The notes under the pieces are model-generated. The model saw only the letters and a list, made by a program, of their open reading frames with translations, made no database searches and was not told the origin of the DNA. Of a DNA stretch of 64,000 nucleotides, positions 1 through 64,000 are shown in pieces (within the stretch, counting starts at the first letter, position 1; each line of letters starts with the position of its first letter). Position numbers and translations under genes: made by a program. The stretch spans positions 62,001 through 126,000 of the forward strand of contig CALMYL010000012.1 of the NCBI GenBank assembly GCA_937873695.1, given 5' to 3'. The stretch is from an uncultured Ignavibacteria bacterium. Lineage in GTDB: Bacteria; Bacteroidota; Ignavibacteria; Tepidaquicellales; OLB5.

Positions 1-1199
1 CGCTCACGCCTGTTGGAAATCGTTCTGGCTGCCATCATTGCCGGTATTGCACAGGCGTAACCTGAGAGCATCGGTATAAATGACCTGCCGTTGAGCCCGA
101 ATTTACTCAGTGGTTTATCTATCAGCATTGCAGCTCTTGCAAGGTAACCGGTATCTTCAAGGAGTCCAAGTAAAATAAATAATATCACAATTTGCGGGAC
201 AAATATCATTACAGAACCGAAGCCGTTTATTATGCCGTTTGTAATAAGACTGTTATACCATGTATCAGCCGGCAGTGATTCAGATACCAGCGCGGATAGG
301 CTGCTGAAACCTGCATCAATAAGATCCATTAAAGGCTGCGCTATCCAGAAGATCGAAGTGAATATCACACCCATCGAAATGATAAATATTAATATTCCCC
401 ACAAAGGATGGAGAAATACCTTATCCAGTTTCATGGAATTTCTATCCGGAGTTCTTGAAAGTGAGTGGAAATTCTTTTTATTGATTTCATCAAGATCAAG
501 CTTATTGTTCTTATGTTCAATTACTTCGCGCTCAGTAGTTTCAGTGTAGTCATATAACTGAGCTACTTCTTCAATTGAAGGGATCTCGGGTTTATGAATA
601 GAAGATTTAAATCCCGCTGACTTATCAGAAAAATAAAGTTCCTGAGAAAAGCTGATGAGAGCATCGATACCAAGTTTTGCCGCGCTGTTAATTTTTACAA
701 CAGGAGTGTTAAGAATTCCCAAAAGTTTTTCTGCATTTACTTCAAGTTCTTTCTTATCCAGCAGATCATTCATAGTTAATGCAACAATTGCCTTAAAGCC
801 CGCATTTATAACCTGCTTCACAAGGAACAGCTGTCTGGAAAGCTGCGTGGCATCACAGCTTACAATGACCACGTCGGGAATCCCGAATTTCGGGTGATTA
901 AAAATGCCGTCAACTGTTACATCTTCATCAGGTGAGCCGGGGTTTAGACTGATAATGCCGGGTGAATCCATAACATAAGCCGCAAAATTGTACTTGTTAA
1001 CAAGTCTGCCTATTGAGTACTCAACTGTTGCGCCGGGATAGTTGGATGTTTTAAAATTTGAGCCGGTTAAGGTATTAAACAGAGTTGTTTTGCCTGAATT
1101 AGGCATACCAACCAGCGCTATTACAGGTAAATTATTTTCTTTAGATATATCCTTAAGGGAATCTGTATGACAATCTTTTTCTTTAACGGTTAAAGCCAT
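1..1199 (-). CDS. feoB: Ferrous iron transport protein B (FeoB), N-terminal part, cut by window edge
   Basis: FeoB is the inner-membrane Fe(II) importer with a cytosolic GTPase domain. Reading the minus strand from ATG at 1199 gives an open frame to base 1. It shows a G1 P-loop (GMPNSGKTT), the FeoB switch sequence YPGATVEYS, a G3 motif DSPG, then a linker and membrane segments ending in the conserved MLSGYACAIPAMMAART. About 400 residues are present; the C-terminal half lies outside the window. The start is 3 bases after the feoA stop, so the two are one operon. The G4 position reads ALTMNDLLD, where FeoB proteins usually have NxxD. No frameshift is visible. Identification is secure. Confidence 0.95.
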   Translation of the reverse strand, partial: MALTVKEKDCHTDSLKDISKENNLPVIALVGMPNSGKTTLFNTLTGSNFKTSNYPGATVEYSIGRLVNKYNFAAYVMDSPGIISLNPGSPDEDVTVDGIFNHPKFGIPDVVIVSCDATQLSRQLFLVKQVINAGFKAIVALTMNDLLDKKELEVNAEKLLGILNTPVVKINSAAKLGIDALISFSQELYFSDKSAGFKSSIHKPEIPSIEEVAQLYDYTETTEREVIEHKNNKLDLDEINKKNFHSLSRTPDRNSMKLDKVFLHPLWGILIFIISMGVIFTSIFWIAQPLMDLIDAGFSSLSALVSESLPADTWYNSLITNGIINGFGSVMIFVPQIVILFILLGLLEDTGYLARAAMLIDKPLSKFGLNGRSFIPMLSGYACAIPAMMAARTISNRRE

Positions 1200-1202
1200 T
1201 TA

Positions 1203-1463
1203 TCAGTTTATCTTAATACATTCCGCTTCGCTTTTTCTTAAAGCAATTATTGTACCGCGCACAGAAACCGCAACGGGATCTTTAAAAGGCGACTTTGCCA
1301 TAACTGTTACTTCCTGCCCGGGTGTAAAACCCAGTTCCATAAGCCTTAAGCAATGGCAATGCACGTCAAGGCAGTCATCACCTACTGATGTGATAAGAGC
1401 TGTATCGCCGATCTTCATATCGGCCACTGACTTAATGTTTTCTGAAATTTCCGGCTGTATCAA
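1203..1463 (-). CDS. feoA: Ferrous iron transport protein A (FeoA), SH3-like
   Basis: FeoA is a small cytosolic SH3-like protein that supports FeoB. The 86-residue product has the family layout: a leader, then MKIGDTALITSVG, a CHCLRLMELGFTPGQEV core (small hydrophobic-Gly-Met-Gly-like region), and the C-terminal strand VAVSVRGTIIALRKSEAECI typical of FeoA. An extra Cys/His cluster (CLDVHCHC) precedes the LMELGF motif. It is the first gene of feoAB, 3 bases ahead of feoB. Upstream are a promoter and a perfect palindrome (see 1490-1520), which suggests iron- or oxygen-responsive control. That regulator is inferred, not seen. Confidence 0.93.
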   Translation of the reverse strand: MIQPEISENIKSVADMKIGDTALITSVGDDCLDVHCHCLRLMELGFTPGQEVTVMAKSPFKDPVAVSVRGTIIALRKSEAECIKIN

Positions 1464-1489
1464 TCTGTATTTCTAAAATTAAATAAGAC

Positions 1490-1520
1490 CAAATATGTCC
1501 AATATTTAGGAAATATTCAA
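1490..1520 (-). promoter_or_regulatory. feoAB promoter with palindromic operator candidate in the spacer
   Basis: On the minus strand a TTG (1520-1518) is followed after exactly 20 bases by CATATTTG (1497-1490), matching the Bacteroidota -33/-7 pattern TTG-N20-TAnnTTTG at all but one base. The spacer holds a perfect inverted repeat AATATTTAGGAAATATT (1501-1517; 7-bp arms, 3-base centre). A protein bound there would block RNA polymerase. The feoA ATG is at 1463, giving a leader of about 20 bases. A Fur- or DtxR-family repressor is a reasonable guess only. Confidence 0.6.
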
Positions 1521-1564
1521 TGCAAATAACATGCAATATACTGAAAAAATCCAACATAATTAAT

Positions 1565-1591
1565 AAAAAACCCCGGCTTTAGACCGGGGTT
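1565..1591 (-). terminator. Intrinsic terminator of the secreted protease gene
   Basis: Arms AACCCCGG (1569-1576) and CCGGGGTT (1584-1591) form a GC-rich hairpin. On the minus strand it is followed by a T-run (plus-strand A-run 1565-1570). It lies about 25 bases after the stop of the minus-strand gene at 1617-3836. Confidence 0.85.
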
Positions 1592-1616
1592 AGTAAAACA
1601 GAAATTAATTTATTGA

Positions 1617-3836
1617 TTACTTAATCAATATCATTTTCTTTGAATCAACGAAATCACCGGCCTCTATTCTGTAATAGTAAATACCGCTTGGGAGCCTTGA
1701 AGCGTCAAATTCATAATTATAATAGCCTTCAGTTCTTATTTCGTTATTTATCAATACTGCTGTTTCTCTGCCTAAAGCATCATAAACTTTCAGTGTTACC
1801 GCCGATTTCTTCGGAAGTGCAAAGCTTAAGATTGTAACGGGGTTGAACGGATTCGGGAAATTCTGTGATAACCCGAATTCAACCGGTGTTCCGTTCTGGT
1901 TTGGCTGAATACCTATAGATGCCGTGATAGTGAAATTAGCATTTGACATATCAAAGAAGATATTATCAATTGCTTCAATCTTTATTCTTGCAGTAGTGTT
2001 CTCAATTGCCGGGAAGGTCACAACTTCTGTGCCGTCATTTGGGGTGTTTGCAGCAAGTACTGTGGGGAATGTGTTTCCGCCATCGGTTGAAAGCGTTATT
2101 TTTACATTAGCGCAGTTAACCGGCGCTGCAGTTGTATTGGCAACATCCCATGTAACGCTTTGGTTGCCGCCTATCGTTACATTTGTATTTGGATATGTAA
2201 CAAGGAACGGACCTGCCGTGCCTGTTGCGAAAAATACTATTTCTTCCGAAGCAACTCCGCCGCCGCCAGCGCGGTTATCTCTGACTGTCAGCCTGAATTT
2301 CAGCATCCTGTCATAAGTAGGCAGCAATTCGCCAAGTGTCTGTGTGTTGTTTAATATATCTGAGAGTTTCGGGAAAACCCTTGTCCCGTTAGTAACTGGT
2401 GAAAACGGTCTGAAAATAGGTGCATTACCCGAGGGTGAATTCGGGTGACCCTGCGGACCGGTATTGGTCTGCTCCCATGAGTATGTCAACGGGTCGCTGT
2501 TCGGATCAGTTGCTGAGCCTGTCAAACTGAACGGTGTTGATTTCGGTATTGTCCACCCGGCTGCCGGCATTGTTACTACCGGTGCATTGTTGCCTGTATT
2601 TGTTGTAACAGGGCAGGTATTACCGTTGCCGAACTGAGTGAAAGGAAGCATTTCTACAAACAGATTACCGCCGTGTAAATAAGGAATACTGTTGTTTGCA
2701 AGATTTGGCGCGCAAACGCCGGCATAGCCCATAATTGTTATTCCGCTGCCGGGCTCCCATGCAGTCGGCGGATTCGCGTTACAGCTTGTATTATTCTGTG
2801 TATGGTTACCTGAAAACTGGTGTCCCATTTCGTGTGCTACATAATCAATTGCCCACGGGTCACCGAATGGTGATGTTGACCCCGTTGCGCCTCTGCCTTT
2901 ATTTCCTGTTACGCATACTACTGAAAGTCCCGCAATACCGCCGAAACCGCCAGTACTAAAAACATGCCCGATATCGTAGTTTGCATTGCCAATTACGTTA
3001 TCCAGGTTATTCTGGTTTTCGCTCAGCAATGCGCTTCCGTTGTTGTTTGTATATGGATCAGAGCCTCCGTTGGTATAAATAATATCCATTTCGTTGGCAA
3101 TCAGTACAAGTCTTACTGCCATATCAGTTTCATAGACGCCTGTTATTCTGTTAACTGTGGTGTTTATGTTTGCAAGCGTAGCTACCTGACCGCCAAGCAA
3201 AGTTGTATATTCACCTGTTGCGGCAACTGCAAGCCTGTATGTTCTTAGCTGTTCACCTGTTCTGCTTACAATATTACTGTAAACAGGCGGGTTTGAATCA
3301 GTTTCTGTAAGGCAAACAAAATTCTTTTCTATAGCCGGGCGGAAGTCATCCCTGTAATATGACATGTAATATTCAGTTTCATTCAAGCTGAACGGGTCAA
3401 TAAACACAGAACCGTTAGGAGTTAGAACCATGGCGTGAAATCCAAGAGGAGTGTTATCAAACCTTATAACCGCATTAGGGTCATCAATGCCCTGGCCAAG
3501 ATAAGTTCTGATTTCCGGGTACTGAGCCGCTAGCTCAGGTGCCATAACAGGCGATTCAACAAACCTGAATTTTGCCATAGTACCGTTTGGCATCGGGAGT
3601 GATATTATTGTGTTCGAGTTCTTTACTCTTACTGCTGATTCCATTGGTGCAGTTCTAAGCAGGTTCAAAAGTTCTGCCCTGTTAAGCTGAACAGTCCTGA
3701 ACGAAACAGGCGCAAGATAAACTGTTCCCTTCACCGGAAAACTTCCCGGCTGAACATCCTGCCACATGCTGCCATTTGAAAAAACTGAACCTGTGAAGGC
3801 TAATACGCAAAGTACTAACGAAAATAAAAATTTCAT
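1617..3836 (-). CDS. Secreted reprolysin-like metzincin protease with T9SS sorting domain
   Basis: A 739-residue extracellular zinc protease. A signal peptide (about residues 1-20) is followed by a propeptide-like region. The catalytic domain carries HEMGHQFSGNH, close to the metzincin zinc motif HExxHxxGxxH but with the glycine one place later. A likely Met-turn, ITIMGYAG, follows about 35 residues on. Downstream come Ig/fibronectin-like beta modules (VTMPAAGWTIPKSTPFSLTG and TYPNTNVTIGGNQSVTWDV). The C-terminus is a T9SS type-A sorting domain with NFPNPFNPVT and a final SGIYYYRIEAG...KKMILIK. T9SS would export it and remove or anchor the tail at the surface. It is a single-gene unit with its own terminator at 1565-1591. 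The family call is firm; the substrate is unknown. Confidence 0.9.
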   Translation of the reverse strand: MKFLFSLVLCVLAFTGSVFSNGSMWQDVQPGSFPVKGTVYLAPVSFRTVQLNRAELLNLLRTAPMESAVRVKNSNTIISLPMPNGTMAKFRFVESPVMAPELAAQYPEIRTYLGQGIDDPNAVIRFDNTPLGFHAMVLTPNGSVFIDPFSLNETEYYMSYYRDDFRPAIEKNFVCLTETDSNPPVYSNIVSRTGEQLRTYRLAVAATGEYTTLLGGQVATLANINTTVNRITGVYETDMAVRLVLIANEMDIIYTNGGSDPYTNNNGSALLSENQNNLDNVIGNANYDIGHVFSTGGFGGIAGLSVVCVTGNKGRGATGSTSPFGDPWAIDYVAHEMGHQFSGNHTQNNTSCNANPPTAWEPGSGITIMGYAGVCAPNLANNSIPYLHGGNLFVEMLPFTQFGNGNTCPVTTNTGNNAPVVTMPAAGWTIPKSTPFSLTGSATDPNSDPLTYSWEQTNTGPQGHPNSPSGNAPIFRPFSPVTNGTRVFPKLSDILNNTQTLGELLPTYDRMLKFRLTVRDNRAGGGGVASEEIVFFATGTAGPFLVTYPNTNVTIGGNQSVTWDVANTTAAPVNCANVKITLSTDGGNTFPTVLAANTPNDGTEVVTFPAIENTTARIKIEAIDNIFFDMSNANFTITASIGIQPNQNGTPVEFGLSQNFPNPFNPVTILSFALPKKSAVTLKVYDALGRETAVLINNEIRTEGYYNYEFDASRLPSGIYYYRIEAGDFVDSKKMILIK

Positions 3837-4095
3837 ACAAAATTAATTTAGTTTATAAAAATATCATTAATTGGATTTGATCAAAAAATTATCGGATTAA
3901 TCCTCCTTTAAGCCGGGCTTTTGATCAGAATAGATAAGTATATTAGTGTAAGATAACATTAAATCGGGTGTTTTTCAATAGGTAGTTTTCTAACCAAAAG
4001 TAACTGAAAATTACGGCTACTGCTATGTTCATTATCATGTAAATAATACTGAATTTTTGGCAATAAATAACATCTCAAAATCATATATTTGTAAT

Positions 4096-5415
4096 ATGAA
4101 CGCGGTAGAAATAATAAAAAAGAAACGAAACGGCGAAGTTTTAACAGAAGAAGAAATTAACTACTTCATTTCTCACTATGTTAAGGGCAAAATTCCCGAT
4201 TACCAGAAATCGGCCCTGCTTATGGCAATTTATTTCAGGGGATTAAATGACGCTGAAACCCTTGGCTTTGTAAAAGCCTTCATAAATTCAGGTGCAAGGG
4301 TTGACCTTTCACATATAAAGAAGCCTAAGGTAGATAAGCACTCGACCGGCGGCGTAGGTGATAAAACATCAATTATTCTTGCTCCGCTGGTTGCATGTTT
4401 TGATGTTGTTGTACCTATGATGTCCGGCAGGGGCCTCGGACACACAGGCGGAACACTTGATAAGCTGGAATCAATACCGGGTTTCAATGTGCATCTAAGC
4501 ATAAAAGAATTTATAGCAAACCTGGAGAAGCTGAATGTTTGCATGATTGGGCAGACGGATGAATTGACACCCGCGGATAAAAAAATATACGCGCTTAGGG
4601 ATGTTACAGGTACTGTTGAAAATGTTGGACTCATAACCGCCAGCATTACCAGCAAAAAAATAGCCGAAGGCTCTGAAGGGATCGTATATGATGTAAAGGT
4701 AGGGAACGGTTCGACTTTGCCAACGTATGAAAAATCCAAAGAGCTTGCATCAAAGCTGCTTAAGACCTCAAAGGATTTCGGACAAAGAGCGATTGCGGTA
4801 CTTACCGATATGAGCTCACCCCTTGGTTACGCTATAGGTAATTGGTCCGAAATAAAAGAATGCATCGAAATAATGGATCCTGCAATAAATAAATCACCGC
4901 AATCTAAAGACCTGGTTGATATTGTTCTGCTGCTTGCCTCTGCTATGCTTCTTGTAGCAGGCAAAACAAAAACTTTTGAAGAAGGGATAATTGCATCAAG
5001 TGAAAAACTGCTGAACGGTGAGTGTTTTGATAAATTTATTTCTCTTGTCAAATTACAGGGTGGTGATATTAAATTCATCAAAAATACTTCACTTTACCCT
5101 GAGGCAAAATTTACAGAAGTTATCAGGTCAAAAGATGACGGATACGTTTCTAAGCTTGATGCACTTACTTTCGGACTTGCTGCTGTAAATCTTGGCTGCG
5201 GCAGAAAAACTGTTGAAGATAAAATTGATTATTCATCTGCTGTACTGCTTGATAAAAAAATTGGTGACAAAGTGAATAAAGATGATATAATTTGCAGAAT
5301 TTATGGTGAAACCGATGTGCAGGTAAGCTCAACAAAAAAAATGCTTCAAAAAGGTATCAAAATATCAAAAGTAAAACCTGAAATTAAAACCAGATTAATT
5401 GAAGTCATTAATTAA
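4096..5415 (+). CDS. Pyrimidine-nucleoside (thymidine) phosphorylase
   Basis: Catalyses phosphorolysis of thymidine/uridine to free base and (deoxy)ribose-1-phosphate in nucleoside salvage. The 439-residue product has family hallmarks: helical N-terminus with RNGEVLTEEEINYF and DYQKSALLMAI, phosphate-binding KHSTGGVGDKTS, the signature MMSGRGLGHTGGTLDKLESI, and the C-terminal pyrimidine phosphorylase domain (DGYVSKLDALTFGLAAVNLG). I chose ATG at 4096 because MNAVEIIKKK matches the family N-terminus. A TTG at 4057 would add 13 unlike residues. A TATATTTG box at 4084-4091 sits just ahead, so the transcript may have almost no leader. The gene overlaps the next one by 17 bases. deoA and pdp cannot be told apart here. 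Confidence 0.93.
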   Translation: MNAVEIIKKKRNGEVLTEEEINYFISHYVKGKIPDYQKSALLMAIYFRGLNDAETLGFVKAFINSGARVDLSHIKKPKVDKHSTGGVGDKTSIILAPLVACFDVVVPMMSGRGLGHTGGTLDKLESIPGFNVHLSIKEFIANLEKLNVCMIGQTDELTPADKKIYALRDVTGTVENVGLITASITSKKIAEGSEGIVYDVKVGNGSTLPTYEKSKELASKLLKTSKDFGQRAIAVLTDMSSPLGYAIGNWSEIKECIEIMDPAINKSPQSKDLVDIVLLLASAMLLVAGKTKTFEEGIIASSEKLLNGECFDKFISLVKLQGGDIKFIKNTSLYPEAKFTEVIRSKDDGYVSKLDALTFGLAAVNLGCGRKTVEDKIDYSSAVLLDKKIGDKVNKDDIICRIYGETDVQVSSTKKMLQKGIKISKVKPEIKTRLIEVIN

Positions 5416-5995
5416 ACTCACCTTTAAAACAGTATCCACAGTTGCGGTATTGGCATTACTTGCATATTTTGGCTGGAAGTATATCATTCCTAAGCTGGAC
5501 CAAAAGAACTCTAAGGATAACAGGTCATACCTTGTTAAGAAAGTGTTTGATGGGGATACATTCGAAATTGAAATTAACGGTAAAAGTGAAAAGGTAAGAA
5601 TGCTCGGAATTGATACTCCTGAAAAATGGTCATCCGATAAATTTGACCGCGATTCCGAACGAACAGGTAAAGATAAGGAAACGATTAAAAAGCTTGGAAC
5701 TTTATCCTCGGATTTCACTACAAGACTCATAGGCGGAAAGAAAGTTATGCTTGAGCCTGATGCCAAAGGTGATGATAAGGATAAATACGGCAGGCTGCTG
5801 AGATATGTGTACCTGGAAGATGGTACATTTGTAAACCTGAAAATTGTTGAAGAAGGCTACGCCAACGCTTACAGGAAGTTCAACGTTTCAAAACAGAGCG
5901 AGTTCATTGAAGCTGAAACCGAAGCGCGTGAAAAAAAGCGGGGACTTTGGGGCGATGTTGACGGCCTGAAATACATGGATTTGCGTGATAAATAG
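5399..5995 (+). CDS. Membrane-anchored staphylococcal-nuclease-like thermonuclease
   Basis: A 198-residue protein of the SNase (TNase) family, which cleaves DNA and RNA using calcium. One N-terminal hydrophobic helix (about residues 9-25, TVAVLALLAYFGWKYII) should anchor or export it. The nuclease core follows: VKKVFDGDTFEIEI, RMLGIDTPEKW, the active-site stretch DKYGRLLRYVYLEDG, and VEEGYANAY. The start is a TTG at 5399, inside the end of the phosphorylase gene in another frame (17-base overlap), which suggests translational coupling. The two genes could serve breakdown and salvage of extracellular nucleic acids; that link is inferred from adjacency. Confidence 0.9.
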   Translation: MKSLIKLTFKTVSTVAVLALLAYFGWKYIIPKLDQKNSKDNRSYLVKKVFDGDTFEIEINGKSEKVRMLGIDTPEKWSSDKFDRDSERTGKDKETIKKLGTLSSDFTTRLIGGKKVMLEPDAKGDDKDKYGRLLRYVYLEDGTFVNLKIVEEGYANAYRKFNVSKQSEFIEAETEAREKKRGLWGDVDGLKYMDLRDK

Positions 5996-6070
5996 AATCT
6001 TTTATATTTTATGATATTTCATTATTTTTACATTATTAATTCCTAAAGGGGAAAACACAAAGGAGACAAT

Positions 6071-6466
6071 ATGAACAAGGTTAAACTTTTCGCCGCTTTT
6101 GCTGTCTTATTTTTAGTGGTAGTATCCTGCTCTAAGCTTCAGAATCTGACAGGCGGAGACAGGCTGTATTTCTGCGAAAAATACACGACAAAAGAAATTG
6201 GCGAAGGTACAAAATTTACTACCGGAACTTTGACTGTAATGTTGAAGCTCTCCAAGCCCATCGGGGTTACATCTGTTGATGTTAATGTTACCGATGTTGC
6301 TACCGGAAAGCCGGTTGAAACATTCCCGTTCACGGTGCAGTCAAGCTGGGATTATATCCACTTTGATGATGTAGAGTTCAAAGAGCCCGGCAAATACAAG
6401 GTAAGCTGTCTTAAAAAAGACGGCACTGTAATTGCATCAAACGAAGTGGAAATTACAAGTAAATAA
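6071..6466 (+). CDS. Small lipoprotein of unknown function
   Basis: 131 residues. An N-terminal hydrophobic stretch ends in a lipobox (VVSCSKL, Cys near residue 20), so it should be a lipoprotein sorted by the Lol pathway. The rest looks like one beta-sandwich: a putative ligand region YFCEKYTTKEIGEG, then alternating strands and an end resembling an Ig-like fold (PGKYKVSCLKKDGTVIASNEVEI). A good ribosome site (AAGGAGAC) precedes the ATG. It ends at a strong terminator (6489). I do not recognise the family. Expression separate from the nuclease gene is possible, since 75 bases lie between them. Confidence 0.75.
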   Translation: MNKVKLFAAFAVLFLVVVSCSKLQNLTGGDRLYFCEKYTTKEIGEGTKFTTGTLTVMLKLSKPIGVTSVDVNVTDVATGKPVETFPFTVQSSWDYIHFDDVEFKEPGKYKVSCLKKDGTVIASNEVEITSK

Positions 6467-6488
6467 AGATTACTCTATAACCTCAAAT

Positions 6489-6516
6489 ACGGGCATAATT
6501 TTTATGCCCGTTTTTT
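6489..6516 (+). terminator. Intrinsic terminator after small lipoprotein
   Basis: Arms ACGGGCATAA (6489-6498) and TTATGCCCGT (6502-6511) are perfectly complementary around a short T-rich loop and run into a T-tract. It ends the transcript of the gene at 6071-6466. Confidence 0.9.
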
Positions 6517-6531
6517 ATTTATTCATATACA

Positions 6532-7398
6532 ATGAAAGCATTCAATAGATCTCTCCTGGTTTTACTGTTAATTTTACTCTTAAGCTCAAATGTTTTCTCT
6601 CAGCGAAGAGGCGGCAATAACCGTCTGCTTGATATACTGGGGCAGACAGCATATTCATATCTTTTAAGCGCAAACAGACCGGGTTATGGTGTGGATGCGT
6701 TTACTTCAGAAAAGGGAAAAACATTCCTTTCAATTGGAGTCTCGTACAGTGATGAGGTAATTGATGTACCTTTGTCGCTAAGTTACGGTGTAACTGATAA
6801 TTTTGAGCTCTCAGCCGGTATTTCTCCGTTTACTCAGTCATATAATTTTTCCGGCAGCAAGATCAGCGGGGTAGGCGATTCATACTTAGGACTTAAATAC
6901 TCATTCCTTGAATCGGATTATTTCATTCATGGCGTACAGACGATAGTCAAAATTCCCACAGCAAGTTCAACCAATGAACTGGGGACAGGCAAAGTTGATC
7001 TGTATTTTGGTTTGGCACAGGGATTTGTAAAAGGAAATTTTGGATATGACCTTAGTTTTGAAGTGAACTTGCTGCAGCGCAGAGATTTTCCCAGTACAAA
7101 AAAATATCCTGCTGTTATCCAGAATCAGATTGACAGCGCCAAGAGCAGTTATGATTACAGGTTTGAGCCTGAAATTGTAATTTCAGGCGGCCCCTCTGTT
7201 GATATTACCAAAAAAATATCTATGTATGCCGGGTATTCATTTTCAAGAAATACCAGGCTGAATTATAACTCGCACAGCGTATACAGCGGCATTGGATTTG
7301 TGCTTTCCAAAAAGATCGGTATGTCTCTTGGCGGTTCATACGGACTCGAAGAGGCAGGTACGTGGGGAGTTTCCGGCGGGCTCAACTTCTCGTTATAG
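6532..7398 (+). CDS. Outer-membrane beta-barrel protein, unknown function
   Basis: 288 residues with a clear signal peptide (residues 1-23, ending VFSQ). The mature part alternates polar and aromatic residues in many short strands (FLSIGVSYSDEV, DNFELSAGISPF, YLGLKYSFLE, KKISMYAGYSFS) and ends in an amphipathic strand GVSGGLNFSL. That end fits a BAM-type C-terminal beta signal, though the last residue is Leu and not Phe. This is the pattern of a transporter- or scaffold-type barrel such as MetA-pathway/DUF-type porins. No enzymatic motif is visible. It starts right after the terminator at 6489, so it likely has its own promoter in the 6511-6531 AT-rich stretch. Confidence 0.75.
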   Translation: MKAFNRSLLVLLLILLLSSNVFSQRRGGNNRLLDILGQTAYSYLLSANRPGYGVDAFTSEKGKTFLSIGVSYSDEVIDVPLSLSYGVTDNFELSAGISPFTQSYNFSGSKISGVGDSYLGLKYSFLESDYFIHGVQTIVKIPTASSTNELGTGKVDLYFGLAQGFVKGNFGYDLSFEVNLLQRRDFPSTKKYPAVIQNQIDSAKSSYDYRFEPEIVISGGPSVDITKKISMYAGYSFSRNTRLNYNSHSVYSGIGFVLSKKIGMSLGGSYGLEEAGTWGVSGGLNFSL

Positions 7399-7540
7399 AA
7401 TATTATTTTATTGAAAAATTCTCAAAGGCTGAGGAACCAATATATGTTCCTGCAGCTTTTTTTTATTTTCAAATGCAGTACAAATGTAAAGATCTAATTA
7501 TATATCAACTTTATTATGAGAAAGAGACTTCAACTTTTGA

Positions 7541-7705
7541 TTGACGCCGTAGGCGTCAAACATTTATAATTAAGGTGAGAGTAATTTACGACACCATAGG
7601 TGTCGCACATTGTTCGGCTAAAAGCGCAATATTTACGTGCGATACCTACGGCATCGTTTAACATTAAATTAAATTAACTATAAATGTGGAATCCCTACGG
7701 GATTC
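7541..7705. repeat. Cluster of four covarying mini-palindromes (REP-like)
   Basis: Four short inverted repeats share one design, 7-8 bp arms around a 3-base centre: TTGACGCCGTAGGCGTCAA (7541-7559), CGACACCATAGGTGTCG (7589-7605), CGATACCTACGGCATCG (7640-7656, one wobble pair) and GAATCCCTACGGGATTC (7689-7705). Only the CC-TAC-GG or CC-GTA-GG core is shared. The outer arm bases differ from copy to copy but stay complementary, so the hairpin and not the sequence is kept. The first two copies have the core in the opposite sense to the last two. No REP-associated transposase is present in the window. Confidence 0.8.
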
Positions 7706-7833
7706 TGATCATAGCTAAACATGAAGCCAAAACTGTTGTTAATATATTATCAAATAATAGGATTATTCTTTATACAGAAAACAACGAATATGATTGTTAT
7801 ATTGCATTTTTATATTTAACCGATCAAAAAATT

Positions 7834-8655
7834 ATGTCCATCCTCGCCGGGGAAAAGTTTGAGCTCAAACTTTTGCCTTCAAATACCGTTGCACTGCATG
7901 AAGAATGCGAAGATAACCGTTCAGGCAGACTTATAGAGCGGTTTAACGATGAAAATGTATTGTATAACCCGTTAATTGTAGCGTATATTAATGATAAGTA
8001 TATATTAATAGATGGCGCTAACAGGTTTGAAGCTTTAAGGCAAATAGGCTGTAAGGCAATACTGGCACAGCTGGTTGATTATACCAGCAGCAGCGTGGTA
8101 CTTAAATCATGGTACCATTTTGTAAGCTTTATGACTATTAAAGAGCTTGAGCTTTTCTGCATCGAAAGCGGTATGACCTTTACAATGCTGCTTAAAAAAA
8201 GAAAGCCCCAAAGCAATAATGAGCTTATCGTTCTTTCAACAGACGGGTGCGCCGCATCTATAATGTTAAGCGAAGTTCTGGAGACAAGGCTTGCTTCACT
8301 ATCACTTCTTAACAGGTATTATGAGCGCAACTTCAGCTACACAAGAATTGATAGTGATACTGATATTGCCAATGTAGGAGATCTCTCGCCGGATGAAGGA
8401 CTGCTTTTCGTATTCCCGGATCTTGCAAAGGAAGATATAATTGCAATTGCAGATCTGAAGCAGAAACTGCCTGCGGGAATATCCAGGCACATGATACCCA
8501 ACAGGGTTTTGCATATTAAGATACTTGTTGACGCGCTGAAAACCGATGAAAATATTGATAAGCGTAATATTGAGCTTGAAAAGTACATTCAGCATAAAAT
8601 TGATTCCAAAAAAGTGAGGCTTTACAGGGAACCGATTCTTGTATTTGATGAATAG
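7834..8655 (+). CDS. ParB/sulfiredoxin-fold-like protein
   Basis: 273 residues from ATG at 7834. An upstream ATG at 7684 would read through the last palindrome and adds unlike sequence, so I reject it. The N-terminal domain resembles the ParB N-terminal/SbnI fold: LLPSNTVALHEECEDNRSGRLIERF, then NPLIVAYINDKYILIDGANRFEALRQIGCKAILAQLVDY. The DGANRxxAL segment sits where ParB proteins carry the nucleotide-binding GxxR motif. No helix-turn-helix DNA-binding domain follows, and the rest is unassigned. SbnI-like free-serine kinases share this fold, so a kinase or regulatory role is possible. It precedes lolE by 39 bases. Confidence 0.65.
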   Translation: MSILAGEKFELKLLPSNTVALHEECEDNRSGRLIERFNDENVLYNPLIVAYINDKYILIDGANRFEALRQIGCKAILAQLVDYTSSSVVLKSWYHFVSFMTIKELELFCIESGMTFTMLLKKRKPQSNNELIVLSTDGCAASIMLSEVLETRLASLSLLNRYYERNFSYTRIDSDTDIANVGDLSPDEGLLFVFPDLAKEDIIAIADLKQKLPAGISRHMIPNRVLHIKILVDALKTDENIDKRNIELEKYIQHKIDSKKVRLYREPILVFDE

Positions 8656-8694
8656 TTTTTATCTTTGAACTTATAACAGTAATAGAATAATTTG

Positions 8695-9921
8695 ATGTTC
8701 GAAAGATTTATTGCGGGAAGATACCTCCTTTCAAAAAGGAAAGTGCAGTTCATTACTGTTATTACTTTTATTTCCGTTATTGGACTAACTGTGGGCGTTA
8801 CCGCGCTTCTGGTTATGCTCTCAGTGTTCAACGGTTTCAATAAATTCCAGCTTGATACATTAACGGGGTTTGATCCTCATCTAAGAGTTGAAGCTGACTC
8901 CGGTAAAACCGTTGAAGATTACAGCTCACTTATTAAAAAAATATCATCTGAAACAAAAGTAACTGAGATCGCTCCCTTCACAATAAACAAAGGGGTAATT
9001 TCAACCAAGAAAAATAATATTGTTGCTTTTGTTAAGGGTGTGGATGATAAAAAAATATCGGGACTCTCGGACGTAAAAGAAAAAACAACTCTGGGTGATT
9101 TTGAATTCAGAGATAACGATGAATTTGGCGGAATTGTATTAGGCAACAGCCTTGCAGCGAAGCTTGAAGCAAGAGTGCTGGATACCATTACTGTTATGAG
9201 TCCGGTTGGGATGGAAAAAGCACTGACCCAGATAGTAACCCCAAAAACGCAAAAATTCATTGTTCGGGGAATATTTGACGCAAATAACCGTGATTATGAT
9301 AAACTGTATTCATTTATATCTGTTCCAAAATCGCAAAGTTTGTATGACCTTAAGAACAGTGTAAACGGTGTTGAATTCAGAATTGAAAATATCGATAATT
9401 CAGAAAATGTTAAAGAAAAGCTGCAGGGCTCACTTGGAACGGGTTACAGGATAAATACATGGTACAATATGCACGAAGACCTGTATTCTGTTATGAAAGT
9501 AGAACGCTGGACTGCATTTATTGTGCTTTCATTGATAATAGCTGTTGCGTCATTCAGCATAGTTGGCTCGCTGACTATGACTGTAATTGAAAAGAAGCGT
9601 GATATAGGCATACTAAAAGCTATGGGTACAAAGAACTCAGGCATTATGAAGATATTTATGTTTGAAGGGATCCTTATAGGAATATACGGTACGATATTAG
9701 GTTCAATATTGGGACTGGCAATATGCCTGGCACAGATAAATTTCAAATTCTATCCGCTGGATGGAATGGTTTACTCAATTGACGCATTGCCGATAGATAT
9801 TCGCTATACTGATTTTATCTATGTGGCAATTTGCGCATTGCTGATATCAGTCGCCGCATCGCTTTACCCGGCACTGCGTGCCGCAAGGCAGGAGCCGATC
9901 AAGGCGATCAGGTGGGAATAG
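8695..9921 (+). CDS. Lipoprotein-releasing ABC transporter permease (LolC/LolE family)
   Basis: Inner-membrane FtsX/MacB-type permease that, with LolD, extracts lipoproteins and hands them to the outer-membrane sorting route. 408 residues from ATG 8695 (a TTG lies one codon earlier). The N-terminal LolC/E signature FIAGRYLLSKRKVQFITVIT is followed by one helix, a large periplasmic MacB-like domain (about 50-260) and three C-terminal helices with the FtsX stretch KKRDIGILKAMGTKNSGIM. Single-permease systems (LolF-type) are common in this phylum. Its ATPase partner lies 166 bases downstream. Several lipoproteins in this window would be its substrates. Confidence 0.9.
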   Translation: MFERFIAGRYLLSKRKVQFITVITFISVIGLTVGVTALLVMLSVFNGFNKFQLDTLTGFDPHLRVEADSGKTVEDYSSLIKKISSETKVTEIAPFTINKGVISTKKNNIVAFVKGVDDKKISGLSDVKEKTTLGDFEFRDNDEFGGIVLGNSLAAKLEARVLDTITVMSPVGMEKALTQIVTPKTQKFIVRGIFDANNRDYDKLYSFISVPKSQSLYDLKNSVNGVEFRIENIDNSENVKEKLQGSLGTGYRINTWYNMHEDLYSVMKVERWTAFIVLSLIIAVASFSIVGSLTMTVIEKKRDIGILKAMGTKNSGIMKIFMFEGILIGIYGTILGSILGLAICLAQINFKFYPLDGMVYSIDALPIDIRYTDFIYVAICALLISVAASLYPALRAARQEPIKAIRWE

Positions 9922-10087
9922 ATAGTAATTAGCAATTAGTAATGATCAATTAGCAATTAACAAATATCAAATATCAAATACCAAATAGCATATAACAGAT
10001 AACAGATTTCAGATAGCAAAGAAACAAAAGCAGCATAAGTCGGAAATAAACTTTGGAAAACGAATTAAGCAGATATAGAAGATAATA
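9922..10087. repeat. Low-complexity intergenic tract between lolE and lolD
   Basis: The spacer consists of short quasi-repeats: AATTAGCAATTA-type units (about 9927-9960), then ATCAAATATCAAATA- and CAGATAACAGAT-type units (about 9961-10017). Similar tracts occur at about 50625-50670 and 51775-51815. No gene is supported in it. Confidence 0.6.
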
Positions 10088-10777
<690 letters not shown>

Positions 10778-10848
10778 AAGTTAGTAATCTTGCGTCAGTC
10801 AACGATAACAGAAGTCAGGCAGGCAAGCGCAATACCAACATTTTTGTC

Positions 10849-10868
10849 ATTCCTGCGAAAGCAGGAAT
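10849..10868 (+). repeat. GAAA-loop hairpin repeat (ATTCCTGC/GCAGGAAT)
   Basis: Arms ATTCCTGC (10849-10856) and GCAGGAAT (10861-10868) close a GAAA tetraloop. This resembles the dispersed hairpin seen between genes in many bacterial genomes. It may end or stabilise lolD mRNA, but no good T-run follows. Confidence 0.6.
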
Positions 10869-10913
10869 CTTTATAGATAGTACTAGAATTTTAAAAAACA
10901 TTATTGGAAATAA

Positions 10914-12794
10914 TTGAAATCATTTATTAAAAATATTATTACGGCAATTCTATTTTTGATCTCAGTTAATTTCTTTGCCTTTGCGCAGGATACTAATAAA
11001 CCCGTTATAAAACCTGTTGACCCTAAAGATACCGTCTACGTTCAGAATTTTATTCTAGCCGATCATAATTACCAGTATATAAATAAATCCACCCCAGATA
11101 CATTAACACGCCGCAGATTTTTGTGGTATCCCGCAAAATCACTTGAGGATATATTCAATTATATACCGGGTTATTACCAGTATACTATGGATGTAGGGCA
11201 ACTGAATCCGCTGAGCTTTAACCAGTTTCTTTACACATATAACGGAGTATTCAGGCATGGCAGACCCATTAACGATATGATTAACGGCACTGTTGACTGG
11301 AACCTGCTTTCAAGAAATGAAATTTCGGAAATAGAGCTTTCTAATGGATTTGGGAACAATGTTTACGGTTACGCTAACAGCATAAATGTAATTCAGCGCG
11401 AGCTGTTCCAGTTCAGACCCTACACTGAAATGAGCTTTTACCAGGATAGGTACGAGAATCTGTATCTTGACGCTAATTTCCATCAGAATTTTTTCAGAAA
11501 GCTCAATTTCAATTTCGGTATTACGAAACACTCATACGACGGACATTACACAAACAGTGATTTTGATAAATGGCTGGGGAGATTTAACCTGAATTTTGCT
11601 CCTTCAAATAAACTGAATTTCTTTGCGAATGTAAATTATGCTCATATCCAGAAAGGGCTGAATGAAGGAATAAATGCTGATACAGTTAATCTGGGTGATA
11701 AAAACGCGTTGTTTGATGCGGCCGATGCAATAGTAAACAACAGCGATGCATACGAGATCAAAGAAAGATTTGATGTTGATATTGGTACGGTATTTCTTGC
11801 GGGTAAAAGTTCATTCACAAAATTGCAATTTTACGTAAGCAATTCATTCCTCAAGTACAGGGATGAAGAGAACAGATCGAATCCTAACGGGATATATATC
11901 CGTTATAATGAGCAATGGATAAATTACGGAGCAAAACTGCAGGAGAAACTACACTTCACGCCTTCCAAAGGGATCAATTTGACTTCGAGCTCGGAAATTG
12001 AATACAATTACGTCGTTATTAATCGTACTTACATAGACCCAATAATGACTATTCTTTCATCAGGAAATCCCAACAAAAATTATTTGTATTTTATTGAAGA
12101 TCTGGGTATGAATTACAGAAACATACTGTTATCAGGTTATTTCAGAGGTTACCTAACGGGGTCATTCAATACTCTGAATTATTTTTATGGTATCAGTGCA
12201 AAGTATTCGATGAAGATTGACAGCGCAAATAGAATTGACCTTTGCGGTCTATATAATACAAAATATGATTACAGCTCACTCAAAGCAGATTTGAAGTTTG
12301 GGCATAATAGCGTATCAAGCGAATTTTATTATTATAATACGGGCAGCTATATTCATAAAGGAATAAATAATCATCTTAAACTCAGACTATTCAAGTTTGA
12401 AATCGACGGTTTGTATACTTTTAATTTTGTTCCTGAAAAATTTGACCGGGCTTCCGGTGAAAACAGGATATATTCCCCCAAGCATTACGGAAATATTTCT
12501 CTTGCATGGGTTGATGTAGCTTTCAAAAACAAACTGGAATATAAGATAGGTCTGAACTCACGATATTGGTCTGATTACCATAGCGTTATTTATTCCAATA
12601 ATCAAAGGATATTAGCCAACGCCACATTAGATTTCTACATCATCGGCAAGATCGGTAAAGCTACTTTTGGTTTAACGCTTGAAAATATTCTGGATAGGAT
12701 CGTTTATAATACGGGAGTTTATCCTTTTATGGATAGGGGAGGATTCTTAAACACAATTTCAAGGTTCAACATTACGTGGAATTTCTTCGATTAA
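10914..12794 (+). CDS. TonB-dependent-receptor-like outer-membrane barrel protein
   Basis: 626 residues. A signal peptide (about 1-25, ending FAFAQD) is followed by a plug-like domain: LEDIFNYIPGYY, a repeated NG-turn region and the strand ISEIELSNGFGNNVYGYANSINVI, which matches the end of TonB plug domains (IERIEVLRGPASALYG...). The remaining ~450 residues are alternating aromatic strands of a beta-barrel, ending in ISRFNITWNFFD. No TonB box or carboxypeptidase-like N-terminal domain is evident, so transport may not depend on TonB. The start is TTG at 10914; the signal peptide requires it. The 3' end overlaps the convergent gene at 12759 by 36 bases. The ligand is unknown. Confidence 0.75.
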   Translation: MKSFIKNIITAILFLISVNFFAFAQDTNKPVIKPVDPKDTVYVQNFILADHNYQYINKSTPDTLTRRRFLWYPAKSLEDIFNYIPGYYQYTMDVGQLNPLSFNQFLYTYNGVFRHGRPINDMINGTVDWNLLSRNEISEIELSNGFGNNVYGYANSINVIQRELFQFRPYTEMSFYQDRYENLYLDANFHQNFFRKLNFNFGITKHSYDGHYTNSDFDKWLGRFNLNFAPSNKLNFFANVNYAHIQKGLNEGINADTVNLGDKNALFDAADAIVNNSDAYEIKERFDVDIGTVFLAGKSSFTKLQFYVSNSFLKYRDEENRSNPNGIYIRYNEQWINYGAKLQEKLHFTPSKGINLTSSSEIEYNYVVINRTYIDPIMTILSSGNPNKNYLYFIEDLGMNYRNILLSGYFRGYLTGSFNTLNYFYGISAKYSMKIDSANRIDLCGLYNTKYDYSSLKADLKFGHNSVSSEFYYYNTGSYIHKGINNHLKLRLFKFEIDGLYTFNFVPEKFDRASGENRIYSPKHYGNISLAWVDVAFKNKLEYKIGLNSRYWSDYHSVIYSNNQRILANATLDFYIIGKIGKATFGLTLENILDRIVYNTGVYPFMDRGGFLNTISRFNITWNFFD

Positions 12795-13838
12795 CGCTTC
12801 GCAGGCATCCATTACATCGCTTACTTCAACTAACTTAATACATTTGAATTCATCTTTGCCCGTGTAAATGCATTTAACAGGCTTTGGTGAATTAAAAAAA
12901 CACGGTGAGCAGTCAAGCTCTGTCCGCACTATTATATGCCTGTTTTGCCACGGGTGCAGCTCCCTGTAATTTGTGTAAGCGAATATTGCTACTTGTGGTA
13001 TGGCTAGACCAGCCGCCATATGCATCAGGGCTGAATCATTGCTTACGAACATTCCGCATTTTTCCATCAGCGCAAGCGATTGCATTAAATTACCTGTTTT
13101 AGGAATAAGTACATTACTGCCGCCAAGGGTTTGTATCATTTCATTCACGTCTGTTTCAGTGCCAAATAGCAGTATCTTCGCGTGGTAACGCTCAGCTAGC
13201 TGCCTTGCGAGTGAACCGTATTTTATAGCAGACCAGCGTTTGTTGATATGTCCTTTAAATGTAGCTGAACCTGCATGGAATCCGACTACTAACCTGCGGT
13301 TTAGATCGTTATCATTGAAATATTTCTCAGCAAATGCTGCGTCATCCTTAGTTAAGTAAATTTCCAGACCACCAAGCTCTTCTTCCCGTATATTGGGGAA
13401 AACAGTTTTTGCCAGCTCAAAATTTTCGATTACATTATGCCTGTCCTTAACTTCCTGAATGAGTTTATTGTTAAGGAAATCCCAGTTTGATTTTGAATAG
13501 TGCAAATACCTGTGGGCTATCTTAACTTTAGCACCTTCAAGGTACTGCACCATGTTATACTCCCGCCTGTTGGAAGGGTACACATTTATTGAAGCGTCAT
13601 AGTTATTTTTACGCAGCGCAAGAGTTTGTTTGAGCGATTTAAGCTTCGATTGCTTGAGGAAATCTATGAAATATACATTATCCACATACGGATTTTTCCT
13701 GAACAGGTCTTCGACCGGTTTGAACATAACCGCAATATCTATATTGCTTTCGGGTGAGTGGCGTTTCATCAGGGCTAAAGCAGGTGAGAACATTAATGCA
13801 TCACCAATACCGGATAATGCGTTTATTAATATTCTCAT
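12759..13838 (-). CDS. Glycosyltransferase family 9 (heptosyltransferase-like)
   Basis: 359 residues of the GT-B family 9 that adds heptose to the LPS core from ADP-heptose. N-terminal half: MRILINALSGIGDALMFSPAL. C-terminal nucleotide-sugar domain: GFHAGSATFKGHINKRWSAIKY, GSNVLIPKTGNLMQSLALMEKCGMFVSNDSALMHMAAGLAIPQVAIF. A Cys-rich tail (CSPCFFNSP...CIY...CIK) is typical of many heptosyltransferases. It is last in the minus-strand glycosylation operon, and hldD at 20951 can make its likely donor precursor. Its tail overlaps the convergent barrel gene by 36 bases. Cytosolic face of the inner membrane is expected. Confidence 0.85.
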   Translation of the reverse strand: MRILINALSGIGDALMFSPALALMKRHSPESNIDIAVMFKPVEDLFRKNPYVDNVYFIDFLKQSKLKSLKQTLALRKNNYDASINVYPSNRREYNMVQYLEGAKVKIAHRYLHYSKSNWDFLNNKLIQEVKDRHNVIENFELAKTVFPNIREEELGGLEIYLTKDDAAFAEKYFNDNDLNRRLVVGFHAGSATFKGHINKRWSAIKYGSLARQLAERYHAKILLFGTETDVNEMIQTLGGSNVLIPKTGNLMQSLALMEKCGMFVSNDSALMHMAAGLAIPQVAIFAYTNYRELHPWQNRHIIVRTELDCSPCFFNSPKPVKCIYTGKDEFKCIKLVEVSDVMDACEALIEEIPRNVEP

Positions 13839-13885
13839 ATTCTGTTAAATAAGTTTAAAGTTAAATTACAGCATCTCTAAAGCCT

Positions 13886-14563
13886 TTAGGGCTTGTTAAA
13901 TATTACCAGGAATTTATCATTAAAATCAACCCTGCTTAATACTTCAGCGTTGCCGTATATTTTCTGGTACCAGTCCAAACCGCGGGGCTTTTCAATCCTG
14001 TTAAGTCTTAGTTTATTTGATAGGTATACATTCTTTTCGGGGTCCCACATTGTAATAATAAGCTTAGCCCTGCTTTTAAGCGAGCGCCACAGGTTATCCA
14101 TCGCCTTATTAAAGCGTTCATCATCGGTGATATGCTGTGTTACATCTATCATAACACCCAAATCGAATTTACCCTCAGGCAGCCTGACTTCGCTTATATC
14201 ACCGTGAATAAACTCGTACTGCGGGTATTTTTTCTGTAAATTGATAATTGATATTTCGGCAATATCATTGCCTGTGTATATTTTTGCACCCAATGAATTA
14301 AAATAATCAGTCCAGTAGCCAACACCTATTCCTATTTCAACAATAGCCATTTCCGGAGTAATCTCGATCCCAGCTTTTTTCATTTCGCCGGCTAAGATAG
14401 CCTTCTTCTCTTCGTACATCTTAAGGTTCTCTTCATTGCTCATCCTGAAGTGTCCCACCCCTTTTAGGTCAAATGAGTTCGTTAAGAGCTCATTCCAGAA
14501 AGTTTTGGGTTTATAATTGAACATCATTTTAAAGTATATCTTAATATCGTTTAACAGTGCCAT
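13886..14563 (-). CDS. SAM-dependent class I methyltransferase
   Basis: 225 residues. The SAM-binding motif I is VEIGIGVGYWTDYFNSLG; the acidic motif II region follows in YTGNDIAEISI; FDLGVMIDVTQHITDD matches motif IV of small-molecule methyltransferases. The C-terminal half has LKSRAKLIITMWDPEKN. It lies between a GT9 and a GT-C gene, with the stop of the upstream gene (14568) 4 bases before its start, so it is co-translated with sugar-transfer genes. Methylation of a glycan or lipid carrier is a fair inference; the acceptor cannot be read from sequence. Confidence 0.8.
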   Translation of the reverse strand: MALLNDIKIYFKMMFNYKPKTFWNELLTNSFDLKGVGHFRMSNEENLKMYEEKKAILAGEMKKAGIEITPEMAIVEIGIGVGYWTDYFNSLGAKIYTGNDIAEISIINLQKKYPQYEFIHGDISEVRLPEGKFDLGVMIDVTQHITDDERFNKAMDNLWRSLKSRAKLIITMWDPEKNVYLSNKLRLNRIEKPRGLDWYQKIYGNAEVLSRVDFNDKFLVIFNKP

Positions 14564-14567
14564 ATAT

Positions 14568-16571
14568 TTACCTGCTTAGCATCTCCGGTGCGTATTTTCT
14601 TATTTTATCTAAATTGTTCAAAGCGTTGGCTGTATCGTTCTTTTCAGCGTACATCTGGTACAGATAGTAATGCGCCATCACGTTGTAATCATCAATAGTT
14701 ACAGCCATTTTGAAATTTTCATAAGCCTTTTCATTATCTTTTAGCTGCAGGTAAAGCTCACCGATCATCTGGTATGGGGTACCCCAGCCTGCGGGACCTA
14801 TATCAATTGCCTTACGATAAAGGCTTATAGCTTCCTGTAATTTGCTTTTATCCTTCTGCGTGTTCATTGCCTGGGTATAAAAATTAACAAATGATTGCTG
14901 ATATATGTCATTTGCAATCAAGGGTCTGCTCTCGGCTACTTCCTGGTCATTCTTGCGCTTATACATAACATCTGTAAAATTGGCTTCACGCAAAGTGAAA
15001 TAATATGGATAGTAATATTGCATGAATACATGGCTTGTGAATAATCCGCGCTCAGCATACGCACTGGGCTTTATACCCGTTGAAAAATAAATGTAGTCAG
15101 GCTTGCGGCTCATAATGTACTCAACATTATAATTACGCTCCCTCCAGCCAACATCCTTGCTTGATATTTCAGGTATCGGCTTTGGATTATGTGCAACTTC
15201 CTTATCGGTCAGCCCAAGCATATCAATTAATGTTACTTCAGAGTAATACGAAATTGCGCCAATTGTAGTAGCCGCAACTGTAAGCGGCTTGCCGCTTTGT
15301 GTTTGTTTGTTCTTCAGCCAGCCAGCGGTAATTTTCATTTTTTCCACAAGACCCTTTTCAAGATCAGCGTAGCCTTTAATGGTTTCGGCTTCGTTATTAT
15401 ATGTATAATATGTAAATCCGCCAATAAATATCAGCCCAACAACTGCGCCGGTTGCCATTTCGCGTTTTTTATCAAACAGTGCGGTCAGCATCGCAAGCCC
15501 TTCCTGCACAAGGATAAAGAACACCGGCATTACAGGAACGAAGAAACGGTTGGGGCGAAGCACATCACCGCCAACGAATATTACATATATTGTGAAGACA
15601 ACAAATATCATTACCAAATAAAGATAGTTGTAAAACCTCTCTTTTGAAGTTAAGGTGTAAAGCCCGATCAGCAAAAACAGTCCGTAGAAACCGTATGATT
15701 TCAGGAAGGTCCAGGTGTAATCAAATCCGGTGGAAAAATACTCAAGCGATGAACCTGTTTTTGCGTAAAATGTATTTGGCAGCAGGTAACCGTAATATGA
15801 ATAGCGCCATATCATATAAATGAGCGCCGGAGCAAAATACAAACCCAACCAGATCAGATTATTCTTATCGGTAAACTTTTTTAACGGATTTATACCAGCG
15901 GTTTTATTCTGCTTAAAAGTTATGATGATCTTATGCAATACTGTGACCGCGAATATCAGGTTGCCTTCGGGTCTTGTAAGCGAAGCGAATAAAAACACTA
16001 TTGATGAAATAGGGAAGGAGTCTGAATGATCTTTTATCTCACGCAGGTACAGATATATTCCAAGCGTGATAAGACACCCGAAGAGTCCCGTTTCCATTCC
16101 GCTTACTGCCCAGTACGCAAACGAGCCGTTTGCTGCAAGCATAACACTTGCTCCAAGTGTGAAAACCAGGTTATAGAATGCTCCGTTATTCTTTGTGAAG
16201 ATCTTTGAGGAGATTAAATATGTGAATAAAAGGGTAAGCATGGATGAAATTATACCCAGCACCTGTGAAGCTGAAATAAAATTGAAGCCAAGTGATTTAA
16301 CGCCCGCAAGAAGCACAACCCACAAAAAGCATGTGTAGCCTTCAACCCGCTCGCCGATATTAAACACAAGCCCGTTGCCTTCGGTAAAATTCTTAACATA
16401 CCTGTAGGTAATAAATGAATCATCCTGAATGAAATCAAATGTTTTGGAGTAATAATACAATATTACCGCAAGGAGCCCAAGGCCTATTAAGCCGAAAACC
16501 TTTATATCCGGCGCGGCCGTGGATTTTTGTGATTTGACCTGTGCTTTTTTTACCTGTTTTTTCTGGCTCAA
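14568..16571 (-). CDS. GT-C type membrane glycosyltransferase with C-terminal TPR region
   Basis: 667 residues. After a Lys/Gln-rich start, the first helix is followed by a conserved loop DDSFITYRYVKNFTEGNGLVFNIGERVEGYTCFLW, whose acidic pair and ERVEGYT are typical of polyprenyl-phosphate-sugar-dependent GT-C enzymes (ArnT/AftB-like). About ten to twelve membrane helices run to about residue 400. A soluble domain follows and then TPR-like helices (about 560-665, AISLYRKAIDIGPAGWGTPYQMIGELYLQLKDNEKAYENFK). It probably transfers a sugar in the periplasm. The gene is between DUF2723 (82 bases upstream) and the methyltransferase (4 bases downstream) in one operon. Confidence 0.8.
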   Translation of the reverse strand: MSQKKQVKKAQVKSQKSTAAPDIKVFGLIGLGLLAVILYYYSKTFDFIQDDSFITYRYVKNFTEGNGLVFNIGERVEGYTCFLWVVLLAGVKSLGFNFISASQVLGIISSMLTLLFTYLISSKIFTKNNGAFYNLVFTLGASVMLAANGSFAYWAVSGMETGLFGCLITLGIYLYLREIKDHSDSFPISSIVFLFASLTRPEGNLIFAVTVLHKIIITFKQNKTAGINPLKKFTDKNNLIWLGLYFAPALIYMIWRYSYYGYLLPNTFYAKTGSSLEYFSTGFDYTWTFLKSYGFYGLFLLIGLYTLTSKERFYNYLYLVMIFVVFTIYVIFVGGDVLRPNRFFVPVMPVFFILVQEGLAMLTALFDKKREMATGAVVGLIFIGGFTYYTYNNEAETIKGYADLEKGLVEKMKITAGWLKNKQTQSGKPLTVAATTIGAISYYSEVTLIDMLGLTDKEVAHNPKPIPEISSKDVGWRERNYNVEYIMSRKPDYIYFSTGIKPSAYAERGLFTSHVFMQYYYPYYFTLREANFTDVMYKRKNDQEVAESRPLIANDIYQQSFVNFYTQAMNTQKDKSKLQEAISLYRKAIDIGPAGWGTPYQMIGELYLQLKDNEKAYENFKMAVTIDDYNVMAHYYLYQMYAEKNDTANALNNLDKIRKYAPEMLSR

Positions 16572-16653
16572 TAAATGAAGATTACTTTTAAAAAAACGCG
16601 GCAGGTATGAACAAAAATAACATGTCCTTACACTGCCGCCGTAAATTTTTATT

Positions 16654-19473
16654 TTACTTTCCCTGCTGTCTCAGTTTCAAAGATTCTATCTTTGCTTTAA
16701 CTTCGGGGTTATTAGGCGAAACTCTATCAAGCTTGTAGAGTATATCAAGCGCTTTGGCGTAATCGCTTCTGGCTTCGTAAATATCAAGCAGAAGCTTGTA
16801 CGGATTCCAGAATGACTGTATGTCATTCGGGTTCTTTGCCAGCGCGTCAAGCGCGTCTTTTTCAACCGAAGGTGAAAGCTCATTAAATTTAGCTATGTTA
16901 TCGGCTTTCAAATACTGCATACAAACATCATATAATATCCTGTAGTCATAAGGCACAATACTTCTCGGAAAGAGCGCTTCCATTCTGTCAAGCACCTGGT
17001 TCGTCCTTGCTTTATCGCCGGCATTCACAAATTCATAGGCAAACTGCAGGTACTGTGTGCGGTAACTCTGCACAGCGTTGGTTTCAACCTGGTTAAAGAA
17101 GATATCCGGGTTTTGGAAATTTGTGAAGAAATAACCATCCTGCGGAGTTTTTGAATATCCTGCAGGTGTTTCCATGAAGTTCTTCCACATTTTATCAACG
17201 TTTACCCTGAACTGGGTGGGGACTTCGGGTTTGAACGGTACAACTCTTTTTGCCATACCTTCCTGTACTGCGTATTCTTCCAGCCCTATGTAATTATCTT
17301 CTGTAACTGTTGCTGAAAAATAAATGGGTCTCTGCCAGTTGTTTGTTTTAATGATATCAAACATCAGCTGGTCCTGTACCTTTACAGCCTTAACATTCCC
17401 TGAGGCGAATGTGTAAGGCATCCTCCAGGTAAGCTTATCGGGGGTCTGGTTCTTTGCTTTTAAAGAATCAGGATATGCGGAAACAGGAACAGATACATTT
17501 ACAACTTTAAAATCACCCCATTGAATCGGCGATATTCTTCTCAGTTCATCATCACTCAGGCTGATAGGAACTTTAAGGCTGCCATACGGCATAGAGTTTT
17601 TCATCTCAAGCGCGTACCAGTCTGTGTTAAGCAAACTCAAATTCACAACACGTACGTCAGTTCTGTAACCTTCAACTGCCTGCAGGTACCAAAGGGGGAA
17701 TGTATCGTTATCGCCGTTGGTAAATAATATTGCGTCTTTATCAATTCCCTGCAGCAGGTTATATGCGTATTCAAACGGAACGGTGTTTTCATTCCTGTTG
17801 TTGTAATGGAAATTTGTTTTAAGCATCATTCCGGGAACAAGTATTAATGTTAATACAAGTACTGCCCCTGATAGCGCCTTGTTTAACTGAATGCTCGGCA
17901 GGCTTTCTTTTATGAGTTCAATAATTCCCATAATACCAATACCTATCCACAGTGAATAAACAAAGAATGCGCCTGTGTAGAAGTAATCTCTTTCTCTCGG
18001 CTGGGGGTCCTGCTGCCTTTGGAAAAGCGCGGTGAATACACCCATAAGCAGGAACATCCAGAGGAAGGTGAGCCCAAGCTTCCAGTCCTTCCGGAAATGA
18101 TAGAACAGCCCGAAGAGCCCGATAAGGAACGGTATGGCTTTAAACGCCGTGGACCAGAATCCCGCTGCCCCCACCACCAGCAATAGTATAACACTTATTA
18201 AACTATACAGGTACTTCTGCGATGAATAGAAATACATCGAGGCAAGCAGCAGCGCGCTGAGCCCGATTATAATTATCATTTTAGTGCCGCCTGAAGCATT
18301 CCACCCGATACCAACATCCTGGTCATAACTTTCTCTGCCAATATACTGCCATCCAAGGTAGCGATTGAACATCTGGTTTATCTGGTAGCGCCACATAAAG
18401 TCCATATCACTTGTGTACATAGCCCACGTTCTTTTATGCATTGGCTCCTGGGAGTACCTTCTGGGCCAGAATGGCGCATCACCATACTGCTCACGGCTTA
18501 AGTATGATACAAGTGAAGGCAGGTTCTTCGGATCATTTTCATCAATAGGCAGATTATCAACACGTGCCCTTAATATTACGCCTGCGTAAATTGTGTAACC
18601 AAGTATCACAAGGAATGCTGCTGAAAATGCGATAGCATGGGTCTGTTTTTTATTTTTGGCAGCCCAGTAAATTCCGTATATCAAAGCGGGAGCTATAAGT
18701 GCAGCGAATAAAGTAACTGCGCCTGAATCTTCAATTTTGAACGCTTTGATATCGCCGCCAAGCCATGTTGGGAACCATATAACCGTGATTGGATAGACTG
18801 CTATAAACGCCGCCGCTGATATTGCGACAGCTATTAAAAATCCTTTTCTTTCGTATTTGTGTTTCCTGAAGTAAAAAATAAAACCCGCAACCAAAATTAC
18901 CTGAACTACAAGCAAATGAATACCAAGGGATATACCAACTATAAAGGCTACTAAAAGCAGAATTCTTTCATTGCCTTTTTCATCGGCTTTTTCCCACCAA
19001 TGCATAAGCAGCCATATACATAAACCTACAAGCATTGTACCCAATGCGTATACTTCCGATTCCATCGCGTTGAACCACTCGGCATCACTGAACGTGAACG
19101 AAAGCGCACCGATAGCCGCTGCTGAATATATCATTATGGCATCCCAGTTGGTAGAAATTTCTTTCTTCCACACTTTTATAACCGAGACAATTACCAGGTA
19201 CAAAAATGACGCCGTAAAAGCGGAGCTGATAGCCGCCAGCGCGTTCATACGCAGGGCGGGATTAGATCCTATGGGTATCATTGTCGCCAGCTTGCCCAGC
19301 AGTATCCATAACGGCGCGCCCGGAGGGTGCGGTACGGATAGCGTGTATGCGCATGCGATAAACTCGCCGCAATCCCAGAAGGACAGCGTCTTCTGCATGG
19401 TGTATAAATAGGTGATAGCGGAAATAAGCAGTACTATCCCGGCAAATATATAATTCAGCCTCTTATAATTCAT
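16654..19473 (-). CDS. DUF2723 (TMEM260-like) membrane protein with C-terminal TPR
   Basis: 939 residues. The N-terminal half matches DUF2723: YLYTMQKTLSFWDCGEFIACAYTLSVPHPPGAPLWIL is the family's best-conserved segment, with the DCGEF acidic motif in the first periplasmic loop. About 12-14 helices run to about residue 540. A soluble part with a conserved NGDNDTFPLWYLQ follows, then TPR-like repeats near the C-terminus. The human member TMEM260 is a protein O-mannosyltransferase, so this is likely a GT-C enzyme that glycosylates secreted or surface proteins. It is the first gene of the minus-strand operon down to 12759. Confidence 0.85.
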   Translation of the reverse strand: MNYKRLNYIFAGIVLLISAITYLYTMQKTLSFWDCGEFIACAYTLSVPHPPGAPLWILLGKLATMIPIGSNPALRMNALAAISSAFTASFLYLVIVSVIKVWKKEISTNWDAIMIYSAAAIGALSFTFSDAEWFNAMESEVYALGTMLVGLCIWLLMHWWEKADEKGNERILLLVAFIVGISLGIHLLVVQVILVAGFIFYFRKHKYERKGFLIAVAISAAAFIAVYPITVIWFPTWLGGDIKAFKIEDSGAVTLFAALIAPALIYGIYWAAKNKKQTHAIAFSAAFLVILGYTIYAGVILRARVDNLPIDENDPKNLPSLVSYLSREQYGDAPFWPRRYSQEPMHKRTWAMYTSDMDFMWRYQINQMFNRYLGWQYIGRESYDQDVGIGWNASGGTKMIIIIGLSALLLASMYFYSSQKYLYSLISVILLLVVGAAGFWSTAFKAIPFLIGLFGLFYHFRKDWKLGLTFLWMFLLMGVFTALFQRQQDPQPRERDYFYTGAFFVYSLWIGIGIMGIIELIKESLPSIQLNKALSGAVLVLTLILVPGMMLKTNFHYNNRNENTVPFEYAYNLLQGIDKDAILFTNGDNDTFPLWYLQAVEGYRTDVRVVNLSLLNTDWYALEMKNSMPYGSLKVPISLSDDELRRISPIQWGDFKVVNVSVPVSAYPDSLKAKNQTPDKLTWRMPYTFASGNVKAVKVQDQLMFDIIKTNNWQRPIYFSATVTEDNYIGLEEYAVQEGMAKRVVPFKPEVPTQFRVNVDKMWKNFMETPAGYSKTPQDGYFFTNFQNPDIFFNQVETNAVQSYRTQYLQFAYEFVNAGDKARTNQVLDRMEALFPRSIVPYDYRILYDVCMQYLKADNIAKFNELSPSVEKDALDALAKNPNDIQSFWNPYKLLLDIYEARSDYAKALDILYKLDRVSPNNPEVKAKIESLKLRQQGK

Positions 19474-19823
19474 GTATTTGGTAAAATATTATAAAAAACA
19501 AATATATTTAATATGTATGTCAGTTTCAATTGAAAAACTAAGCATTTTTGAGGTTTGATTAAGTACTTTTTTTGGCATTTCAAACCCTGTATATCCAGCT
19601 ATTATGATTACTTCAAGTCGCCGAATATTGATAGCAACACACCCCTCTCCTTTCAAGATACACCCGCAGGGGGTGTCGCAGTCAAGCAAAAGGCATGAGG
19701 AGAGGGGCAGGGGGAGAGGTCATAGAACACGGATGAGACTGATCATACTGATTTTCACAGATATTTATCAGTGTTAATCCACTCCATCAGTGTTATCCGT
19801 GTCCAATTGTTCATTTCTTCCAT
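19474..19823. repeat. Intergenic region with two dispersed-type palindromes
   Basis: This stretch holds no supported gene. Hairpin 1 (19642-19707): outer arms CCCCTCTCCT and AGGAGAGGGG, with an inner stem ACACCC/GGGTGT. Hairpin 2 (19727-19802): outer arms ACACGGAT and ATCCGTGT, with inner copies of ACTGAT and ATCAGT. Both look like mobile palindromic repeats, not regulatory sites. A 66-residue minus-strand frame (19489-19689) runs through hairpin 1 and is not credible. Confidence 0.6.
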
Positions 19824-19852
19824 AAAAAAAGGACGCTTTTGCAGCGTCCTTT
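19824..19852 (-). terminator. Intrinsic terminator of T9SS gene 19877-20794
   Basis: Arms AAAGGACGC (19828-19836) and GCGTCCTTT (19844-19852). On the minus strand the stem is followed by a T-run (plus-strand A-run from 19824). It lies 25 bases beyond the stop of the minus-strand gene. Confidence 0.88.
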
Positions 19853-19876
19853 AATAAACAAAAATGTATGATGCTC

Positions 19877-20794
19877 TTATTTTACTAAAATCATCTTATT
19901 TGTCTTCACAAAATCACCGGCGGTTAACCTGTAATAATATGAACCGCTTGGGAGTCCGGAAGCATTGAAATCATACTTGTATGTGCCGGGCTTTAACTCC
20001 TGGTTAACAAGTGTTGCAACTAATTGACCAACTGAATTATATATTACAAGATTTACATTTCTTGTCTTGGCTACACTGAATTCAATATTAGTAACCGGGT
20101 TAAACGGATTTGGATAGTTTTGTTTAAGCTCAAATGAGCGGGGAATTTCATTGCTAATGGGAGTTATACCGATTACAGGATTTGTAAGCTCAAAATCGTC
20201 TACCTGTGCAAAGTAACCGTCAGAAGTGCAATCAGTATTATATCTGAAGCCAATCCATACTGTCTGACCGATATAATCATCTAAAGGAACAAAATTCTGA
20301 TTGAATTCACCGTATGGTCCGCGATCAGCAATAGTTTCAATATAATGTGTGAAACTGCCTGGCAATGAATCAGTTGTACTTATCCAAATTTGTACACTAT
20401 CAAGATAAGGAAGTGAGCCACCTCCTAAAGTCATCCAATAGCTTAAATAAGCGCCTGCAGCCCAAACATGAATACGTTTTGTAACTAACCAAGCATCTGC
20501 AACTGTAGAAGGTGCACCGGTCGTATCTACGCTTGACCACCAGCTAACGCCGCAGGATTTAATTCCGGAATGAGATTTAGCTAACGAAGTGCTTAACCCA
20601 GGTAAACTTGATCCTGAATCTCTGACTGTCCAGTTTGTCATTGGATCAATAGGGAAACTGGCATTGTTATATTTTGACCAGCCAGCAGGCAGGGATAATG
20701 AGTCTAAGCCTTCAAAACCTTCAGTCCAATTTTGTGAGTAAATTGAACCCGATGTTAACAGGGCTGTAAATAAAATTAGTAATATCTTTTTCAT
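19877..20794 (-). CDS. T9SS-exported protein with choice-of-anchor J (cleaved adhesin-like) domain
   Basis: 305 residues. Signal peptide 1-20 (SGSIYSQ). The mature part begins NWTEGFEGLDSLSLPAGW, the typical opening of a choice-of-anchor J / cleaved-adhesin jelly-roll domain, and continues with AKSHSGIKSCGVSWW, WLVTKRI and the end YNTDCTSDGYFAQVDDFEL. A short linker leads to a T9SS type-A tail with ELKQNYPNPFNPVTNIEFSV and MILVK. No catalytic motif is present. It is likely a surface-bound carbohydrate or protein-binding module. Transcribed alone, with a terminator at 19824. Confidence 0.88.
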   Translation of the reverse strand: MKKILLILFTALLTSGSIYSQNWTEGFEGLDSLSLPAGWSKYNNASFPIDPMTNWTVRDSGSSLPGLSTSLAKSHSGIKSCGVSWWSSVDTTGAPSTVADAWLVTKRIHVWAAGAYLSYWMTLGGGSLPYLDSVQIWISTTDSLPGSFTHYIETIADRGPYGEFNQNFVPLDDYIGQTVWIGFRYNTDCTSDGYFAQVDDFELTNPVIGITPISNEIPRSFELKQNYPNPFNPVTNIEFSVAKTRNVNLVIYNSVGQLVATLVNQELKPGTYKYDFNASGLPSGSYYYRLTAGDFVKTNKMILVK

Positions 20795-20896
20795 GGTTCC
20801 TCCGTTGAAAAATAGTTAATTGAGATAAATGAATTTAACCATTTCTTAGCTAAAATTCCACTGAAAAATGAAAAATATGCATAAATATGTAATAAA

Positions 20897-20927
20897 TTGA
20901 ATTAAACATAAGCAAACGTTAAATTTG
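20897..20927 (+). promoter_or_regulatory. Promoter of hldD
   Basis: TTG (20897-20899), 20-base spacer, TAAATTTG (20920-20927): an exact match to TTG-N20-TAnnTTTG. The ATG follows 24 bases later at 20951, giving a leader of about 18 bases. Confidence 0.65.
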
Positions 20928-20950
20928 TACTCTAAACAATAAATACATTT

Positions 20951-21937
20951 ATGAAAATAATTACAGGCGGTGCGGGTTTTATTGGCAGTGCGATCTGCTG
21001 GAAACTTAATTTATCTGGTATTACGGATATAATTATTGTTGATGAAGATACCGGCGGAACAAAAAAGCAAAATCTTGAAGGTTTGAAATTCACTGATTTT
21101 GTTGAAAAAGATAAATTCTTAAAACAGGTTGAAACAGGTGCAATAAATTACGGAGTAGATTCCGTTTATCATATGGGCGCGTGCAGCTCAACCACTGAAA
21201 ACAATATGGGATACCTTATAGAAAATAATGTTGAGTATTCCAAATCACTTGGCAAATGGTGTTTAAGCAATAATGCAAAGTATATTTACGCCTCCAGCGC
21301 CGCGACCTACGGCGATGGCGCCAACGGGTTTGATGATGATATTGAAACTATCCCAAACCTTAAGCCGCTTAATAAATACGGCTTATCAAAGCAGATGTTC
21401 GATATGTGGGTAATAGAAAACAAGCTGCTTGATAAATTTACGGGATTGAAATATTTTAATGTATTCGGTCCCAATGAAACGCATAAAGGCAGTATGCGCT
21501 CAATGGTGAATAAAGCGTATGACCAGATAAAAGAAACAGGAAAGCTTAAGCTCTTTCGTTCACTTAAACCTGAATATAAAGATGGCGAGCAGATGCGGGA
21601 CTTTATTTATGTGAAGGATGCAGTTGATATGACATTGTTCTTTGATCCCATAAACGGGGAAGGCAAATACAGCACAGGAATTTATAATATCGGCTCAGGC
21701 AGGGCGGCAACATGGCTTGATGCGGCGAATGCGGTATTTAAAGCGCTTGGCAAAGAGCCGCAAATTGAGTGGATAGATATGCCCGATAATATAAAGGACC
21801 AGTACCAGTATTACAGTAAAGCTAACATGAATAAGCTCCGCCAGGCCGGATACAAAAATGAATGCATGAAGCTGGAGGATTCTGTGAGGGATTATGTTGA
21901 AGGATATCTTGTGACCGGTGAATTTCTTAAAGTTTAA
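20951..21937 (+). CDS. hldD: ADP-L-glycero-D-manno-heptose-6-epimerase
   Basis: Epimerises ADP-D-glycero- to ADP-L-glycero-D-manno-heptose, the donor for LPS-core heptosyltransferases. 328 residues of the extended SDR family. NAD(P)-binding GGAGFIGSAICWKLN is followed by DIIIVDEDTGG and the HldD-type NLEGLKFTDFVEKDKF. The catalytic segment is ASSAATYGDG followed by LNKYGLSKQMFDMWV (YxxxK). FNVFGPNETHKGSMRSMVNKAYDQI and RDFIYVKDAVDMTLFF are also family-typical. It lies beside the glycosylation operon that ends in a GT9 gene. Soluble, cytosolic. HldD is assigned over generic epimerases from the NLxxL and GPNExHKGxMxS stretches. Confidence 0.92.
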   Translation: MKIITGGAGFIGSAICWKLNLSGITDIIIVDEDTGGTKKQNLEGLKFTDFVEKDKFLKQVETGAINYGVDSVYHMGACSSTTENNMGYLIENNVEYSKSLGKWCLSNNAKYIYASSAATYGDGANGFDDDIETIPNLKPLNKYGLSKQMFDMWVIENKLLDKFTGLKYFNVFGPNETHKGSMRSMVNKAYDQIKETGKLKLFRSLKPEYKDGEQMRDFIYVKDAVDMTLFFDPINGEGKYSTGIYNIGSGRAATWLDAANAVFKALGKEPQIEWIDMPDNIKDQYQYYSKANMNKLRQAGYKNECMKLEDSVRDYVEGYLVTGEFLKV

Positions 21938-21942
21938 TGAAC

Positions 21943-22110
21943 GAAAAGCAAAACAAAAGATAGACACAAAGGCACAAAGACTCAAAGAGAAGCAAAATCA
22001 AAACAAAAGATAGACACAAAGACTCAAAGACTCGAAGAGAAGCAGAAGACACTCAAGATTTAAAAAGGAAAAACTTTGAGCGTTGGAGACTTAGAGTCCG
22101 TTTTGTGTTT
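21943..22110. repeat. Left block of nested A/B repeats around the GxxExxY gene
   Basis: Two A units of the type GACACAAAGGCACAAAGACT (about 21963 and 22014) and one B unit (about 22072-22100, AAACTTTGAG...TTAGAGTCC). A has an internal 8-9 base period of CACAAAG. B is an imperfect reverse complement of A, so A and B can pair as a hairpin. More copies lie on the other side of the gene at 22549-22930. Confidence 0.75.
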
Positions 22111-22139
22111 TAAATGATAAAAACAAAAGTTTTATTGAA

Positions 22140-22544
22140 ATGGAAATGAAAAAGGAGTTAGTCCCATTAAGTGATAGTGAAGAAGAAATTGGAAAAATAA
22201 TTGTTAATTCCGCATATAAAGTGCATTCTGCATTGGGCCCGGGGTTGCTGGAAAAAATATATGAGATATGCTTTGTCCATGAATTGAAGAAAGCAGGTTT
22301 AAATGCGCTAAGGCAAATTGATCTTCCAATCCAATATGATGGTATTATATTCGATGAGGGTTTAAGAATTGATGTATTTGTGGAAGATTTGGTAATATGT
22401 GAAATAAAAGCGGTCGAACATGTGAATCCTTTATGGAATGCGCAGGTATTAAGTCACTTGAAGTTGACAGATAAACGCCTGGGCTACTTAATTTATTTTA
22501 ATGTTGAAAAAATAAAAGATGGGATTAAGCGAATAATAAGATAG
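22140..22544 (+). CDS. GxxExxY protein
   Basis: 134 residues of the GxxExxY family (PD-(D/E)XK-nuclease-like fold, function unestablished). The name-giving motif is seen in SALGPGLLEKIYEICF. The nuclease-like core follows: LRIDVFVEDLVICEIKAVE, with Asp, Glu and Lys where PD-(D/E)XK enzymes have catalytic residues, then HLKLTDKRLGYLIYFN. The start may be ATG 22140 or 22146. The gene is alone and sits inside a field of nested hairpin-forming repeats (21943-22110 and 22549-22930). Members are often scattered in multiple copies per genome, which suits a mobile or repeat-associated cassette. Confidence 0.88.
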   Translation: MEMKKELVPLSDSEEEIGKIIVNSAYKVHSALGPGLLEKIYEICFVHELKKAGLNALRQIDLPIQYDGIIFDEGLRIDVFVEDLVICEIKAVEHVNPLWNAQVLSHLKLTDKRLGYLIYFNVEKIKDGIKRIIR

Positions 22545-22548
22545 AAAA

Positions 22549-22930
22549 AACTTAGAGCCTTAGAGACTTAGTGTCCGCTTTATGTTTTAATTGATCAAAA
22601 CAGAAGATAGACACAAAGGCACAAAGACTCGAAAAGAAGCAGAAGACATTCCATATTTTGATAGAAAAAACTTAGAGCCTTAGAGTCTTAGTGTCCGCTT
22701 TATGTTTTAATTGATCAAAACAGAAGATAGACGCAAAGGCACAAAGACTCAAAGAGAATCAAAATCAAAACAGAAGATAGACACAAAGGCACAAAGACTC
22801 AAAGAGAAGCAAAATCAAAACAGAAGAAAGACACAAAGACTTAAAGAGAAGCAGAAGATATCCAATACCTTGATAGAAAAAGCTTTGAGCCTTAGAGCCT
22901 TTGAGTCTTAGTGTCCGCTTTTTGTTTTGA
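22549..22930. repeat. Right block of nested A/B repeats around the GxxExxY gene
   Basis: B-A-B-A-A-A-B order: B units near 22551, 22668 and 22880; A units near 22608, 22731, 22781 and 22829. A typical A unit is AGACACAAAGGCACAAAGAC with a following AGAGAAGC. A typical B unit is CTTAGAGCCTTAGAGTCTTA followed by GTGTCCGCTTT. A-to-B pairs are separated by about 30 bases and fold into imperfect hairpins of ~30 bp. A longer period of about 120 bases joins the first two B-A sets. A 66-residue frame here is only repeat translation. Confidence 0.75.
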
Positions 22931-22953
22931 TTTTTGCTTGCCGCAAACACATT

Positions 22954-23718
22954 TCATCTAACGGCTTCCCATTCTTTGCTTACAGATTTGTTTTTGAAGA
23001 AGACTGAGAACGAATTCTTCGTCCAGTCGCCGAAAACTTTAATATAGCCGAATTTCCTGTATCTGCGGGGTGATTCATATACAAGCATCTCATTCATAAA
23101 TTTTATTCTTCCGCCGCCAAGTTTTTTTATTCTCCTGTAAAGATCGTAATCTTCACCGGCGGCCAGGAGCTCATTGTAGCCGTTCACTTTCCTGAAAATA
23201 TCGCTTCTTACCATCTGGCACTCACCTCTGCCCATACCCATTCCAATTGCATTAAGCATTCTAACGTAATTATTATAAAACCCATGGAAAATCTTATCCG
23301 ATAGCCTTACATCATCAGGGAATACATGGAATCTGCAGGTGAGCGCGTAGTTCTTTTCATCTGCAAACGCGGCAAGCGATTCCCTGAAAAATGACTCAGT
23401 ATCCTGAATGATAGTATCGGCATTCAGAAAATACAAAAATTCACCTTCTGCCGGCCGTGCCCCCGCGTTTCTGCCCTGGGGTATATTCTGTTTAACGCCG
23501 GGTTCGGCTTTCACAACTTTATCAACAAGAGTTGTAAGCAGCGTTAATGTACCATCGGTACTGCCGCCATCGGAAACAACAATTTCCATATTGTATTTTT
23601 CTTTCAGAAGGGGAGTGAATTGTTCCAGTGTCTTAACGATGAGCTTTTCTTCGTTGAGTGTGGGGATAATTACGCTTATTTTGGGGGAGTTTTGCAAATG
23701 CAGAAAATATTCTAACAA
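22954..23718 (-). CDS. Glycosyltransferase family 2
   Basis: 254 residues of a GT-A fold family 2 enzyme. ISVIIPTLNEEKLIVKTLEQF opens the fold; EIVVSDGGSTDGTL binds the nucleotide; GRNAGARPAEGEFLYFLNADTII contains the metal-binding DxD-like NAD. Later, GRGECQMVRSDIFRKVNGYNE and AGEDYDLYRRIKKLGG match the acceptor ED motif. A hydrophobic end is absent, so it is soluble or peripheral. The start is probably TTG at 23718; a TTG a few codons later is also possible. Likely part of envelope or exopolysaccharide synthesis. Substrates cannot be read. Confidence 0.85.
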   Translation of the reverse strand: MLEYFLHLQNSPKISVIIPTLNEEKLIVKTLEQFTPLLKEKYNMEIVVSDGGSTDGTLTLLTTLVDKVVKAEPGVKQNIPQGRNAGARPAEGEFLYFLNADTIIQDTESFFRESLAAFADEKNYALTCRFHVFPDDVRLSDKIFHGFYNNYVRMLNAIGMGMGRGECQMVRSDIFRKVNGYNELLAAGEDYDLYRRIKKLGGGRIKFMNEMLVYESPRRYRKFGYIKVFGDWTKNSFSVFFKNKSVSKEWEAVR

Positions 23719-23798
23719 TATTTATATACACGAACAGACAAAATAATAGGAGTGTAAAACTGGTTTACACTCCTGATTAAAGATCATTGGTAAAAAGA

Positions 23799-24026
23799 TC
23801 AGCCGGCCTGTTTCATTTCGGCAACCATCTTGGCATATCCCTTTTTCTTCAGAGTCCTGAGCGCGCTGGTGGATATTCTTAAAGTAACAAATTTGCTCTC
23901 TTCCTCTATCCAGATCCTCTTGGATCTCAAATTGGGAAGCTGTTTCCTTTTTGTTTTGTTATGCGCGTGTGAAACATGGTTACCTGAAAGCGGCTTCTTT
24001 CCTGATAATTGACAAACTTTTGACAT
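23799..24026 (-). CDS. rpmB: 50S ribosomal protein L28
   Basis: 75 residues. The family pattern is complete: MSKVCQLSGKKPLSGNHVSHAHNKTKRKQLPNL, then RIWIEEESKFVTLRISTSALRTLKKKG. The CxxC zinc-ribbon form seen in some L28 proteins is not present (single Cys at position 5). The next gene upstream on the same strand (24104-24307) is a small basic protein 77 bases away. Confidence 0.97.
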   Translation of the reverse strand: MSKVCQLSGKKPLSGNHVSHAHNKTKRKQLPNLRSKRIWIEEESKFVTLRISTSALRTLKKKGYAKMVAEMKQAG

Positions 24027-24103
24027 AATACTATCTTCTTTTCCGGATTAAATATTCTTTACTAAAAATTTTACAGTTTAAACAGCTTTGCCGCTGTTCA
24101 AAC

Positions 24104-24307
24104 TTACGGTTTGTATGGTTTTAATGATGATTCGTACACCTTCTGCATTCTCTCAAGAAATTTCCAGGTGCCTTTTTCGGTCTTTACTGATTCAATGAAT
24201 TTTACATTAAGCAGTTTGGTCTCTTTTCCTGAATCAGGATCTATAACTGACTCTGCCTTTTTGCCTAATTTTCCTGCTTTATCCGCAAATGTTTGTTGTT
24301 TAGCCAT
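24104..24307 (-). CDS. Small basic hypothetical protein upstream of L28
   Basis: 67 residues, Lys-rich, no signal peptide or membrane helix. Sequence features: MAKQQTFADKAGKLGKK, then SGKETKLLNVKFIESVKTEKGTWKF and a helical end. In Bacteroidota, L28 is usually clustered with L33 and a small DUF4295 protein. This one holds that position and is similar in size and charge, with an ExVKTxKGTxxF stretch reminiscent of DUF4295 (KSEKTGAYTFKE), but I cannot confirm that family. A ribosome-associated role is a guess. Coding is supported by position, base use and a start matching a small-protein N-terminus. Confidence 0.6.
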   Translation of the reverse strand: MAKQQTFADKAGKLGKKAESVIDPDSGKETKLLNVKFIESVKTEKGTWKFLERMQKVYESSLKPYKP

Positions 24308-24360
24308 CTTCTGTTAGTATGTGAAATTGTATTAAAGCTACAAAAATAAAAGAAAAATAC

Positions 24361-25377
24361 TTAAAAATAAAGTCCATACCAAACTCCCTCAGGTGAAATC
24401 TTAACTGCCGGTGCGGGAAAATGGTAAAAATTCAATATTTTCTTTAATTTTTTCATGAAATCTGATTTTCCGGGGAGTTGGTTTACGTCCCAGTCAAAAG
24501 ATAAATACCACTCAACCTGCGCTTTACCGCTGCCTGAAACATGGCTGGCATCCTTAATGCTCATTCCAACCGCTAAAGCCAGGAAATTCGGGTAAAATTT
24601 AGCTTTGGTCACCGATTTCGGCAAAACCATCATAGGGTTTACACTCAGCCAGAATGTCATATTAGTATAATCATCCAGCAGGTCATCCTGTGTGCTGGAT
24701 GTTTTTGATTTGATCCAGCTTGGTTTAAAACTCCATTTAAAATTAACATGTTTCAGCGGCTTTATCTCCTCCTGCAGAAATGGATATACCGCCCCGAATA
24801 CATTTGCTCCCATATCGCCCCAGTCAAATCCCCAGTTTGGGGCAAAGCCGTCGTTGATCTCAATATATGTTTCGTACGCAAATGATGTTATTGCGCCGTA
24901 AAGCAGCGCTTTGCCTGGCGCAATTCCAGCCCATTCGTAAGCGACTGATGTAGCAACCGTGAAAACATTCGCGGTATAGACGTGTGAGGCCTTATCCATA
25001 TTCCGGGCGTAATAACCATCGGCTGCGTATTTAAAATAGTCCCGTTTATCCTTCCACCATGTGTTGGAGTAATATATATGAAATCCGGTAAACACACCTG
25101 CGCCAACAACACCAAGTATTGTAAGCTTCAGCGGATCTGCTTTATACTGTTTTATCTTCTTCGGCGTTTTCAGGTAAAAGTTGTTATTGATATCCTGCAA
25201 TGTTTTTTTTGGGGAACCGGCGTCCAGCTTGTAATATCCTGTTTTCTTTTTTTCTTTCAGTTTCAGTTTTACTGAACTGAATTCGAATTTATTTCCTCCG
25301 CCGGAGAAATCTTCAGCAAGAAGAGAATGCCCCATGCAAACTAATGCTGCCGCAATCAGGATTACAATTTTTTTCAT
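24361..25377 (-). CDS. DUF2279 family predicted periplasmic/outer-membrane protein (copy 2)
   Basis: 338 residues with a signal peptide (about 1-21, ending LLAED). The DUF2279 core: YYSNTWWKDKRDYFKYAADGYYARNMDKASHVYTANVF, then EWAGIAPGKALLYGAITSFAYETYIEINDGFAPNWGFDWGDMGANVFGAV. The alternating hydrophobic helices and the DKxxH motif are well kept. Its ATG overlaps the stop of the upstream paralogue by one base (TAATG), so the two are translationally coupled. No enzymatic role is established for the family; lipid A or envelope modification has been suggested from context in related YfiM proteins, which I regard as inference. Confidence 0.85.
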   Translation of the reverse strand: MKKIVILIAAALVCMGHSLLAEDFSGGGNKFEFSSVKLKLKEKKKTGYYKLDAGSPKKTLQDINNNFYLKTPKKIKQYKADPLKLTILGVVGAGVFTGFHIYYSNTWWKDKRDYFKYAADGYYARNMDKASHVYTANVFTVATSVAYEWAGIAPGKALLYGAITSFAYETYIEINDGFAPNWGFDWGDMGANVFGAVYPFLQEEIKPLKHVNFKWSFKPSWIKSKTSSTQDDLLDDYTNMTFWLSVNPMMVLPKSVTKAKFYPNFLALAVGMSIKDASHVSGSGKAQVEWYLSFDWDVNQLPGKSDFMKKLKKILNFYHFPAPAVKISPEGVWYGLYF

Positions 25378-26351
25378 TACCAGTTTACTATATATTGAAC
25401 GCCGTCTTTGTTGAATCTTAGCGCAGGAAGCGGCAGGAACCTGAAATGATTTATAATATTTTTAAACCATATCATGAATTTTGAATTGCCCGGAATAATG
25501 CGCTCCCAATTGAGATCAAGCCCTACGTAATAATCCGCGTAGCGTTTGTCATATTCAGTGTAATGGTTCACACCGTACCCGGTCACAACATTAAGGTAAT
25601 CAGGCCAGAAATTCTTTGCCTTTTTCCCCAGGAAATCATGCACATTAATTGAAAGCCACATTGTCTGTCCGTTATAATCGTCAAGGAACGCGCCGTTCTT
25701 TTTGCCGGAAGTAATTTCTTCAGAAGGTAAGTAGCTCCATTTAAAATTAAAGCTCCTCAGCGGTTTCCAGTAATACTGAGCAACCGGATAAAGAGCGCCT
25801 GTAACATTGCATATCTGGTCACCCATAGAAAATCCCCAGTCAGTTGCAAAACCGTCTTCTATTTCAACATCTGTCATGTACGCAATGCTGAAAGCCGCTC
25901 CAAGCCACACAGATGCTGTCGGAGAAAAACCCGCCCACTCAAGCGCGCCGCGGTAAATTGCCTGTATCAGCGCTCCATCAAAAAAGTGGCCCGTCTTATC
26001 CGCGCTCATAGCGTAGTCCCAGTCATTCTGAAAGTGGAACTTGCCGCGCTGTCCGCTCCACCAGGCATTTTTCTGGTAGTTGTGCAGCCACAAAAAAGCG
26101 CCGGCAGTTACACCGGTTATTGCGCCAAATTTAAGGTAGTTGATCTTATATTTGTGCTGCGTAAGCTGTGAACCGCTTTTGGTCTGCCTGCCTGTATTAT
26201 TCGCGGTTGAATCTATCAGGCTGAACTTATCTTTAAGCTTAAGTTTAATTTCTCCGTGATATCCATTGCCGGTCAATTCCTGCGTAAAAATTCCGGCATT
26301 CAGCAGTAAACTGAATGATGCAAACAAAACGATCTTGAAAATGCTGCTCAA
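25377..26351 (-). CDS. DUF2279 family predicted periplasmic/outer-membrane protein (copy 1)
   Basis: 324 residues with signal peptide (1-23, AGIFTQE). It shares the whole DUF2279 plan with the next gene: LHNYQKNAWWSGQRGKFHFQNDWDYAMSADKTGHFFDGALI (DKxGH), then LEWAGFSPTASVWLGAAFSIAYMTDVEIEDGFATDWGFSMGDQICNVTGALYP and a C-terminal region with WPDYLNVVTGYGVNHY. The pair are tandem paralogues joined by a TAATG overlap. The final residues (LPALRFNKDGVQYIVNW against FPAPAVKISPEGVWYGLYF in the other copy) end in an aromatic residue, as barrel-associated proteins do. Upstream 26352-26631 shows nothing beyond AT-rich spacer. Confidence 0.85.
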   Translation of the reverse strand: MSSIFKIVLFASFSLLLNAGIFTQELTGNGYHGEIKLKLKDKFSLIDSTANNTGRQTKSGSQLTQHKYKINYLKFGAITGVTAGAFLWLHNYQKNAWWSGQRGKFHFQNDWDYAMSADKTGHFFDGALIQAIYRGALEWAGFSPTASVWLGAAFSIAYMTDVEIEDGFATDWGFSMGDQICNVTGALYPVAQYYWKPLRSFNFKWSYLPSEEITSGKKNGAFLDDYNGQTMWLSINVHDFLGKKAKNFWPDYLNVVTGYGVNHYTEYDKRYADYYVGLDLNWERIIPGNSKFMIWFKNIINHFRFLPLPALRFNKDGVQYIVNW

Positions 26352-26631
26352 TTTAATAGTTATGACTTAATTATTACTTTTATAAATATACTAAAATTCT
26401 TCACAGAATGTTGTAAGTTTACCTTAAAATCTTCGCTAATTCAATACTTGGATTTATGGTGCAAATTGTACCACTTTAAAAACCTCTGCTGCGGAAACGG
26501 GTTTAAGAATGTGCTGCTGATAATGTAATTAAGAATTATGAATTTTAATTCCCTGAGATTTTTACCATAAAGCGCCGGCGTATGCAAATTTGTAAATTGA
26601 TTTTTCAATCAATTACAGATATTTTTGAAGA

Positions 26632-27228
26632 TTGAAGACATTACCAATTTACACATACGGTTTCGAAGTACTGCGCAAAAAGACCAAAAAGGTCACCAAA
26701 ATTGATGATAAATTCATTGAGCTTGTAGGCAGTATGTTTAATACTATGCATAAAGCTTCAGGTATCGGGCTTGCAGCTCCGCAGATCGGAAGCGATATGG
26801 CGCTTACGGTAATTGATATTTCGCGCACAGAAGAAAAAAAGAAAATTAAAACTGAACCACTGACCCTGATAAACCCTGTGATTAAAGACTATCACGGAGA
26901 AATAACGCTTGAAGAAGGATGCCTGAGTATACCTTATGTGAGGGGTGATGTGACACGACCTGAAACAATTTATGTTGAATACCAGGATCTTGATCTGAAC
27001 AGGCATTATATTGAACTGAAAGGATTTATCGCAAGGGTAGCGCAGCATGAAATTGACCATCTCAACGGCATTCTGTTTATAGACCATCTTAATAAAGATG
27101 AAAAGAAAATTCTGAAACCTGAACTTGATCTTATCCGCAAAGGTGAAATTGAAACTGATTATCTGCTTGCAGAGCTTCCCCAAAAAGGAAAGGGCGCCGG
27201 GCAGCATTCAGTAAAACATCACAAGTAA
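26632..27228 (+). CDS. def: Peptide deformylase
   Basis: Removes the formyl group from N-terminal Met of new proteins; Fe/Zn metalloenzyme. 198 residues with all three motifs: GIGLAAPQ (motif 1), EGCLSIP (motif 2, metal-binding Cys) and QHEIDHLNG (motif 3, HExxH-type). The start is TTG at 26632, giving MKTLPIYTYG, the usual deformylase N-terminus; no ATG would retain it. The stop overlaps the fmt ATG (TAATG), the classic def-fmt arrangement. The C-terminal extension after the HLN motif (about 45 residues, Lys-rich) is longer than in E. coli, as in many Bacteroidota. Confidence 0.96.
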   Translation: MKTLPIYTYGFEVLRKKTKKVTKIDDKFIELVGSMFNTMHKASGIGLAAPQIGSDMALTVIDISRTEEKKKIKTEPLTLINPVIKDYHGEITLEEGCLSIPYVRGDVTRPETIYVEYQDLDLNRHYIELKGFIARVAQHEIDHLNGILFIDHLNKDEKKILKPELDLIRKGEIETDYLLAELPQKGKGAGQHSVKHHK

Positions 27229-28157
27229 TGAATATCATATTTATGGGTACGCCGCAATTTGCCGTACCTTCACTTAACATACTCTTAAACTCACACCACA
27301 AAATTTCTGCTGTTGTAACAGTACCCGATAAGCCCAAAGGCAGGGGACAGCATCTGGCACAAAGCGATGTCAAAAAATTTGCAGCAAATGCCGGGTTATA
27401 CATACTGCAGCCCGATAGCCTTAAAGATGCCGGGTTCACCGAAGAGATCAAAAGCCTCTCGCCTGATCTTATTGTTGTTGTAGCTTTCAGGATTCTTCCC
27501 AAAAACATTTTTAAACTTCCAAAATTCGGTTCAATTAATCTGCATGCATCACTTTTGCCAAAGTACAGGGGCGCTGCCCCGATAAACTGGGCGGTTATAA
27601 ATGGTGAAAGGGAAACCGGCGTAACTACATTCTTTCTTCAGGAAAAAGTTGATACCGGCAGCATTATTATGCAGAAGAGTATTGATATCCTTATTGATGA
27701 CAACGCGGGTACAATTCATGATAAACTTATGGATATAGGGGCCCGGGTAGTTTTTGATACAGTGGATCTGATAGAAAACACGAACGGCGCGCCGCCTGTT
27801 TTTAAGCAGAATAATGGAGAAGCTACTCCGGCTCCGAAGATATTTAAGGATGACTGCAGAATAGATTTTGACCGGTCTGTTGATGAAGTTTATGATTTTA
27901 TCAGGGGACTCTCGCCATATCCCGGAGCTTTCACAGAACACCGCGGAAAACAGATCAAAATTTTCAGTACTTCAAAATCTCATTGGGATAGCCTGAAGGG
28001 CCCGGGGAGGTTTCTCATCAAAGAAGGCAAACTGTTTGTATCTACGCTAAATGAATTCCTTGAAGTAACTGAATTGCAGATGGAAGGCAAAAAAAGAATG
28101 AACTCAGCCGAATTTCTGAACGGGTACAGCGACTTGTTTAAAAAGTTCAAAGCTTAG
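27228..28157 (+). CDS. fmt: Methionyl-tRNA formyltransferase
   Basis: Formylates initiator Met-tRNA using 10-formyl-THF. 309 residues. N-terminal Rossmann domain MNIIFMGTPQFAVPSL; catalytic region PKFGSINLHASLLPKYRGAAPINWAVINGERETGVT with the conserved Asn, His and SLLPKYRG signature; C-terminal domain with CRIDFDRSVDEVYDFIRGLSPYPGAF. It is translationally coupled to def by a TAATG overlap. The stop is 14 bases from the convergent stop of 28171-29604. Confidence 0.96.
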   Translation: MNIIFMGTPQFAVPSLNILLNSHHKISAVVTVPDKPKGRGQHLAQSDVKKFAANAGLYILQPDSLKDAGFTEEIKSLSPDLIVVVAFRILPKNIFKLPKFGSINLHASLLPKYRGAAPINWAVINGERETGVTTFFLQEKVDTGSIIMQKSIDILIDDNAGTIHDKLMDIGARVVFDTVDLIENTNGAPPVFKQNNGEATPAPKIFKDDCRIDFDRSVDEVYDFIRGLSPYPGAFTEHRGKQIKIFSTSKSHWDSLKGPGRFLIKEGKLFVSTLNEFLEVTELQMEGKKRMNSAEFLNGYSDLFKKFKA

Positions 28158-28170
28158 CTTTTCAGAAAAT

Positions 28171-29604
28171 CTATTTCATTTCAATTATCTTTTCGATAAG
28201 CCACTCGCGGGCAATTGTTGTTCTGTTCTCATCAAGTTTTTTCATCAGTATCTTCAGCTCAGGTTTTTGCTTTTTATCCAGCTTCATCAGGTTTGTAACA
28301 TAATTAAGGAATAATATAAACCTGTCGTAATGGATTGAAAGCATTTCTTTGTGACGCTTAAGGTAGTGCTTGGCTGCATCTATGACCGCTTCAAGTGACT
28401 CTACTTCGCCAAGCTCGTAATATGCCCTGATGAGTGTCTCCTTTGATTTCAGGTAGAAGTATGTGTATTTGTATCCAACTTTGCTTAAATAACCAACACA
28501 CTCTTTGTACTTCTTATTCTGAAATGCTATTAGCGCTGATGAAAGGTTAATTGTATCGCGTTTCACTTCGCTTGCAATATTGCCTTTGTAGGTTTCAAAG
28601 AAATGTTCCACCCACTTCATATGCTTCATGTTAAGTCCGCATATTATTACCCCAATAAAATCGGTGTACTGCAGATTTTTGTTCTTGGCATAAAAACCCG
28701 TCTTTTCAAAATTGGAATGTATTTTGTAAAGCTCATTTACGAATTTATCCTCACCCAGCGCTATCTTGTTTACGCAGTAATTTGAAAGCGAGTAGTACAC
28801 CTGCTCAAGCTCATCTTCATTATAACGCGCAATATTCTGGAATACGTGCTTTTCAAGGTCATGGAAATGCTTTACTGTATCGGGCTCCAGAACCATCATC
28901 AGTATCTTGTATTCTGAATAAATTATAGGGTGATCTTTTTCAATTACGTCAATATTCTTTGCTATGTATTTAAGTATGTTTTCTACAGCCCAGTATGTTT
29001 TGTGAATTGAAATGCCCGATAAAATTTTCCTGCTTATAACCGTATTCAGTACTTTCAGTTTTGTGACTATGAACAGGTGATCGGCATTATCGCTCATATC
29101 CTGGTAGCTTTTATCAAGGTCCATATCAAGATCTTCGCCGTGGTAGTTAAGCCACGTCTCTTTAAAAGTAAATTCGTTGTAATAGTAATCTGTATTCCGG
29201 TTAAAATCTTTCTGCTGAATTTCTGTGATCTCTTTTGATACCATATCAAATGTTTTAAGGATATTCCTGTCACGCAGAGATTTAAGCAGGAATGTTTTGC
29301 CGTGCAGAGCATTGTTGTTCAGCTCTTCAACAACCAGAAATTCTTCAAGTAGCGAGGTGAAAGTACTAATAAGTGTCCTAACGTTTTGGTCCTTATCACC
29401 TTCACCGCTGAATATTGCCTTAGCGATCTTTTCATTTGTTATCGTATTGGCGTCAAACTCATCATAGCTGAAATTGATCAGCTCGTAAAGCTGAATGATC
29501 TTTCTGCTTTTGTTATGGTAAGGAGAGTTCAGGAATTCACCGAATCTCTTGAATTCCGCAGGACTTATGCCCTTAACCATTTCAGTTAACTTAGATTCCC
29601 GCAT
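28171..29604 (-). CDS. Large all-helical hypothetical protein (TPR-like)
   Basis: 477 residues with no signal peptide or membrane segment. The N-terminus MRESKLTEMVKGISPAEFKRFGEFLNSPYHNKSRKIIQLYELI looks like a recognisable family opening shared by Bacteroidota/Ignavibacteria proteins of unknown function. The remainder is helical with TPR-like spacing (NLSSALIAFQNKKYKECVGYLSKVG, KETLIRAYYELGEVESLEAVIDAAKHYL). I cannot name a function. A scaffold or partner-binding role is likely from the repeats. It reads toward fmt and away from the T9SS gene at 29822; its upstream region is the same 154-bp block described at 29631. Confidence 0.6.
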   Translation of the reverse strand: MRESKLTEMVKGISPAEFKRFGEFLNSPYHNKSRKIIQLYELINFSYDEFDANTITNEKIAKAIFSGEGDKDQNVRTLISTFTSLLEEFLVVEELNNNALHGKTFLLKSLRDRNILKTFDMVSKEITEIQQKDFNRNTDYYYNEFTFKETWLNYHGEDLDMDLDKSYQDMSDNADHLFIVTKLKVLNTVISRKILSGISIHKTYWAVENILKYIAKNIDVIEKDHPIIYSEYKILMMVLEPDTVKHFHDLEKHVFQNIARYNEDELEQVYYSLSNYCVNKIALGEDKFVNELYKIHSNFEKTGFYAKNKNLQYTDFIGVIICGLNMKHMKWVEHFFETYKGNIASEVKRDTINLSSALIAFQNKKYKECVGYLSKVGYKYTYFYLKSKETLIRAYYELGEVESLEAVIDAAKHYLKRHKEMLSIHYDRFILFLNYVTNLMKLDKKQKPELKILMKKLDENRTTIAREWLIEKIIEMK

Positions 29605-29630
29605 AATATTATGGTTTTACTGAATATATG

Positions 29631-29784
29631 TCATTTAACAAAATATGGAACTTGTCACAAGAATTTCTGTGAAAGCATCGTTTTTTTGATACTTTTACAC
29701 AGTATTGCAGTGTAATATTCTTATTTTCTTTTAACAAAACTATTTAAAAATCTTTGCCTATCACGTATTTGTATGCTATTTTTA
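29631..29784 (+). promoter_or_regulatory. Promoter region of T9SS gene, copy A of a duplicated upstream block
   Basis: Begins TCATTTAACAAAA and ends TGTATGCTATTTTTA. It contains TCTTTG (TTG 29754-29756), a 20-base spacer and TATTTTTA (29777-29784), near TTG-N20-TAnnTTTG. The same block recurs at 32130-32285 with nearly equal length and shared segments TTTAACAAA, GAAAGCAT/GGAAGCAT, AAAAATCTTTG and TGTATGCTATTTTT. Confidence 0.6.
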
Positions 29785-29821
29785 AATTACCAAATTTTCG
29801 TTTAATTAAAACCTCAATGCC

Positions 29822-32011
29822 ATGAAAAATTTAAAAGCGATTTCAGTGTTTTTGGTTTTTAACTTCATCATGCTAACCCCGGTTCTCACTCAGCCTTTAA
29901 ATGATATTACCTCGCTAAGCGTTCAGCTTGTTTATGCCGCAGGTGAAGATGGTATTTTTATGAAAAGCTCAAACGGGGGCACATCATACACTTCCACACT
30001 AATCTCTTCCGGCGACCTAAACGGGATATCGGCGGCGGGTTCGCGCATTTGGGCTGCGGGAGATTCCGGAAGATATCTCTCAAGTACCGATCTTGGCGCC
30101 TCCTGGACTGAAGAAATACTTGGAACAGGTGTGCAGCTGAATTCAATTTTCTTTACTGATTCTCTGACGGGCTATATATCAGGTAACGGAGGTATGATAT
30201 TAAAAACAACCAACAGCGGTGCGAACTGGAGTGCGCTTAATTCTGGGGTTACTTTTAATTTAAATAAAATAAAATATACAAATTCATCAACAGGTTTCGC
30301 TTTTGGAGAGAGCAGTTCTGTTTTGCTCACCACCAATGGCGGAGCCGAGTGGAACCAGGTAACTACTCCATCGCTGTCATTTCTCAGGGCTGCAGATATC
30401 TCAGGTAATGAAATTATCGCGGGAAGTAATGAAAATATTCTGTACAGATCAACAAACCTTGGCGCAAACTGGCAGCAGATCCCGCTAAAGATATATTCAA
30501 AACCGGGAATTAATGTTCTTACGATCCTTTCGCCGCAGGAGTATATATTAGTGTTTGAAAGCGGAACCATATGGAATACAACTAACGGCGGGCAGACCTT
30601 CACTTATCCTGTCAACGAATTTATGGATGCGCTTAATTCTGTTTATGTAAGAGGAACAAGAATTTATGCCGTAAGTAAAAGGCATAAAATGATAGTGCGT
30701 TCACAGGATAGGGGTTTGAACTGGTCATTGACACCTAATTCTTCCTATTCTATTCATTTTGTATCTATTCTCAGCGGAACATTTTCAAACTACAACAAGA
30801 TACTGGAAATGAACTATCAAAAACGCGGCGTGCTTTACGCGCTTGAAAAAGATAAGCTTTACAGGACGCTGAATTACGGTGAGAACTGGAGCATAATCAG
30901 CACCCTTCCTGTTGATACATCTGTACGCAACAGCACTCAGCTGCTTGTGAACATGCGTGATTCTTCAAAAATGCTGGCAGGTGTAAATTCATTCGGACCG
31001 GTTGGCGGAGAATATAAATGCAGCATATTCAGAACAACTAATTACGGAGCTAACTGGGTACGGGTTTTAGGACTTAACATTGATCATATAGGAAATTTTA
31101 TGAACCAGGACCCGCAGCATCCTGATACGGTTTACCTGGGAGCTAAAGATACAGTTTTCAGGTCAACTGACTGGGGCGCAAACTGGACAAAAATTTGCGA
31201 AGCGCCGTTTGAAGACTGGTGTGATATAGCAATACATCCTTCAAACTCACAGATCATATACGGCTCAACAAATCATTACCCTGCCAAGCTTCAGAAATCA
31301 ACCAATGGAGGAGTTAACTGGTCTTTCGTTGATTTTGTAACTGATACTTCATATTCAGAAATGCCTGCAATAGCAACTACAGCTCTTAGTCCAAATGTGC
31401 TGCTTCATGCGCAGCTTGCAAATAACAATTTATTCAAAGGACTTAAAAGGTCATATACTTCAGGTAACACATGGCTCTTCAATCAGCTTCCGGGAACAAG
31501 CTGGGCTATTGATATTGCTAAAGATGACCCGAATCTTTATGCGTATGGAAGTGTATCATATGACCCGGTATTCTTGTCTACAAATTCAGGTGGCTTTTTT
31601 GCCGGCACGTCCAGCACTTATGCAGAACAGATATTATATTATGACAGAACAAATCTGTACGTAAATTCTCATGGCTTCCTATATAAGATGCGCATAAATT
31701 ATACTATGCCAGTGATTGGAATTGAAAACATCTCCACCGGAGTCCCGGGTTCTTTTGAGTTATCGCAGAACTATCCAAATCCTTTCAATCCTGTAACTAG
31801 TATAAAATTTGGTCTGCCTGAACAAAGCAGTGTTAAGCTCATCATTTATGATGCGCTTGGAAGAGAAGTTAAAGCATTAATTGATAGTGAACTCAAAGCA
31901 GGTAACTATTCAGTTGACTGGAATGCTGCTGATTCACCCAGTGGCGTATATTTTTACAGGTTGATAACAACAGATTACTCTGAAACCAGAAAAATGATCC
32001 TTATTAAGTAA
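29822..32011 (+). CDS. T9SS-exported YCF48/BNR-repeat protein
   Basis: 729 residues. Signal peptide 1-24 (LTPVLTQP). The body is many YCF48/sortilin-like beta-propeller repeats: T-x-N-G-G/S-x-x-W motifs recur (SSNGGTSYT, TTNSGANWSAL, TTNGGAEWNQ, STNLGANWQQ, TTNYGANWVRV, STNGGVNWSFV), often with LNSIFFTDSLTGYISG-type lead strands. That predicts a seven-bladed or doubled propeller. The T9SS tail has ELSQNYPNPFNPVTSIKF and ends MILIK. It is related to the two cargo proteins at 33915 and 59433 but lacks their carboxypeptidase-regulatory-like domain. The promoter block (29631) is duplicated ahead of the RNA at 32291. A terminator follows at 32033. Confidence 0.9.
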   Translation: MKNLKAISVFLVFNFIMLTPVLTQPLNDITSLSVQLVYAAGEDGIFMKSSNGGTSYTSTLISSGDLNGISAAGSRIWAAGDSGRYLSSTDLGASWTEEILGTGVQLNSIFFTDSLTGYISGNGGMILKTTNSGANWSALNSGVTFNLNKIKYTNSSTGFAFGESSSVLLTTNGGAEWNQVTTPSLSFLRAADISGNEIIAGSNENILYRSTNLGANWQQIPLKIYSKPGINVLTILSPQEYILVFESGTIWNTTNGGQTFTYPVNEFMDALNSVYVRGTRIYAVSKRHKMIVRSQDRGLNWSLTPNSSYSIHFVSILSGTFSNYNKILEMNYQKRGVLYALEKDKLYRTLNYGENWSIISTLPVDTSVRNSTQLLVNMRDSSKMLAGVNSFGPVGGEYKCSIFRTTNYGANWVRVLGLNIDHIGNFMNQDPQHPDTVYLGAKDTVFRSTDWGANWTKICEAPFEDWCDIAIHPSNSQIIYGSTNHYPAKLQKSTNGGVNWSFVDFVTDTSYSEMPAIATTALSPNVLLHAQLANNNLFKGLKRSYTSGNTWLFNQLPGTSWAIDIAKDDPNLYAYGSVSYDPVFLSTNSGGFFAGTSSTYAEQILYYDRTNLYVNSHGFLYKMRINYTMPVIGIENISTGVPGSFELSQNYPNPFNPVTSIKFGLPEQSSVKLIIYDALGREVKALIDSELKAGNYSVDWNAADSPSGVYFYRLITTDYSETRKMILIK

Positions 32012-32032
32012 TAGGAAGTCTGTTTTGCTTTT

Positions 32033-32068
32033 GCCTGCATTTTCCTTCCTGAAAATGCAGGCTTTTTT
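32033..32068 (+). terminator. Intrinsic terminator of T9SS gene 29822-32011
   Basis: Arms GCCTGCATTTTC (32033-32044) and GAAAATGCAGGC (32051-32062) are a perfect 12-bp stem around CTTCCT-like loop, followed by TTTTTT (32063-32068). Confidence 0.95.
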
Positions 32069-32129
32069 ATTTGTGCACTGTAAACTCCTTAAATTATCTT
32101 GTAAATATATGTTTTTTATTTTATTGCGC

Positions 32130-32285
32130 TCATTTAACAAATGTGTTTTCCTGTCTGCATGAAAATTGTGAAAAATTACTGAAATTGAACTTTTTGGAAG
32201 CATTCATTCACTTTTTGCACGTTTTCAGCGTTTAACAAACAATGTAAAAAATCTTTGTCAAATGCTGTTTTGTATGCTATTTTTG
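32130..32285 (+). promoter_or_regulatory. Promoter region, copy B of the duplicated upstream block
   Basis: Starts TCATTTAACAAA like copy A (29631) and ends TGTATGCTATTTTTG. Promoter core: TTG (32255-32257), 20-base spacer, TATTTTTG (32278-32285), an exact TTG-N20-TAnnTTTG match. It drives no open reading frame; the structured RNA candidate at 32291 follows. Confidence 0.65.
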
Positions 32286-32290
32286 AACAA

Positions 32291-32568
32291 GTGATTTGAA
32301 ATTAACTCCTGTGTAAAAAGTGTTTAAGTTATCTCTTACTAATGTTGTCTACCGGGGTTAAAGGCTGCTCACAAGGCGTCAACGGAGGTAAGTAAACAGC
32401 AGCAGCCGTAACCCCGGTATAGAAAAAAGTATTGAGGGATTTAAATAAAAATAATTTTGTTATATGATAATAAGCGCAGCAGCCTCTGTCTTGATAGATT
32501 GTCCTCTTTCGAAGGGCGGGAGAAACAATTATGATCACTGCAGTTCAGGAAGCTGCGCTAAGTTTTTT
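32291..32568 (+). ncRNA. Candidate structured noncoding RNA with two long hairpins
   Basis: No credible plus-strand gene lies here. Hairpin 1: ACCGGGGTTA (32351-32360) plus GGCTGCT (32363-32369) pair with AGCAGCC (32401-32407) plus TAACCCCGGT (32409-32418), 17 bp in all, around a 31-base loop. Hairpin 2: AGCGCAGC (32473-32480) pairs with GCTGCGCT (32552-32559), with inner pairings TGAT/ATCA and ATTGT/ACAAT, and ends in a T-run at 32563-32568. AGCAGCC also occurs at 32478-32484, so GGCTGCT could pair with either copy. The promoter is at 32255-32285 and a further terminator is at 32639. The trmB gene downstream has its own promoter. It does not look like tmRNA, RNase P, SRP or a riboswitch I know; 6S-like RNA cannot be excluded. 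The transcript might run to 32672. Confidence 0.55.
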
Positions 32569-32638
32569 GCCCTCTTAAGAACCTAGCTATTTAATTATCG
32601 CATTTTCTTTCTCATTCAGTTTAGTTTCATTTGTGGTT

Positions 32639-32672
32639 AAGGCAATCATTAGCACATGATTGCCTTTTTCTT
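32639..32672 (+). terminator. Intrinsic terminator upstream of trmB-like gene
   Basis: Arms AAGGCAATCAT (32639-32649) and ATGATTGCCTT (32656-32666), a perfect 11-bp stem followed by a T-rich run (32664-32672). It isolates the RNA unit from the trmB promoter at 32730. Confidence 0.9.
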
Positions 32673-32729
32673 TTAACTATCAAAGTAACAGCAATTTATT
32701 GTTATACCGAAAATAGTTAATATTATAAC

Positions 32730-32776
32730 TTGACAATACTTTAATTGAATGTTATATTGCAGTAGTTTAAAACTAC
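32730..32776 (+). promoter_or_regulatory. Promoter plus palindromic operator of the first TrmB-like gene
   Basis: TTGACA (32730-32735); counting from TTG, 20 bases to TATATTGC (32753-32760). A perfect inverted repeat GTAGTTTAAAACTAC (32762-32776, 7-bp arms, 1-base centre) follows at once, where transcription should start. The start codon is 8 bases beyond it. The second TrmB-like gene has the same arrangement (58488-58537), but a different palindrome sequence. Confidence 0.65.
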
Positions 32777-32783
32777 AGCAATA

Positions 32784-33614
32784 TTGAATAAGGAAATTTT
32801 AATAGAACGCCTCAAGACATTAGGATTCAAAGAATATGAATCCAAAGTGCTTATTGTATTGCTCGGCGGAACCCCTATGAGTGCATCTGAAATTGCAAAG
32901 GAAGCAAAGATCATACGAAATTCTATTTATGATATACTGAAATCATTTGTAGAAAAGGGATACTGCAATGAGATCGAAACAAACACGATACTGAATTATC
33001 AGATAATTGACCCTGCGATAATACTTGATAAAATAACAAGCGATTACAAAAAGAATTTTAATAATAAACTGCTGAGTCTTAACGAGACTTTTGGTGAGCT
33101 TCAGCAGATTTATAAAAGTGAATCAAGCAGGTCTGACGGTCCCGATAAGAACATTCAGCTGATTCGCGGATTCAATAAGCACCGCGTTGCGCGTTATATG
33201 GAGCTTGTCAATTCATCAGTAAAGGAAATACTTGGCATGTACAGTCCGCGCCGCGTTGTGGTAGAAGAATTGAGCCGTGACGCACAAAGGTTCATAAAAG
33301 ATGGCGGTGTAATAAGATCTATTTACCAATTGAGCGATGACAGCGCGCTTAACGCGGAATTGGTCGAAGCGTGCGAATTGTTTCAAAAAGGCGGCGAGCA
33401 GGTGAGACTTGCTCCATTCAAACTGCCAAATATTTCTGTTTTTGATTCAGAGAATGTATTCATAAATCTTTCCGCCGATAAGAATGTACCCAAGCATAAA
33501 CAGGCCGATCTTATTATTAAGAACTCTGATTATGCCGGTCATATGAAAGACCTTTTTAATACCTATTGGGAGAGATCACTGAAAATTGAAGATTATAAAA
33601 AAGAAAAGAACTAA
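32784..33614 (+). CDS. TrmB-like transcriptional regulator (copy 1)
   Basis: 276 residues. N-terminal winged helix of the TrmB/sugar-specific type: LIERLKTLGFKEYESKVLIVLLGGTPMSASEIAKEAKIIRNSIYDILKSFVEKGYC. A coiled linker is followed by an effector-like domain: IQLIRGFNKHRVARYMELV, then a segment resembling the phospholipase-D-fold domain of TrmB-like regulators (LAPFKLPNISVFDSENVFINLS) and a Tyr-Trp-Glu-Arg end. The start is TTG at 32784, as the ortholog at 58544 starts MDKKSIIEKFKSIGFKE in register. The palindrome at 32762 overlaps the start of its transcript, suggesting autoregulation. Its paralogue at 58544 is clearly homologous along the full length. Confidence 0.85.
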   Translation: MNKEILIERLKTLGFKEYESKVLIVLLGGTPMSASEIAKEAKIIRNSIYDILKSFVEKGYCNEIETNTILNYQIIDPAIILDKITSDYKKNFNNKLLSLNETFGELQQIYKSESSRSDGPDKNIQLIRGFNKHRVARYMELVNSSVKEILGMYSPRRVVVEELSRDAQRFIKDGGVIRSIYQLSDDSALNAELVEACELFQKGGEQVRLAPFKLPNISVFDSENVFINLSADKNVPKHKQADLIIKNSDYAGHMKDLFNTYWERSLKIEDYKKEKN

Positions 33615-33625
33615 ACTATACTGAT

Positions 33626-33706
33626 ATGGAATTTAAAATTAAATTTTCATTGCGCGGGATAATAAGCCTGTTCTTTATATTTCTGTTGTTACTTCTCATA
33701 ATATAG
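33626..33706 (+). CDS. Possible tiny single-helix membrane peptide, 26 residues
   Basis: ATG at 33626 gives MEFKIKFSLRGIISLFFIFL followed by LLLLII and a TAG stop. It has a basic start and one uninterrupted hydrophobic stretch, the pattern of small membrane peptides. No clear ribosome site precedes it. It lies 11 bases after the TrmB-like gene, in the 300-base spacer before the secreted protein. Chance is possible at this length. Confidence 0.35.
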   Translation: MEFKIKFSLRGIISLFFIFLLLLLII

Positions 33707-33748
33707 GAAAATAGGCTGAAAACTGCAAAAAATGAAGGAAAATAGAGT

Positions 33749-33823
33749 ATGGTAGTAAACAGCGTTCAAGGTATCCAGATCCTTGTAGTTATGATAATTA
33801 TTTTTATGCTGTTATTTTTGTAA
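33749..33823 (+). CDS. Possible second tiny single-helix membrane peptide, 24 residues
   Basis: ATG at 33749 gives MVVNSVQGIQILVVMIIIFM followed by LLFL and a TAA stop. An AAGGAAAATAG stretch ahead could serve as a ribosome site. Together with the peptide at 33626 it puts two hydrophobic mini-frames between regulator and cargo. No counterpart exists in the second TrmB module, where the spacer is only 19 bases. Confidence 0.35.
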   Translation: MVVNSVQGIQILVVMIIIFMLLFL

Positions 33824-33914
33824 ATTACTGTTAAATTACGTATGAATGGGTAAATCCCGTTTATAATGAACAGACTTTACAGATTCTGAGAAATTTATTT
33901 TGTGAGGTTAAACT

Positions 33915-35792
33915 ATGAGTAAAAAATACATACAAATAATATTCAGCTTAATGATAGCTGTCATATTTGCTATGACCGGCCGCCTCACTGCGCAAACAGG
34001 CTGGTATCCCCTGCAATCAGGTACTGAAAATATTCTGAAGTCAGTATTTTTTGTTACCCCTACAACAGGTTATATGTCCGGTAACGGTATAGTTCTAAAG
34101 ACACTCAACGGCGGGACAAACTGGCTTGTTATATCAACTGCCTTCAGCGGTTCATCCATATTCTTCAATAATCAGTACACCGGTTATATTTGCGAAGGTA
34201 CAGTTTTTAAAACGACCGATGGCGGAATAAGCTGGAATGATCTTCACCAGTCTTCTATGCTTTCAGTTAACTTTGCCGATCTTAACACAGGCTATGCAGT
34301 TGGATATAACAGTAAAATAGCCAAAACAACAGATGGCGGAGCTACCTGGGATCTGCAGTTTGTCAGTATGTACGGCAATAAACTGAATTCAGTATTCTTC
34401 AGGAACGCATATACCGGCTTTATAGCCGGAGGCAAAATGACTGAACCATACAGCGGTGTAATTTACAAGACTATTAACGGCGGAAATTCGTGGTATGAAG
34501 TATCGCCATCTACTTCTGATATTGATTTCAGGTCAATAACTTTCCCTTCAAACGATATTGGTTACGCGGTCGGCGGTTATGAATACGGCTCATCAGGCGT
34601 GATCTATAAAACTTCCAATGGCGGTGAAACCTGGCTGCAGCAGGGAATAGTGAACAGGGATCTTAATTCCGTGCATTTCTGGGATACACAGATAGGATAT
34701 GCGGTTGGTGAAGGCGGAATAATTTTGAAGACTACCAACGGCAGCGCAATATGGAACTCACAGGTATCAAGCACCAATAAGGACCTTAATTCAGTGTACT
34801 TCCTTGCCAATAACCTGGGCTTTACAGTTGGTATCTCAGGCTCTGTGCAAAAGACGATCAACGGCGGTGTTTTTGGCCCGCCTTTTGCAGTTGCCGGCAG
34901 AGTGACTTTCCCCAACGGGCAGCCTGTTACAAACGGAATTGTAAAAGCTCTAAAATACGACCCTCAGCAGAATGCCGTTATTGTTGTTGATACGGCACAC
35001 ATTCAGTCCAATGGCGACTATATGCTGCGAAATCTGAATATAGACAGTGTTGACATCATGGCCTATCCGGATGATGAGGATATTGACGCTAATCCGCCGC
35101 AGTTTGTGCCTACCTATTTTGCCGGCACTAATAGCGGTACTATCAGCTGGACTGCATCACGAACTTTGTATACTAACAATAATATTTTCAATATTGATAT
35201 CAGGGTATTTAATATTACAGGTACCGGCGGCAATTCATTCATAAGCGGAGGCGTGTTTGTAGCCCCGCCGCAAACCGGAGGTTTGCAGAATGCAATTGTT
35301 TACGCTATGAACGGCAGTGAGTTCAAGGGATTCAGTGTTTCGCGCAGCGGCGGTCCGTATGATATTAATAATATTTCACAGGGTACTTACCGCGTTATCT
35401 GTGACAGATTTGGCTACTGGCAGGCTGAAAAGAATGTTGTAGTGGGCAGTGTTAGCCCCGATACTATTAATTTCTATATGACAGGTATCAATGTTATTGG
35501 TATAGAGCCTATTTCTGGGAATATACCAAAGGAGTTTAATCTTAGCCAGAATTACCCGAATCCGTTTAATCCTGTGACTAAGATAAACGTTGATATACCA
35601 AAAAGTACAATGGTAAAAGTTGCCGTCTATGATATGATCGGCAGGGAAGTTGAAATCCTTGTAAATGATCAGTTAAGTGCGGGAAGTTATAAGATCGACT
35701 GGAATGCATCCGGGTATGCAAGCGGTATTTATTTCTACAGGATCACAACATCAGAGTTTACCGATATCAAAAAAATGGTAGTGGTAAAATAA
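33915..35792 (+). CDS. T9SS-exported YCF48-repeat protein with carboxypeptidase-regulatory-like domain (TrmB module 1)
   Basis: 625 residues. Signal peptide 1-26 (TGRLTAQTG). About residues 30-320 are YCF48/BNR propeller repeats (KTLNGGTNWLV, KTTDGGISWND, KTTDGGATWDL, KTINGGNSWYEV, KTSNGGETWLQ, KTTNGSAIWNS) with LNSVFFxxxxTGY-type strands. Then a carboxypeptidase-regulatory-like module GRVTFPNGQPVTNGIVKAL, an acidic loop DDEDIDANPPQFVPTYFAGT and a second similar module (SGGVFVAPPQ...GTYRVICDRFGY). The T9SS tail contains NLSQNYPNPFNPVTKINVDI. Architecture and sequence match the protein at 59433. It follows the TrmB-like gene at 32784. Cell-surface location is expected; ligand unknown. Confidence 0.9.
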   Translation: MSKKYIQIIFSLMIAVIFAMTGRLTAQTGWYPLQSGTENILKSVFFVTPTTGYMSGNGIVLKTLNGGTNWLVISTAFSGSSIFFNNQYTGYICEGTVFKTTDGGISWNDLHQSSMLSVNFADLNTGYAVGYNSKIAKTTDGGATWDLQFVSMYGNKLNSVFFRNAYTGFIAGGKMTEPYSGVIYKTINGGNSWYEVSPSTSDIDFRSITFPSNDIGYAVGGYEYGSSGVIYKTSNGGETWLQQGIVNRDLNSVHFWDTQIGYAVGEGGIILKTTNGSAIWNSQVSSTNKDLNSVYFLANNLGFTVGISGSVQKTINGGVFGPPFAVAGRVTFPNGQPVTNGIVKALKYDPQQNAVIVVDTAHIQSNGDYMLRNLNIDSVDIMAYPDDEDIDANPPQFVPTYFAGTNSGTISWTASRTLYTNNNIFNIDIRVFNITGTGGNSFISGGVFVAPPQTGGLQNAIVYAMNGSEFKGFSVSRSGGPYDINNISQGTYRVICDRFGYWQAEKNVVVGSVSPDTINFYMTGINVIGIEPISGNIPKEFNLSQNYPNPFNPVTKINVDIPKSTMVKVAVYDMIGREVEILVNDQLSAGSYKIDWNASGYASGIYFYRITTSEFTDIKKMVVVK

Positions 35793-35830
35793 TAACTTGC
35801 TGGATTTTTCCTGATTTTCTCCTCCTTTAG

Positions 35831-35880
35831 AAAAGGCTGACATTCTCGTTACCTCCGTAGAATGACAGCCTTTTGTTTTT
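35831..35880 (+). terminator. Intrinsic terminator of T9SS gene 33915-35792
   Basis: Arms AAAAGGCTGACATTCT (35831-35846) and AGAATGACAGCCTTTT (35859-35874), 15 of 16 pairs, with a loop of about 12 bases and a T-rich tail to 35880. Confidence 0.9.
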
Positions 35881-36008
35881 CCTGAATCCTGCTAATCTAT
35901 TCTCTTCATATTGCCCGGTGAATGATTACTGTTTGAGTTGTCACGGATATATTATTATCTTATATTTGAAAATTACAGATCCATCTTTAACTAAAGCCAT
36001 TAATACAG

Positions 36009-37070
36009 ATGCCAAAATCATTGAAAGTCTTTTTCATTCTTGTTGCAGTTATTTTTATATCATACCAATACAGCGGATGCAGCGACGACCTGACCGGTAC
36101 CGGGGGAGTAACAACACCTATGTTCGGCGGATATGACCAGGGTGAAGCGGGAGTGATGATGACACTTTCTGCACTATGCTATGTTGCCGAAGGCAATACG
36201 AATGCTCTGCAGATCAGGGATTCAATAAACCTGCAGCTGGCTGATTCAAATTACTCAACCGGTGGCAGATGGAAAGTTTGCTGGGGACCCGGCATAAGCC
36301 CGACTGGGGATAACCTGATGTATATGGCTGTTGATTCAACCGGTGACTCCATAAAGTACGCAATATGCGTAAGGGGTACCGTGTTCAATTTTGCCAATAT
36401 TGTCGAAGATATCGAAGTGTGGGATATGGAAAAATGGCCTTTTTCCGGCGGAGGTGATTCCGTAGCTTTAGGTTCACTCAAAGGTCTGGATACATTACTT
36501 AATACAACCGACCCTTTAACTTTCCTGAGTTTACAGGCTTATTTAAATACACTTAACGCCCCAAAGCAAAAGATGTTTATAACGGGTCACTCGCTCGGGG
36601 GAGCGATGGCGACACTCATTACAAAATGGTTTCTGGATCTTGGCTTCACTTCAAAATTCAAACTTGAAACATATACTTTTGCAGCGCCAACGGTCGGAAA
36701 TATCAGCTTTGTTAATACATATCACTCACAAATGACGGCAAGCGGTTCGGAATCTCACCGCTGCGTAAACAATAAGGATGTAGTGCCGTTCGCCTGGGCA
36801 GGTCTGCCTGATATTATCAGCGAGAACATTCCTACTACAGTTCCGCCGCTTATAGCGGCTGTTATACAAACAGCTCATGATTATCTTAAAGACAGCGTTG
36901 TTTACAAACATGTTGAAACCAAACAGTCACTTGGCTCATTTGATCCGCAAAATTGCGGCGCAATTGGCGAAGACAGCACTTATTTCTGCTGGGTAGGCTT
37001 TGAGCATGCTTCAAACACCTATTTAAGGCTGCTGAATGCTGATACAATTAACTGGAACCGTAGACGTTAA
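36009..37070 (+). CDS. Lipase class 3 family lipoprotein
   Basis: 353 residues. An N-terminal hydrophobic segment ends in a lipobox-like YSGCSDD (Cys near residue 23), so a lipoprotein. The alpha/beta-hydrolase fold matches class 3 lipases: RGTVFNFANIVEDIEVW, nucleophile elbow ITGHSLGGAMATL (Ser), an Asp candidate in NNKDVVPFAW, and a His candidate in VGFEHASNTYL near the C-terminus. Probably hydrolyses lipid or ester substrates at the outer membrane or periplasm. The 216-base gap upstream holds the terminator at 35831 and an AT-rich start region. I see no partner gene. Confidence 0.85.
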   Translation: MPKSLKVFFILVAVIFISYQYSGCSDDLTGTGGVTTPMFGGYDQGEAGVMMTLSALCYVAEGNTNALQIRDSINLQLADSNYSTGGRWKVCWGPGISPTGDNLMYMAVDSTGDSIKYAICVRGTVFNFANIVEDIEVWDMEKWPFSGGGDSVALGSLKGLDTLLNTTDPLTFLSLQAYLNTLNAPKQKMFITGHSLGGAMATLITKWFLDLGFTSKFKLETYTFAAPTVGNISFVNTYHSQMTASGSESHRCVNNKDVVPFAWAGLPDIISENIPTTVPPLIAAVIQTAHDYLKDSVVYKHVETKQSLGSFDPQNCGAIGEDSTYFCWVGFEHASNTYLRLLNADTINWNRRR

Positions 37071-37149
37071 AATAGTTCTCCTGTAAAATAAATTTCATTT
37101 CTAAGGATATGATTTTTAGTTATTATTGAGTAACTAATCAATACAGGAT

Positions 37150-37680
37150 ATGTCCGAAAGATCAGACAAATATTTCCAGATGCTTGATGGCTGGCTTAAA
37201 TATTACGGGTTTGAATCCATAAACGTAAACGCAGAAGCCGGTACTGACAGGGTTTACAAAAGAAGCAGGGTAGAGGCAACCAAGTTTGGCAAGGTTGATT
37301 GTTATATTTGTGTTAAATATATGCCTGAAGGCGCAACCGGGCAGGAAATGAAAATGTACAGCGAAAAAATGTTTTCGCTGGCTAACCGGCACAGATCAGG
37401 TTTGCCCCTTGGATTCGGCGCAATGCTTGTGGTTTACCCGCTCATTGTCACCGAAAATCTTTCTGCGGAGCTTGCAGGCTACCTGAGCCTGTATTGTCCA
37501 AAACACTTTGCGGCAGCCGAGTTTCCCTCGGCCATTGACCTGAATACAGCGAATCTTTATTACTATCCAAACACACCAATTTGGGGCTATGCTTATTATG
37601 CTACCTTCAGGCGTGAATCATATAGCTTCTTTTCGCCCAAATCATGGGAAGAAGTTTCTAGGCAGCTTGCAGTAAAATAA
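37150..37680 (+). CDS. Hypothetical protein, 176 residues
   Basis: No signal peptide or membrane helix. Tyr- and Arg-rich, with SDKYFQMLDGWLKYYGFESINVNAEAGTDRVYKRSR, a central strand-rich region (GKVDCYICVKYMPEGATGQEMKMY, GFGAMLVVYPLIVTENLSAELAGYL) and an aromatic end. I do not recognise a family. It is followed by a strong terminator at 37706, so it is monocistronic. Base use and length support it as real. The VVYPLIVTENLS segment suggests a small alpha/beta domain of unknown role. Confidence 0.6.
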   Translation: MSERSDKYFQMLDGWLKYYGFESINVNAEAGTDRVYKRSRVEATKFGKVDCYICVKYMPEGATGQEMKMYSEKMFSLANRHRSGLPLGFGAMLVVYPLIVTENLSAELAGYLSLYCPKHFAAAEFPSAIDLNTANLYYYPNTPIWGYAYYATFRRESYSFFSPKSWEEVSRQLAVK

Positions 37681-37705
37681 AACAGGTGTATAATCATTCA
37701 ATTAC

Positions 37706-37735
37706 AGCCTCTTTTGTACAAAAGAGGCTTTTTAA
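37706..37735 (+). terminator. Perfect-palindrome intrinsic terminator
   Basis: Arms AGCCTCTTTTGT (37706-37717) and ACAAAAGAGGCT (37718-37729) form a fully symmetric 24-base stem. T-rich tail to 37735. It ends the gene at 37150-37680. Confidence 0.92.
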
Positions 37736-37825
37736 TTGATTTTAATGCATTTTATCTTGTACAATGGCTAGCTATCTTTGCAATTATTTAAAACATTTTC
37801 ACATTATATTTAACAGGAGCTATTT

Positions 37826-38239
37826 ATGCTTATAGAAACGATCCGCAAGGATATGCAGCAGGCAAAACTTGCCAAGGAAACCGTGAAGGCAAACCTACTT
37901 TCCACTCTCTATGCCGAAATATTCACGCAATCAAAAAACGGCAGTGAAATGACCGAAGATGATGAACTGAAGATCATCCGTAAATTTATGAAGAATGCTG
38001 ACGAAACACTTTCATTTGATGTAAGTGATGAAGCCAAAGCTAAACTTAACGAAGAAAAAAAGATACTCGGGGCTTATTTACCCGCACAGCTGAGCAGGGA
38101 AAAAATTGAGGAAATTGTCACTACACTTCTTGCTGAAGGCAAAACAATGAAGGAAATTATGCCGTATTTTAAAGAAAAATATAACGGGCTTTATGACGGC
38201 AGAACTGTCAGTGAATTGGTTAAAGCTAAATCCTCTTAA
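37826..38239 (+). CDS. GatB/YqeY domain protein
   Basis: 137 residues matching the YqeY family, a small helical domain also found at the end of GatB. Features: LIETIRKDMQQAKLAKETVKANLLSTLYAEIF, KIIRKFMKNADETL, EEKKILGAYLPAQLSREKIEEIV and a YNGLYDGRTVSELVKAKL-type end. It is thought to aid tRNA-related amidation or aminoacyl-tRNA handling; the exact role of stand-alone copies is not settled. RBS AGGAGC precedes the ATG. The next gene starts 13 bases after its stop. Confidence 0.9.
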   Translation: MLIETIRKDMQQAKLAKETVKANLLSTLYAEIFTQSKNGSEMTEDDELKIIRKFMKNADETLSFDVSDEAKAKLNEEKKILGAYLPAQLSREKIEEIVTTLLAEGKTMKEIMPYFKEKYNGLYDGRTVSELVKAKSS

Positions 38240-38252
38240 AAAATATCATACT

Positions 38253-39086
38253 ATGATACACATAACGAAATACTTATTATTATGTTTGTTCATTACCGGA
38301 TTAGCAGCCGCTCAGGATGCCGAAGGGCTCTATACTCAGGGTGAAGAATATTTCTCCCAGGGCAGGTTTGCTGATGCGCATTTCAGTTTCAGCAAGTACA
38401 TTGAATATAATCCTGATAGCGCAAAAGGTTATATTTCCCGCGGCAATACATATATATTTTTGAAGAAAATTAAGGATGCGCTCAGCGATTTTGATAAGGC
38501 AATTTCAATTGATCCCAAGAACTATAAGGCTCACAGCGGAAGGGGAACAGCTTATATTTACATGCAGGATGGGGCAGAAGCTTTGAAGAGTTACAACAAA
38601 GCGCTTGAGCTCAATCCGAATGATGTAGTTTCAATGAACTCGATTGCCGTAATATATTACGGTGAAGGCAAAACTGCTGAAGCGCTTGGCTGGCTTGATA
38701 AAGCGATAAAGATACAGCCGGATAATGTTGATTCTTATAAGAACCGCGGCTCAATGCGGCTCTTTAACGGTGATACTACCGGTGCGCTGGATGACCTGAA
38801 TAAAGCAGTTGAGCTGGGTCCGAACCGTGTTGATGTATATAACACACGCGGAGCAATATTCCGCGAAATGAGCCGCTATGATGAAGCTATTGCGGACTTC
38901 CAAAAGGCGCTTGAGCTTGACCAGTTTTCTGCCGAGGCATTATGCAGGATGGGTATCGCTTACCTGTATAAGGGCGACTATGATGCTGCAATAATTAATA
39001 TTGAAAAGGGTTTGAACATTGATCCGTCACTCAAAGAAACGATGAGCAAGTATCTTGAAGAAGCAAGAGAGAAAAACAGAAAATAA
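38253..39086 (+). CDS. Secreted TPR repeat protein
   Basis: 277 residues from ATG 38253. A longer frame from 38193 would overlap yqeY and lacks a signal peptide. The N-terminus IHITKYLLLCLFITGLAAAQ is a signal peptide. It has about seven TPR units: AEGLYTQGEEYFSQGRFADAHF, AKGYISRGNTYIFLKKIKDAL, YKAHSGRGTAYIYMQDGAEAL and so on, each ending in DPN/QPDN. This is a periplasmic scaffold. It is downstream of yqeY and 7 bases ahead of rmuC in the same direction. Confidence 0.88.
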   Translation: MIHITKYLLLCLFITGLAAAQDAEGLYTQGEEYFSQGRFADAHFSFSKYIEYNPDSAKGYISRGNTYIFLKKIKDALSDFDKAISIDPKNYKAHSGRGTAYIYMQDGAEALKSYNKALELNPNDVVSMNSIAVIYYGEGKTAEALGWLDKAIKIQPDNVDSYKNRGSMRLFNGDTTGALDDLNKAVELGPNRVDVYNTRGAIFREMSRYDEAIADFQKALELDQFSAEALCRMGIAYLYKGDYDAAIINIEKGLNIDPSLKETMSKYLEEAREKNRK

Positions 39087-39093
39087 TTCATAA

Positions 39094-40419
39094 ATGGAAA
39101 TAATATTACTAATTGCCGGTATAATTGTTGGTGTATTGCTGGGATTTTTTATTGCAAAGAGCAAGCAGTCCGGTTTATCTTCCAAAATCGAAGAGAAAGA
39201 AAAGACGATTGCTGAAAAAGATAAACAGATAAACGATGCCAAAGCTGAAACCGGGTATGAAAGAGAAAAAGTAATATCCCTTGGAAATGAACTTTCGGCA
39301 TCTAAGGCAAATTACCTTAATCTTGAAAAAAGGCTTGCTGAACAAAAAGGTGAGCTGGAAGAACTGCAGACCAAATTTACAAGGGAATTTGAAAACCTTG
39401 CGGGAAAAATACTTGAAGATAAGAGCAGGAAATTTACTGAACAGAACAAAGAGAATCTTGATACAATTTTATCACCTTTAAAAGAACGTATAGCTGACTT
39501 TGAGAAAAAAGTAAATGATGTGTATATCACCGAAACCAAAGAACGAGCAGCGCTGGCTGAACAGTTAAGATACCTTCATGAACTGAATAAACAAATGTCA
39601 GAAGAAGCCAATAATCTTACGCGTGCGCTAAAAGGTGATACCAAAACACAGGGTAATTGGGGTGAGTATATACTTGAAAGTATCCTTGAAAAATCCGGGC
39701 TTGTAAAAGGCCGTGAATTCGTGATACAGGAGACAATTAAATCTGATGACGGAGCGAATTTACGACCGGACGTTATTGTAAACATGCCTGATAACAAAAG
39801 CATGATTATTGATTCCAAAGTATCACTTACAGCCTATGAAGCATATTGTTCAACAGATGATAAAGCGCTAAAGGAAAAGTCTCTGAGTGAACATATTAAT
39901 TCAATACGCAGACATATTAAGGGATTAAGCCCGAAGGATTATCAGAATCTATACGGGCTGCAAAGCCTTGATTTCGTGCTGATGTTCATACCAATTGAGC
40001 CTGCTTTTGCTCTTGCGGTGCAAAACGATGCTGCGTTGTTTTATGACGCGTTTGAAAAGAACATTGTAATTGTAAGTCCTTCAACTTTGCTGGCTACGCT
40101 GCGCACAATTTCAAGCATATGGAAACAGGAAAAGCAGAACCGTAATGCGCTTGAAATAGCTAAAAAAGGCGGTGAGCTTTATGATAAACTCGCTGCATTT
40201 GTTGATGACCTTATAGAGGTTGGAACAAGAATGAAAAGGGCAAATGAAAGTTATGAAAGCGCAATGAAAAGACTTTCCGAAGGCAGGGGGAATATTATCA
40301 ACCGGGCTGAGAATCTTAAATTAATGGGAGCCAAGGCTTCAAAATCAATTGACCCCAGAATTGTTGACCGCTCAATGGATGAAAATGATGATCAAAGTGA
40401 ACTCAGGCTTCTGCCATAG
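39094..40419 (+). CDS. rmuC: DNA recombination protein RmuC
   Basis: 441 residues. An N-terminal helix (ILLIAGIIVGVLLGFFIA) anchors it; a long coiled coil follows to about residue 180 (EEKEKTIAEKDKQINDAK...). The RmuC domain: GDTKTQGNWGEYILESILEKSGL, LRPDVIVNMPDNKSMIIDSKVSLTAYEAY, SLDFVLMFIPIEPAFALAV, VSPSTLLATLRTISSIWKQEKQN. RmuC proteins limit sequence inversion at short inverted repeats, and a PD-(D/E)XK-like nuclease core is proposed (the D...DSK motif is visible). Interesting in a window full of palindromic repeats. Confidence 0.93.
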   Translation: MEIILLIAGIIVGVLLGFFIAKSKQSGLSSKIEEKEKTIAEKDKQINDAKAETGYEREKVISLGNELSASKANYLNLEKRLAEQKGELEELQTKFTREFENLAGKILEDKSRKFTEQNKENLDTILSPLKERIADFEKKVNDVYITETKERAALAEQLRYLHELNKQMSEEANNLTRALKGDTKTQGNWGEYILESILEKSGLVKGREFVIQETIKSDDGANLRPDVIVNMPDNKSMIIDSKVSLTAYEAYCSTDDKALKEKSLSEHINSIRRHIKGLSPKDYQNLYGLQSLDFVLMFIPIEPAFALAVQNDAALFYDAFEKNIVIVSPSTLLATLRTISSIWKQEKQNRNALEIAKKGGELYDKLAAFVDDLIEVGTRMKRANESYESAMKRLSEGRGNIINRAENLKLMGAKASKSIDPRIVDRSMDENDDQSELRLLP

Positions 40420-40425
40420 TAATTT

Positions 40426-41649
40426 TTAAAAATTACTTACATCCCTGCCAAACACGAAGGTTTTGAACCAGTCAAAAAGAACGAGTATCTTGTTCTTTAA
40501 GCTCACAAGCTTTGTTACATACACACTTCGCCAGAATAACCAGGTGACAAATCCGCTGCCTTTGTACTGATTAGTATTGGCAAGCGCTTTATGGCTTCCG
40601 ATATAAGCCAGCATGCCAAGATCTTTATACTTGAAAGGTTTAATTTCTTTACCCCTTGCAAGTTTATTTAATGATTTACCCAAATACTTTCCCTGGCTTT
40701 GAGCTGTCTGAGCTGTTACCGGGAAAGGCTCATCTGCAATTTCAGTGCAGTCTCCTATCGCATAAACATTTTTTGTACCGCTAACCTTTAAGAAATGGTC
40801 TATAACAAGTTTGTTCCTGTTGTTTTTGGGAAGTGTACTGCTCTTAATAAGCTCCGTTGCGGTGTTGCCCGCAGCCCATACAAGCAAACCGTAGCTGAAA
40901 TGGCTGCCGTCATTCACAAAGATCTCTTTTTCGGTTACCTTTGTGATGTAAGAATTTGTTTTAACATTTATATTCTGCCTTTTAAAAATTTTCAGGGTAT
41001 ATTCACTAAGCTTAGCATCAAAGGAATTAAGCAAAGTTTTTCCGGCTTCTATTAGTATAACTTCAATTTCATTTTCCAGCCCCGGGTATTTTTTTCTGAC
41101 GTCTTCCTCTATGAAATCATGCAGCTCCGCTGCGAATTCCACACCGGTTGGACCGCCGCCGCAGACAACAAACCTCAGGTAGCTCTTTTTTTCCTCATCT
41201 GTAATTCCGGGTATCGAGGCATTTTCAAAACAATCAATTACCCTTATCCTAATTTTCCTGGCGTCGGCTACTTCCCTCAGGAAGTATGAATATTTACTCA
41301 CTCCTTCTATATTATAGGCATTTGTTACTTCACCCACTGAAATGATCAGCAGGTCGTAACCAAGTGTGAACTCTTTTTGGGTATCTGCATCTATACAATA
41401 CAGATTATTATTAGCTTCATCAATTTTACTGCAGTATGCCTGTATATATTGAGCGTTTTTTATGTTTCTTATGGGTTCAATTATACTTCTGAATTCAATT
41501 GTTCCAACAGTTGTGCTTGGAAGCAAACATGTAAATAGAAAGTGATTTCTTGGACTGACTATTTTTATGTCATACAGTTCGCTGTCAAGTTCTTTAAGTG
41601 CGCTGAATGCTCCGAAGCCTGTTCCTAATACTACTAACCTGGTTTTCAT
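40426..41649 (-). CDS. ndh: Type II NADH dehydrogenase (NDH-2)
   Basis: Transfers electrons from NADH to quinone without proton pumping. 407 residues from ATG 41649; the upstream frame adds only 12 unlike residues. FAD-binding VVLGTGFGAFSALKEL; second Rossmann FVVCGGGPTGVEFAAELHDF (NADH); VWAAGNTATEL; VYAIGDCTEI; and GKYLGKSLNKLARGKEIKPFKYKDLGMLAYIGSHKALA as in NDH-2 proteins. The C-terminal stretch WLFWRSVYVTKLVSLKNKILVLFDWFKTFVFGRD is the usual membrane-associating end. Convergent with rmuC, 6 bases apart. Confidence 0.93.
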   Translation of the reverse strand: MKTRLVVLGTGFGAFSALKELDSELYDIKIVSPRNHFLFTCLLPSTTVGTIEFRSIIEPIRNIKNAQYIQAYCSKIDEANNNLYCIDADTQKEFTLGYDLLIISVGEVTNAYNIEGVSKYSYFLREVADARKIRIRVIDCFENASIPGITDEEKKSYLRFVVCGGGPTGVEFAAELHDFIEEDVRKKYPGLENEIEVILIEAGKTLLNSFDAKLSEYTLKIFKRQNINVKTNSYITKVTEKEIFVNDGSHFSYGLLVWAAGNTATELIKSSTLPKNNRNKLVIDHFLKVSGTKNVYAIGDCTEIADEPFPVTAQTAQSQGKYLGKSLNKLARGKEIKPFKYKDLGMLAYIGSHKALANTNQYKGSGFVTWLFWRSVYVTKLVSLKNKILVLFDWFKTFVFGRDVSNF

Positions 41650-41864
41650 TTCTATTTCTAATTTGATTCTATACAAAAATAGCAAGATTAAAAGTCATAA
41701 AAAATGGTGATTTTTATCGAAAAAGGGAATTTATAAAACACAAATGCTGTTAAATGAACTTTGAATTACCCTCAATTATGTTCAATATTAAGTGAATTTC
41801 TTCATTTCAAACATTGTCTTACATTGCTAAATTTGATATATCCGGAGAAACTAAATAAGTAAAA

Positions 41865-42284
41865 ATGAAGTCATACAGAAAAGAATTGTGGTTCAACACT
41901 CCTGCCCGGAGGGCATACATTAACATAACACCGCAAATAGAAGATTGCATTAATGAGAGCGGAATAAAAGAAGGGATACTTCTATGTAACGCAATGCACA
42001 TTACGGCAAGTGTATTTATAAATGATGATGAGCGCGGTTTGCACACCGATATGGAAAAGTGGCTTGAAAAGCTTGCCCCTGAAAAACCGCACTCGCAATA
42101 CAACCACAATAACACCGGTGAAGATAACGCTGACGCGCACCTGAAAAGATCGGTGATGGGAAGAGAAGCGGTTGTTGCTGTTTCAGGCGGCGCGCTGGAT
42201 TTTGGTCCATGGGAGCAGATCTTCTACGGAGAGTTTGACGGGAAACGTGATAAGCGTGTACTTGTGAAGATAATAGGGGAGTAA
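41865..42284 (+). CDS. YjbQ family protein (UPF0047, secondary thiamine-phosphate synthase type)
   Basis: 139 residues matching YjbQ. Features: a strand-rich N-terminus with [39 protein letters not shown], then [49 protein letters not shown]. The active-site-like H-T and E residues ([19 protein letters not shown]) are present. The family has been linked to thiamine phosphate synthase activity in E. coli; the physiological role is uncertain. A TAAATTTG at 41828 lies ahead. thiC in the same window gives a loose thiamine link, but the genes are far apart. Confidence 0.9.
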
Positions 42285-42290
42285 TTAAAA

Positions 42291-44417
42291 TTACCTTCGT
42301 GCTTTATAAACAGCTTCTTCAAAAATTATTGAAAATTCTGTGCCTCCGCCCGGTGAGGTAACTGCATCTATGCTGCCGTTAAGCTGCCTGCTTAACAATG
42401 TAACAAGCTGTATGCCAAGAGTATCAGATTTCTTTATATCAATGCTGTCATTAACTCCGGCCCCGTCATCTTTTACGGTCAGTTTATAAAAATTATCTTT
42501 GTGATGTTTGACGGCAACGGTTATTGTACCGGCCCTGCCTTCGGGGAATGCATACTTTACGGAATTTGAAACAAGTTCATTAATTATAAGTCCGCACGGA
42601 ATAGCTGTATCAATATTTAGCTTAAGCTCACCTATATCAATATCAAATCTTACATTGCGCAGCTTGTAACCGTAGGTCGTCTGGAAGTTCTCGATCAGGT
42701 TTCTAACATACTCACCGAAATGAATAAACTCATAATCTTTTGAATTGTAAATTTTGGTATGTACTATCGCCATTGATTGTATCCTGCCGCCCGTTTCCTT
42801 CAATATCTCAAGCATCTTCTCATCCTTAATGTATCTTGACTGCAGTTTTATAAGGCTTGACATTACCTGCAGATTATTTTTTACCCTGTGATGCACTTCC
42901 TGAAGCAGCATTTCCTTTTCCTGCAGAGATTTTGTTACTTCCGCATACAAATAGGAATTTTCAAGAGCAATTGCCGCCTGAGAGCCTATTGTTGTCAGCA
43001 GCTCAAGTTGTCCCTGTGTGAAAGAATTTTCATATTTGTAATCCTGGATTGTGATAACACCAAGAACCTTTTCGCCGGCAATCATCGGAATGGCAATCAG
43101 TGACTTTGCCTCATCTTCTTCGTGCTCAATGTCCATCAGTTTTAGGGTAGCCGGTACATTCTCATTCAGAATTATCCCTTTTTTTGTCCGTATTATGAAC
43201 TCTGTGAATCTGCTGCCAAACGGGCGGTTTTCAATCTCTTTTCTCTCATCCACGGCGTAATAGAACGGGTATGATATCATGTTGGCAGTTTCATCATACA
43301 GGGCAAGGTAAATGTTCTCACGGGCAAACAACTTAACTAACATATTGCCAATATCTTCCAGCAGAACCGAAGGCTCTGCAAGCCGGCTGAGCGATCTGCC
43401 AAAATGATATATTGCCGAAAGTTCATTGTTCTTTTTGAGGATCTCTTCTTCAAAAAGTTTTTTTTCGGTTATATCGGTAACAAAGCCCTCAGTTGCTTCA
43501 AGTTCATCATTTTCGTTATATACACCGCGGCCCTGCTCCCAAACCCATTTAATTCTTCCGTCAGCCGTACTTATCCGGTAGCTTATCTGGTATGGTTTTT
43601 TGTTAGCAAGCGCTTTTGAAATTATTTCTCTGCCAAGCGCCTTATCTGATTCATTTACCATCATAGCGTAGTAAAGGACCTTGTTCCTGATCAGTTCATC
43701 GGGTCTGTGGCCCGTCAGGTCATAAACGCCCTCGCTGATATACTGGATTGACCATTGGTCTCCTTCCTTATTCACCCTGTAAACATATCCCGGAAGATTG
43801 CTTATCAGAGTAGAAAGGAATCGCTGGCTTTCATGAAAATCACGTTCTTTGTTCTTGCTGAAATCGATTTCTATTGATGTTGATACCAGCGTGGAAATTG
43901 CGGTAGTAAAATCTATCTCATCGCGTTTCCAGTTCCTTTTTTTATCCTGCTCCTCATGGCAGATTATGCCTATTATTTCACCGCCAAAATATATCGGAAT
44001 ATCCATCATCGAGTATATTCCTCTTGGTTTCAGGTACCGTTCGGTCAGTTCACTGGTCAACGGGTCAGAATGAGCGTCTTCAGCGGCAATGTAAAGCCTG
44101 GTTTCAATTGCTTTAAAATATTCCGGGTAGTCATCAACCCGAAGGGTAGTTTCGTTAGCAAATTCGCCGTATTTTTTCAGGAAAAGATAGTCGCAATAGA
44201 TAGATGTTCTGCCCTCGTTAAAGAACCATATTGAAACACGTTCTATATTAAGCGCGTTTGCAACTACATCAAGTACTTTTTTCAGGAATACGTGAAGGTC
44301 AGTTTTGTCCATTCTTTTGAGCTCAAGCAAAACTGAATGGTATTCAGAATGTACTTCGCCTGAACCAATTGGCTCGGCTGTGCTCTCATTGGTTATATTT
44401 AAATTATTTAGATCCAA
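42291..44417 (-). CDS. GAF-PAS-GAF sensor histidine kinase (HisKA_2 type)
   Basis: 708 residues, cytosolic. Domain order: GAF 1 (about 25-190, LNIERVSIWFFNEGRTSIYCDYLF), PAS (about 205-320, TLISNLPGYVYRVNKEGDQWSIQYIS with PAC-like GRIKWVWEQGRGVYN), GAF 2 (about 345-490, LARENIYLALYDETANMISY), HisKA_2 dimerisation domain with phospho-acceptor His near 509 (LLQEVHHRVKNNLQVMSSLI), and HATPase with N-box IINELVSNSVKYAF and G-boxes DDGAGV and GGGTEF. HisKA_2/HWE-type kinases often respond to light or redox through PAS or GAF ligands. No response regulator is adjacent. The terminator at 44473 separates it from the next gene upstream. Confidence 0.93.
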   Translation of the reverse strand: MDLNNLNITNESTAEPIGSGEVHSEYHSVLLELKRMDKTDLHVFLKKVLDVVANALNIERVSIWFFNEGRTSIYCDYLFLKKYGEFANETTLRVDDYPEYFKAIETRLYIAAEDAHSDPLTSELTERYLKPRGIYSMMDIPIYFGGEIIGIICHEEQDKKRNWKRDEIDFTTAISTLVSTSIEIDFSKNKERDFHESQRFLSTLISNLPGYVYRVNKEGDQWSIQYISEGVYDLTGHRPDELIRNKVLYYAMMVNESDKALGREIISKALANKKPYQISYRISTADGRIKWVWEQGRGVYNENDELEATEGFVTDITEKKLFEEEILKKNNELSAIYHFGRSLSRLAEPSVLLEDIGNMLVKLFARENIYLALYDETANMISYPFYYAVDERKEIENRPFGSRFTEFIIRTKKGIILNENVPATLKLMDIEHEEDEAKSLIAIPMIAGEKVLGVITIQDYKYENSFTQGQLELLTTIGSQAAIALENSYLYAEVTKSLQEKEMLLQEVHHRVKNNLQVMSSLIKLQSRYIKDEKMLEILKETGGRIQSMAIVHTKIYNSKDYEFIHFGEYVRNLIENFQTTYGYKLRNVRFDIDIGELKLNIDTAIPCGLIINELVSNSVKYAFPEGRAGTITVAVKHHKDNFYKLTVKDDGAGVNDSIDIKKSDTLGIQLVTLLSRQLNGSIDAVTSPGGGTEFSIIFEEAVYKARR

Positions 44418-44472
44418 ATGATCTGAACTATTGCTTCACTGCTCATTCTTAATGAATGCAACTTCTTAAAAA

Positions 44473-44509
44473 AAAGAAGAGTGTTATATCAAAATAACAC
44501 TCTTCTTTT
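44473..44509 (-). terminator. Intrinsic terminator of T9SS gene 44537-45478
   Basis: Arms AAAGAAGAGTGTTAT (44473-44487) and ATAACACTCTTCTTT (44494-44508). A-run on the left (44466-44475) gives a T-run on the minus strand. Could also act on the plus strand, since T's follow at 44505-44510. Confidence 0.85.
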
Positions 44510-44536
44510 TAAAAGTAAACTGTGTTTTCAGTGATT

Positions 44537-45478
44537 TTACTTCACAAGGAACATTTTCTTTGTTTCAGTAAATTCACCTGCATTCAGCCTGTAGAAGTAT
44601 AACCCGCTGCTGAAATTCGAAGCGTTCCAGTTAAGAATATATGTACCCGCTGCTTTCCGGTCATTTACAAGCGTTGCTGCTTCTTTGCCAAGTACATCAT
44701 AAATTTTTAAAGTAACATTGGCGTCCTTAGGTATAGAAAACTCTATAGTAGTAGACGGATTGAACGGGTTCGGATAATTCTGAGACAACTCAAAATTTTT
44801 CGGAACAAGGTAATCATCTACTTTCGGAGTGTTCACCGGCCTTGATTCTTCATCAACTATCAGGTCAATAACGCCATCAGCGCTGTAGTTAAGCTCAATG
44901 GCTGTTGCAGGTGATATCTGATTAGAAAAACGAAGGATTGTTACCCTTACTTTAAACAAAACCATCTCAACAAGCGCTAGAAACTCGTTGTTATTGCTTA
45001 GTCTTGTTTCGGCTTTATCAAGCCTGTGGATCAACTGGTTTCCCTGCACCTGTGATATCTTTTCATCTGCAATGAGGTCAATTACTCCGTTGGATAAATT
45101 GCCTATTGTGCCTATAGCATCCGGTGCCTGTGTTTTAAAATTGAAGTAAACCGAAGGTTCGCTCCATCCCTGGTTGGAACAGGCAAAAACTCTCCAGTAA
45201 TATCTTGTGTTTAATTCGGTATTTTCAAGCGGTATCTCAAAATGAGATGTAGGTGCATTACAGGTTCCTTCAAACTTATCAGGACTCGTAGTATCAGTAT
45301 AAACTTCAACCCTGTAGCAATCTGCGCCCGGTACATCATTCCAGTCCAGAACGACCGGATTAACTACAACATCAACATCCTTCGGCGGTTCTACCAGTAT
45401 TGGAGATGATGGCTGCGCATATAAGCTTGCTGTAATAGCTAATAAAACTGCTGAGAAAAACAGTAAATTCTTTTTCAT
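44537..45478 (-). CDS. T9SS-exported protein with fibronectin-III-like and FIMAH-like domains
   Basis: 313 residues. Signal peptide 1-22 (ASLYAQ). One fibronectin III-like domain: SPILVEPPKDVDVVVNPVVLDWNDVPGADCYRVEVYTD to YFNFKTQAP. Then a helical domain bounded by two similar segments, NGVIDLIADEKISQVQ and DGVIDLIVDEESRP, enclosing LDKAETRLSNNNEFLALVEMVLFKVRVTILRFSNQISPATAIEL, which resembles the FIMAH helical module (weaker assignment). The T9SS tail is NFELSQNYPNPFNPSTTIEFSI and ends MFLVK. It is a surface or secreted adhesin-like protein. Confidence 0.85.
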   Translation of the reverse strand: MKKNLLFFSAVLLAITASLYAQPSSPILVEPPKDVDVVVNPVVLDWNDVPGADCYRVEVYTDTTSPDKFEGTCNAPTSHFEIPLENTELNTRYYWRVFACSNQGWSEPSVYFNFKTQAPDAIGTIGNLSNGVIDLIADEKISQVQGNQLIHRLDKAETRLSNNNEFLALVEMVLFKVRVTILRFSNQISPATAIELNYSADGVIDLIVDEESRPVNTPKVDDYLVPKNFELSQNYPNPFNPSTTIEFSIPKDANVTLKIYDVLGKEAATLVNDRKAAGTYILNWNASNFSSGLYFYRLNAGEFTETKKMFLVK

Positions 45479-45582
45479 GCTGTTAATATTTAAATTTATC
45501 CCCTACTTGTTCCTAATATAATTATAAATGTTCAAAAATCAAGCATAAATTTCTAAAATTTCTAACGATAATACGTGATTTT

Positions 45583-45858
45583 CTACGGTTTTTCCGGCAC
45601 ATATCCTTCCGGCATCCTGTAATTGTCAGAAAAAAAGTACTCATCTGCTTTCTGTTCAAATACCTGGTCAGCCATCGGACTTGTAAGGTCAAGCCTGTAT
45701 TCATTTATCACCATCTTGAAGTGTTCCAGAAATTCCTGCCATGCCTGCTTTGATACGTTTTCAAATATACGCTGTCCAAGCTCATTTGGCAGCGGCGGAG
45801 CAGAAAGTCCGGGAAGCTCAACTCCTAATTTTATGCACTTTACAATTCTTTCACTCAT
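45583..45858 (-). CDS. Fe(2+)-trafficking / oxidative damage protection protein YggX
   Basis: 91 residues, full-length YggX. Family features: VKCIKLGVELPGLSAPPLPNELGQRIFENVSKQAWQEFLEHFKMVINEYRLDL, then a YFFSDNYRMPEGYVPE end. The conserved Cys (position 8 here) is present. The protein protects Fe-S clusters and is linked to iron handling. ATG at 45858. Monocistronic; an AT-rich region lies between it and the plus-strand gene at 46034. Confidence 0.92.
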   Translation of the reverse strand: MSERIVKCIKLGVELPGLSAPPLPNELGQRIFENVSKQAWQEFLEHFKMVINEYRLDLTSPMADQVFEQKADEYFFSDNYRMPEGYVPEKP

Positions 45859-46033
45859 ATTATTCTATATTGATTTCAACAAATATGACAAATTTTGACA
45901 ATATTTAATATGGAAATATTTGTATAGATTAGGCATACTTTTGCGGTCTCGTTCATCATGTGACTTTAAGTCATCGGGTAAATTTCATGGGGATAGTTTT
46001 GTAAATTAAATTTAAATAATTTTATAACGATTT

Positions 46034-47851
46034 TTGTTTTCAATGAAGATATTTCTTATAATTTTAATACTTGGATCAATTACACAAATGACAAAATCTA
46101 AAACAGCTTCAACAGGTAAAAACATACCCGTTGAGTACACCGTTTCAATGCCTGAACCTTCAACACATTTTTTTCATGTAAAAATTGAATTAAAAAATAT
46201 TTCGGTTTCACAAAAAAATATAGAGCTAAAAATGCCGGCATGGCGCTCGGGGAGATATTTTATCTTCGATTTTTCCGGCGGCGTGCAGGAATTTACTGCC
46301 GTTAATGAAAAGGGCAAATCTCTCAAGTGGGTAATGACCGACAAATCAACCTGGCTGATTGAAAGAAGCGGGAATTCCGTTATTGTAAATTACAAAGTGT
46401 TCGCCAACGATTTCCTTTCGCGCACCCGTGGACTCGATGCTGAACACGCATTCATAAATAATCTGGCAGTGTTTATGTTCGCGCCAAAGTTTTACAATAA
46501 ACCCTTAACTCTTAAAGTAATTCCATATGATAACTGGCATGTAACTACGGGAATGGATAACTACAACAATGAACCGAATACTTTCTACGCGCCAAATTAT
46601 GATTACTTTGCAGATTGTCCGCTTGAAATAGGCACACAAACTGACTTCAGTTTTGATGTAAGGGGAATCAAGCACACTATAAGCTTCCAGGGGGAGGCGA
46701 ATTATGATAAACAAAGGCTGATCAAAGATTTTACTATTATTATCGAAAAGAACTTTGACTTCTGGGGAAGTGTGCCGTATAAACATTACACATTTATTGT
46801 GCACTGCACGCCGCAAAGCGGCGGAGGGACCGAGCATATCAATTCAACCGTGGTTGGAGTGAAACCGCAGGCCTTTGATTCAGAGGCGGGATATGAGTCA
46901 TTTCTAAGGCTCATTTCACATGAATTTTTCCATACTTGGAATGTTAAACAGCTAAAGCCCGCCGGCTTAACACCGTATGACTGGACTAAGGAAAACTATA
47001 CTTCTGAGTTGTGGATTGCAGAGGGCGGCACTAGCTATTATGACGGACTTATGCTTGTACGAACGGGACATATGAGTGTTGAGAATTTCTACAAAGAAAT
47101 TGCAAACGGCGTTAACGATGAACGCCGCAGACCCGGCAATAAAATTCAGCCCGTAGCCTTCTCAAGTTTTGAGGCATGGGTTAAATTCTGGAAACGCTCG
47201 GCGAATTCATATAACTCTGAATCCGATTACTACTCCAAAGGCTCACACGTTTGTATTGCGCTTGATATGGAGATCCGTAACTCATCAAATAACGAATACT
47301 CCCTTGACGACGTGTTCCCGTATATGTTCAAGAAATTCCCTTTGGATGTAAGGGGATACACCAATGATGATTTCCGCAAAGCCTGCGAAAAATTCGCGGG
47401 GAAATCGCTGAAGCAGTTCTTTGAGGACTACGTTTATGGCGTTAAGCCAATTGAATGGGAAAAGTACCTTGGGTATGCGGGACTCGTGCTTACGCACAGC
47501 GACTCAGTTATTACACCAATTGTGGGCCTAAAGTGCTCAAAGAATGAAAATAAGATCGTTGTTGAGGAAGTTATCGCGGGTTCATCCGCTGAAAAAGCAG
47601 GCTTGCAAAGCGGTGATGAAATCATCGCGGTTGATGGCAGCCGCCTGAGCTACGAAGATGCCGAAAAGCGCATAAAGGAATTGAAAATAGGCGATAAAAT
47701 CACATTAACCGTTTTCAGGAATAACAGGCTGACTGAAGCAAAATTAAGCATGGAAGAGATAAAACTTTCGAATTACAAAGTTGAACTCACCCAATCACCG
47801 ACCGCTTTGCAGAAGAAGATTTACGATAAGTGGCTGGAAGTTAAAGAGTGA
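46034..47851 (+). CDS. M61 family metallopeptidase with PDZ domain
   Basis: 605 residues. N-terminal hydrophobic segment (about 1-18) suggests export. An N-terminal beta domain (YTVSMPEPSTHFFHVKIELKN, MPAWRSGRYFIFDFSGGVQEF) is typical of M61 glycyl aminopeptidases. The catalytic domain: GGGTEHINSTVVG, then LISHEFFHTWNVKQLKP (HExxH) with downstream Glu in LWIAEGGTSYYDGLMLVRTG. A C-terminal PDZ domain is seen in VVEEVIAGSSAEKAGLQSGDEIIAVDG. All zinc ligands are present. Likely cleaves peptides in the periplasm or outside. A terminator follows at 47871. Confidence 0.92.
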   Translation: MFSMKIFLIILILGSITQMTKSKTASTGKNIPVEYTVSMPEPSTHFFHVKIELKNISVSQKNIELKMPAWRSGRYFIFDFSGGVQEFTAVNEKGKSLKWVMTDKSTWLIERSGNSVIVNYKVFANDFLSRTRGLDAEHAFINNLAVFMFAPKFYNKPLTLKVIPYDNWHVTTGMDNYNNEPNTFYAPNYDYFADCPLEIGTQTDFSFDVRGIKHTISFQGEANYDKQRLIKDFTIIIEKNFDFWGSVPYKHYTFIVHCTPQSGGGTEHINSTVVGVKPQAFDSEAGYESFLRLISHEFFHTWNVKQLKPAGLTPYDWTKENYTSELWIAEGGTSYYDGLMLVRTGHMSVENFYKEIANGVNDERRRPGNKIQPVAFSSFEAWVKFWKRSANSYNSESDYYSKGSHVCIALDMEIRNSSNNEYSLDDVFPYMFKKFPLDVRGYTNDDFRKACEKFAGKSLKQFFEDYVYGVKPIEWEKYLGYAGLVLTHSDSVITPIVGLKCSKNENKIVVEEVIAGSSAEKAGLQSGDEIIAVDGSRLSYEDAEKRIKELKIGDKITLTVFRNNRLTEAKLSMEEIKLSNYKVELTQSPTALQKKIYDKWLEVKE

Positions 47852-47870
47852 AATAGAGTTATTTTATTCA

Positions 47871-47897
47871 GGCGATCTAAAGGATCGCCTTTTTTTT
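47871..47897 (+). terminator. Intrinsic terminator of M61 peptidase gene
   Basis: Arms GGCGATC (47871-47877) and GATCGCC (47883-47889), extended by one pair, followed by eight T's (47890-47897). Confidence 0.93.
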
Positions 47898-47910
47898 ATG
47901 ACCCAAATCA

Positions 47911-48135
47911 TTGTTCTGCCTAAATTGCTGTATTATATTTGTAATGTAACCTATAAATACCCATAGTTGACTGTAGACACCCGAGCCTTGATGCTGAATT
48001 TTCCGCGAATAAACTCAATTTAATAAATTTTATATAATAATAACATTTTGCTTTAATATTGCAAAAAGCCAAAAAGTGTATTATTTTAAATAAACTTACT
48101 CTATATCCTGTTGATAAAATGATGGTATCATTTTA
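47911..48135 (+). promoter_or_regulatory. Promoter and distant palindrome upstream of T9SS gene 48177
   Basis: TTG (47911-47913), 20-base spacer, TATATTTG (47934-47941): an exact match to the window's promoter pattern. The start codon is 236 bases further on. In between, an inverted repeat has 9-bp arms TAAAATGAT (48115-48123) and ATCATTTTA (48127-48135) with GGT at the centre. It could be an operator or a leader element. The stretch holds no gene. Confidence 0.5.
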
Positions 48136-48176
48136 GAAACCTTGTCTCTAAGGCGGAAAATTTAAAATTAATAATT

Positions 48177-49637
48177 ATGAATAAAAATCCTCAATACAGC
48201 CCGAAATCCAGCCAAAAATTAAAAGTTTTACTTTATTTGATTTTAAGTTTTTTCTTTTGTCAAAATGCAACCGCTCAAAGCATTACATGGCAAAGAACAT
48301 ATAAACAATATTTTTATAATTATGGATTTGGGGCATGTCAAACGACGGACGGCAACTTCGTCATAGTTGGACAAGCTGTTGGTAGCAAGCTGTTTGCAAT
48401 GAAAATTAATCCATTGGGAGATACTCTATGGTCTATTATCCAAAATGATATGCCAATTTCATTGGGATTATCAGTTACCCCATCAGATAATGGAAGTGTA
48501 ATCTTAACAGGGGGATGGAACAAGGCATTTGTGATAAAACTAAATTCAAATGGCATTATTGAATGGAATAGGACTTATGCAAACGGTACCATTGACTGTA
48601 ATGAAATTAAAAAAACGAATGATGGTGGTTTCATTTTTTGCGGAGGTTTTGTTTATGATTCCGAAAGAGCATACGTATGTAAGATAGATTCGCTGGGAAA
48701 CATGTTATGGCAAAAAGTTTATTCCTCTAATTTTCATAAAGCATTCAGGTCAATTGAATTAGCGCATGATGGCGGATATATTATGACCGGCGAAGTTCAG
48801 GAATCATCAGTTACACCTGGTAAAATATTGATATTCAAAATTAATGAAAGTGGAGACTCATTATGGGAAAAGAGATTTTCTTTCACTAATACCAGTCCAG
48901 GAGGAATAAAAATCAGAAAAATTAATAATGCTTATATCATAGGAGGTTTAACAAATGATACAAATTACAGACAGCAAATATTTTTTGCAAATATTAAGTT
49001 GAATGGTGATACGAATTTCGTGAAGACTTATCCAACATATGGCAGGAATGAATTTTTTGATGATATTGCTGTAATTAACAGCAATAAGTATGTAATTTGT
49101 TTTGACAGAGATTCTAGCACAGTTAATTACAGCTCTATTGCTATGATCACGGATTCACTTGGGAATATTTTACACAAAAGATTTTTCACGAATACTTCAT
49201 ATTTTATCTGGGGAAGGCTAAGTACAATTGTACCAATCTCAAATGGAGATATATTATTTACAGGTACAGCAAAAGTTACTCAGCCGTTTGGCTCTGAAGT
49301 AGTTCATGCTATACGAACTGATAGTTTACTGAATTCACCAGTAATTGGAATTAGTAATGAAAACGAAAACACTCCTTCTGATTTTAATTTGATACAAAAT
49401 TTTCCAAACCCTTTTAACCCTGTAACTAACATCAAATTTGATATTCCCAAAGATGTAAATGTAAGCATCAAAATATATGATATTCTTGGCAGCGAAGTAT
49501 TTGGCGTTAACGAATACAAAAAAGCCGGCAGTTACGAAGTGAAATTTGACGGTTCGAATTTAGCAAGTGGGATTTATTTTTATAAGATAGATACAGATAG
49601 GTTTAGTGATACGAAGAAGATGGTGTTGTTAAAGTAA
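48177..49637 (+). CDS. T9SS-exported protein with delta-60/kelch-like beta repeats
   Basis: 486 residues. Signal-like helix near residues 18-36 (LLYLILSFFFCQNATAQ). The body has repeats of the type D-G-G-Y/F-I-x-x-G plus W-x-K-x-x-x-x (TTDGNFVIVGQAVG, TNDGGFIFCGGFVY, AHDGGYIMTGEVQ, LGDTLWS, SLGNMLWQKVY, GDSLWEKRF), as in secreted beta-propeller proteins of this group that log values of the form 'Gly-Asp-x-Leu-Trp'. The T9SS tail is NLIQNFPNPFNPVTNIKFDI and ends MVLLK. No enzyme motif. AT-rich codon use slightly stronger than neighbours. Terminator at 49722. Confidence 0.88.
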   Translation: MNKNPQYSPKSSQKLKVLLYLILSFFFCQNATAQSITWQRTYKQYFYNYGFGACQTTDGNFVIVGQAVGSKLFAMKINPLGDTLWSIIQNDMPISLGLSVTPSDNGSVILTGGWNKAFVIKLNSNGIIEWNRTYANGTIDCNEIKKTNDGGFIFCGGFVYDSERAYVCKIDSLGNMLWQKVYSSNFHKAFRSIELAHDGGYIMTGEVQESSVTPGKILIFKINESGDSLWEKRFSFTNTSPGGIKIRKINNAYIIGGLTNDTNYRQQIFFANIKLNGDTNFVKTYPTYGRNEFFDDIAVINSNKYVICFDRDSSTVNYSSIAMITDSLGNILHKRFFTNTSYFIWGRLSTIVPISNGDILFTGTAKVTQPFGSEVVHAIRTDSLLNSPVIGISNENENTPSDFNLIQNFPNPFNPVTNIKFDIPKDVNVSIKIYDILGSEVFGVNEYKKAGSYEVKFDGSNLASGIYFYKIDTDRFSDTKKMVLLK

Positions 49638-49721
49638 TCCCGCCAGAGCCCCAAGGGGTTAAACAGGGACTGCGAAAATGTCTCTGACATTTTCTTGAAA
49701 GCAAAAAGTAAATTATTTTAT

Positions 49722-49750
49722 GTCCGGTAGAATATTGCCGGACTTTTTTT
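49722..49750 (+). terminator. Intrinsic terminator of T9SS gene 48177-49637
   Basis: Arms GTCCGG (49722-49727) and CCGGAC (49738-49743) with a following T-run (49744-49750). Confidence 0.9.
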
Positions 49751-49871
49751 TCTCGCCACTGTCAAAGCCAGTCCTTCGGCTTTCAGGGCTAAATGATTTT
49801 AAACCCCGTTGTTGCTGCCACGATTGCCCGGCAATTCACCAACAACATATTTCGCTAATCCTGTCTCTCTT

Positions 49872-49904
49872 TTACTTCCTGTCCAGTTCAGTAATCCGGT
49901 GCGG
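49872..49904 (-). repeat. Duplicated 33-bp fragment of the neighbouring lipoprotein gene
   Basis: This stretch repeats 50227-50259 with one mismatch (32 of 33). In the gene it encodes RTGLLNWTGS near the C-terminus; here the minus strand reads RTGLLNWTGSKR in a short frame that starts at a stop and ends soon after. The copies are 355 bases apart and flank the gene at 49946-50203. The rest of 49751-49945 shows nothing else. Confidence 0.7.
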
Positions 49905-49945
49905 CTCTGCACACTAAAAAACTATCAGTGAATACTTATCAGAGC

Positions 49946-50203
49946 TCATGTAATCGTTATTCCTGTTATCAAAATGCCCAATTCTGCATGTATATCATTA
50001 ATTATATTTGACTCTTCTTTCTGCAGAATAGCTTTCACATTTTCATTGTCTGTTTGTATTATCAAACGACTTCCGGCTCCGGATTCTTCTTTGATCTTAA
50101 GTACAGTATTGCCAATCTTACCACCCAGAGTGTTGAAATACCTGCTGTTGAGTAAGCCCCAGACCTTGTTTGAATTCCCGACGTTTTTGAAAAATTTGAA
50201 CAT
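49946..50203 (-). CDS. Small hypothetical protein, 85 residues
   Basis: MFKFFKNVGNSNKVWGLLNSRYFNTLGGKIGNTVLKIKEESGAG, then RLIIQTDNENVKAILQKEESNIINDIHAELGILITGITIT. No membrane helix or signal peptide is clear. Asn/Lys-rich with a compact strand-helix end. I do not recognise it. It starts 4 bases after the stop of the lipoprotein gene on the same strand, and lies between the two copies of a 33-bp repeat, so it may have been inserted or the region partly duplicated. Coding remains probable but not sure. Confidence 0.5.
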   Translation of the reverse strand: MFKFFKNVGNSNKVWGLLNSRYFNTLGGKIGNTVLKIKEESGAGSRLIIQTDNENVKAILQKEESNIINDIHAELGILITGITIT

Positions 50204-50207
50204 ATAA

Positions 50208-50561
50208 TTAATCCAGTTTTTCTTTGTTACTTCCTGTCCAGTTCAGTAAGCCGGTGCGGACCTGTTCGCTTAACTGTGTCCAGCTAAAGCGGGTCGGATT
50301 ATATTCATCGCCAAACAATACATACTGCATTGCAGTATTGTTATCCCTCACATCAATAATTACAGTGTAACGTTCCATTTTGGGCTCAATCCCAAGGTCA
50401 TCCTGCAGCTTCACGAATATCGGGTCATCATCAGCATCAGCAAGCACACGGAAGTACTTTGATGTTTTCAGGTCCTTTGTGTTCTTTGATATCTTGGTAC
50501 CTGAACAGCCTACAAGTAAAACTGCAAATACAAAAACCGAAATATATTTAAATGCCTTCAT
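50208..50561 (-). CDS. Small lipoprotein, 117 residues
   Basis: Signal peptide with lipobox LLVGCSGT (Cys near residue 19). The mature part has NTKDLKTSKYFRVLADADDDPIFVKLQDDLGIEPKMERYTVIIDVRDNNTAMQYVLFGDEYNPTRFSW, then the C-terminal SEQVRTGLLNWTGSNKEKLD. No family recognised. The codons for RTGLLNWTGS are duplicated at 49872-49904. It is followed by the gene at 49946 with a 4-base gap. Confidence 0.7.
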   Translation of the reverse strand: MKAFKYISVFVFAVLLVGCSGTKISKNTKDLKTSKYFRVLADADDDPIFVKLQDDLGIEPKMERYTVIIDVRDNNTAMQYVLFGDEYNPTRFSWTQLSEQVRTGLLNWTGSNKEKLD

Positions 50562-50667
50562 TTACAAATCTTTTTGTATAATTAAAACCTGCCAAGTCAT
50601 TAAGACCTGGCAGGTTTATTAAATATTGTCAACTATAAACTATCAATTGTCAAATGTCAACTACCAA

Positions 50668-51702
50668 CTATTCATTAATAAGCTTATCAATAATATCCGT
50701 TGTCTTAATTCCATCCGCTTCGGCGTTGAAGTTAGTTATGAGCCTGTGCCTTAATACGGGCTTTGCTACCTTCTTCACATCATCAATCTCAGGCGAGAAC
50801 CTTCCGCTGAGTATCGCGTTTGTCTTCGCCCCTAATATCAGGTATTGCGATGCTCTGGGTCCTGCGCCCCATTCAAGCCAGTCCTTAATATACTTCTGTG
50901 TATTCGCGCCGGCGGGTCTTGTTCTGTTTACAAGATTCACAGAATAATCAATTACATTATCAGCAACAGGTACGCGTTTAACCAGGTCCTGCAGCATAAT
51001 TATCTCATCTTTTTTAAGTACAATATTAAGCTTTGGCGCGTACATGCTTGTGGTATATTTTATAATATCCATTTCTTCGCTAACGGTCGGATAGTCCAGC
51101 CAGATATTGAACATAAACCTGTCAAGCTGTGCCTCAGGCAGGGGATAGGTTCCTTCATGCTCAATTGGATTCTGTGTAGCGAGTACAAAAAACGGTTCAT
51201 CAAGCGTATAGGTTGTTCCCGCTGCTGTTACTTTGTGCTCCTGCATCGCTTCCAGCAGGGCTGATTGTGTCTTAGGCGGTGTGCGGTTTATTTCATCAGC
51301 AAGTACCATGTTCGCAAAAACCGGACCGTGTATGAATTTAAACCGCTTAGAGCCGGTTGAACGGTCATCTTCAAGGATTTCCGTGCCTACAATATCACTT
51401 GGCATAAGGTCAGGGGTGAACTGTACCCTCGAGAATTTCAGCTCAAGCACATCGGCAAGAGTTTTTACCAAAAGGGTTTTCGCAAGTCCGGGTACGCCCA
51501 CAAGCAGGCAATGCCCGCGGCTGAGTATAGCTATAATTATCTGGTCAATAACAGCATCCTGCCCTACAATGACCTTTGCTACTTCCTTTTTCAACTCAGC
51601 AAATTTGCTGCTGAGATATTTCACCATCTCAACATCATTCATTGCTGAATTACCATTCGTGCTTATATTAGGCTTTTTTGTAACAGTTTTATTTTCTTCC
51701 AT
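50668..51702 (-). CDS. MoxR family AAA+ ATPase
   Basis: 344 residues. Walker A VGVPGLAKTLLVKTLA, Walker B MVLADEINRTPPKTQSALLEAMQE, sensor 1 VLATQNPIEHEGTYPLPEAQLDRFMFNIW. This is the MoxR subfamily of chaperone-like ATPases, which usually pair with VWA and DUF58 proteins. No DUF58 or VWA gene is found in this window near it, so this is an isolated MoxR here; partners may be elsewhere. N-terminal ~30 residues are an unconserved extension. Its 3' neighbour, the lipoprotein gene, is 106 bases away. Confidence 0.92.
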   Translation of the reverse strand: MEENKTVTKKPNISTNGNSAMNDVEMVKYLSSKFAELKKEVAKVIVGQDAVIDQIIIAILSRGHCLLVGVPGLAKTLLVKTLADVLELKFSRVQFTPDLMPSDIVGTEILEDDRSTGSKRFKFIHGPVFANMVLADEINRTPPKTQSALLEAMQEHKVTAAGTTYTLDEPFFVLATQNPIEHEGTYPLPEAQLDRFMFNIWLDYPTVSEEMDIIKYTTSMYAPKLNIVLKKDEIIMLQDLVKRVPVADNVIDYSVNLVNRTRPAGANTQKYIKDWLEWGAGPRASQYLILGAKTNAILSGRFSPEIDDVKKVAKPVLRHRLITNFNAEADGIKTTDIIDKLINE

Positions 51703-51804
51703 TAATAATTATTATTTCGCGCAAAAATAAAGTTCTTATGAATTTTAAGCTGCTGCTTATTAATATTCTATATCTGTTATTTGATTTTTGCTATTTGTTA
51801 TTTG

Positions 51805-53247
51805 TTATTTGATCTGGTTTCCGTCAGGATCAAAAACAAGCACTTCGCCAAATTTAGCAAGTTTATCTTTCACCGCGCCCGCATCACCTGATACTACTAT
51901 TGTAATGTTTTCGGGGTGAATGTATTTCTTAGCTGCATCCAGTATATCCTGTTTTGTCAATGCGTTTATGGCGCTGATGTATTTACTGTAATAATCCTTT
52001 GGCAGATTATATAGTTTCAGGTTAATAACCCGTGATGCAACCGCATTTGCGGTTTCAAGCTGCAGCGGGAATACACCCGTCATGTAATTCTTAACCGTTT
52101 CAAGCTCCTCATCGGTCACTTCTTCGCTTATCATGCGGTTCAGCTCACCAAGTATTAGTGTAATTGATGTATCGGTTACTTCGTTCCTTACATCAGTATC
52201 GACCGAAAAATCACCGGAATACAGGTGCGGATTGAAGTAGCTCCTTGCACCATAAGTAAAACCATGCTTTTCCCGCAAATTGTAGTTAATTCTTGAGCCA
52301 AAATATCCGCCCAGTATAGTATTCATTATTGTTACTGCAATATAGTCCGGATTGTTCCTCGGAATTCCGAGATGCCCGACCCTCAGGTTTGACTGAACTG
52401 CACCGGCCTTGTTTATTACATATACCTTTGTTGTACCGTCTGATTCATTGAATCTGAATGAATTCACCCTGTTAATGCCATCATGCGGCAGATTACTGAA
52501 CTTCTCTTCGGTCAGCTTAAGTGCCTCTTCAATGGTAATATCGCCAACAAATGCAATTATAAGGTTACCTGAGTAATAATTCATTTTGTAGAAATCCCTG
52601 AGGTCTTTGCTGGTCATATTTTTGACTGTTGCTTCAGTGCCTTCAGCGGGATTTGAATAAGGCAGCTCACCGTAAACAACCTTATTAAATTTCTTATCGC
52701 TTAAATGCCCGGCGTCATCTTTGCTTTGCAGAATTGAAGAAAGCCTCTGCTCCTTAACTCTTGCCAGCTCATCATCGGCAAAAACGGGATTCTGCGCAAC
52801 ATCACTTAAAATATCAATACCTGTACTCAGATGCTTTTTAAGCACAGATAGTGATATATAACTTCCGTCCCAGTCACTGCCGGCATTTATGCTGCCGCCC
52901 ACGAAATCAATTTCTTCGGCAATTTCGGTTGCTGAGCGTTTTGTTGTTCCCTTTGTCAGCATTTCGGCAGTAAGTGAAGCAAGTCCGTATTTATCGCCGT
53001 CATAAAATGACCCGGCGTCTTTAAATACCAATCTCACCGATACTGCGGGTATTTTATTATTTTCAATTACCAGTACATTTATACCGTTGGGCAGGGTTGT
53101 ATCAAAGTAGTCAGGGAACTGTACGTCTTTGGGCGGTCCCGGTTTCGGCGGCCTGGTTCTGTCTAATATCTCATCCTGTGCGTTTATATTTTGTGCCATA
53201 AATATTATTAAAAGTAAAAAAAATGTTATTTGTATTTTATTGGTCAT
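51805..53247 (-). CDS. M16 family peptidase-like protein, no HxxEH motif
   Basis: 480 residues. Signal peptide 1-23 (QNINAQ) and a Pro-rich linker RTRPPKPGPPKDVQFPDYF. The M16 fold is clear: TTLPNGINVLVIENNKIPAVSVRLVFKDAGSFYDGDKYGLASLTAEMLTKGT. Where active members have HxxEH, this has LTAEM, so the zinc site is lost. The R-Y motif typical of inactive partners (LREKHGFTYGARSYFNPH) is present. In two-subunit M16 enzymes one chain is catalytic and one carries R/Y, so this is probably the non-catalytic partner. Third of a run of three M16 genes. Confidence 0.9.
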   Translation of the reverse strand: MTNKIQITFFLLLIIFMAQNINAQDEILDRTRPPKPGPPKDVQFPDYFDTTLPNGINVLVIENNKIPAVSVRLVFKDAGSFYDGDKYGLASLTAEMLTKGTTKRSATEIAEEIDFVGGSINAGSDWDGSYISLSVLKKHLSTGIDILSDVAQNPVFADDELARVKEQRLSSILQSKDDAGHLSDKKFNKVVYGELPYSNPAEGTEATVKNMTSKDLRDFYKMNYYSGNLIIAFVGDITIEEALKLTEEKFSNLPHDGINRVNSFRFNESDGTTKVYVINKAGAVQSNLRVGHLGIPRNNPDYIAVTIMNTILGGYFGSRINYNLREKHGFTYGARSYFNPHLYSGDFSVDTDVRNEVTDTSITLILGELNRMISEEVTDEELETVKNYMTGVFPLQLETANAVASRVINLKLYNLPKDYYSKYISAINALTKQDILDAAKKYIHPENITIVVSGDAGAVKDKLAKFGEVLVFDPDGNQIK

Positions 53248-53281
53248 TGCTTGTAATAATTGCGCCGTTTAAGCTGTATCT

Positions 53282-54565
53282 TCAGGGTTTCGGAAGGTAA
53301 TTAAGGATAACCCTTCCGGAGTTCTTTAAATATTTTTCTGCCGCAAAATGTATATCATCAAGTGTTACAGATGAGTACTTCTTCATATTTGTGTTTATCA
53401 TTTCCGGTTCATCGTAAAACAACTTGTAATGAGAAAGCATATCGGCCTTTGCAAGATTTGTCTGAACTCTGTACGCATGTCTTGTTTCAATGCGGTTCTT
53501 TATCTTCTCAAGCTCTCTGGCCGTAATAGCCCCGCCGGAAGCTTCTCCAAAGATCCTGTCGATCTCATGCTGAACTTCGTCAATAGTAACATCGGGCATT
53601 AAAATGGCGTAGAAGTGCAGCAATCCGGAAAATTCTCTTCCTTCAGCCCAGCAGCCTATATCAGAAACCAATTGTTTTTTATATACAAGCTCATTATAGA
53701 GTCTTGAGCTCTCACCGGTTGAAAGAATATCTGTTAGTATATCAAATGCAAAATACTCGCCGGAATTTTCCTTGGGTATCTTGTATGCCCCGAAAATTCC
53801 GGGAAGCTGGATATCGTCATGAATGGTCTTAACAGTTTCACCTTCAAGCGGGGTATCGCTGAACTCCGCAGCATTGCGAAGCCCGCTGACCGAATACCTG
53901 CCTGCAGGAATGTTCCCGAAATATTTTTCAACAAGCCTGAGCGCTTTTTCCGTTTCAAAATCACCGGCTATTGTTAAAACTGCGTTATCAGGCACATAAT
54001 ATTTTTCGTAAAATTCTCTTATATCATCCAGGGTCGCTTTTTTAATATCTTTAACATCACCAATTGTATCCCACCCGTAACTGTTATTTCTGTAAAGCAG
54101 GGGTGCAAGTTTCAGGCTTACACTGCCATACGGCCTGTTGTCAAAAACCTGTTTTTTTTCTTCAATCACAACACCTTTCTGAATTTTCAGACTGTCTTCT
54201 GTGACCGAAAACTCAAGCATCCTGTCTGATTCCAGCCACAGCCCGAACTCCAGCTCATTGGCGGGTACAAGCAGGTAATAATTGGTTTTATCTTCTGTGG
54301 TGTATGCATTGTTTTCACAGCCTTTCTGAAGCGAAAGCCTGTCGTAATCACCGGGGGCAATGTTTTTTGAGCCTTCAAACATCAGGTGCTCAAACAAATG
54401 CGCGTAACCGCGCTTATCAGCGTCTTCATTTTTTGAACCGACATGGTAGCATAAATTTATTGCAGCAGAAGGTATGGTTCTATCCGGAGTTAAAACAACT
54501 TTAAGTCCGTTTTGCAGAATATGCTCTGTAAATTTAACTGTGTTCGTTATGATCTCTTTTCCCAA
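53282..54565 (-). CDS. M16 family zinc peptidase, catalytic, no signal peptide
   Basis: 427 residues. HxxEH motif in GYAHLFEHLMFEGSKNI, with a downstream Glu in VVIEEKKQVFDNRPYG. Start is TTG at 54565; an in-frame stop just upstream rules out a longer N-terminus, and no signal peptide is seen, so it is probably cytosolic. The gene sits between a secreted catalytic M16 (upstream) and a secreted non-catalytic M16 (downstream), 34 bases from the latter. Both halves of the M16 fold are visible (C-terminal ILTDILSTGESSRLYNELVYKKQLVSDIG). Confidence 0.92.
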   Translation of the reverse strand: MGKEIITNTVKFTEHILQNGLKVVLTPDRTIPSAAINLCYHVGSKNEDADKRGYAHLFEHLMFEGSKNIAPGDYDRLSLQKGCENNAYTTEDKTNYYLLVPANELEFGLWLESDRMLEFSVTEDSLKIQKGVVIEEKKQVFDNRPYGSVSLKLAPLLYRNNSYGWDTIGDVKDIKKATLDDIREFYEKYYVPDNAVLTIAGDFETEKALRLVEKYFGNIPAGRYSVSGLRNAAEFSDTPLEGETVKTIHDDIQLPGIFGAYKIPKENSGEYFAFDILTDILSTGESSRLYNELVYKKQLVSDIGCWAEGREFSGLLHFYAILMPDVTIDEVQHEIDRIFGEASGGAITARELEKIKNRIETRHAYRVQTNLAKADMLSHYKLFYDEPEMINTNMKKYSSVTLDDIHFAAEKYLKNSGRVILNYLPKP

Positions 54566-54616
54566 ATTAAAGTTGTGCCTGCCTTCAGTATTGTCTCAGC
54601 TGAACGGCAATCTGAA

Positions 54617-55945
54617 TCAGTTTACTTTTCCGTTCTTAGGCAGGTACGTTAAAACAACCCTGTTATCATTCCTTAAATATTTCTTTGCCGCCTTCATTAT
54701 ATCCTCTTTTGTGACCGCCAGGTATTCATCAATCATAGTATTTATAAGTCCCGTGTTTTTATGAAACGTCCAGTATGAAGCAAGAGCGTCAGCCTTTCCC
54801 ATAATTGTCTGCATATTGCTTATATAATCGTTCTCAACTGAGTTCTTTGCCTTTTCCAGTTCCTTATCGGATACCGGTTCGCTGCCAAAGCTGTCAGCTA
54901 TTCTGGTAATATCTGCAATCAGTGAATCCGTGTCAGTATTCCTGAATGCTGTTGCCGTAATTATGAACATTCCGCCTACTTCATTATCCCAAATGAATGA
55001 GCCGGAAGATTTGGCTGATTTTTTATCATAAACAATTTCCCGGTAAAGCCTGGAGCTTCTGCCATCTCCCATTATCATCGAAAGAAGTTCCAGTTCCTGG
55101 ATATCTTTGCTGGTAGTGCCGGGGATTTTGTAACCTATATACACCCCCGGAAGCTGAACGTTATCGTATATAATATCTCTTACTTCGCCCTGGTTAAAAA
55201 TTATCCCGGTGTAATTTTTTTTCACCGTTTTAGCCGGTTTAAGTTCCCCGAAGTATTTTTCAGCCAGTCTCTTTGCGTTATCATATTCAATATCACCTGA
55301 TATTACCAGCACAGCGTTATCAGGTGAATAATATTTCCTGTAGAATTCCTGCGCGTAATTCAGATCAGCGCTGTTCAGGTCTTCCATAGAGCCTATTGGT
55401 ATCCACTCGTAGGTCTGCCCCTTAAATAATCTTTTCATCATCTCGCCCCATCTTGAGCCGTATGGAACGTTATCGTACCTCTGGCGCTTTTCCTCTTTAA
55501 CAACTTCGCGCTGGTTATCAAAGTTTTCCTGGGTAACCTGCAGCGTTGACATGCGGTCTGATTCAAGCCATAATAATAATTCCAATTGATTGCTGGGCGC
55601 GGTTTCAAAATAATTTGTTCTGTCCTGATTGGTTGTCCCGTTCAAAGTGCCGCCGGCATTTTGTATGTAATTAAAATGTTCGGTCTTACCTACATTGCCT
55701 GAACCCTGGAACATCATGTGTTCAAACAAATGGGCGAATCCCGTTCTGCCCGGGTCTTCATCTTTTGCGCCAACGTGATACCATATATCAACACTTACTA
55801 TTGGATTGGTATTATCTTTATGTAGTATTACATGCAGACCGTTGGATAGATCAAATTCCTCAAATTCTACTCCGGCTGTTTGTGTGCTAAGCTCCGCGGT
55901 TGGTATTAACATTATATAAGTTATAATTGTTAAGAATTTTAACAT
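54617..55945 (-). CDS. M16 family zinc peptidase, catalytic, exported
   Basis: 442 residues. N-terminal signal-like helix (FLTIITYIMLIPTAEL). Catalytic motif FAHLFEHMMFQGSGNV (HxxEH) and Glu in REVVKEEKRQRYDNVPYG. The second M16 domain is present (LLSMIMGDGRSSRLYREIVYDKKSAKSSG). It is the first gene of the M16 run (55945 to 51805), 51 bases before the next. Likely a periplasmic or outer-membrane oligopeptidase working with the R/Y partner at 51805. The promoter region 55946-56179 is AT-rich and shared with the divergent gene at 56180. Confidence 0.93.
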   Translation of the reverse strand: MLKFLTIITYIMLIPTAELSTQTAGVEFEEFDLSNGLHVILHKDNTNPIVSVDIWYHVGAKDEDPGRTGFAHLFEHMMFQGSGNVGKTEHFNYIQNAGGTLNGTTNQDRTNYFETAPSNQLELLLWLESDRMSTLQVTQENFDNQREVVKEEKRQRYDNVPYGSRWGEMMKRLFKGQTYEWIPIGSMEDLNSADLNYAQEFYRKYYSPDNAVLVISGDIEYDNAKRLAEKYFGELKPAKTVKKNYTGIIFNQGEVRDIIYDNVQLPGVYIGYKIPGTTSKDIQELELLSMIMGDGRSSRLYREIVYDKKSAKSSGSFIWDNEVGGMFIITATAFRNTDTDSLIADITRIADSFGSEPVSDKELEKAKNSVENDYISNMQTIMGKADALASYWTFHKNTGLINTMIDEYLAVTKEDIMKAAKKYLRNDNRVVLTYLPKNGKVN

Positions 55946-56179
55946 TTTTTGAATAATTTTTGGGTAATTAAGTAAAATAACAATGAGTATTTTAATAAAA
56001 AAGCTAAAAAAATGAATAATTTTTAAATAAAATGTTTTGTATATTTGTATTGTAAATGTATATATTATATATAGTAATCCATCTTACGGGTATGTTCAAT
56101 AATGTTATTTCTCAATTAATAATTCCGCCTGCTTTGCTGAATACTGTTTGGCATAATTTTTACTTTAGATGTTCCTGAC

Positions 56180-56752
56180 TTGAAAAAAGAGTATTTTTAC
56201 ATTTCGAACATTTTAAGTATGTCAAGGTTCCTGCTGCTTGCAGTATGCTTATACTTTCTGCTTGGCGATAATTATTTGATAACATGTTCTTTGATAATTG
56301 TAATCTGGGTAAGCGATTTGCTTGACGGTTATTTTGCACGAAGCCGAAATGAGATATCAGAACTTGGGAAAATTATTGACCCGCTGGCTGATAAGTTAAC
56401 GGTTATTAGCCTGGTCATTATCTTACTTTGGAAAGGAATAATTCCTACATGGTACGTAATTATCACCATTTCACGTGATGCGCTGATACTGTTTGGCGGG
56501 CTATATTTAAACTATAAAAAGAACACTGTATTACAATCAAATTGGCTTGGCAAGATAACTGTTTTTACAATTGGCGGCACAATTTTTTTTGCAATATTTG
56601 CAAAGGGCGCTAAATTGGGACAGTTTGGGAATTACCTTACCTATCATAATGAAATTACGGAACTTTTATATACTGTTTTGCTATTTATGTCTGTAGTGCT
56701 GGCTATTTTATCATTATTATCATATTTTCAAAGATTTAAAGAAATTAAATAA
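56180..56752 (+). CDS. CDP-alcohol phosphatidyltransferase (PgsA-like)
   Basis: 190 residues, five to six membrane helices. The family signature is complete: DLLDGYFARSRNEISELGKIIDPLAD fits D-x2-D-G-x2-A-R-x8-G-x3-D-x3-D. It makes a phosphatidyl-alcohol lipid, probably phosphatidylglycerophosphate. Start is TTG at 56180 (MKKEYFYISN), since no ATG retains the first helix. The following gene (HU) is 27 bases downstream. Confidence 0.92.
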   Translation: MKKEYFYISNILSMSRFLLLAVCLYFLLGDNYLITCSLIIVIWVSDLLDGYFARSRNEISELGKIIDPLADKLTVISLVIILLWKGIIPTWYVIITISRDALILFGGLYLNYKKNTVLQSNWLGKITVFTIGGTIFFAIFAKGAKLGQFGNYLTYHNEITELLYTVLLFMSVVLAILSLLSYFQRFKEIK

Positions 56753-56779
56753 TTTTTAAAACATTAATTGGAGAGGGAT

Positions 56780-57115
56780 ATGGAATCAACAACGGAAAAG
56801 AAGATTCGTGTGAGAACATTAACTAAGAAGGATATCGAAATTAAGCTGGCTAAAAAGTTTGAAGGCAGAAAAATTTCTGAAAAAGCTGCCGTTGATGCTT
56901 TATTCGACAGCATCAGAGAACTGCTTATGACAGCAAGTCCTGATCTCAGGATCGAGATCCGTGATTTTGGCGTGTTTGAAGTTAAGACAACCAAGCCAAA
57001 GCCAAAAGCGCGCAATCTTAAAACCGGTGAATTTGTGTACGTTCCCGCAAGGAAAAAAATGCATTTTAAACCCGGTAAGTTACTTAAGGAATTCCTTAAA
57101 AAACCTTTAACCTGA
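56780..57115 (+). CDS. HU-family DNA-binding protein
   Basis: 111 residues. ATG at 56780 with ribosome site GGAGAGG just upstream; a TTG at 56768 is less likely. The HU/IHF core is clear: KKDIEIKLAKKFEGRKISEKAAVDALFDSIRELL, then LRIEIRDFGVFEVKTTKPKPKARNLKTGEFVYVPARKKMHFKPGKLL. The usual Pro at the arm tip (RNPxT type) is here replaced by ARNLKTGE. The N-terminal extension is charged. Nucleoid protein. A strong terminator follows at 57142. Confidence 0.93.
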   Translation: MESTTEKKIRVRTLTKKDIEIKLAKKFEGRKISEKAAVDALFDSIRELLMTASPDLRIEIRDFGVFEVKTTKPKPKARNLKTGEFVYVPARKKMHFKPGKLLKEFLKKPLT

Positions 57116-57141
57116 TTATTGTTTTTATTGACGGGTAAGTT

Positions 57142-57194
57142 TTCAAACTACAAGAGTTTTTTTGCAAAAGCTTTTGTAGTTTGAACTTTTTTTT
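57142..57194 (+). terminator. Intrinsic terminator after HU gene
   Basis: Arms TTCAAACTACAAGAG (57142-57156) and CTTTTGTAGTTTGAA (57171-57185) pair at 14 of 15 positions plus one wobble; a T-run follows (57187-57194). Confidence 0.9.
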
Positions 57195-57275
57195 GTTTCA
57201 GCATTAATGCGAAATGTTATTGTTGTTTTGTGTTATATATATTTGTTTTCCCAAATAATGTATTTGCAGATCTCT

Positions 57276-57731
57276 ATGGCTAAAATAATGGGAATCGATC
57301 ACGGGAATGTGAGAATTGGAATTGCCGTTTCTGATGAATCATCTTCAATTGCTTTCGGAAGGGAAATAATCCTTAACAATAAAGATGTTTTCGCTAAGAT
57401 CAAAAAATTTGTTTCTGATGAAAGCATTACACAAATTGTCCTGGGATACCCTTTGACCCTTAAGGGAGAAAAATCAGAGCAAACCCTTTCGGTTGAAAAA
57501 TTTGAAGCGGATTTAAGAATTGCACTTGCAGAACCCCCTTTCAGCAATATCACTATAATTCGGTGGGATGAACGGTTCACTTCCAAAATGGCAAGTGACT
57601 CTATGTTTGAATCAGGAATGAAAAAAAAGAAACGGCAGCAAAAAGGCAATATTGATATAATATCAGCTTCGCTGATGCTGCAGAGCTACCTTGACAGCAG
57701 AAAAAAATTCCATCCGGGCAGCGGCGAGTAA
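57276..57731 (+). CDS. ruvX: Putative Holliday junction resolvase / pre-16S rRNA nuclease YqgF (RuvX)
   Basis: 151 residues from ATG 57276 (MAKIMGIDHGNVRIGIAVSD). An upstream frame to 57207 adds a hydrophobic stretch not found in the family. Family motifs: GIDHGNVRIG (catalytic Asp), VLGYPLTLKGEKSEQ, IIRWDERFTSKMASDSM and a Asp in GNIDIISASLMLQSYL. RNase H-like fold; roles in 16S rRNA maturation are established for E. coli YqgF. It is separate from HU by the terminator at 57142. Confidence 0.9.
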   Translation: MAKIMGIDHGNVRIGIAVSDESSSIAFGREIILNNKDVFAKIKKFVSDESITQIVLGYPLTLKGEKSEQTLSVEKFEADLRIALAEPPFSNITIIRWDERFTSKMASDSMFESGMKKKKRQQKGNIDIISASLMLQSYLDSRKKFHPGSGE

Positions 57732-57755
57732 ATATACTTCCGCTTTTTATCTATT

Positions 57756-58427
57756 ATGAATATTACAAAAAATTCCAGGCTTTCTTTATATGAACTCAAT
57801 GAGCTTATTGAAGGCGGCGAGAATCAGAATGTCGAATTTAAGCGAAAATTCACCGAGCCTGAAAAGATAGCAAAAGAAATGCTTGCATTTGCCAACACTC
57901 ACGGCGGACGTATATTATTTGGTATTGATGATGATAAATCGGTAGTGGGAGTTGAAAGCGAAAAGGGTGAGATCGAGTATATCGATCTGGCCGCCAGATT
58001 CTTTTGTGAGCCTGAGATAAAATATACTGTGGATATAATGTACATCTACAGAAAAGATGTTATAATAGTGAATATACCGGAGAGTTTCCAAAAGCCGCAC
58101 AGACTTATTGAGAATGGAAAATCTGACGATGATGAAACAAAGGTTTATATAAGAGTAAAAGACAGGTCCGTTCAGGCCTCAAAAGAAACAATAAAAGTAT
58201 TAAAAAAGCTCAGGCAGGATGCCCCGCCGCAGATCATAAATCTTGGAGATAAGGAAAAAGCACTAATTGATTACCTGCAAACCCATGAAAGGGTTACTCT
58301 TAAAGAATTCCGTGAATTCCTGAATCTTTCCAACCGCCGTGCCAGCCGAATATTGGTTAATCTTGTAAGAGCTGATATAATACGGCTGCACAACCACGAA
58401 AGAGAAGATTTTTACACGCTGAATTAA
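57756..58427 (+). CDS. AlbA_2 (Schlafen AAA-4) domain regulator with C-terminal winged helix
   Basis: 223 residues. The N-terminal AlbA_2 domain (PF04326 type): GENQNVEFKRKFTEPEKIAKEMLAFANTHGGRILFGIDDDKSVVGVE, with Glu and Lys of the ExKxx motif. The C-terminal half has a helix-turn-helix: KALIDYLQTHERVTLKEFREFLNLSNRRASRILVNLVRADIIRLH. Family members act as DNA/RNA-binding or regulatory proteins; some are linked to tRNA nuclease function. It is 24 bases after ruvX. A terminator follows at 58452, separating it from the TrmB module. Confidence 0.9.
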   Translation: MNITKNSRLSLYELNELIEGGENQNVEFKRKFTEPEKIAKEMLAFANTHGGRILFGIDDDKSVVGVESEKGEIEYIDLAARFFCEPEIKYTVDIMYIYRKDVIIVNIPESFQKPHRLIENGKSDDDETKVYIRVKDRSVQASKETIKVLKKLRQDAPPQIINLGDKEKALIDYLQTHERVTLKEFREFLNLSNRRASRILVNLVRADIIRLHNHEREDFYTLN

Positions 58428-58451
58428 GTTTCGTTAGATAGTAACATTTAC

Positions 58452-58473
58452 AGCCCGCAAAAGCGGGCTTTTT
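58452..58473 (+). terminator. Intrinsic terminator before TrmB module 2
   Basis: Arms AGCCCGC (58452-58458) and GCGGGCT (58463-58469), AAAA loop, T-run to 58473. Confidence 0.92.
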
Positions 58474-58487
58474 ATTTTCTTGAGGTA

Positions 58488-58537
58488 TTGACATTGGTAA
58501 TAACTAATCATATATTTGTAGTACTTAAGAAGTACTA
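58488..58537 (+). promoter_or_regulatory. Promoter plus palindromic operator of the second TrmB-like gene
   Basis: TTGACA (58488-58493); from TTG, 20 bases to TATATTTG (58511-58518), an exact promoter match. Directly after it, the perfect palindrome TAGTACTTAAGAAGTACTA (58519-58537; 8-bp arms, 3-base centre) covers the expected transcription start. ATG is 6 bases on. Geometry is the same as at 32730-32776 to within one base. Confidence 0.72.
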
Positions 58538-58543
58538 TTTATT

Positions 58544-59413
58544 ATGGATAAGAAATCAATAATAGAAAAGTTTAAATCTATAGGATTTAAAGAATTTGAA
58601 GCCAAAGTATTCATTGTTTTAATGAAAGGAATACCTCTTAGCGTACCTGAAATTGCAGAAGAAGCCAAGCTTCTTCGAAATTCAATTTACGATACGCTTA
58701 AAACTTTTGCAGAAAAAGGATTCTGTAATATTATAGAAACCAACACAACTCTTAAATATCAGATCATTAATCCCGAAGTTATTATTGGTAAGCTTGAAAA
58801 AGATTACACAGAAAGTTTGAGAAACAAACTTTCCGTATTAAAAAATACATTTGGTGAACTGGATTCATTCTACAAAGATAATCCTACTGAAAGTGATGAT
58901 AAAACTGATAACGTAGAACTCATACGGGGATTCAATAAACACAGGGTTCTCAAATATATGGAATTGATCAAAAGCGCAAAAAATGAGATCCTTTCTATGA
59001 ATAAGTTAAAGGGAATCGTAACCGACGATATAAATGAATTCAGTCTGGATTTTATAAAAAGAGGCGGGACTATAAGATCTCTATATAAGATAAGCCTGGA
59101 TTTCAGAGTTAAAAAGGGAGATAAGACCATTAACGCTTCAAACGAAGATCTTGTGAGTGTTTGCAGAATGTTTGAAAAGAACGGTGAACAGGTAAAATTG
59201 ACGGCCATAGAGATACCTAACATGGTAATAATTGACAGAGAGAAAATTTTTCTGAACCTGGCAGGTGCGCGTGATGCTTCGAAGAATAAACAGACAGATC
59301 TTGTAATAAATGACACGCAGTACGCGCAGAATATGCGCGATCTTTTTAACAATTACTGGGAAAGATCAGCAACACCCGAAGAGTTTCACAATACAATAAA
59401 ACAATATCATTAA
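58544..59413 (+). CDS. TrmB-like transcriptional regulator (copy 2)
   Basis: 289 residues, paralogue of 32784 along its full length. Winged helix: IIEKFKSIGFKEFEAKVFIVLMKGIPLSVPEIAEEAKLLRNSIYDTLKTFAEKGFC. Effector-like part: VELIRGFNKHRVLKYMELIKSAKNEIL, then VVI-type strand MVIIDREKIFLNLA and end DLFNNYWERSATPEEF. Identical stretches include RNSIYD, LIRGFNKHRV and YWERS. Starts with ATG, with palindrome-overlapping promoter at 58488. Only 19 bases separate it from the secreted protein gene at 59433, so they are very likely co-transcribed. Confidence 0.88.
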   Translation: MDKKSIIEKFKSIGFKEFEAKVFIVLMKGIPLSVPEIAEEAKLLRNSIYDTLKTFAEKGFCNIIETNTTLKYQIINPEVIIGKLEKDYTESLRNKLSVLKNTFGELDSFYKDNPTESDDKTDNVELIRGFNKHRVLKYMELIKSAKNEILSMNKLKGIVTDDINEFSLDFIKRGGTIRSLYKISLDFRVKKGDKTINASNEDLVSVCRMFEKNGEQVKLTAIEIPNMVIIDREKIFLNLAGARDASKNKQTDLVINDTQYAQNMRDLFNNYWERSATPEEFHNTIKQYH

Positions 59414-59432
59414 TTCAATAGAAAATTATAAA

Positions 59433-61373
59433 ATGATTAAAACAGTAATAGCAGCATTATTGATCACAGTAATGCATATCTCTGCACAGTGGGTATCAAC
59501 ACCTGGTCCAACAACCGCTGATCTTAAGCGGATACATTTCGTTAATTCTCAAACCGGTTATATGATAAACCAATTCTGGATGTTGAGCACTATAATATAT
59601 AAAACAACAAATTCAGGGTTGACATGGGATTCAACTTCCATTCCTGATCCCGCAAATGACATATTCTTCATAAATGAAAATACCGGCTGGTTAGCAGGAG
59701 GTTCTGCAACTGTTATCGCGCCGGCAAATGTTTGGAAAACCACTAATGGAGGGGCGTTATGGTTTTCAGCGGAATTGATCGATTCAATAAACTGCAATTC
59801 AGTTTATTTTGCAGATGCCTTAACAGGGTTTGTTACTGCCAACGGGAATGATGGTGTTCCGCATATTTTCAAAAGTACAGATGGCGGAATTCAATGGAAT
59901 GAAATAACAGGAGTATTGGATGAAAGCAACTTTATACATGCAGTTTTTTTTACAGATCCTAATACCGGCTGGTTTACTGCCAAAGAAGGTACCGGCAACG
60001 AAAACAGGAACGTAATTTTCAGAACCACCAATAGCGGTTCCAGCTGGATAAAATCCAATTTTCCGGGATTCTTCGGCGCCCACGTCGCAAACTTACATAA
60101 CATTCAGTTTCTGAATCCCAATACAGGCTACGTTGGCGGATATGTGAATGTTTGGTACAAAGGCGGTGTGCCTTTCCCGAAATTTTTCAGCACAACAAAT
60201 GGCGGAATGAACTGGATAGATCTAGAAATACCTGAGATTCCACCGTACATGCACTATCTTTTATGCATGCATTTTATAAATATTGATACAGGATGGATTG
60301 CGGGAAACAGAGGGAATGTATTAAGGACAACCAATAGTGGTTTGAACTGGGAATTGCAGTATACCGGCCTTCCGACAAATGTAACCCTTTACGATCTGAA
60401 TTATAGCGAGGGTAATTTATGGGCTGCGGGAAGATATGGTACCTTGATCAAAACGACTAATGGCGGAGTATCTGTTGATGTTTCTGTTACCGGTACTATC
60501 AGGTACAGCGATAACGGTTTGCCGGTAACAAAAGGTTACGTTAAAGCTATAAAACACTCTGAAACCGGCGGTGAGCTTGAAGTTCTGGATTCTGTGAGAA
60601 TACAGCCGGACGGAACATATACTCTCACGCGGGTTCCGCATGATACCATTGACCTTATGGCTTTTGATGATGATGAAATATCATACAGTCCCTCGTTTGT
60701 GCCTACTTACTATCCCTCAACAATCTTTTGGGAAGACGCGCAGCAGATCTACACGGATTCCAATTTAACAGATGTAAACATAAATGTTTTCAGGATAACC
60801 AATGATCTGCAAACAAATATCAGCGTTTTGGGTGGTGTCTATTTCAATGCAGCCGGTTCAATATTAGCCGGTATTGATAACGCCATATTATATGCAAGGG
60901 TTGGAAATATTTATAGAGCTTATGATATAACAGGCAATGCGGGAAGTTATGAGATCAAAATGATGCCCCCCGGACAATATGAAATAATTTGCAGCAGGAT
61001 GGGATATGAATCTAAATCCAGATTCGTCACTGTGATTGATAACAATCTTACAGAGATCAATTTCTATTATGGAGATCTTACTCCCGTTGCAGGCAGCGAA
61101 GAAATACCATCTGCATTTTCACTATCACAAAATTATCCCAACCCGTTTAACCCGAAAACTAAAATTAAGTTTTCGCTCCCTGCAAGATCACTTGCAAAAC
61201 TTACGGTATTTGACCTGCTTGGGAAAGAAGTTGCAAATCTTGTGAACGGAGATTTGAATGCCGGCTATTATGAATATGAACTTGATGCGTCAAATCTCAG
61301 CAGCGGTCTGTATTTTTACAGGTTCTCTGCCGGAAATTTTACTCAAACCAGAAAAATGATAGTCTTAAAGTAA
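59433..61373 (+). CDS. T9SS-exported YCF48-repeat protein with carboxypeptidase-regulatory-like domain (TrmB module 2)
   Basis: 646 residues. Signal peptide 1-18 (MHISAQW). YCF48/BNR repeats (about 25-345: KTTNSGLTWDS, KTTNGGALWFS, KSTDGGIQWNEI, RTTNSGSSWIK, STTNGGMNWIDL, RTTNSGLNWELQ). Then carboxypeptidase-regulatory-like module VSVTGTIRYSDNGLPVTKGYVKAI, acidic loop DDDEISYSPSFVPTYYPST, and a second module (LGGVYFNAAG...PGQYEIICSRMGYESKSRF). T9SS tail: SLSQNYPNPFNPKTKIKFSL, end MIVLK. Same plan and many identical segments as 33915, so both arose by module duplication. The gene shares an operon with the TrmB-like gene upstream. Confidence 0.92.
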   Translation: MIKTVIAALLITVMHISAQWVSTPGPTTADLKRIHFVNSQTGYMINQFWMLSTIIYKTTNSGLTWDSTSIPDPANDIFFINENTGWLAGGSATVIAPANVWKTTNGGALWFSAELIDSINCNSVYFADALTGFVTANGNDGVPHIFKSTDGGIQWNEITGVLDESNFIHAVFFTDPNTGWFTAKEGTGNENRNVIFRTTNSGSSWIKSNFPGFFGAHVANLHNIQFLNPNTGYVGGYVNVWYKGGVPFPKFFSTTNGGMNWIDLEIPEIPPYMHYLLCMHFINIDTGWIAGNRGNVLRTTNSGLNWELQYTGLPTNVTLYDLNYSEGNLWAAGRYGTLIKTTNGGVSVDVSVTGTIRYSDNGLPVTKGYVKAIKHSETGGELEVLDSVRIQPDGTYTLTRVPHDTIDLMAFDDDEISYSPSFVPTYYPSTIFWEDAQQIYTDSNLTDVNINVFRITNDLQTNISVLGGVYFNAAGSILAGIDNAILYARVGNIYRAYDITGNAGSYEIKMMPPGQYEIICSRMGYESKSRFVTVIDNNLTEINFYYGDLTPVAGSEEIPSAFSLSQNYPNPFNPKTKIKFSLPARSLAKLTVFDLLGKEVANLVNGDLNAGYYEYELDASNLSSGLYFYRFSAGNFTQTRKMIVLK

Positions 61374-61421
61374 GGAACCAATATAGCCTGAATTTGCTTT
61401 TTATTATTATAAACAAATAAC

Positions 61422-61429
61422 TATATTTG
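61422..61429 (+). promoter_or_regulatory. Promoter -7 box of the thiC transcript
   Basis: TATATTTG matches TAnnTTTG; the transcription start should fall at about 61435, just where the riboswitch begins. No TTG lies at the 20-base spacing (a TTTG at 61393 is 25 bases away), so this promoter is weaker than the others by pattern. Confidence 0.45.
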
Positions 61430-61432
61430 AAC

Positions 61433-61529
61433 TGTAGGGGTGCTGCTCAATAGAGCGGCTGAGATCAAACCCTTGTCATGCGCAGCATGACTGAAACCTG
61501 ATCCGGGTAATGCCGGCGTAGGAAAACAG
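61433..61529 (+). promoter_or_regulatory. TPP riboswitch (THI box) controlling thiC
   Basis: Aptamer for thiamine pyrophosphate. Shows the 5' part GGGGTGC...GCGGCTGAGA with conserved CTGAGA, the variable P3 arm (TCATGCGCAGCATGA), and the 3' part ACCTGATCCGGGTAATGCCG followed by GCGTAGG. All core consensus segments are present. An expression platform (61534-61632) and thiC follow. Confidence 0.95.
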
Positions 61530-61533
61530 AATA

Positions 61534-61599
61534 AAACCGTTTATCCTGTATCTGATTCCTGCGTAAAGGAAATAAGAAATAAGGTAAACGGTTTTTTTT
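61534..61599 (+). terminator. Riboswitch expression-platform terminator
   Basis: Arms AAACCGTTTA (61534-61543) and TAAACGGTTT (61585-61594), with an inner TTCCT/AGGAA hairpin, and a T-run to 61599. Would form in the TPP-bound state. Confidence 0.85.
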
Positions 61600-61601
61600 A
61601 C

Positions 61602-61632
61602 ACCCTGAACGAAGTGAAGGGTCTGTTTTTTT
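61602..61632 (+). terminator. Second hairpin with T-run before thiC
   Basis: Arms ACCCT (61602-61606) and AGGGT (61618-61622) followed by TTTTTTT (61626-61632). It is immediately after the main terminator and could back it up. It also resembles the common dispersed repeat CCCTGAACGAAGTGAAGGG. Confidence 0.6.
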
Positions 61633-61654
61633 GAAATTAGATAATTAAAAATAA

Positions 61655-63670
<2,016 letters not shown>

Positions 63671-63746
63671 AGCTTAAATTTCCCCGCGCAGGCGGGGAAC
63701 TCAAGCATGATGTATGTTGTAATTTTATAACAAATTGAAATATTAT

Positions 63747-64000
63747 TTGAAAGTATATATCAAATACAAACAATTTAGTATCATTGCGGCTTTGCTGTTC
63801 ATACATGGCTCAATACTGCTTTCACAGGATTTACCCAAAGATGCAATTCGTTTTTTTCCTGAAAGCATTTTGTGGGTCGATGCCCCGCCCTCGCTTCCTG
63901 CGGGAGCGAAAGTATTTATCCTTGAAGGCAATCCGCAGCAGGAAGGGATTTTTACAATGCGTGTAAAATTCCCGCCGTATTACAAATTGCCTGCGCATAC
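63747..64000 (+). CDS. Secreted cupin-domain protein, cut by right window edge
   Basis: Starts with a TTG at 63747 giving a signal peptide (YKQFSIIAALLFIHGSILLSQD) and 84 codons to the window end with no stop. The cupin-like part SILWVDAPPSLPAGAKVFILEGNPQQEGIFTMRVKFPPYYKLPAHT matches the start of DUF4437/ChrR-like cupins, in which LPAHT is the first metal-binding His. No clear ribosome site. The C-terminal barrel half lies outside the window. A hairpin with no T-run lies at 63680-63699 between thiC and this gene. Confidence 0.75.
   Translation, partial: MKVYIKYKQFSIIAALLFIHGSILLSQDLPKDAIRFFPESILWVDAPPSLPAGAKVFILEGNPQQEGIFTMRVKFPPYYKLPAH

Follow-up and report, generated by a model that had tools for sequence, protein, structure and literature searches.

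At one place in the 64,000-nt window (the whole stretch of DNA analyzed here), a small gene for a GxxExxY protein lies among repeated copies of a short sequence and its inverse. Is this a mobile cassette whose protein acts on the repeats, as the first-pass annotation proposed, or are the repeats kept for another reason? To answer this question, we compared the arrangement in the window with the surroundings of GxxExxY genes in other genomes.

The cassette and its only gene

The cassette spans positions 21944-22934 and has the order A-A-B-gene-B-A-B-A-A-A-B around the GxxExxY gene, exactly as had been read from the letters. The B arms are indeed imperfect reverse complements of the A arms, with 73-84% complementarity. 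The features of the region are as follows.

20951..21937, + strand: ADP-glyceromanno-heptose 6-epimerase (TIGR02197, 1.6e-110), left border, outside the element
21944..21987, + strand: A arm 1, outer leader plus CACAAAG CACAAAG CTCAAAG (heptamers 21965-21987)
21994..22037, + strand: A arm 2 (heptamers 22015-22037)
22074..22117, - strand: B arm 5' of the gene, degenerate heptamers 22074-22096 plus outer leader (by eye, D2/D3 repeat families)
22140..22544, + strand: GxxExxY gene, 134 aa (TIGR04256, 1e-36; PF13366, 3.9e-35)
22551..22594, - strand: B arm directly 3' of the gene (heptamers 22551-22573)
22594..22633, + strand: A arm 3 (heptamers 22612-22626)
22671..22714, - strand: B arm (heptamers 22671-22693)
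22714..22754, + strand: A arm 4 (heptamers 22732-22754)
22761..22804, + strand: A arm 5 (heptamers 22782-22804)
22811..22846, + strand: A arm 6 (heptamers 22832-22846, partly by eye)
22883..22934, - strand: outermost B arm, four heptamers (22883-22913) plus leader
22954..23718, - strand: family 2 glycosyltransferase, right border of the insertion site, outside the element

Each arm in the window combines a ATCAAAACAAAAGATAGA-type leader with some two to four heptamers, most of them C[AT]CNAAG. The heptamers are separated by 1-nt linkers, and the inner period, first put at 8-9 nt, is therefore 8 nt in the window; at other loci it is 8-11 nt. The A-type arms form a repeat with a 50-nt unit. All 15 heptamer dimers in the window fall within the cassette (50 shuffled windows: mean 0.06, maximum 1). 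The nested layout is a local multiplication of the same sites and not a typical design, since the usual form is one A arm, the gene, and one B arm.

Like the window, the loci L225, L062, L068, and L036 have multiplied arms around the gene, and at L036 the whole cassette is apparently tandem-duplicated. Elsewhere in the window, positions 9922-10012, 50622-50667, and 51768-51813 hold solo arrays with a 7-nt period, built from another word (CAAATATCAAATA, CAACTATAAACTATCAATTGTC, and GTTATTTGTTATTTG) in a style like that of the S23 arms described below. A scan found no strong inverted partner for these arrays within 1.4 kb.

The cassette's one gene has no profile matches other than PDDEXK_3 and GxxExxY (PF13366, 121.2 bits against a cutoff of 22; TIGR04256, 125.8 bits against a cutoff of 35). 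Its assignment to the PD-(D/E)XK proteins was upheld by these profile matches, by the modeled fold, and by the residues E38, D78, E88, and K90 (E...D...ExK), which are invariant in 60/60 sequences. A structure model made from 60 sequences has a PD-(D/E)XK fold (pLDDT 91.9, pTM 0.85). The best structural match of the model was the Cas4-like SSO0001 (Z 9.3 over 98 residues, 3.4 A); next came a restriction-like protein (Z 7.6), archaeal Hjc (Z 7.2), and many nucleases at about 6-7, where a Z score below 8 is weak. A sequence search of the PDB returned no relatives of the protein (best E value, 0.16). Because the four residues are invariant, the protein is likely to be an active nuclease. It shares its fold and the E...D...ExK residues with Cas4, the archaeal Holliday junction resolvase, and other PD-(D/E)XK nucleases, but the cassette has no CRISPR or recombination context and its protein has no sequence relation in the PDB.

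Inverted word arrays around GxxExxY genes

The first-pass annotation held that the cassette reading would fail if GxxExxY genes elsewhere lacked flanking repeats. We found inverted arms at 90 of 112 loci, compared with 3 of 205 controls displaced by 1.1 kb; an arm was scored when the 250-nt upstream and downstream flanks gave an inverted match score of >26. The loci came from 39 genomes (the window's own genome and relatives, with the gene in 34 of the 39) and, for 80 further loci, from a species collection. The contig scan of relatives covered the best 80 of 552 relatives, and the search of the genome collection returned mostly the best locus per genome. Four of 116 loci had no flanks, which left the 112, and both counts include L060, L067, and L077 twice. 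By record title, the hosts in the species collection are Bacteroidota, Ignavibacteria, Planctomycetota, Verrucomicrobiota, Acidobacteria, Chloroflexi, proteobacterial groups, a cyanobacterium, and others. In a scan for heptamer chains over the 116 loci, an A array lay upstream at 99, a B array lay downstream at 93, and both were present at 88; the opposite orientation was rarer (34 and 25). The association across phyla, the fixed orientation of the arms, and the use of one word per element are established.

Seven GxxExxY genes are present in the window's own genome (G000, 3.78 Mb). By eye, each of them has a matching pair of inverted arms, but the arms differ from gene to gene: one gene has CCCGCAAAGACGCAAAG and its inverse, and another has CACCACTAAGACACTAAGTACACTAAGT and its inverse. 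Five further arm sites in this genome (L011-L014 and L017) have no GxxExxY gene in view. By eye, L013 (~1880-2250, contig C12) and L014 (~900-1270, contig C8) also contain a repeat of ~370 nt with many TGAGAATG/CATTCTCA palindromes, near solo arms.

Across loci, the arms are rows of heptamers of the form C[AG]CN[AG]AG, A-type upstream and inverted downstream. The matching between arms fades 5-8 nt outside the first heptamer, and the usual edge is TTT[AT][AG]C before CAC. The linker pattern (1-1, 1-1-3, 1-2-3, 2-4-2, etc.) is identical in both arms of 48 of 88 elements, where 2,000 random re-pairings of arms gave 18.2 on average and 27 at most.

Such symmetry could reflect folding of RNA: in the transcript, the arms would pair into a stem that has the gene as its loop, for processing, stability, or termination, much like 23S rRNA intervening sequences, and they would be kept for pairing. 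The arms are inverted and close to the gene, and the same layout is seen around four-helix S23 genes, a type known from 23S intervening sequences; both points fit this explanation. The agreement between the arms does not. We compared 179 heptamers in 87 alignments, with heptamers chosen as perfect in the upstream arm only, and the downstream arm agreed at positions 1 to 7 in 98, 91, 99, 51, 98, 98, and 99% of cases and between heptamers in 65%. When both arms were scanned, position 4 agreed in 46%, compared with 33% by re-pairing. The base at this position is nearly free (A 259, T 114, G 105, and C 52 of 530), and its neighbors are almost fixed. Differences between the arms show no bias toward G-U wobble pairs (44 versus 51). 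Among 95 columns of orthologous elements, a comparison of few pairs with arms of equal length, 71 were constant, 17 had changed in one arm or irregularly, 6 had an arm-specific base, and 1 had co-changed. In these elements each arm drifts separately at N and in the linkers, and the words are kept. In addition, pairing does not need a common word across phyla. On the counts for N, linkers, and wobble, we rejected a pairing-constrained hairpin as the reason for the arms, and an RNA-level role is improbable. The repeats had been described as hairpins, and this part of the proposal did not hold as written. With a free fourth base, drifting linkers, and no wobble bias, each arm looks instead like a recognition word repeated in a row, its middle base being free.

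If the arms are recognition sites of the protein, which word is used where? CRCNRAG arrays on both sides were lacking at 25 of 172 loci (a set that includes L060, L067, L077, L232, L246, L234, L259, and L257 twice), and part of these carry other dialects. With the eight duplicates removed, 164 loci remained. Class I proteins (G[PA]G[LM]LE) have CRCNRAG arrays at 107 of 135 loci, CACNAAT at 0, and YRCNGAT at 3. Class II proteins (G[PK]GFLE or GVGLLE) have CACNAAT at 8 of 8 and CRCNRAG at 0, and class III proteins (G[FYST]GFLE) have YRCNGAT at 10 of 12 and CRCNRAG at 0. The eight class IV proteins (GNGF[QP]E) have none of the three words, and two of them have CAGGATT-like arms by eye. One of the 164 loci had no readable protein motif. 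Of 202 displaced controls, 9, 2, and 2 had the CRCNRAG, CACNAAT, and YRCNGAT words. When 118 labeled loci were placed on a tree of their proteins, the word changed 3 times (shuffled labels: mean 16.6, minimum 14), and in the window's own genus alone, with 34 loci, it also changed 3 times (shuffled: 11.8, minimum 8); the patterns were written after the arms had been seen, and the tree tests a description and not a blind prediction. Three dialects occur in one genome in G009 and in G010. The word follows the protein subfamily and is not set by the host.

A parallel arrangement surrounds a different protein. S23 genes are known from 23S rRNA intervening sequences, according to the accessible text of PMC4990558. 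S23 (TIGR02436) four-helix genes outside rRNA have inverted arms with a period of 7-8 nt and other words. Such arms were found at 22 of 29 S23 loci in the window's own genome and its relatives (L138-L167; controls, 0 of 53) and at 27 of 30 loci in Flavobacterium-like genomes (L325-L354; controls, 0 of 58).

Array numbers and variants of the same sites

GxxExxY genes occur in 152 of 296 sampled genomes of the phylum, with one to twelve genes per genome. The dimer CRCNAAGRCRCNAAG occurs 1,351 times in the 152 gene-bearing genomes but 74 times in the 144 gene-less genomes. A backwards control pattern gave 108 and 118 matches, respectively, so the 74 dimers are at the control level. All 37 genomes with at least 10 dimer matches have the gene. 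Within the 21 families holding both kinds of genome, 0 of 5,000 within-family permutations were as extreme. The dependence of array numbers on the gene is therefore established. The strongest exception to the association is G062, which has nine heptamer dimers and no detected GxxExxY gene.

Two complete chromosomes have 30 and 33 dimer clusters and 6 and 3 genes. Gene-less arrays therefore outnumber genes, as in REPIN/RAYT. Among clusters with at least two arms, the order was A-B in 14 (gaps of 17-197 nt and one of 367 nt), B-A in 1, A-A in 1, and A-B-B in 1.

The word "cassette" in the original proposal was justified, since the same sites also occur empty or with arms but no gene. The window's own site could be read as 11 loci from 13 genomes of the genus (G010 was not comparable). 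A GxxExxY cassette is present in the window's own genome, G005, G009, and G003, and in the last two it has the plain form of A arm, gene, and B arm. G004 has B arms only, G002 has arrays with a solo B arm, and arms of this kind are missing from G001, G006, and G008. G011 carries a four-helix S23 gene there, flanked by inverted TGTCAAA arms of its own. At the CBS/CGL border, gene plus arms occur in the window's genome, complete arm pairs that lack a gene in G009, G003, and G004, and a solo arm in G005. G010 carries the gene with a left array only, G012 shows a remnant, and arms are missing from G001, G006, G007, and G008. The arm states at these two sites were judged by eye, and presence and absence are compatible with either gain or loss. 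These site variants are established.

Two other observations concern the CBS/CGL border. The gene-less arm pairs of three species (L183, L185, and L187) have a common internal GGGATGCAAA stretch, and in G002 (L184) the border holds a different insertion with a reading frame of ~284 aa.

At the asnS-rpoN border of Flavobacterium-like genomes, 24 of the 30 closest loci were readable (RpoN 93-100% identical to the query). CACNAAG arms were present at 4 of the 24, three of them with a GxxExxY gene by motif search. Gene-less inverted arrays built from other words occupy the remaining 20, and by eye these are of types b (6), c (6), d (4), and e (3) and one b/c mosaic (type a being part of the same by-eye series, a-e). 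The type b hairpins match S23 arms, with best scores of 54-68 compared with 30-35 at control places. Types c, d, and e were also considered as S23 arms, and they had no match to the 30 S23 loci compared. Closely related Flavobacterium-like species can have entirely different inverted periodic arrays at this border (L265-L294; the mosaic is L271).

Another possible history is homing only: the nuclease would cut arrays that already exist, the gene would be copied in by double-strand-break repair, and the arrays would be old landmarks, which the gene enters and leaves without transposition to new sites. Homing into existing arrays is the main rival to a mobile element. The CBS/CGL border, with arms plus gene, both arms without gene, and a solo arm, fits homing, as does the replacement of one array by another at one border in close species, including a mosaic. 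Homing also fits the lack of target duplications. Direct repeats of at least 6 nt flank 9 of 110 elements, compared with 6.8 by re-pairing, and a classical insertion sequence with target duplication is therefore unsupported. Direct repeats of at least 8 nt were found in 5, compared with 0.9 expected, and this excess includes arms repeated inside arrays. However, the gene-less versions could equally be deletion products. In addition, Sphingomonas parapaucimobilis has ~440 bp of arms and gene between fabD and fabG, where the spacer is ~34 nt in S. paeninsulae and 30 nt in Rhizobium indigoferae, which in these two species leaves no room for an array. At L247 and L252, arms and gene are alike (77% over 439 bp) in unrelated surroundings. 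For these reasons, we consider homing alone rather unlikely.

A further explanation is a resident, nonmobile nuclease with operator-like arms, which would be binding sites for autoregulation or genome organization and would have spread by ordinary duplication. The elements are resident at fixed sites across species and vertically inherited, and words are kept while linkers drift, as this explanation expects. However, an inverted array downstream of the gene and dozens of dispersed gene-less arrays are unexpected of an operator, and the presence of the element at orthologous sites is patchy. We therefore regard a resident nuclease as very unlikely.

A proposed element and its relation to known systems

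On balance, and with a slight leaning only, we favor the reading that the cassette is a minimal mobile element whose nuclease recognizes the arrays at both ends and moves or copies the cassette. The element would consist of one small PD-(D/E)XK gene with an inverted arm on either side, both arms being arrays in which a seven-base word recurs; in the window, the words are CACNAAG and CTCNAAG at a spacing of 8-9 nt. The nuclease would bind the words of both arms as double-stranded DNA, bring the arms together, and cut at or beside the arrays. Repair, transposition, or homing into existing arrays would then move or copy the element, or a gene-less arm pair in trans. Such gene-less pairs would be nonautonomous passengers, and the extra arms of the window would have come from local multiplication of the same sites. 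We infer the steps of binding, cutting, and movement. Of the original proposal, a mobile cassette with a protein that acts on its repeats, this reading retains the cassette and the PD-(D/E)XK protein and drops the pairing hairpins and the nested layout as the norm.

Several observations count against a mobile element. There is no target duplication, and we detected no recent jump within a genome: in an all-against-all BLAST comparison, nearly all near-identical pairs were orthologous sites, with a few homologies confined to the element. The elements are long resident by vertical descent, and the separate drift of the arms at N and in the linkers is as expected of old residents. Genes are few per genome, absent from phages (0 of 50,697), and present in 7 of 72,556 plasmid records. 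Three of the seven plasmid records were inspected (Bacteroides finegoldii, Sphingomonas parapaucimobilis, and Bernardetia), and by eye both arms are present in all three. Loci without CRCNRAG arrays and the class IV proteins without a clear word also stand against this reading. Finally, we know of no lone PD-(D/E)XK nuclease that transposes DNA.

Insertion sequences carry a gene between terminal inverted repeats and have gene-less derivatives, such as MITEs. The cassette resembles them in both respects, with its gene between inverted repeats and its gene-less derivatives, but it has no target duplication and no known transposase, and its ends are arrays of a word with a free base. In REPIN/RAYT, according to the accessible text of Bertels and Rainey (2011, PMC3116915), short inverted doublets lie between genes, copies greatly outnumber genes, and there is one cognate protein. 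The likeness is in logic only: dispersed inverted doublets in A-B orientation depend on a cognate gene. GxxExxY is a PD-(D/E)XK protein and not a REP-associated tyrosine transposase, and the cassette arms are heptamer arrays with a period of 8-9 nt that flank the gene on both sides and occur in many phyla. The 23S rRNA intervening sequences are likewise small elements with one small gene, and their S23 relatives outside rRNA have inverted periodic arms. The GxxExxY cassette differs in that it has another protein, lies between protein genes (here an epimerase and a glycosyltransferase), and uses sequence-specific words.

The literature searched, which leaves out preprints and most subscription journals, contained no description of such arms, and one may exist elsewhere. 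Searches there for TIGR04256, PF13366, IPR026350, TIGR02436, and PF05635 gave no description of such arms, and the only occurrence of six arm strings was unrelated. In the accessible text of PMC8934634 and PMC12085832, GxxExxY appears as a label only.

We tentatively propose, at a little short of even confidence, that these cassettes belong to an undescribed class of selfish elements. Its members would be one-gene cassettes with inverted arrays of words at 7-9 nt, in which the protein subfamily sets the word and one base is free. At least two unrelated proteins, the PD-(D/E)XK protein GxxExxY and the four-helix protein S23, would use this architecture, and a large fraction of the intergenic hairpins in Bacteroidota would be their gene-less arrays, which would take one another's place at a given site. 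Proteins annotated as GxxExxY or "four helix bundle" are widespread and uncharacterized, and the arms provide a handle on the targets of GxxExxY proteins, with one seven-base word per subfamily. If the proposal is true, the cause of a common type of bacterial intergenic hairpin would have been found, and studies could turn to a compact nuclease whose word preference can evolve.

Follow-up and report, generated by a model that had tools for sequence, protein, structure and literature searches.

A single-copy structured RNA restricted to one family of uncultured Ignavibacteria

Within the window, a 64,000-nucleotide stretch of DNA from an uncultured Ignavibacteria bacterium, comparison of genome sequences identifies positions 32291-32672 as a real and previously uncatalogued structured RNA that is present in a single copy per genome and confined to one small uncultured family of Ignavibacteria. 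It is a new RNA family of a known kind, the bacterial structured sRNAs. Most likely it is a separate small regulatory RNA that shares its promoter type with a neighbouring regulator-like gene (geneX) and not a switch of the adjacent TrmB gene, and the reading towards which we lean is that it would be a single-copy, lineage-specific regulatory sRNA in the geneX regulon.

Promoter, hairpins, and terminator of the RNA

The region 32231-32672 holds, in order, a promoter, a first hairpin (HP1), a second hairpin (HP2), a single-stranded tail, and an intrinsic terminator (Table 1). The exact promoter reported by the first-pass annotation was recovered as TTTG-N20-TATTTTTG (32254-32285), an exact Bacteroidota-type promoter, and it is kept with equal spacing in eight RNA loci (L001-L006, L011, and L012) as well as at the promoter on the geneX side. 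The upstream block TTTAACAAA-N9-AAATCTTTG shows only single-base differences among the eight RNA loci and the geneX-divergent promoter in ten genomes, and a search of the 3.78-Mb genome with a generalised pattern covering block and promoter hit two sites and no more, 29731-29783 and 32232-32284, both at this locus beside geneX; the control had 0. At the other end, the third strong terminator noted at 32639 was found again, and a terminator hairpin of unrelated sequence was located by the scan at 11 of the 12 homologous loci, L010 being missed though a long hairpin is visible there. A 385-nt stretch folds with -108.9 kcal/mol, and none of 100 shuffled sequences was equally stable (z = -4.3). 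The earlier observation that the region lacks an open frame also held, as the sole sizeable frame on the + strand of the RNA (32464-32586, 40 aa) is disrupted by indels in the homologues and there is no coding potential.

Table 1. Positions of the RNA, its parts, and neighbouring features in the window
Feature	Positions	Strand	Description
geneX	28171-29604	-	477 aa, TPR-like and all-helical; divergently paired with the RNA in G013 and G014
Second copy of the RNA promoter element	29731-29783	+	between geneX and the secreted beta-propeller gene 29822-32011
RNA promoter	32231-32285	+	TTTAACAAA (32231-32239), N9, AAATCTTTG including -33 TTTG (32254-32257), N20, TATTTTTG (32278-32285)
Predicted primary transcript	32291-32672	+	~380 nt; from promoter and terminator; predicted ends; z = -4.3
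HP1 accessory hairpin	32351-32418	+	z = -4.9; extendable by one pair to 32350-32419
Invariant HP1 loop AAGGCGTCAACGGAGGTAA	32373-32391	+	identical in L001-L006
HP2 core hairpin	32473-32559	+	~87 nt; conserved internal-loop strands CTGTCTTGAT / ATCACTGCAG, apical TCTTTCGAAGGGCGGGAGA; 12 homologues
Conserved single-stranded tail	32569-32592	+	GCCCTCT...ACCTAGCTATTT; kept in L001-L006 and L008
Intrinsic terminator	32639-32672	+	11-pair stem and T-run
TrmB promoter	32730-32779	+	TTGACA-N17-TATATT with palindrome GCAGTAGTTTAAAACTACAGC; separate; 11/12 consensus match
TrmB-family regulator	32784-33614	+	neighbour only; PF01978, E = 1.7e-14

In an alignment of 12 sequences, 11 of the 31 base pairs of HP2 are changed on both sides (16 cells), compared with a mean of 2.4 in shuffled alignments, none of 500 of which reached 11, and standard pairs occupy 96.2% of the cells. 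When the pairing partners were slid by one to three columns, the covariation signal collapsed to far lower values, in a control that favours the structure as the pairs counted were those of the RNAalifold consensus of the same alignment. The candidate new structured RNA of the first-pass annotation is supported by these compensatory base changes in homologues and by the lack of any Rfam family at gathering score in the window. The outer stem of HP2 covaries freely, and almost no variation is seen in the inner strands CUGUCUUGAU / AUCACUGCAG or at the apex UCUUUCGAAGGGCGGGAGA, a pattern expected of a binding surface. The HP2 fold of the homologues is rod-shaped, interrupted by small internal loops and free of any large central bubble. 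It had been described as a second long hairpin ending in a T-run: the hairpin stands, as do six T after AAG on its 3' flank here, but some homologues have an interrupted run (GTATTT in L006 and L009), and HP2 is therefore no conserved terminator. As HP1 is missing from several homologues, the sequence comparison marks HP2 as the core of the RNA.

The 17-bp hairpin described earlier is present as HP1, with a z-score of -4.9 in the window and scores between -3.2 and -4.7 in four relatives. Seven loci have HP1 (L001-L006 and L008), and it is absent from L007, L009, L010, and L011; in L012, the motif CGGAGGTAA lies beside a small hairpin. The inner stem drifts around the invariant loop AAGGCGUCAACGGAGGUAA, which is partly retained as AACGGAGGTAA in L008 and as CGGAGGTAA in L012. 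The outer stem shows one clean compensatory change from U-A to C-G, the HP1 stem is rebuilt in L008, and with six related sequences the covariation of HP1 is statistically weak alone.

The first-pass annotation had further proposed a switch-like plan in which GGCTGCT pairs with either of two AGCAGCC elements. Both elements (32401-32407 and 32478-32484) and GGCTGCT (32363-32369) were confirmed, with a pairing set confined to HP1 of this genome. The relatives have GGCTGTT, GGTTGGT, GTAAGCT, GGCGGAT, or GTCAAGT at the position of GGCTGCT, and the AGCAGCC of HP2 is constant in them. With an HP1 partner that differs in every relative examined and an HP1 that several homologues lack, the pairing is not conserved, and the two-way switch was rejected. 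The GCCCTCT of the tail is found also in L010. On paper, CGCCCU of the tail could pair with the apical AGGGCG of HP2, and CCUCU with GGAGG of the HP1 loop; against these pairings speak the loci where the tail is missing (L007, L009, and L011) and the straight HP2 rod, which looks too long for the short linker.

Distribution of homologues and comparison with known RNA families

A calibrated covariance model of HP2 (R1) found exactly one copy in 12 of the 15 genomes of the family, representing three genera, and two of the three genomes without a match are 64% and 75% complete. R1 was also run against the 29 remaining genomes of the order and a 245-genome sample of the class, and it found no HP2 there outside the family; when the search was repeated with relaxed settings on 26 genomes, most of them other members of the order, no match had an E value better than 0.28. 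These genome-wide searches begin with a permissive first screening step, and very divergent copies could have escaped them. Among 59 related genomes, a blastn-type search picked up homologous sequence in eleven more family genomes; outside the family it gave two matches, both short and doubtful. The exact core pattern was found in ten records among 84,980 species genomes, all from the same family; the phages, plasmids, and viral contigs searched contained no homologues, and R1 detected no RNA copies near the geneX paralogue loci examined. The first-pass annotation had recommended looking for homologues upstream of TrmB-like genes; in 11 of the 12 genomes with the RNA, it is adjacent to TrmB.

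The claim that the RNA matches no known family agrees with our searches. No Rfam 15 family reached its gathering score anywhere in the window, and relaxed searches around the RNA gave only chance-level matches, the best being DapZ on the terminator with 26.7 bits vs. a cut-off of 56. The same relaxed search of the eleven homologous loci produced one unrelated weak match, well below the gathering score. What the RNA has in common with the sRNA families of Rfam is its covarying stems.

Some features recall protein-sequestering RNAs, such as a 6S-like mimic acting on RNA polymerase or a CsrB-like sponge, which would work via GGA-containing loops. The RNA contains a conserved ACGGAGG loop in HP1 and GGGAG in HP2, and it shares a long hairpin form and a single copy with 6S RNA. 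CsrB/RsmZ-type sponge RNAs present GGA motifs in hairpin loops, as does this RNA, but here only two GGA sites are conserved and CsrA (PF02599) is absent from the genome, compared with matches in three of 14 control genomes. Similarly, 6S (RF00013) has no match in the whole genome and is matched in five of the 14 controls. While 6S RNA has a large central bubble flanked by long stems, HP2 has none, and the narrow distribution of this RNA is unlike that of 6S. The 6S and Csr-sponge identities were rejected for lack of an RF00013 match and of CsrA, and a sponge for some other protein, geneX included, is possible; as a whole, we judge protein sequestration to be an unlikely function.

geneX and the shared promoter block

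The product of geneX is predicted to be all-helical (pLDDT 90); it has no Pfam or NCBIfam match, and no helix-turn-helix was identified in it. Its best fold matches are TPR superhelices, among them the peptide receptor NprR, none of which is significant (best E = 0.011). The helical TPR-type superhelix of NprR, a receptor of the RRNPP class, resembles geneX with TM-scores of NprR chains of up to 0.49 on the target and a nonsignificant E value; the likeness concerns the fold prediction of geneX alone, which differs from NprR in having no identified DNA-binding domain or cognate peptide. The genome has 39 matches to the geneX family including geneX itself. The family consists of ~480-aa all-helical TPR-like proteins without a Pfam family, and the 38 further places include 29 loci labelled L087-L115. 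Most paralogues are divergent from another gene, encoding secreted proteins, ribbon-helix-helix-like proteins, or small secreted peptides (for example L099, MKKTLLTIA...YVYEEDGTYVGKFIDESF, and L110). A TTTG/TAnnTTT promoter is found on the divergent strand in 18 of 30 geneX loci (shuffle mean 1.8, maximum 6) and on the geneX strand in 4 of the same loci. The family looks like a multiplied receptor-plus-target arrangement.

In the window genome, the pair of promoter blocks flanks both sides of the secreted beta-propeller gene at 29822-32011, and the RNA here, and likewise in the closest relatives, is served by a promoter copy of its own. The counterpart of this gene is absent from the geneX-RNA interval of G013 and G014; in these two genomes transcription divergent from geneX begins with the RNA, which directly follows the promoter and occupies the place of the divergent target. 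A third arrangement is seen in G006, G010, and G012, where the RNA starts 112, 119, and 47 nt, respectively, after the stop of the secreted-protein gene and has no promoter copy of its own, and the promoter of that gene carries the block (L065-L067); in these drafts the two ends of the secreted gene may lie on different contigs, and their continuity was inferred from the gene order of the relatives. In total, a geneX-type promoter precedes the RNA in 11 of 12 genomes, with the RNA either placed directly behind it or forming the 3' region of the secreted-protein gene, and L008, at a contig end, is the sole locus where the promoter arrangement cannot be judged. The duplicated geneX-side promoter suggests that the gene at 29822-32011 was inserted into, or lost from, the interval in the history of the family. 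Genome G004 lacks both geneX and the RNA, and one contiguous deletion could explain the joint absence.

Bacterial sRNAs derived from 3'-UTRs are released from the mRNA of a preceding coding gene, and in the three genomes where this RNA follows such a gene it would be released likewise. Alternatively, the RNA could be a structured 3'-UTR that stabilises or terminates the mRNA of the secreted beta-propeller gene, the separate promoter copy having arisen as a by-product of local duplication. This would fit the position of HP2 47-119 nt behind the stop of the secreted gene in G006, G010, and G012 and, in the window genome, the promoter block found at either side of that gene. However, unlike the 3'-UTR-derived sRNAs, this RNA has its own promoter copy in eight genomes and, in G013 and G014, follows the promoter directly with no such gene in between. 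Moreover, the sequence constraint on the HP2 loops is far above the needs of a terminator, and the true terminators of these loci vary freely. We find a 3'-UTR element improbable.

Under the reading that we prefer, the RNA would be a regulatory sRNA in the geneX regulon. Sequence comparison shows HP2 as its core, whose stem covaries and whose internal and apical loops do not vary; in most of the genomes HP1 with its invariant loop comes before it, and a terminator belonging to the RNA comes after it. With moderate confidence, we infer that a protein of the geneX family regulates the promoter transcribing the RNA, because the conserved block overlaps the promoters of both the divergent target of geneX and the RNA, and because 11 of 12 genomes have a geneX-type promoter upstream of the RNA; geneX itself is a putative DNA-binding regulator. 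More tentatively, the RNA may act in trans, with a protein binding the conserved loops of HP2 and with the HP1 loop and the 3' tail perhaps available for RNA pairing, and a condition sensed by geneX would pass via the RNA to putative targets. A search for targets with the complement of the HP1 loop found none above chance: nothing else in the genome matches it with fewer than three mismatches, a result no better than the control. A bolder proposal, which we regard as rather doubtful, is that the RNA serves as the output of a circuit resembling peptide sensing, which would be new to Ignavibacteria. Here the TPR-like receptor geneX would have a structured RNA, and not a protein, under its control, and this RNA would use the conserved HP2 loops to bind a protein, perhaps the receptor itself.

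The TrmB neighbour and implications for the lineage

The first-pass annotation placed the RNA upstream of TrmB, which is correct for its position in this genome but does not extend to function, given the gene contents of G004 and G014 and the separate TrmB promoter. As a riboswitch-like cis leader or attenuator of TrmB, the RNA would decide on termination at 32639 by alternative pairing; 11 of 12 genomes have the two side by side and collinear, with a terminator between them, and GGCTGCT has two possible pairings in this genome. Yet TrmB has a strong conserved promoter with a palindrome downstream of the RNA's terminator, retained at 11 RNA loci and also in G004 (L032), a genome without the RNA; there the whole geneX-to-RNA segment is lost, and TrmB (84% identical) keeps this promoter. 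Conversely, the RNA is present in G014 (87% complete), where no homologue of TrmB was detected and the next gene after the RNA reads from its sequence as short-chain dehydrogenase / enoyl-ACP-reductase-like. With linkage that is not strict, a promoter in between, and an exclusive pairing that is not conserved, a riboswitch or attenuator of TrmB was rejected as an identity; the RNA unit is separate from TrmB, and cis control of TrmB is quite unlikely.

The palindrome GCAGTAGTTTAAAACTACAGC (32759-32779), between the TrmB -10 box and the start, is strongly conserved and likely a TrmB operator for autoregulation. A similar palindrome, GTAGTACTTAAGAAGTAC, precedes a second TrmB gene at 58544. Three TrmB-family genes lie on one contig (32784-33614, 58544-59413, and G000:C12:135020-135847), and the first two are each followed by a gene for a secreted YCF48-like beta-propeller with a T9SS sorting domain or similar C-terminus, forming a repeated two-gene module.

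Chance hairpins or an unannotated small protein gene, for which short frames such as 32464-32586 exist, are already contradicted by the HP2 covariation, the frame-breaking indels, and the fold z-scores and have next to no probability.

A full-text search of one literature collection found no paper combining Ignavibacteria, transcriptome, and sRNA, and the noncoding RNAs of Ignavibacteria seem hardly studied. The RNA is supported by covariation, its model is calibrated, its promoter is defined, and it has a candidate regulator, all of which make it directly testable. What is unusual about it is its link with TPR-like regulator candidates, which form a large and so far undescribed family in the lineage.
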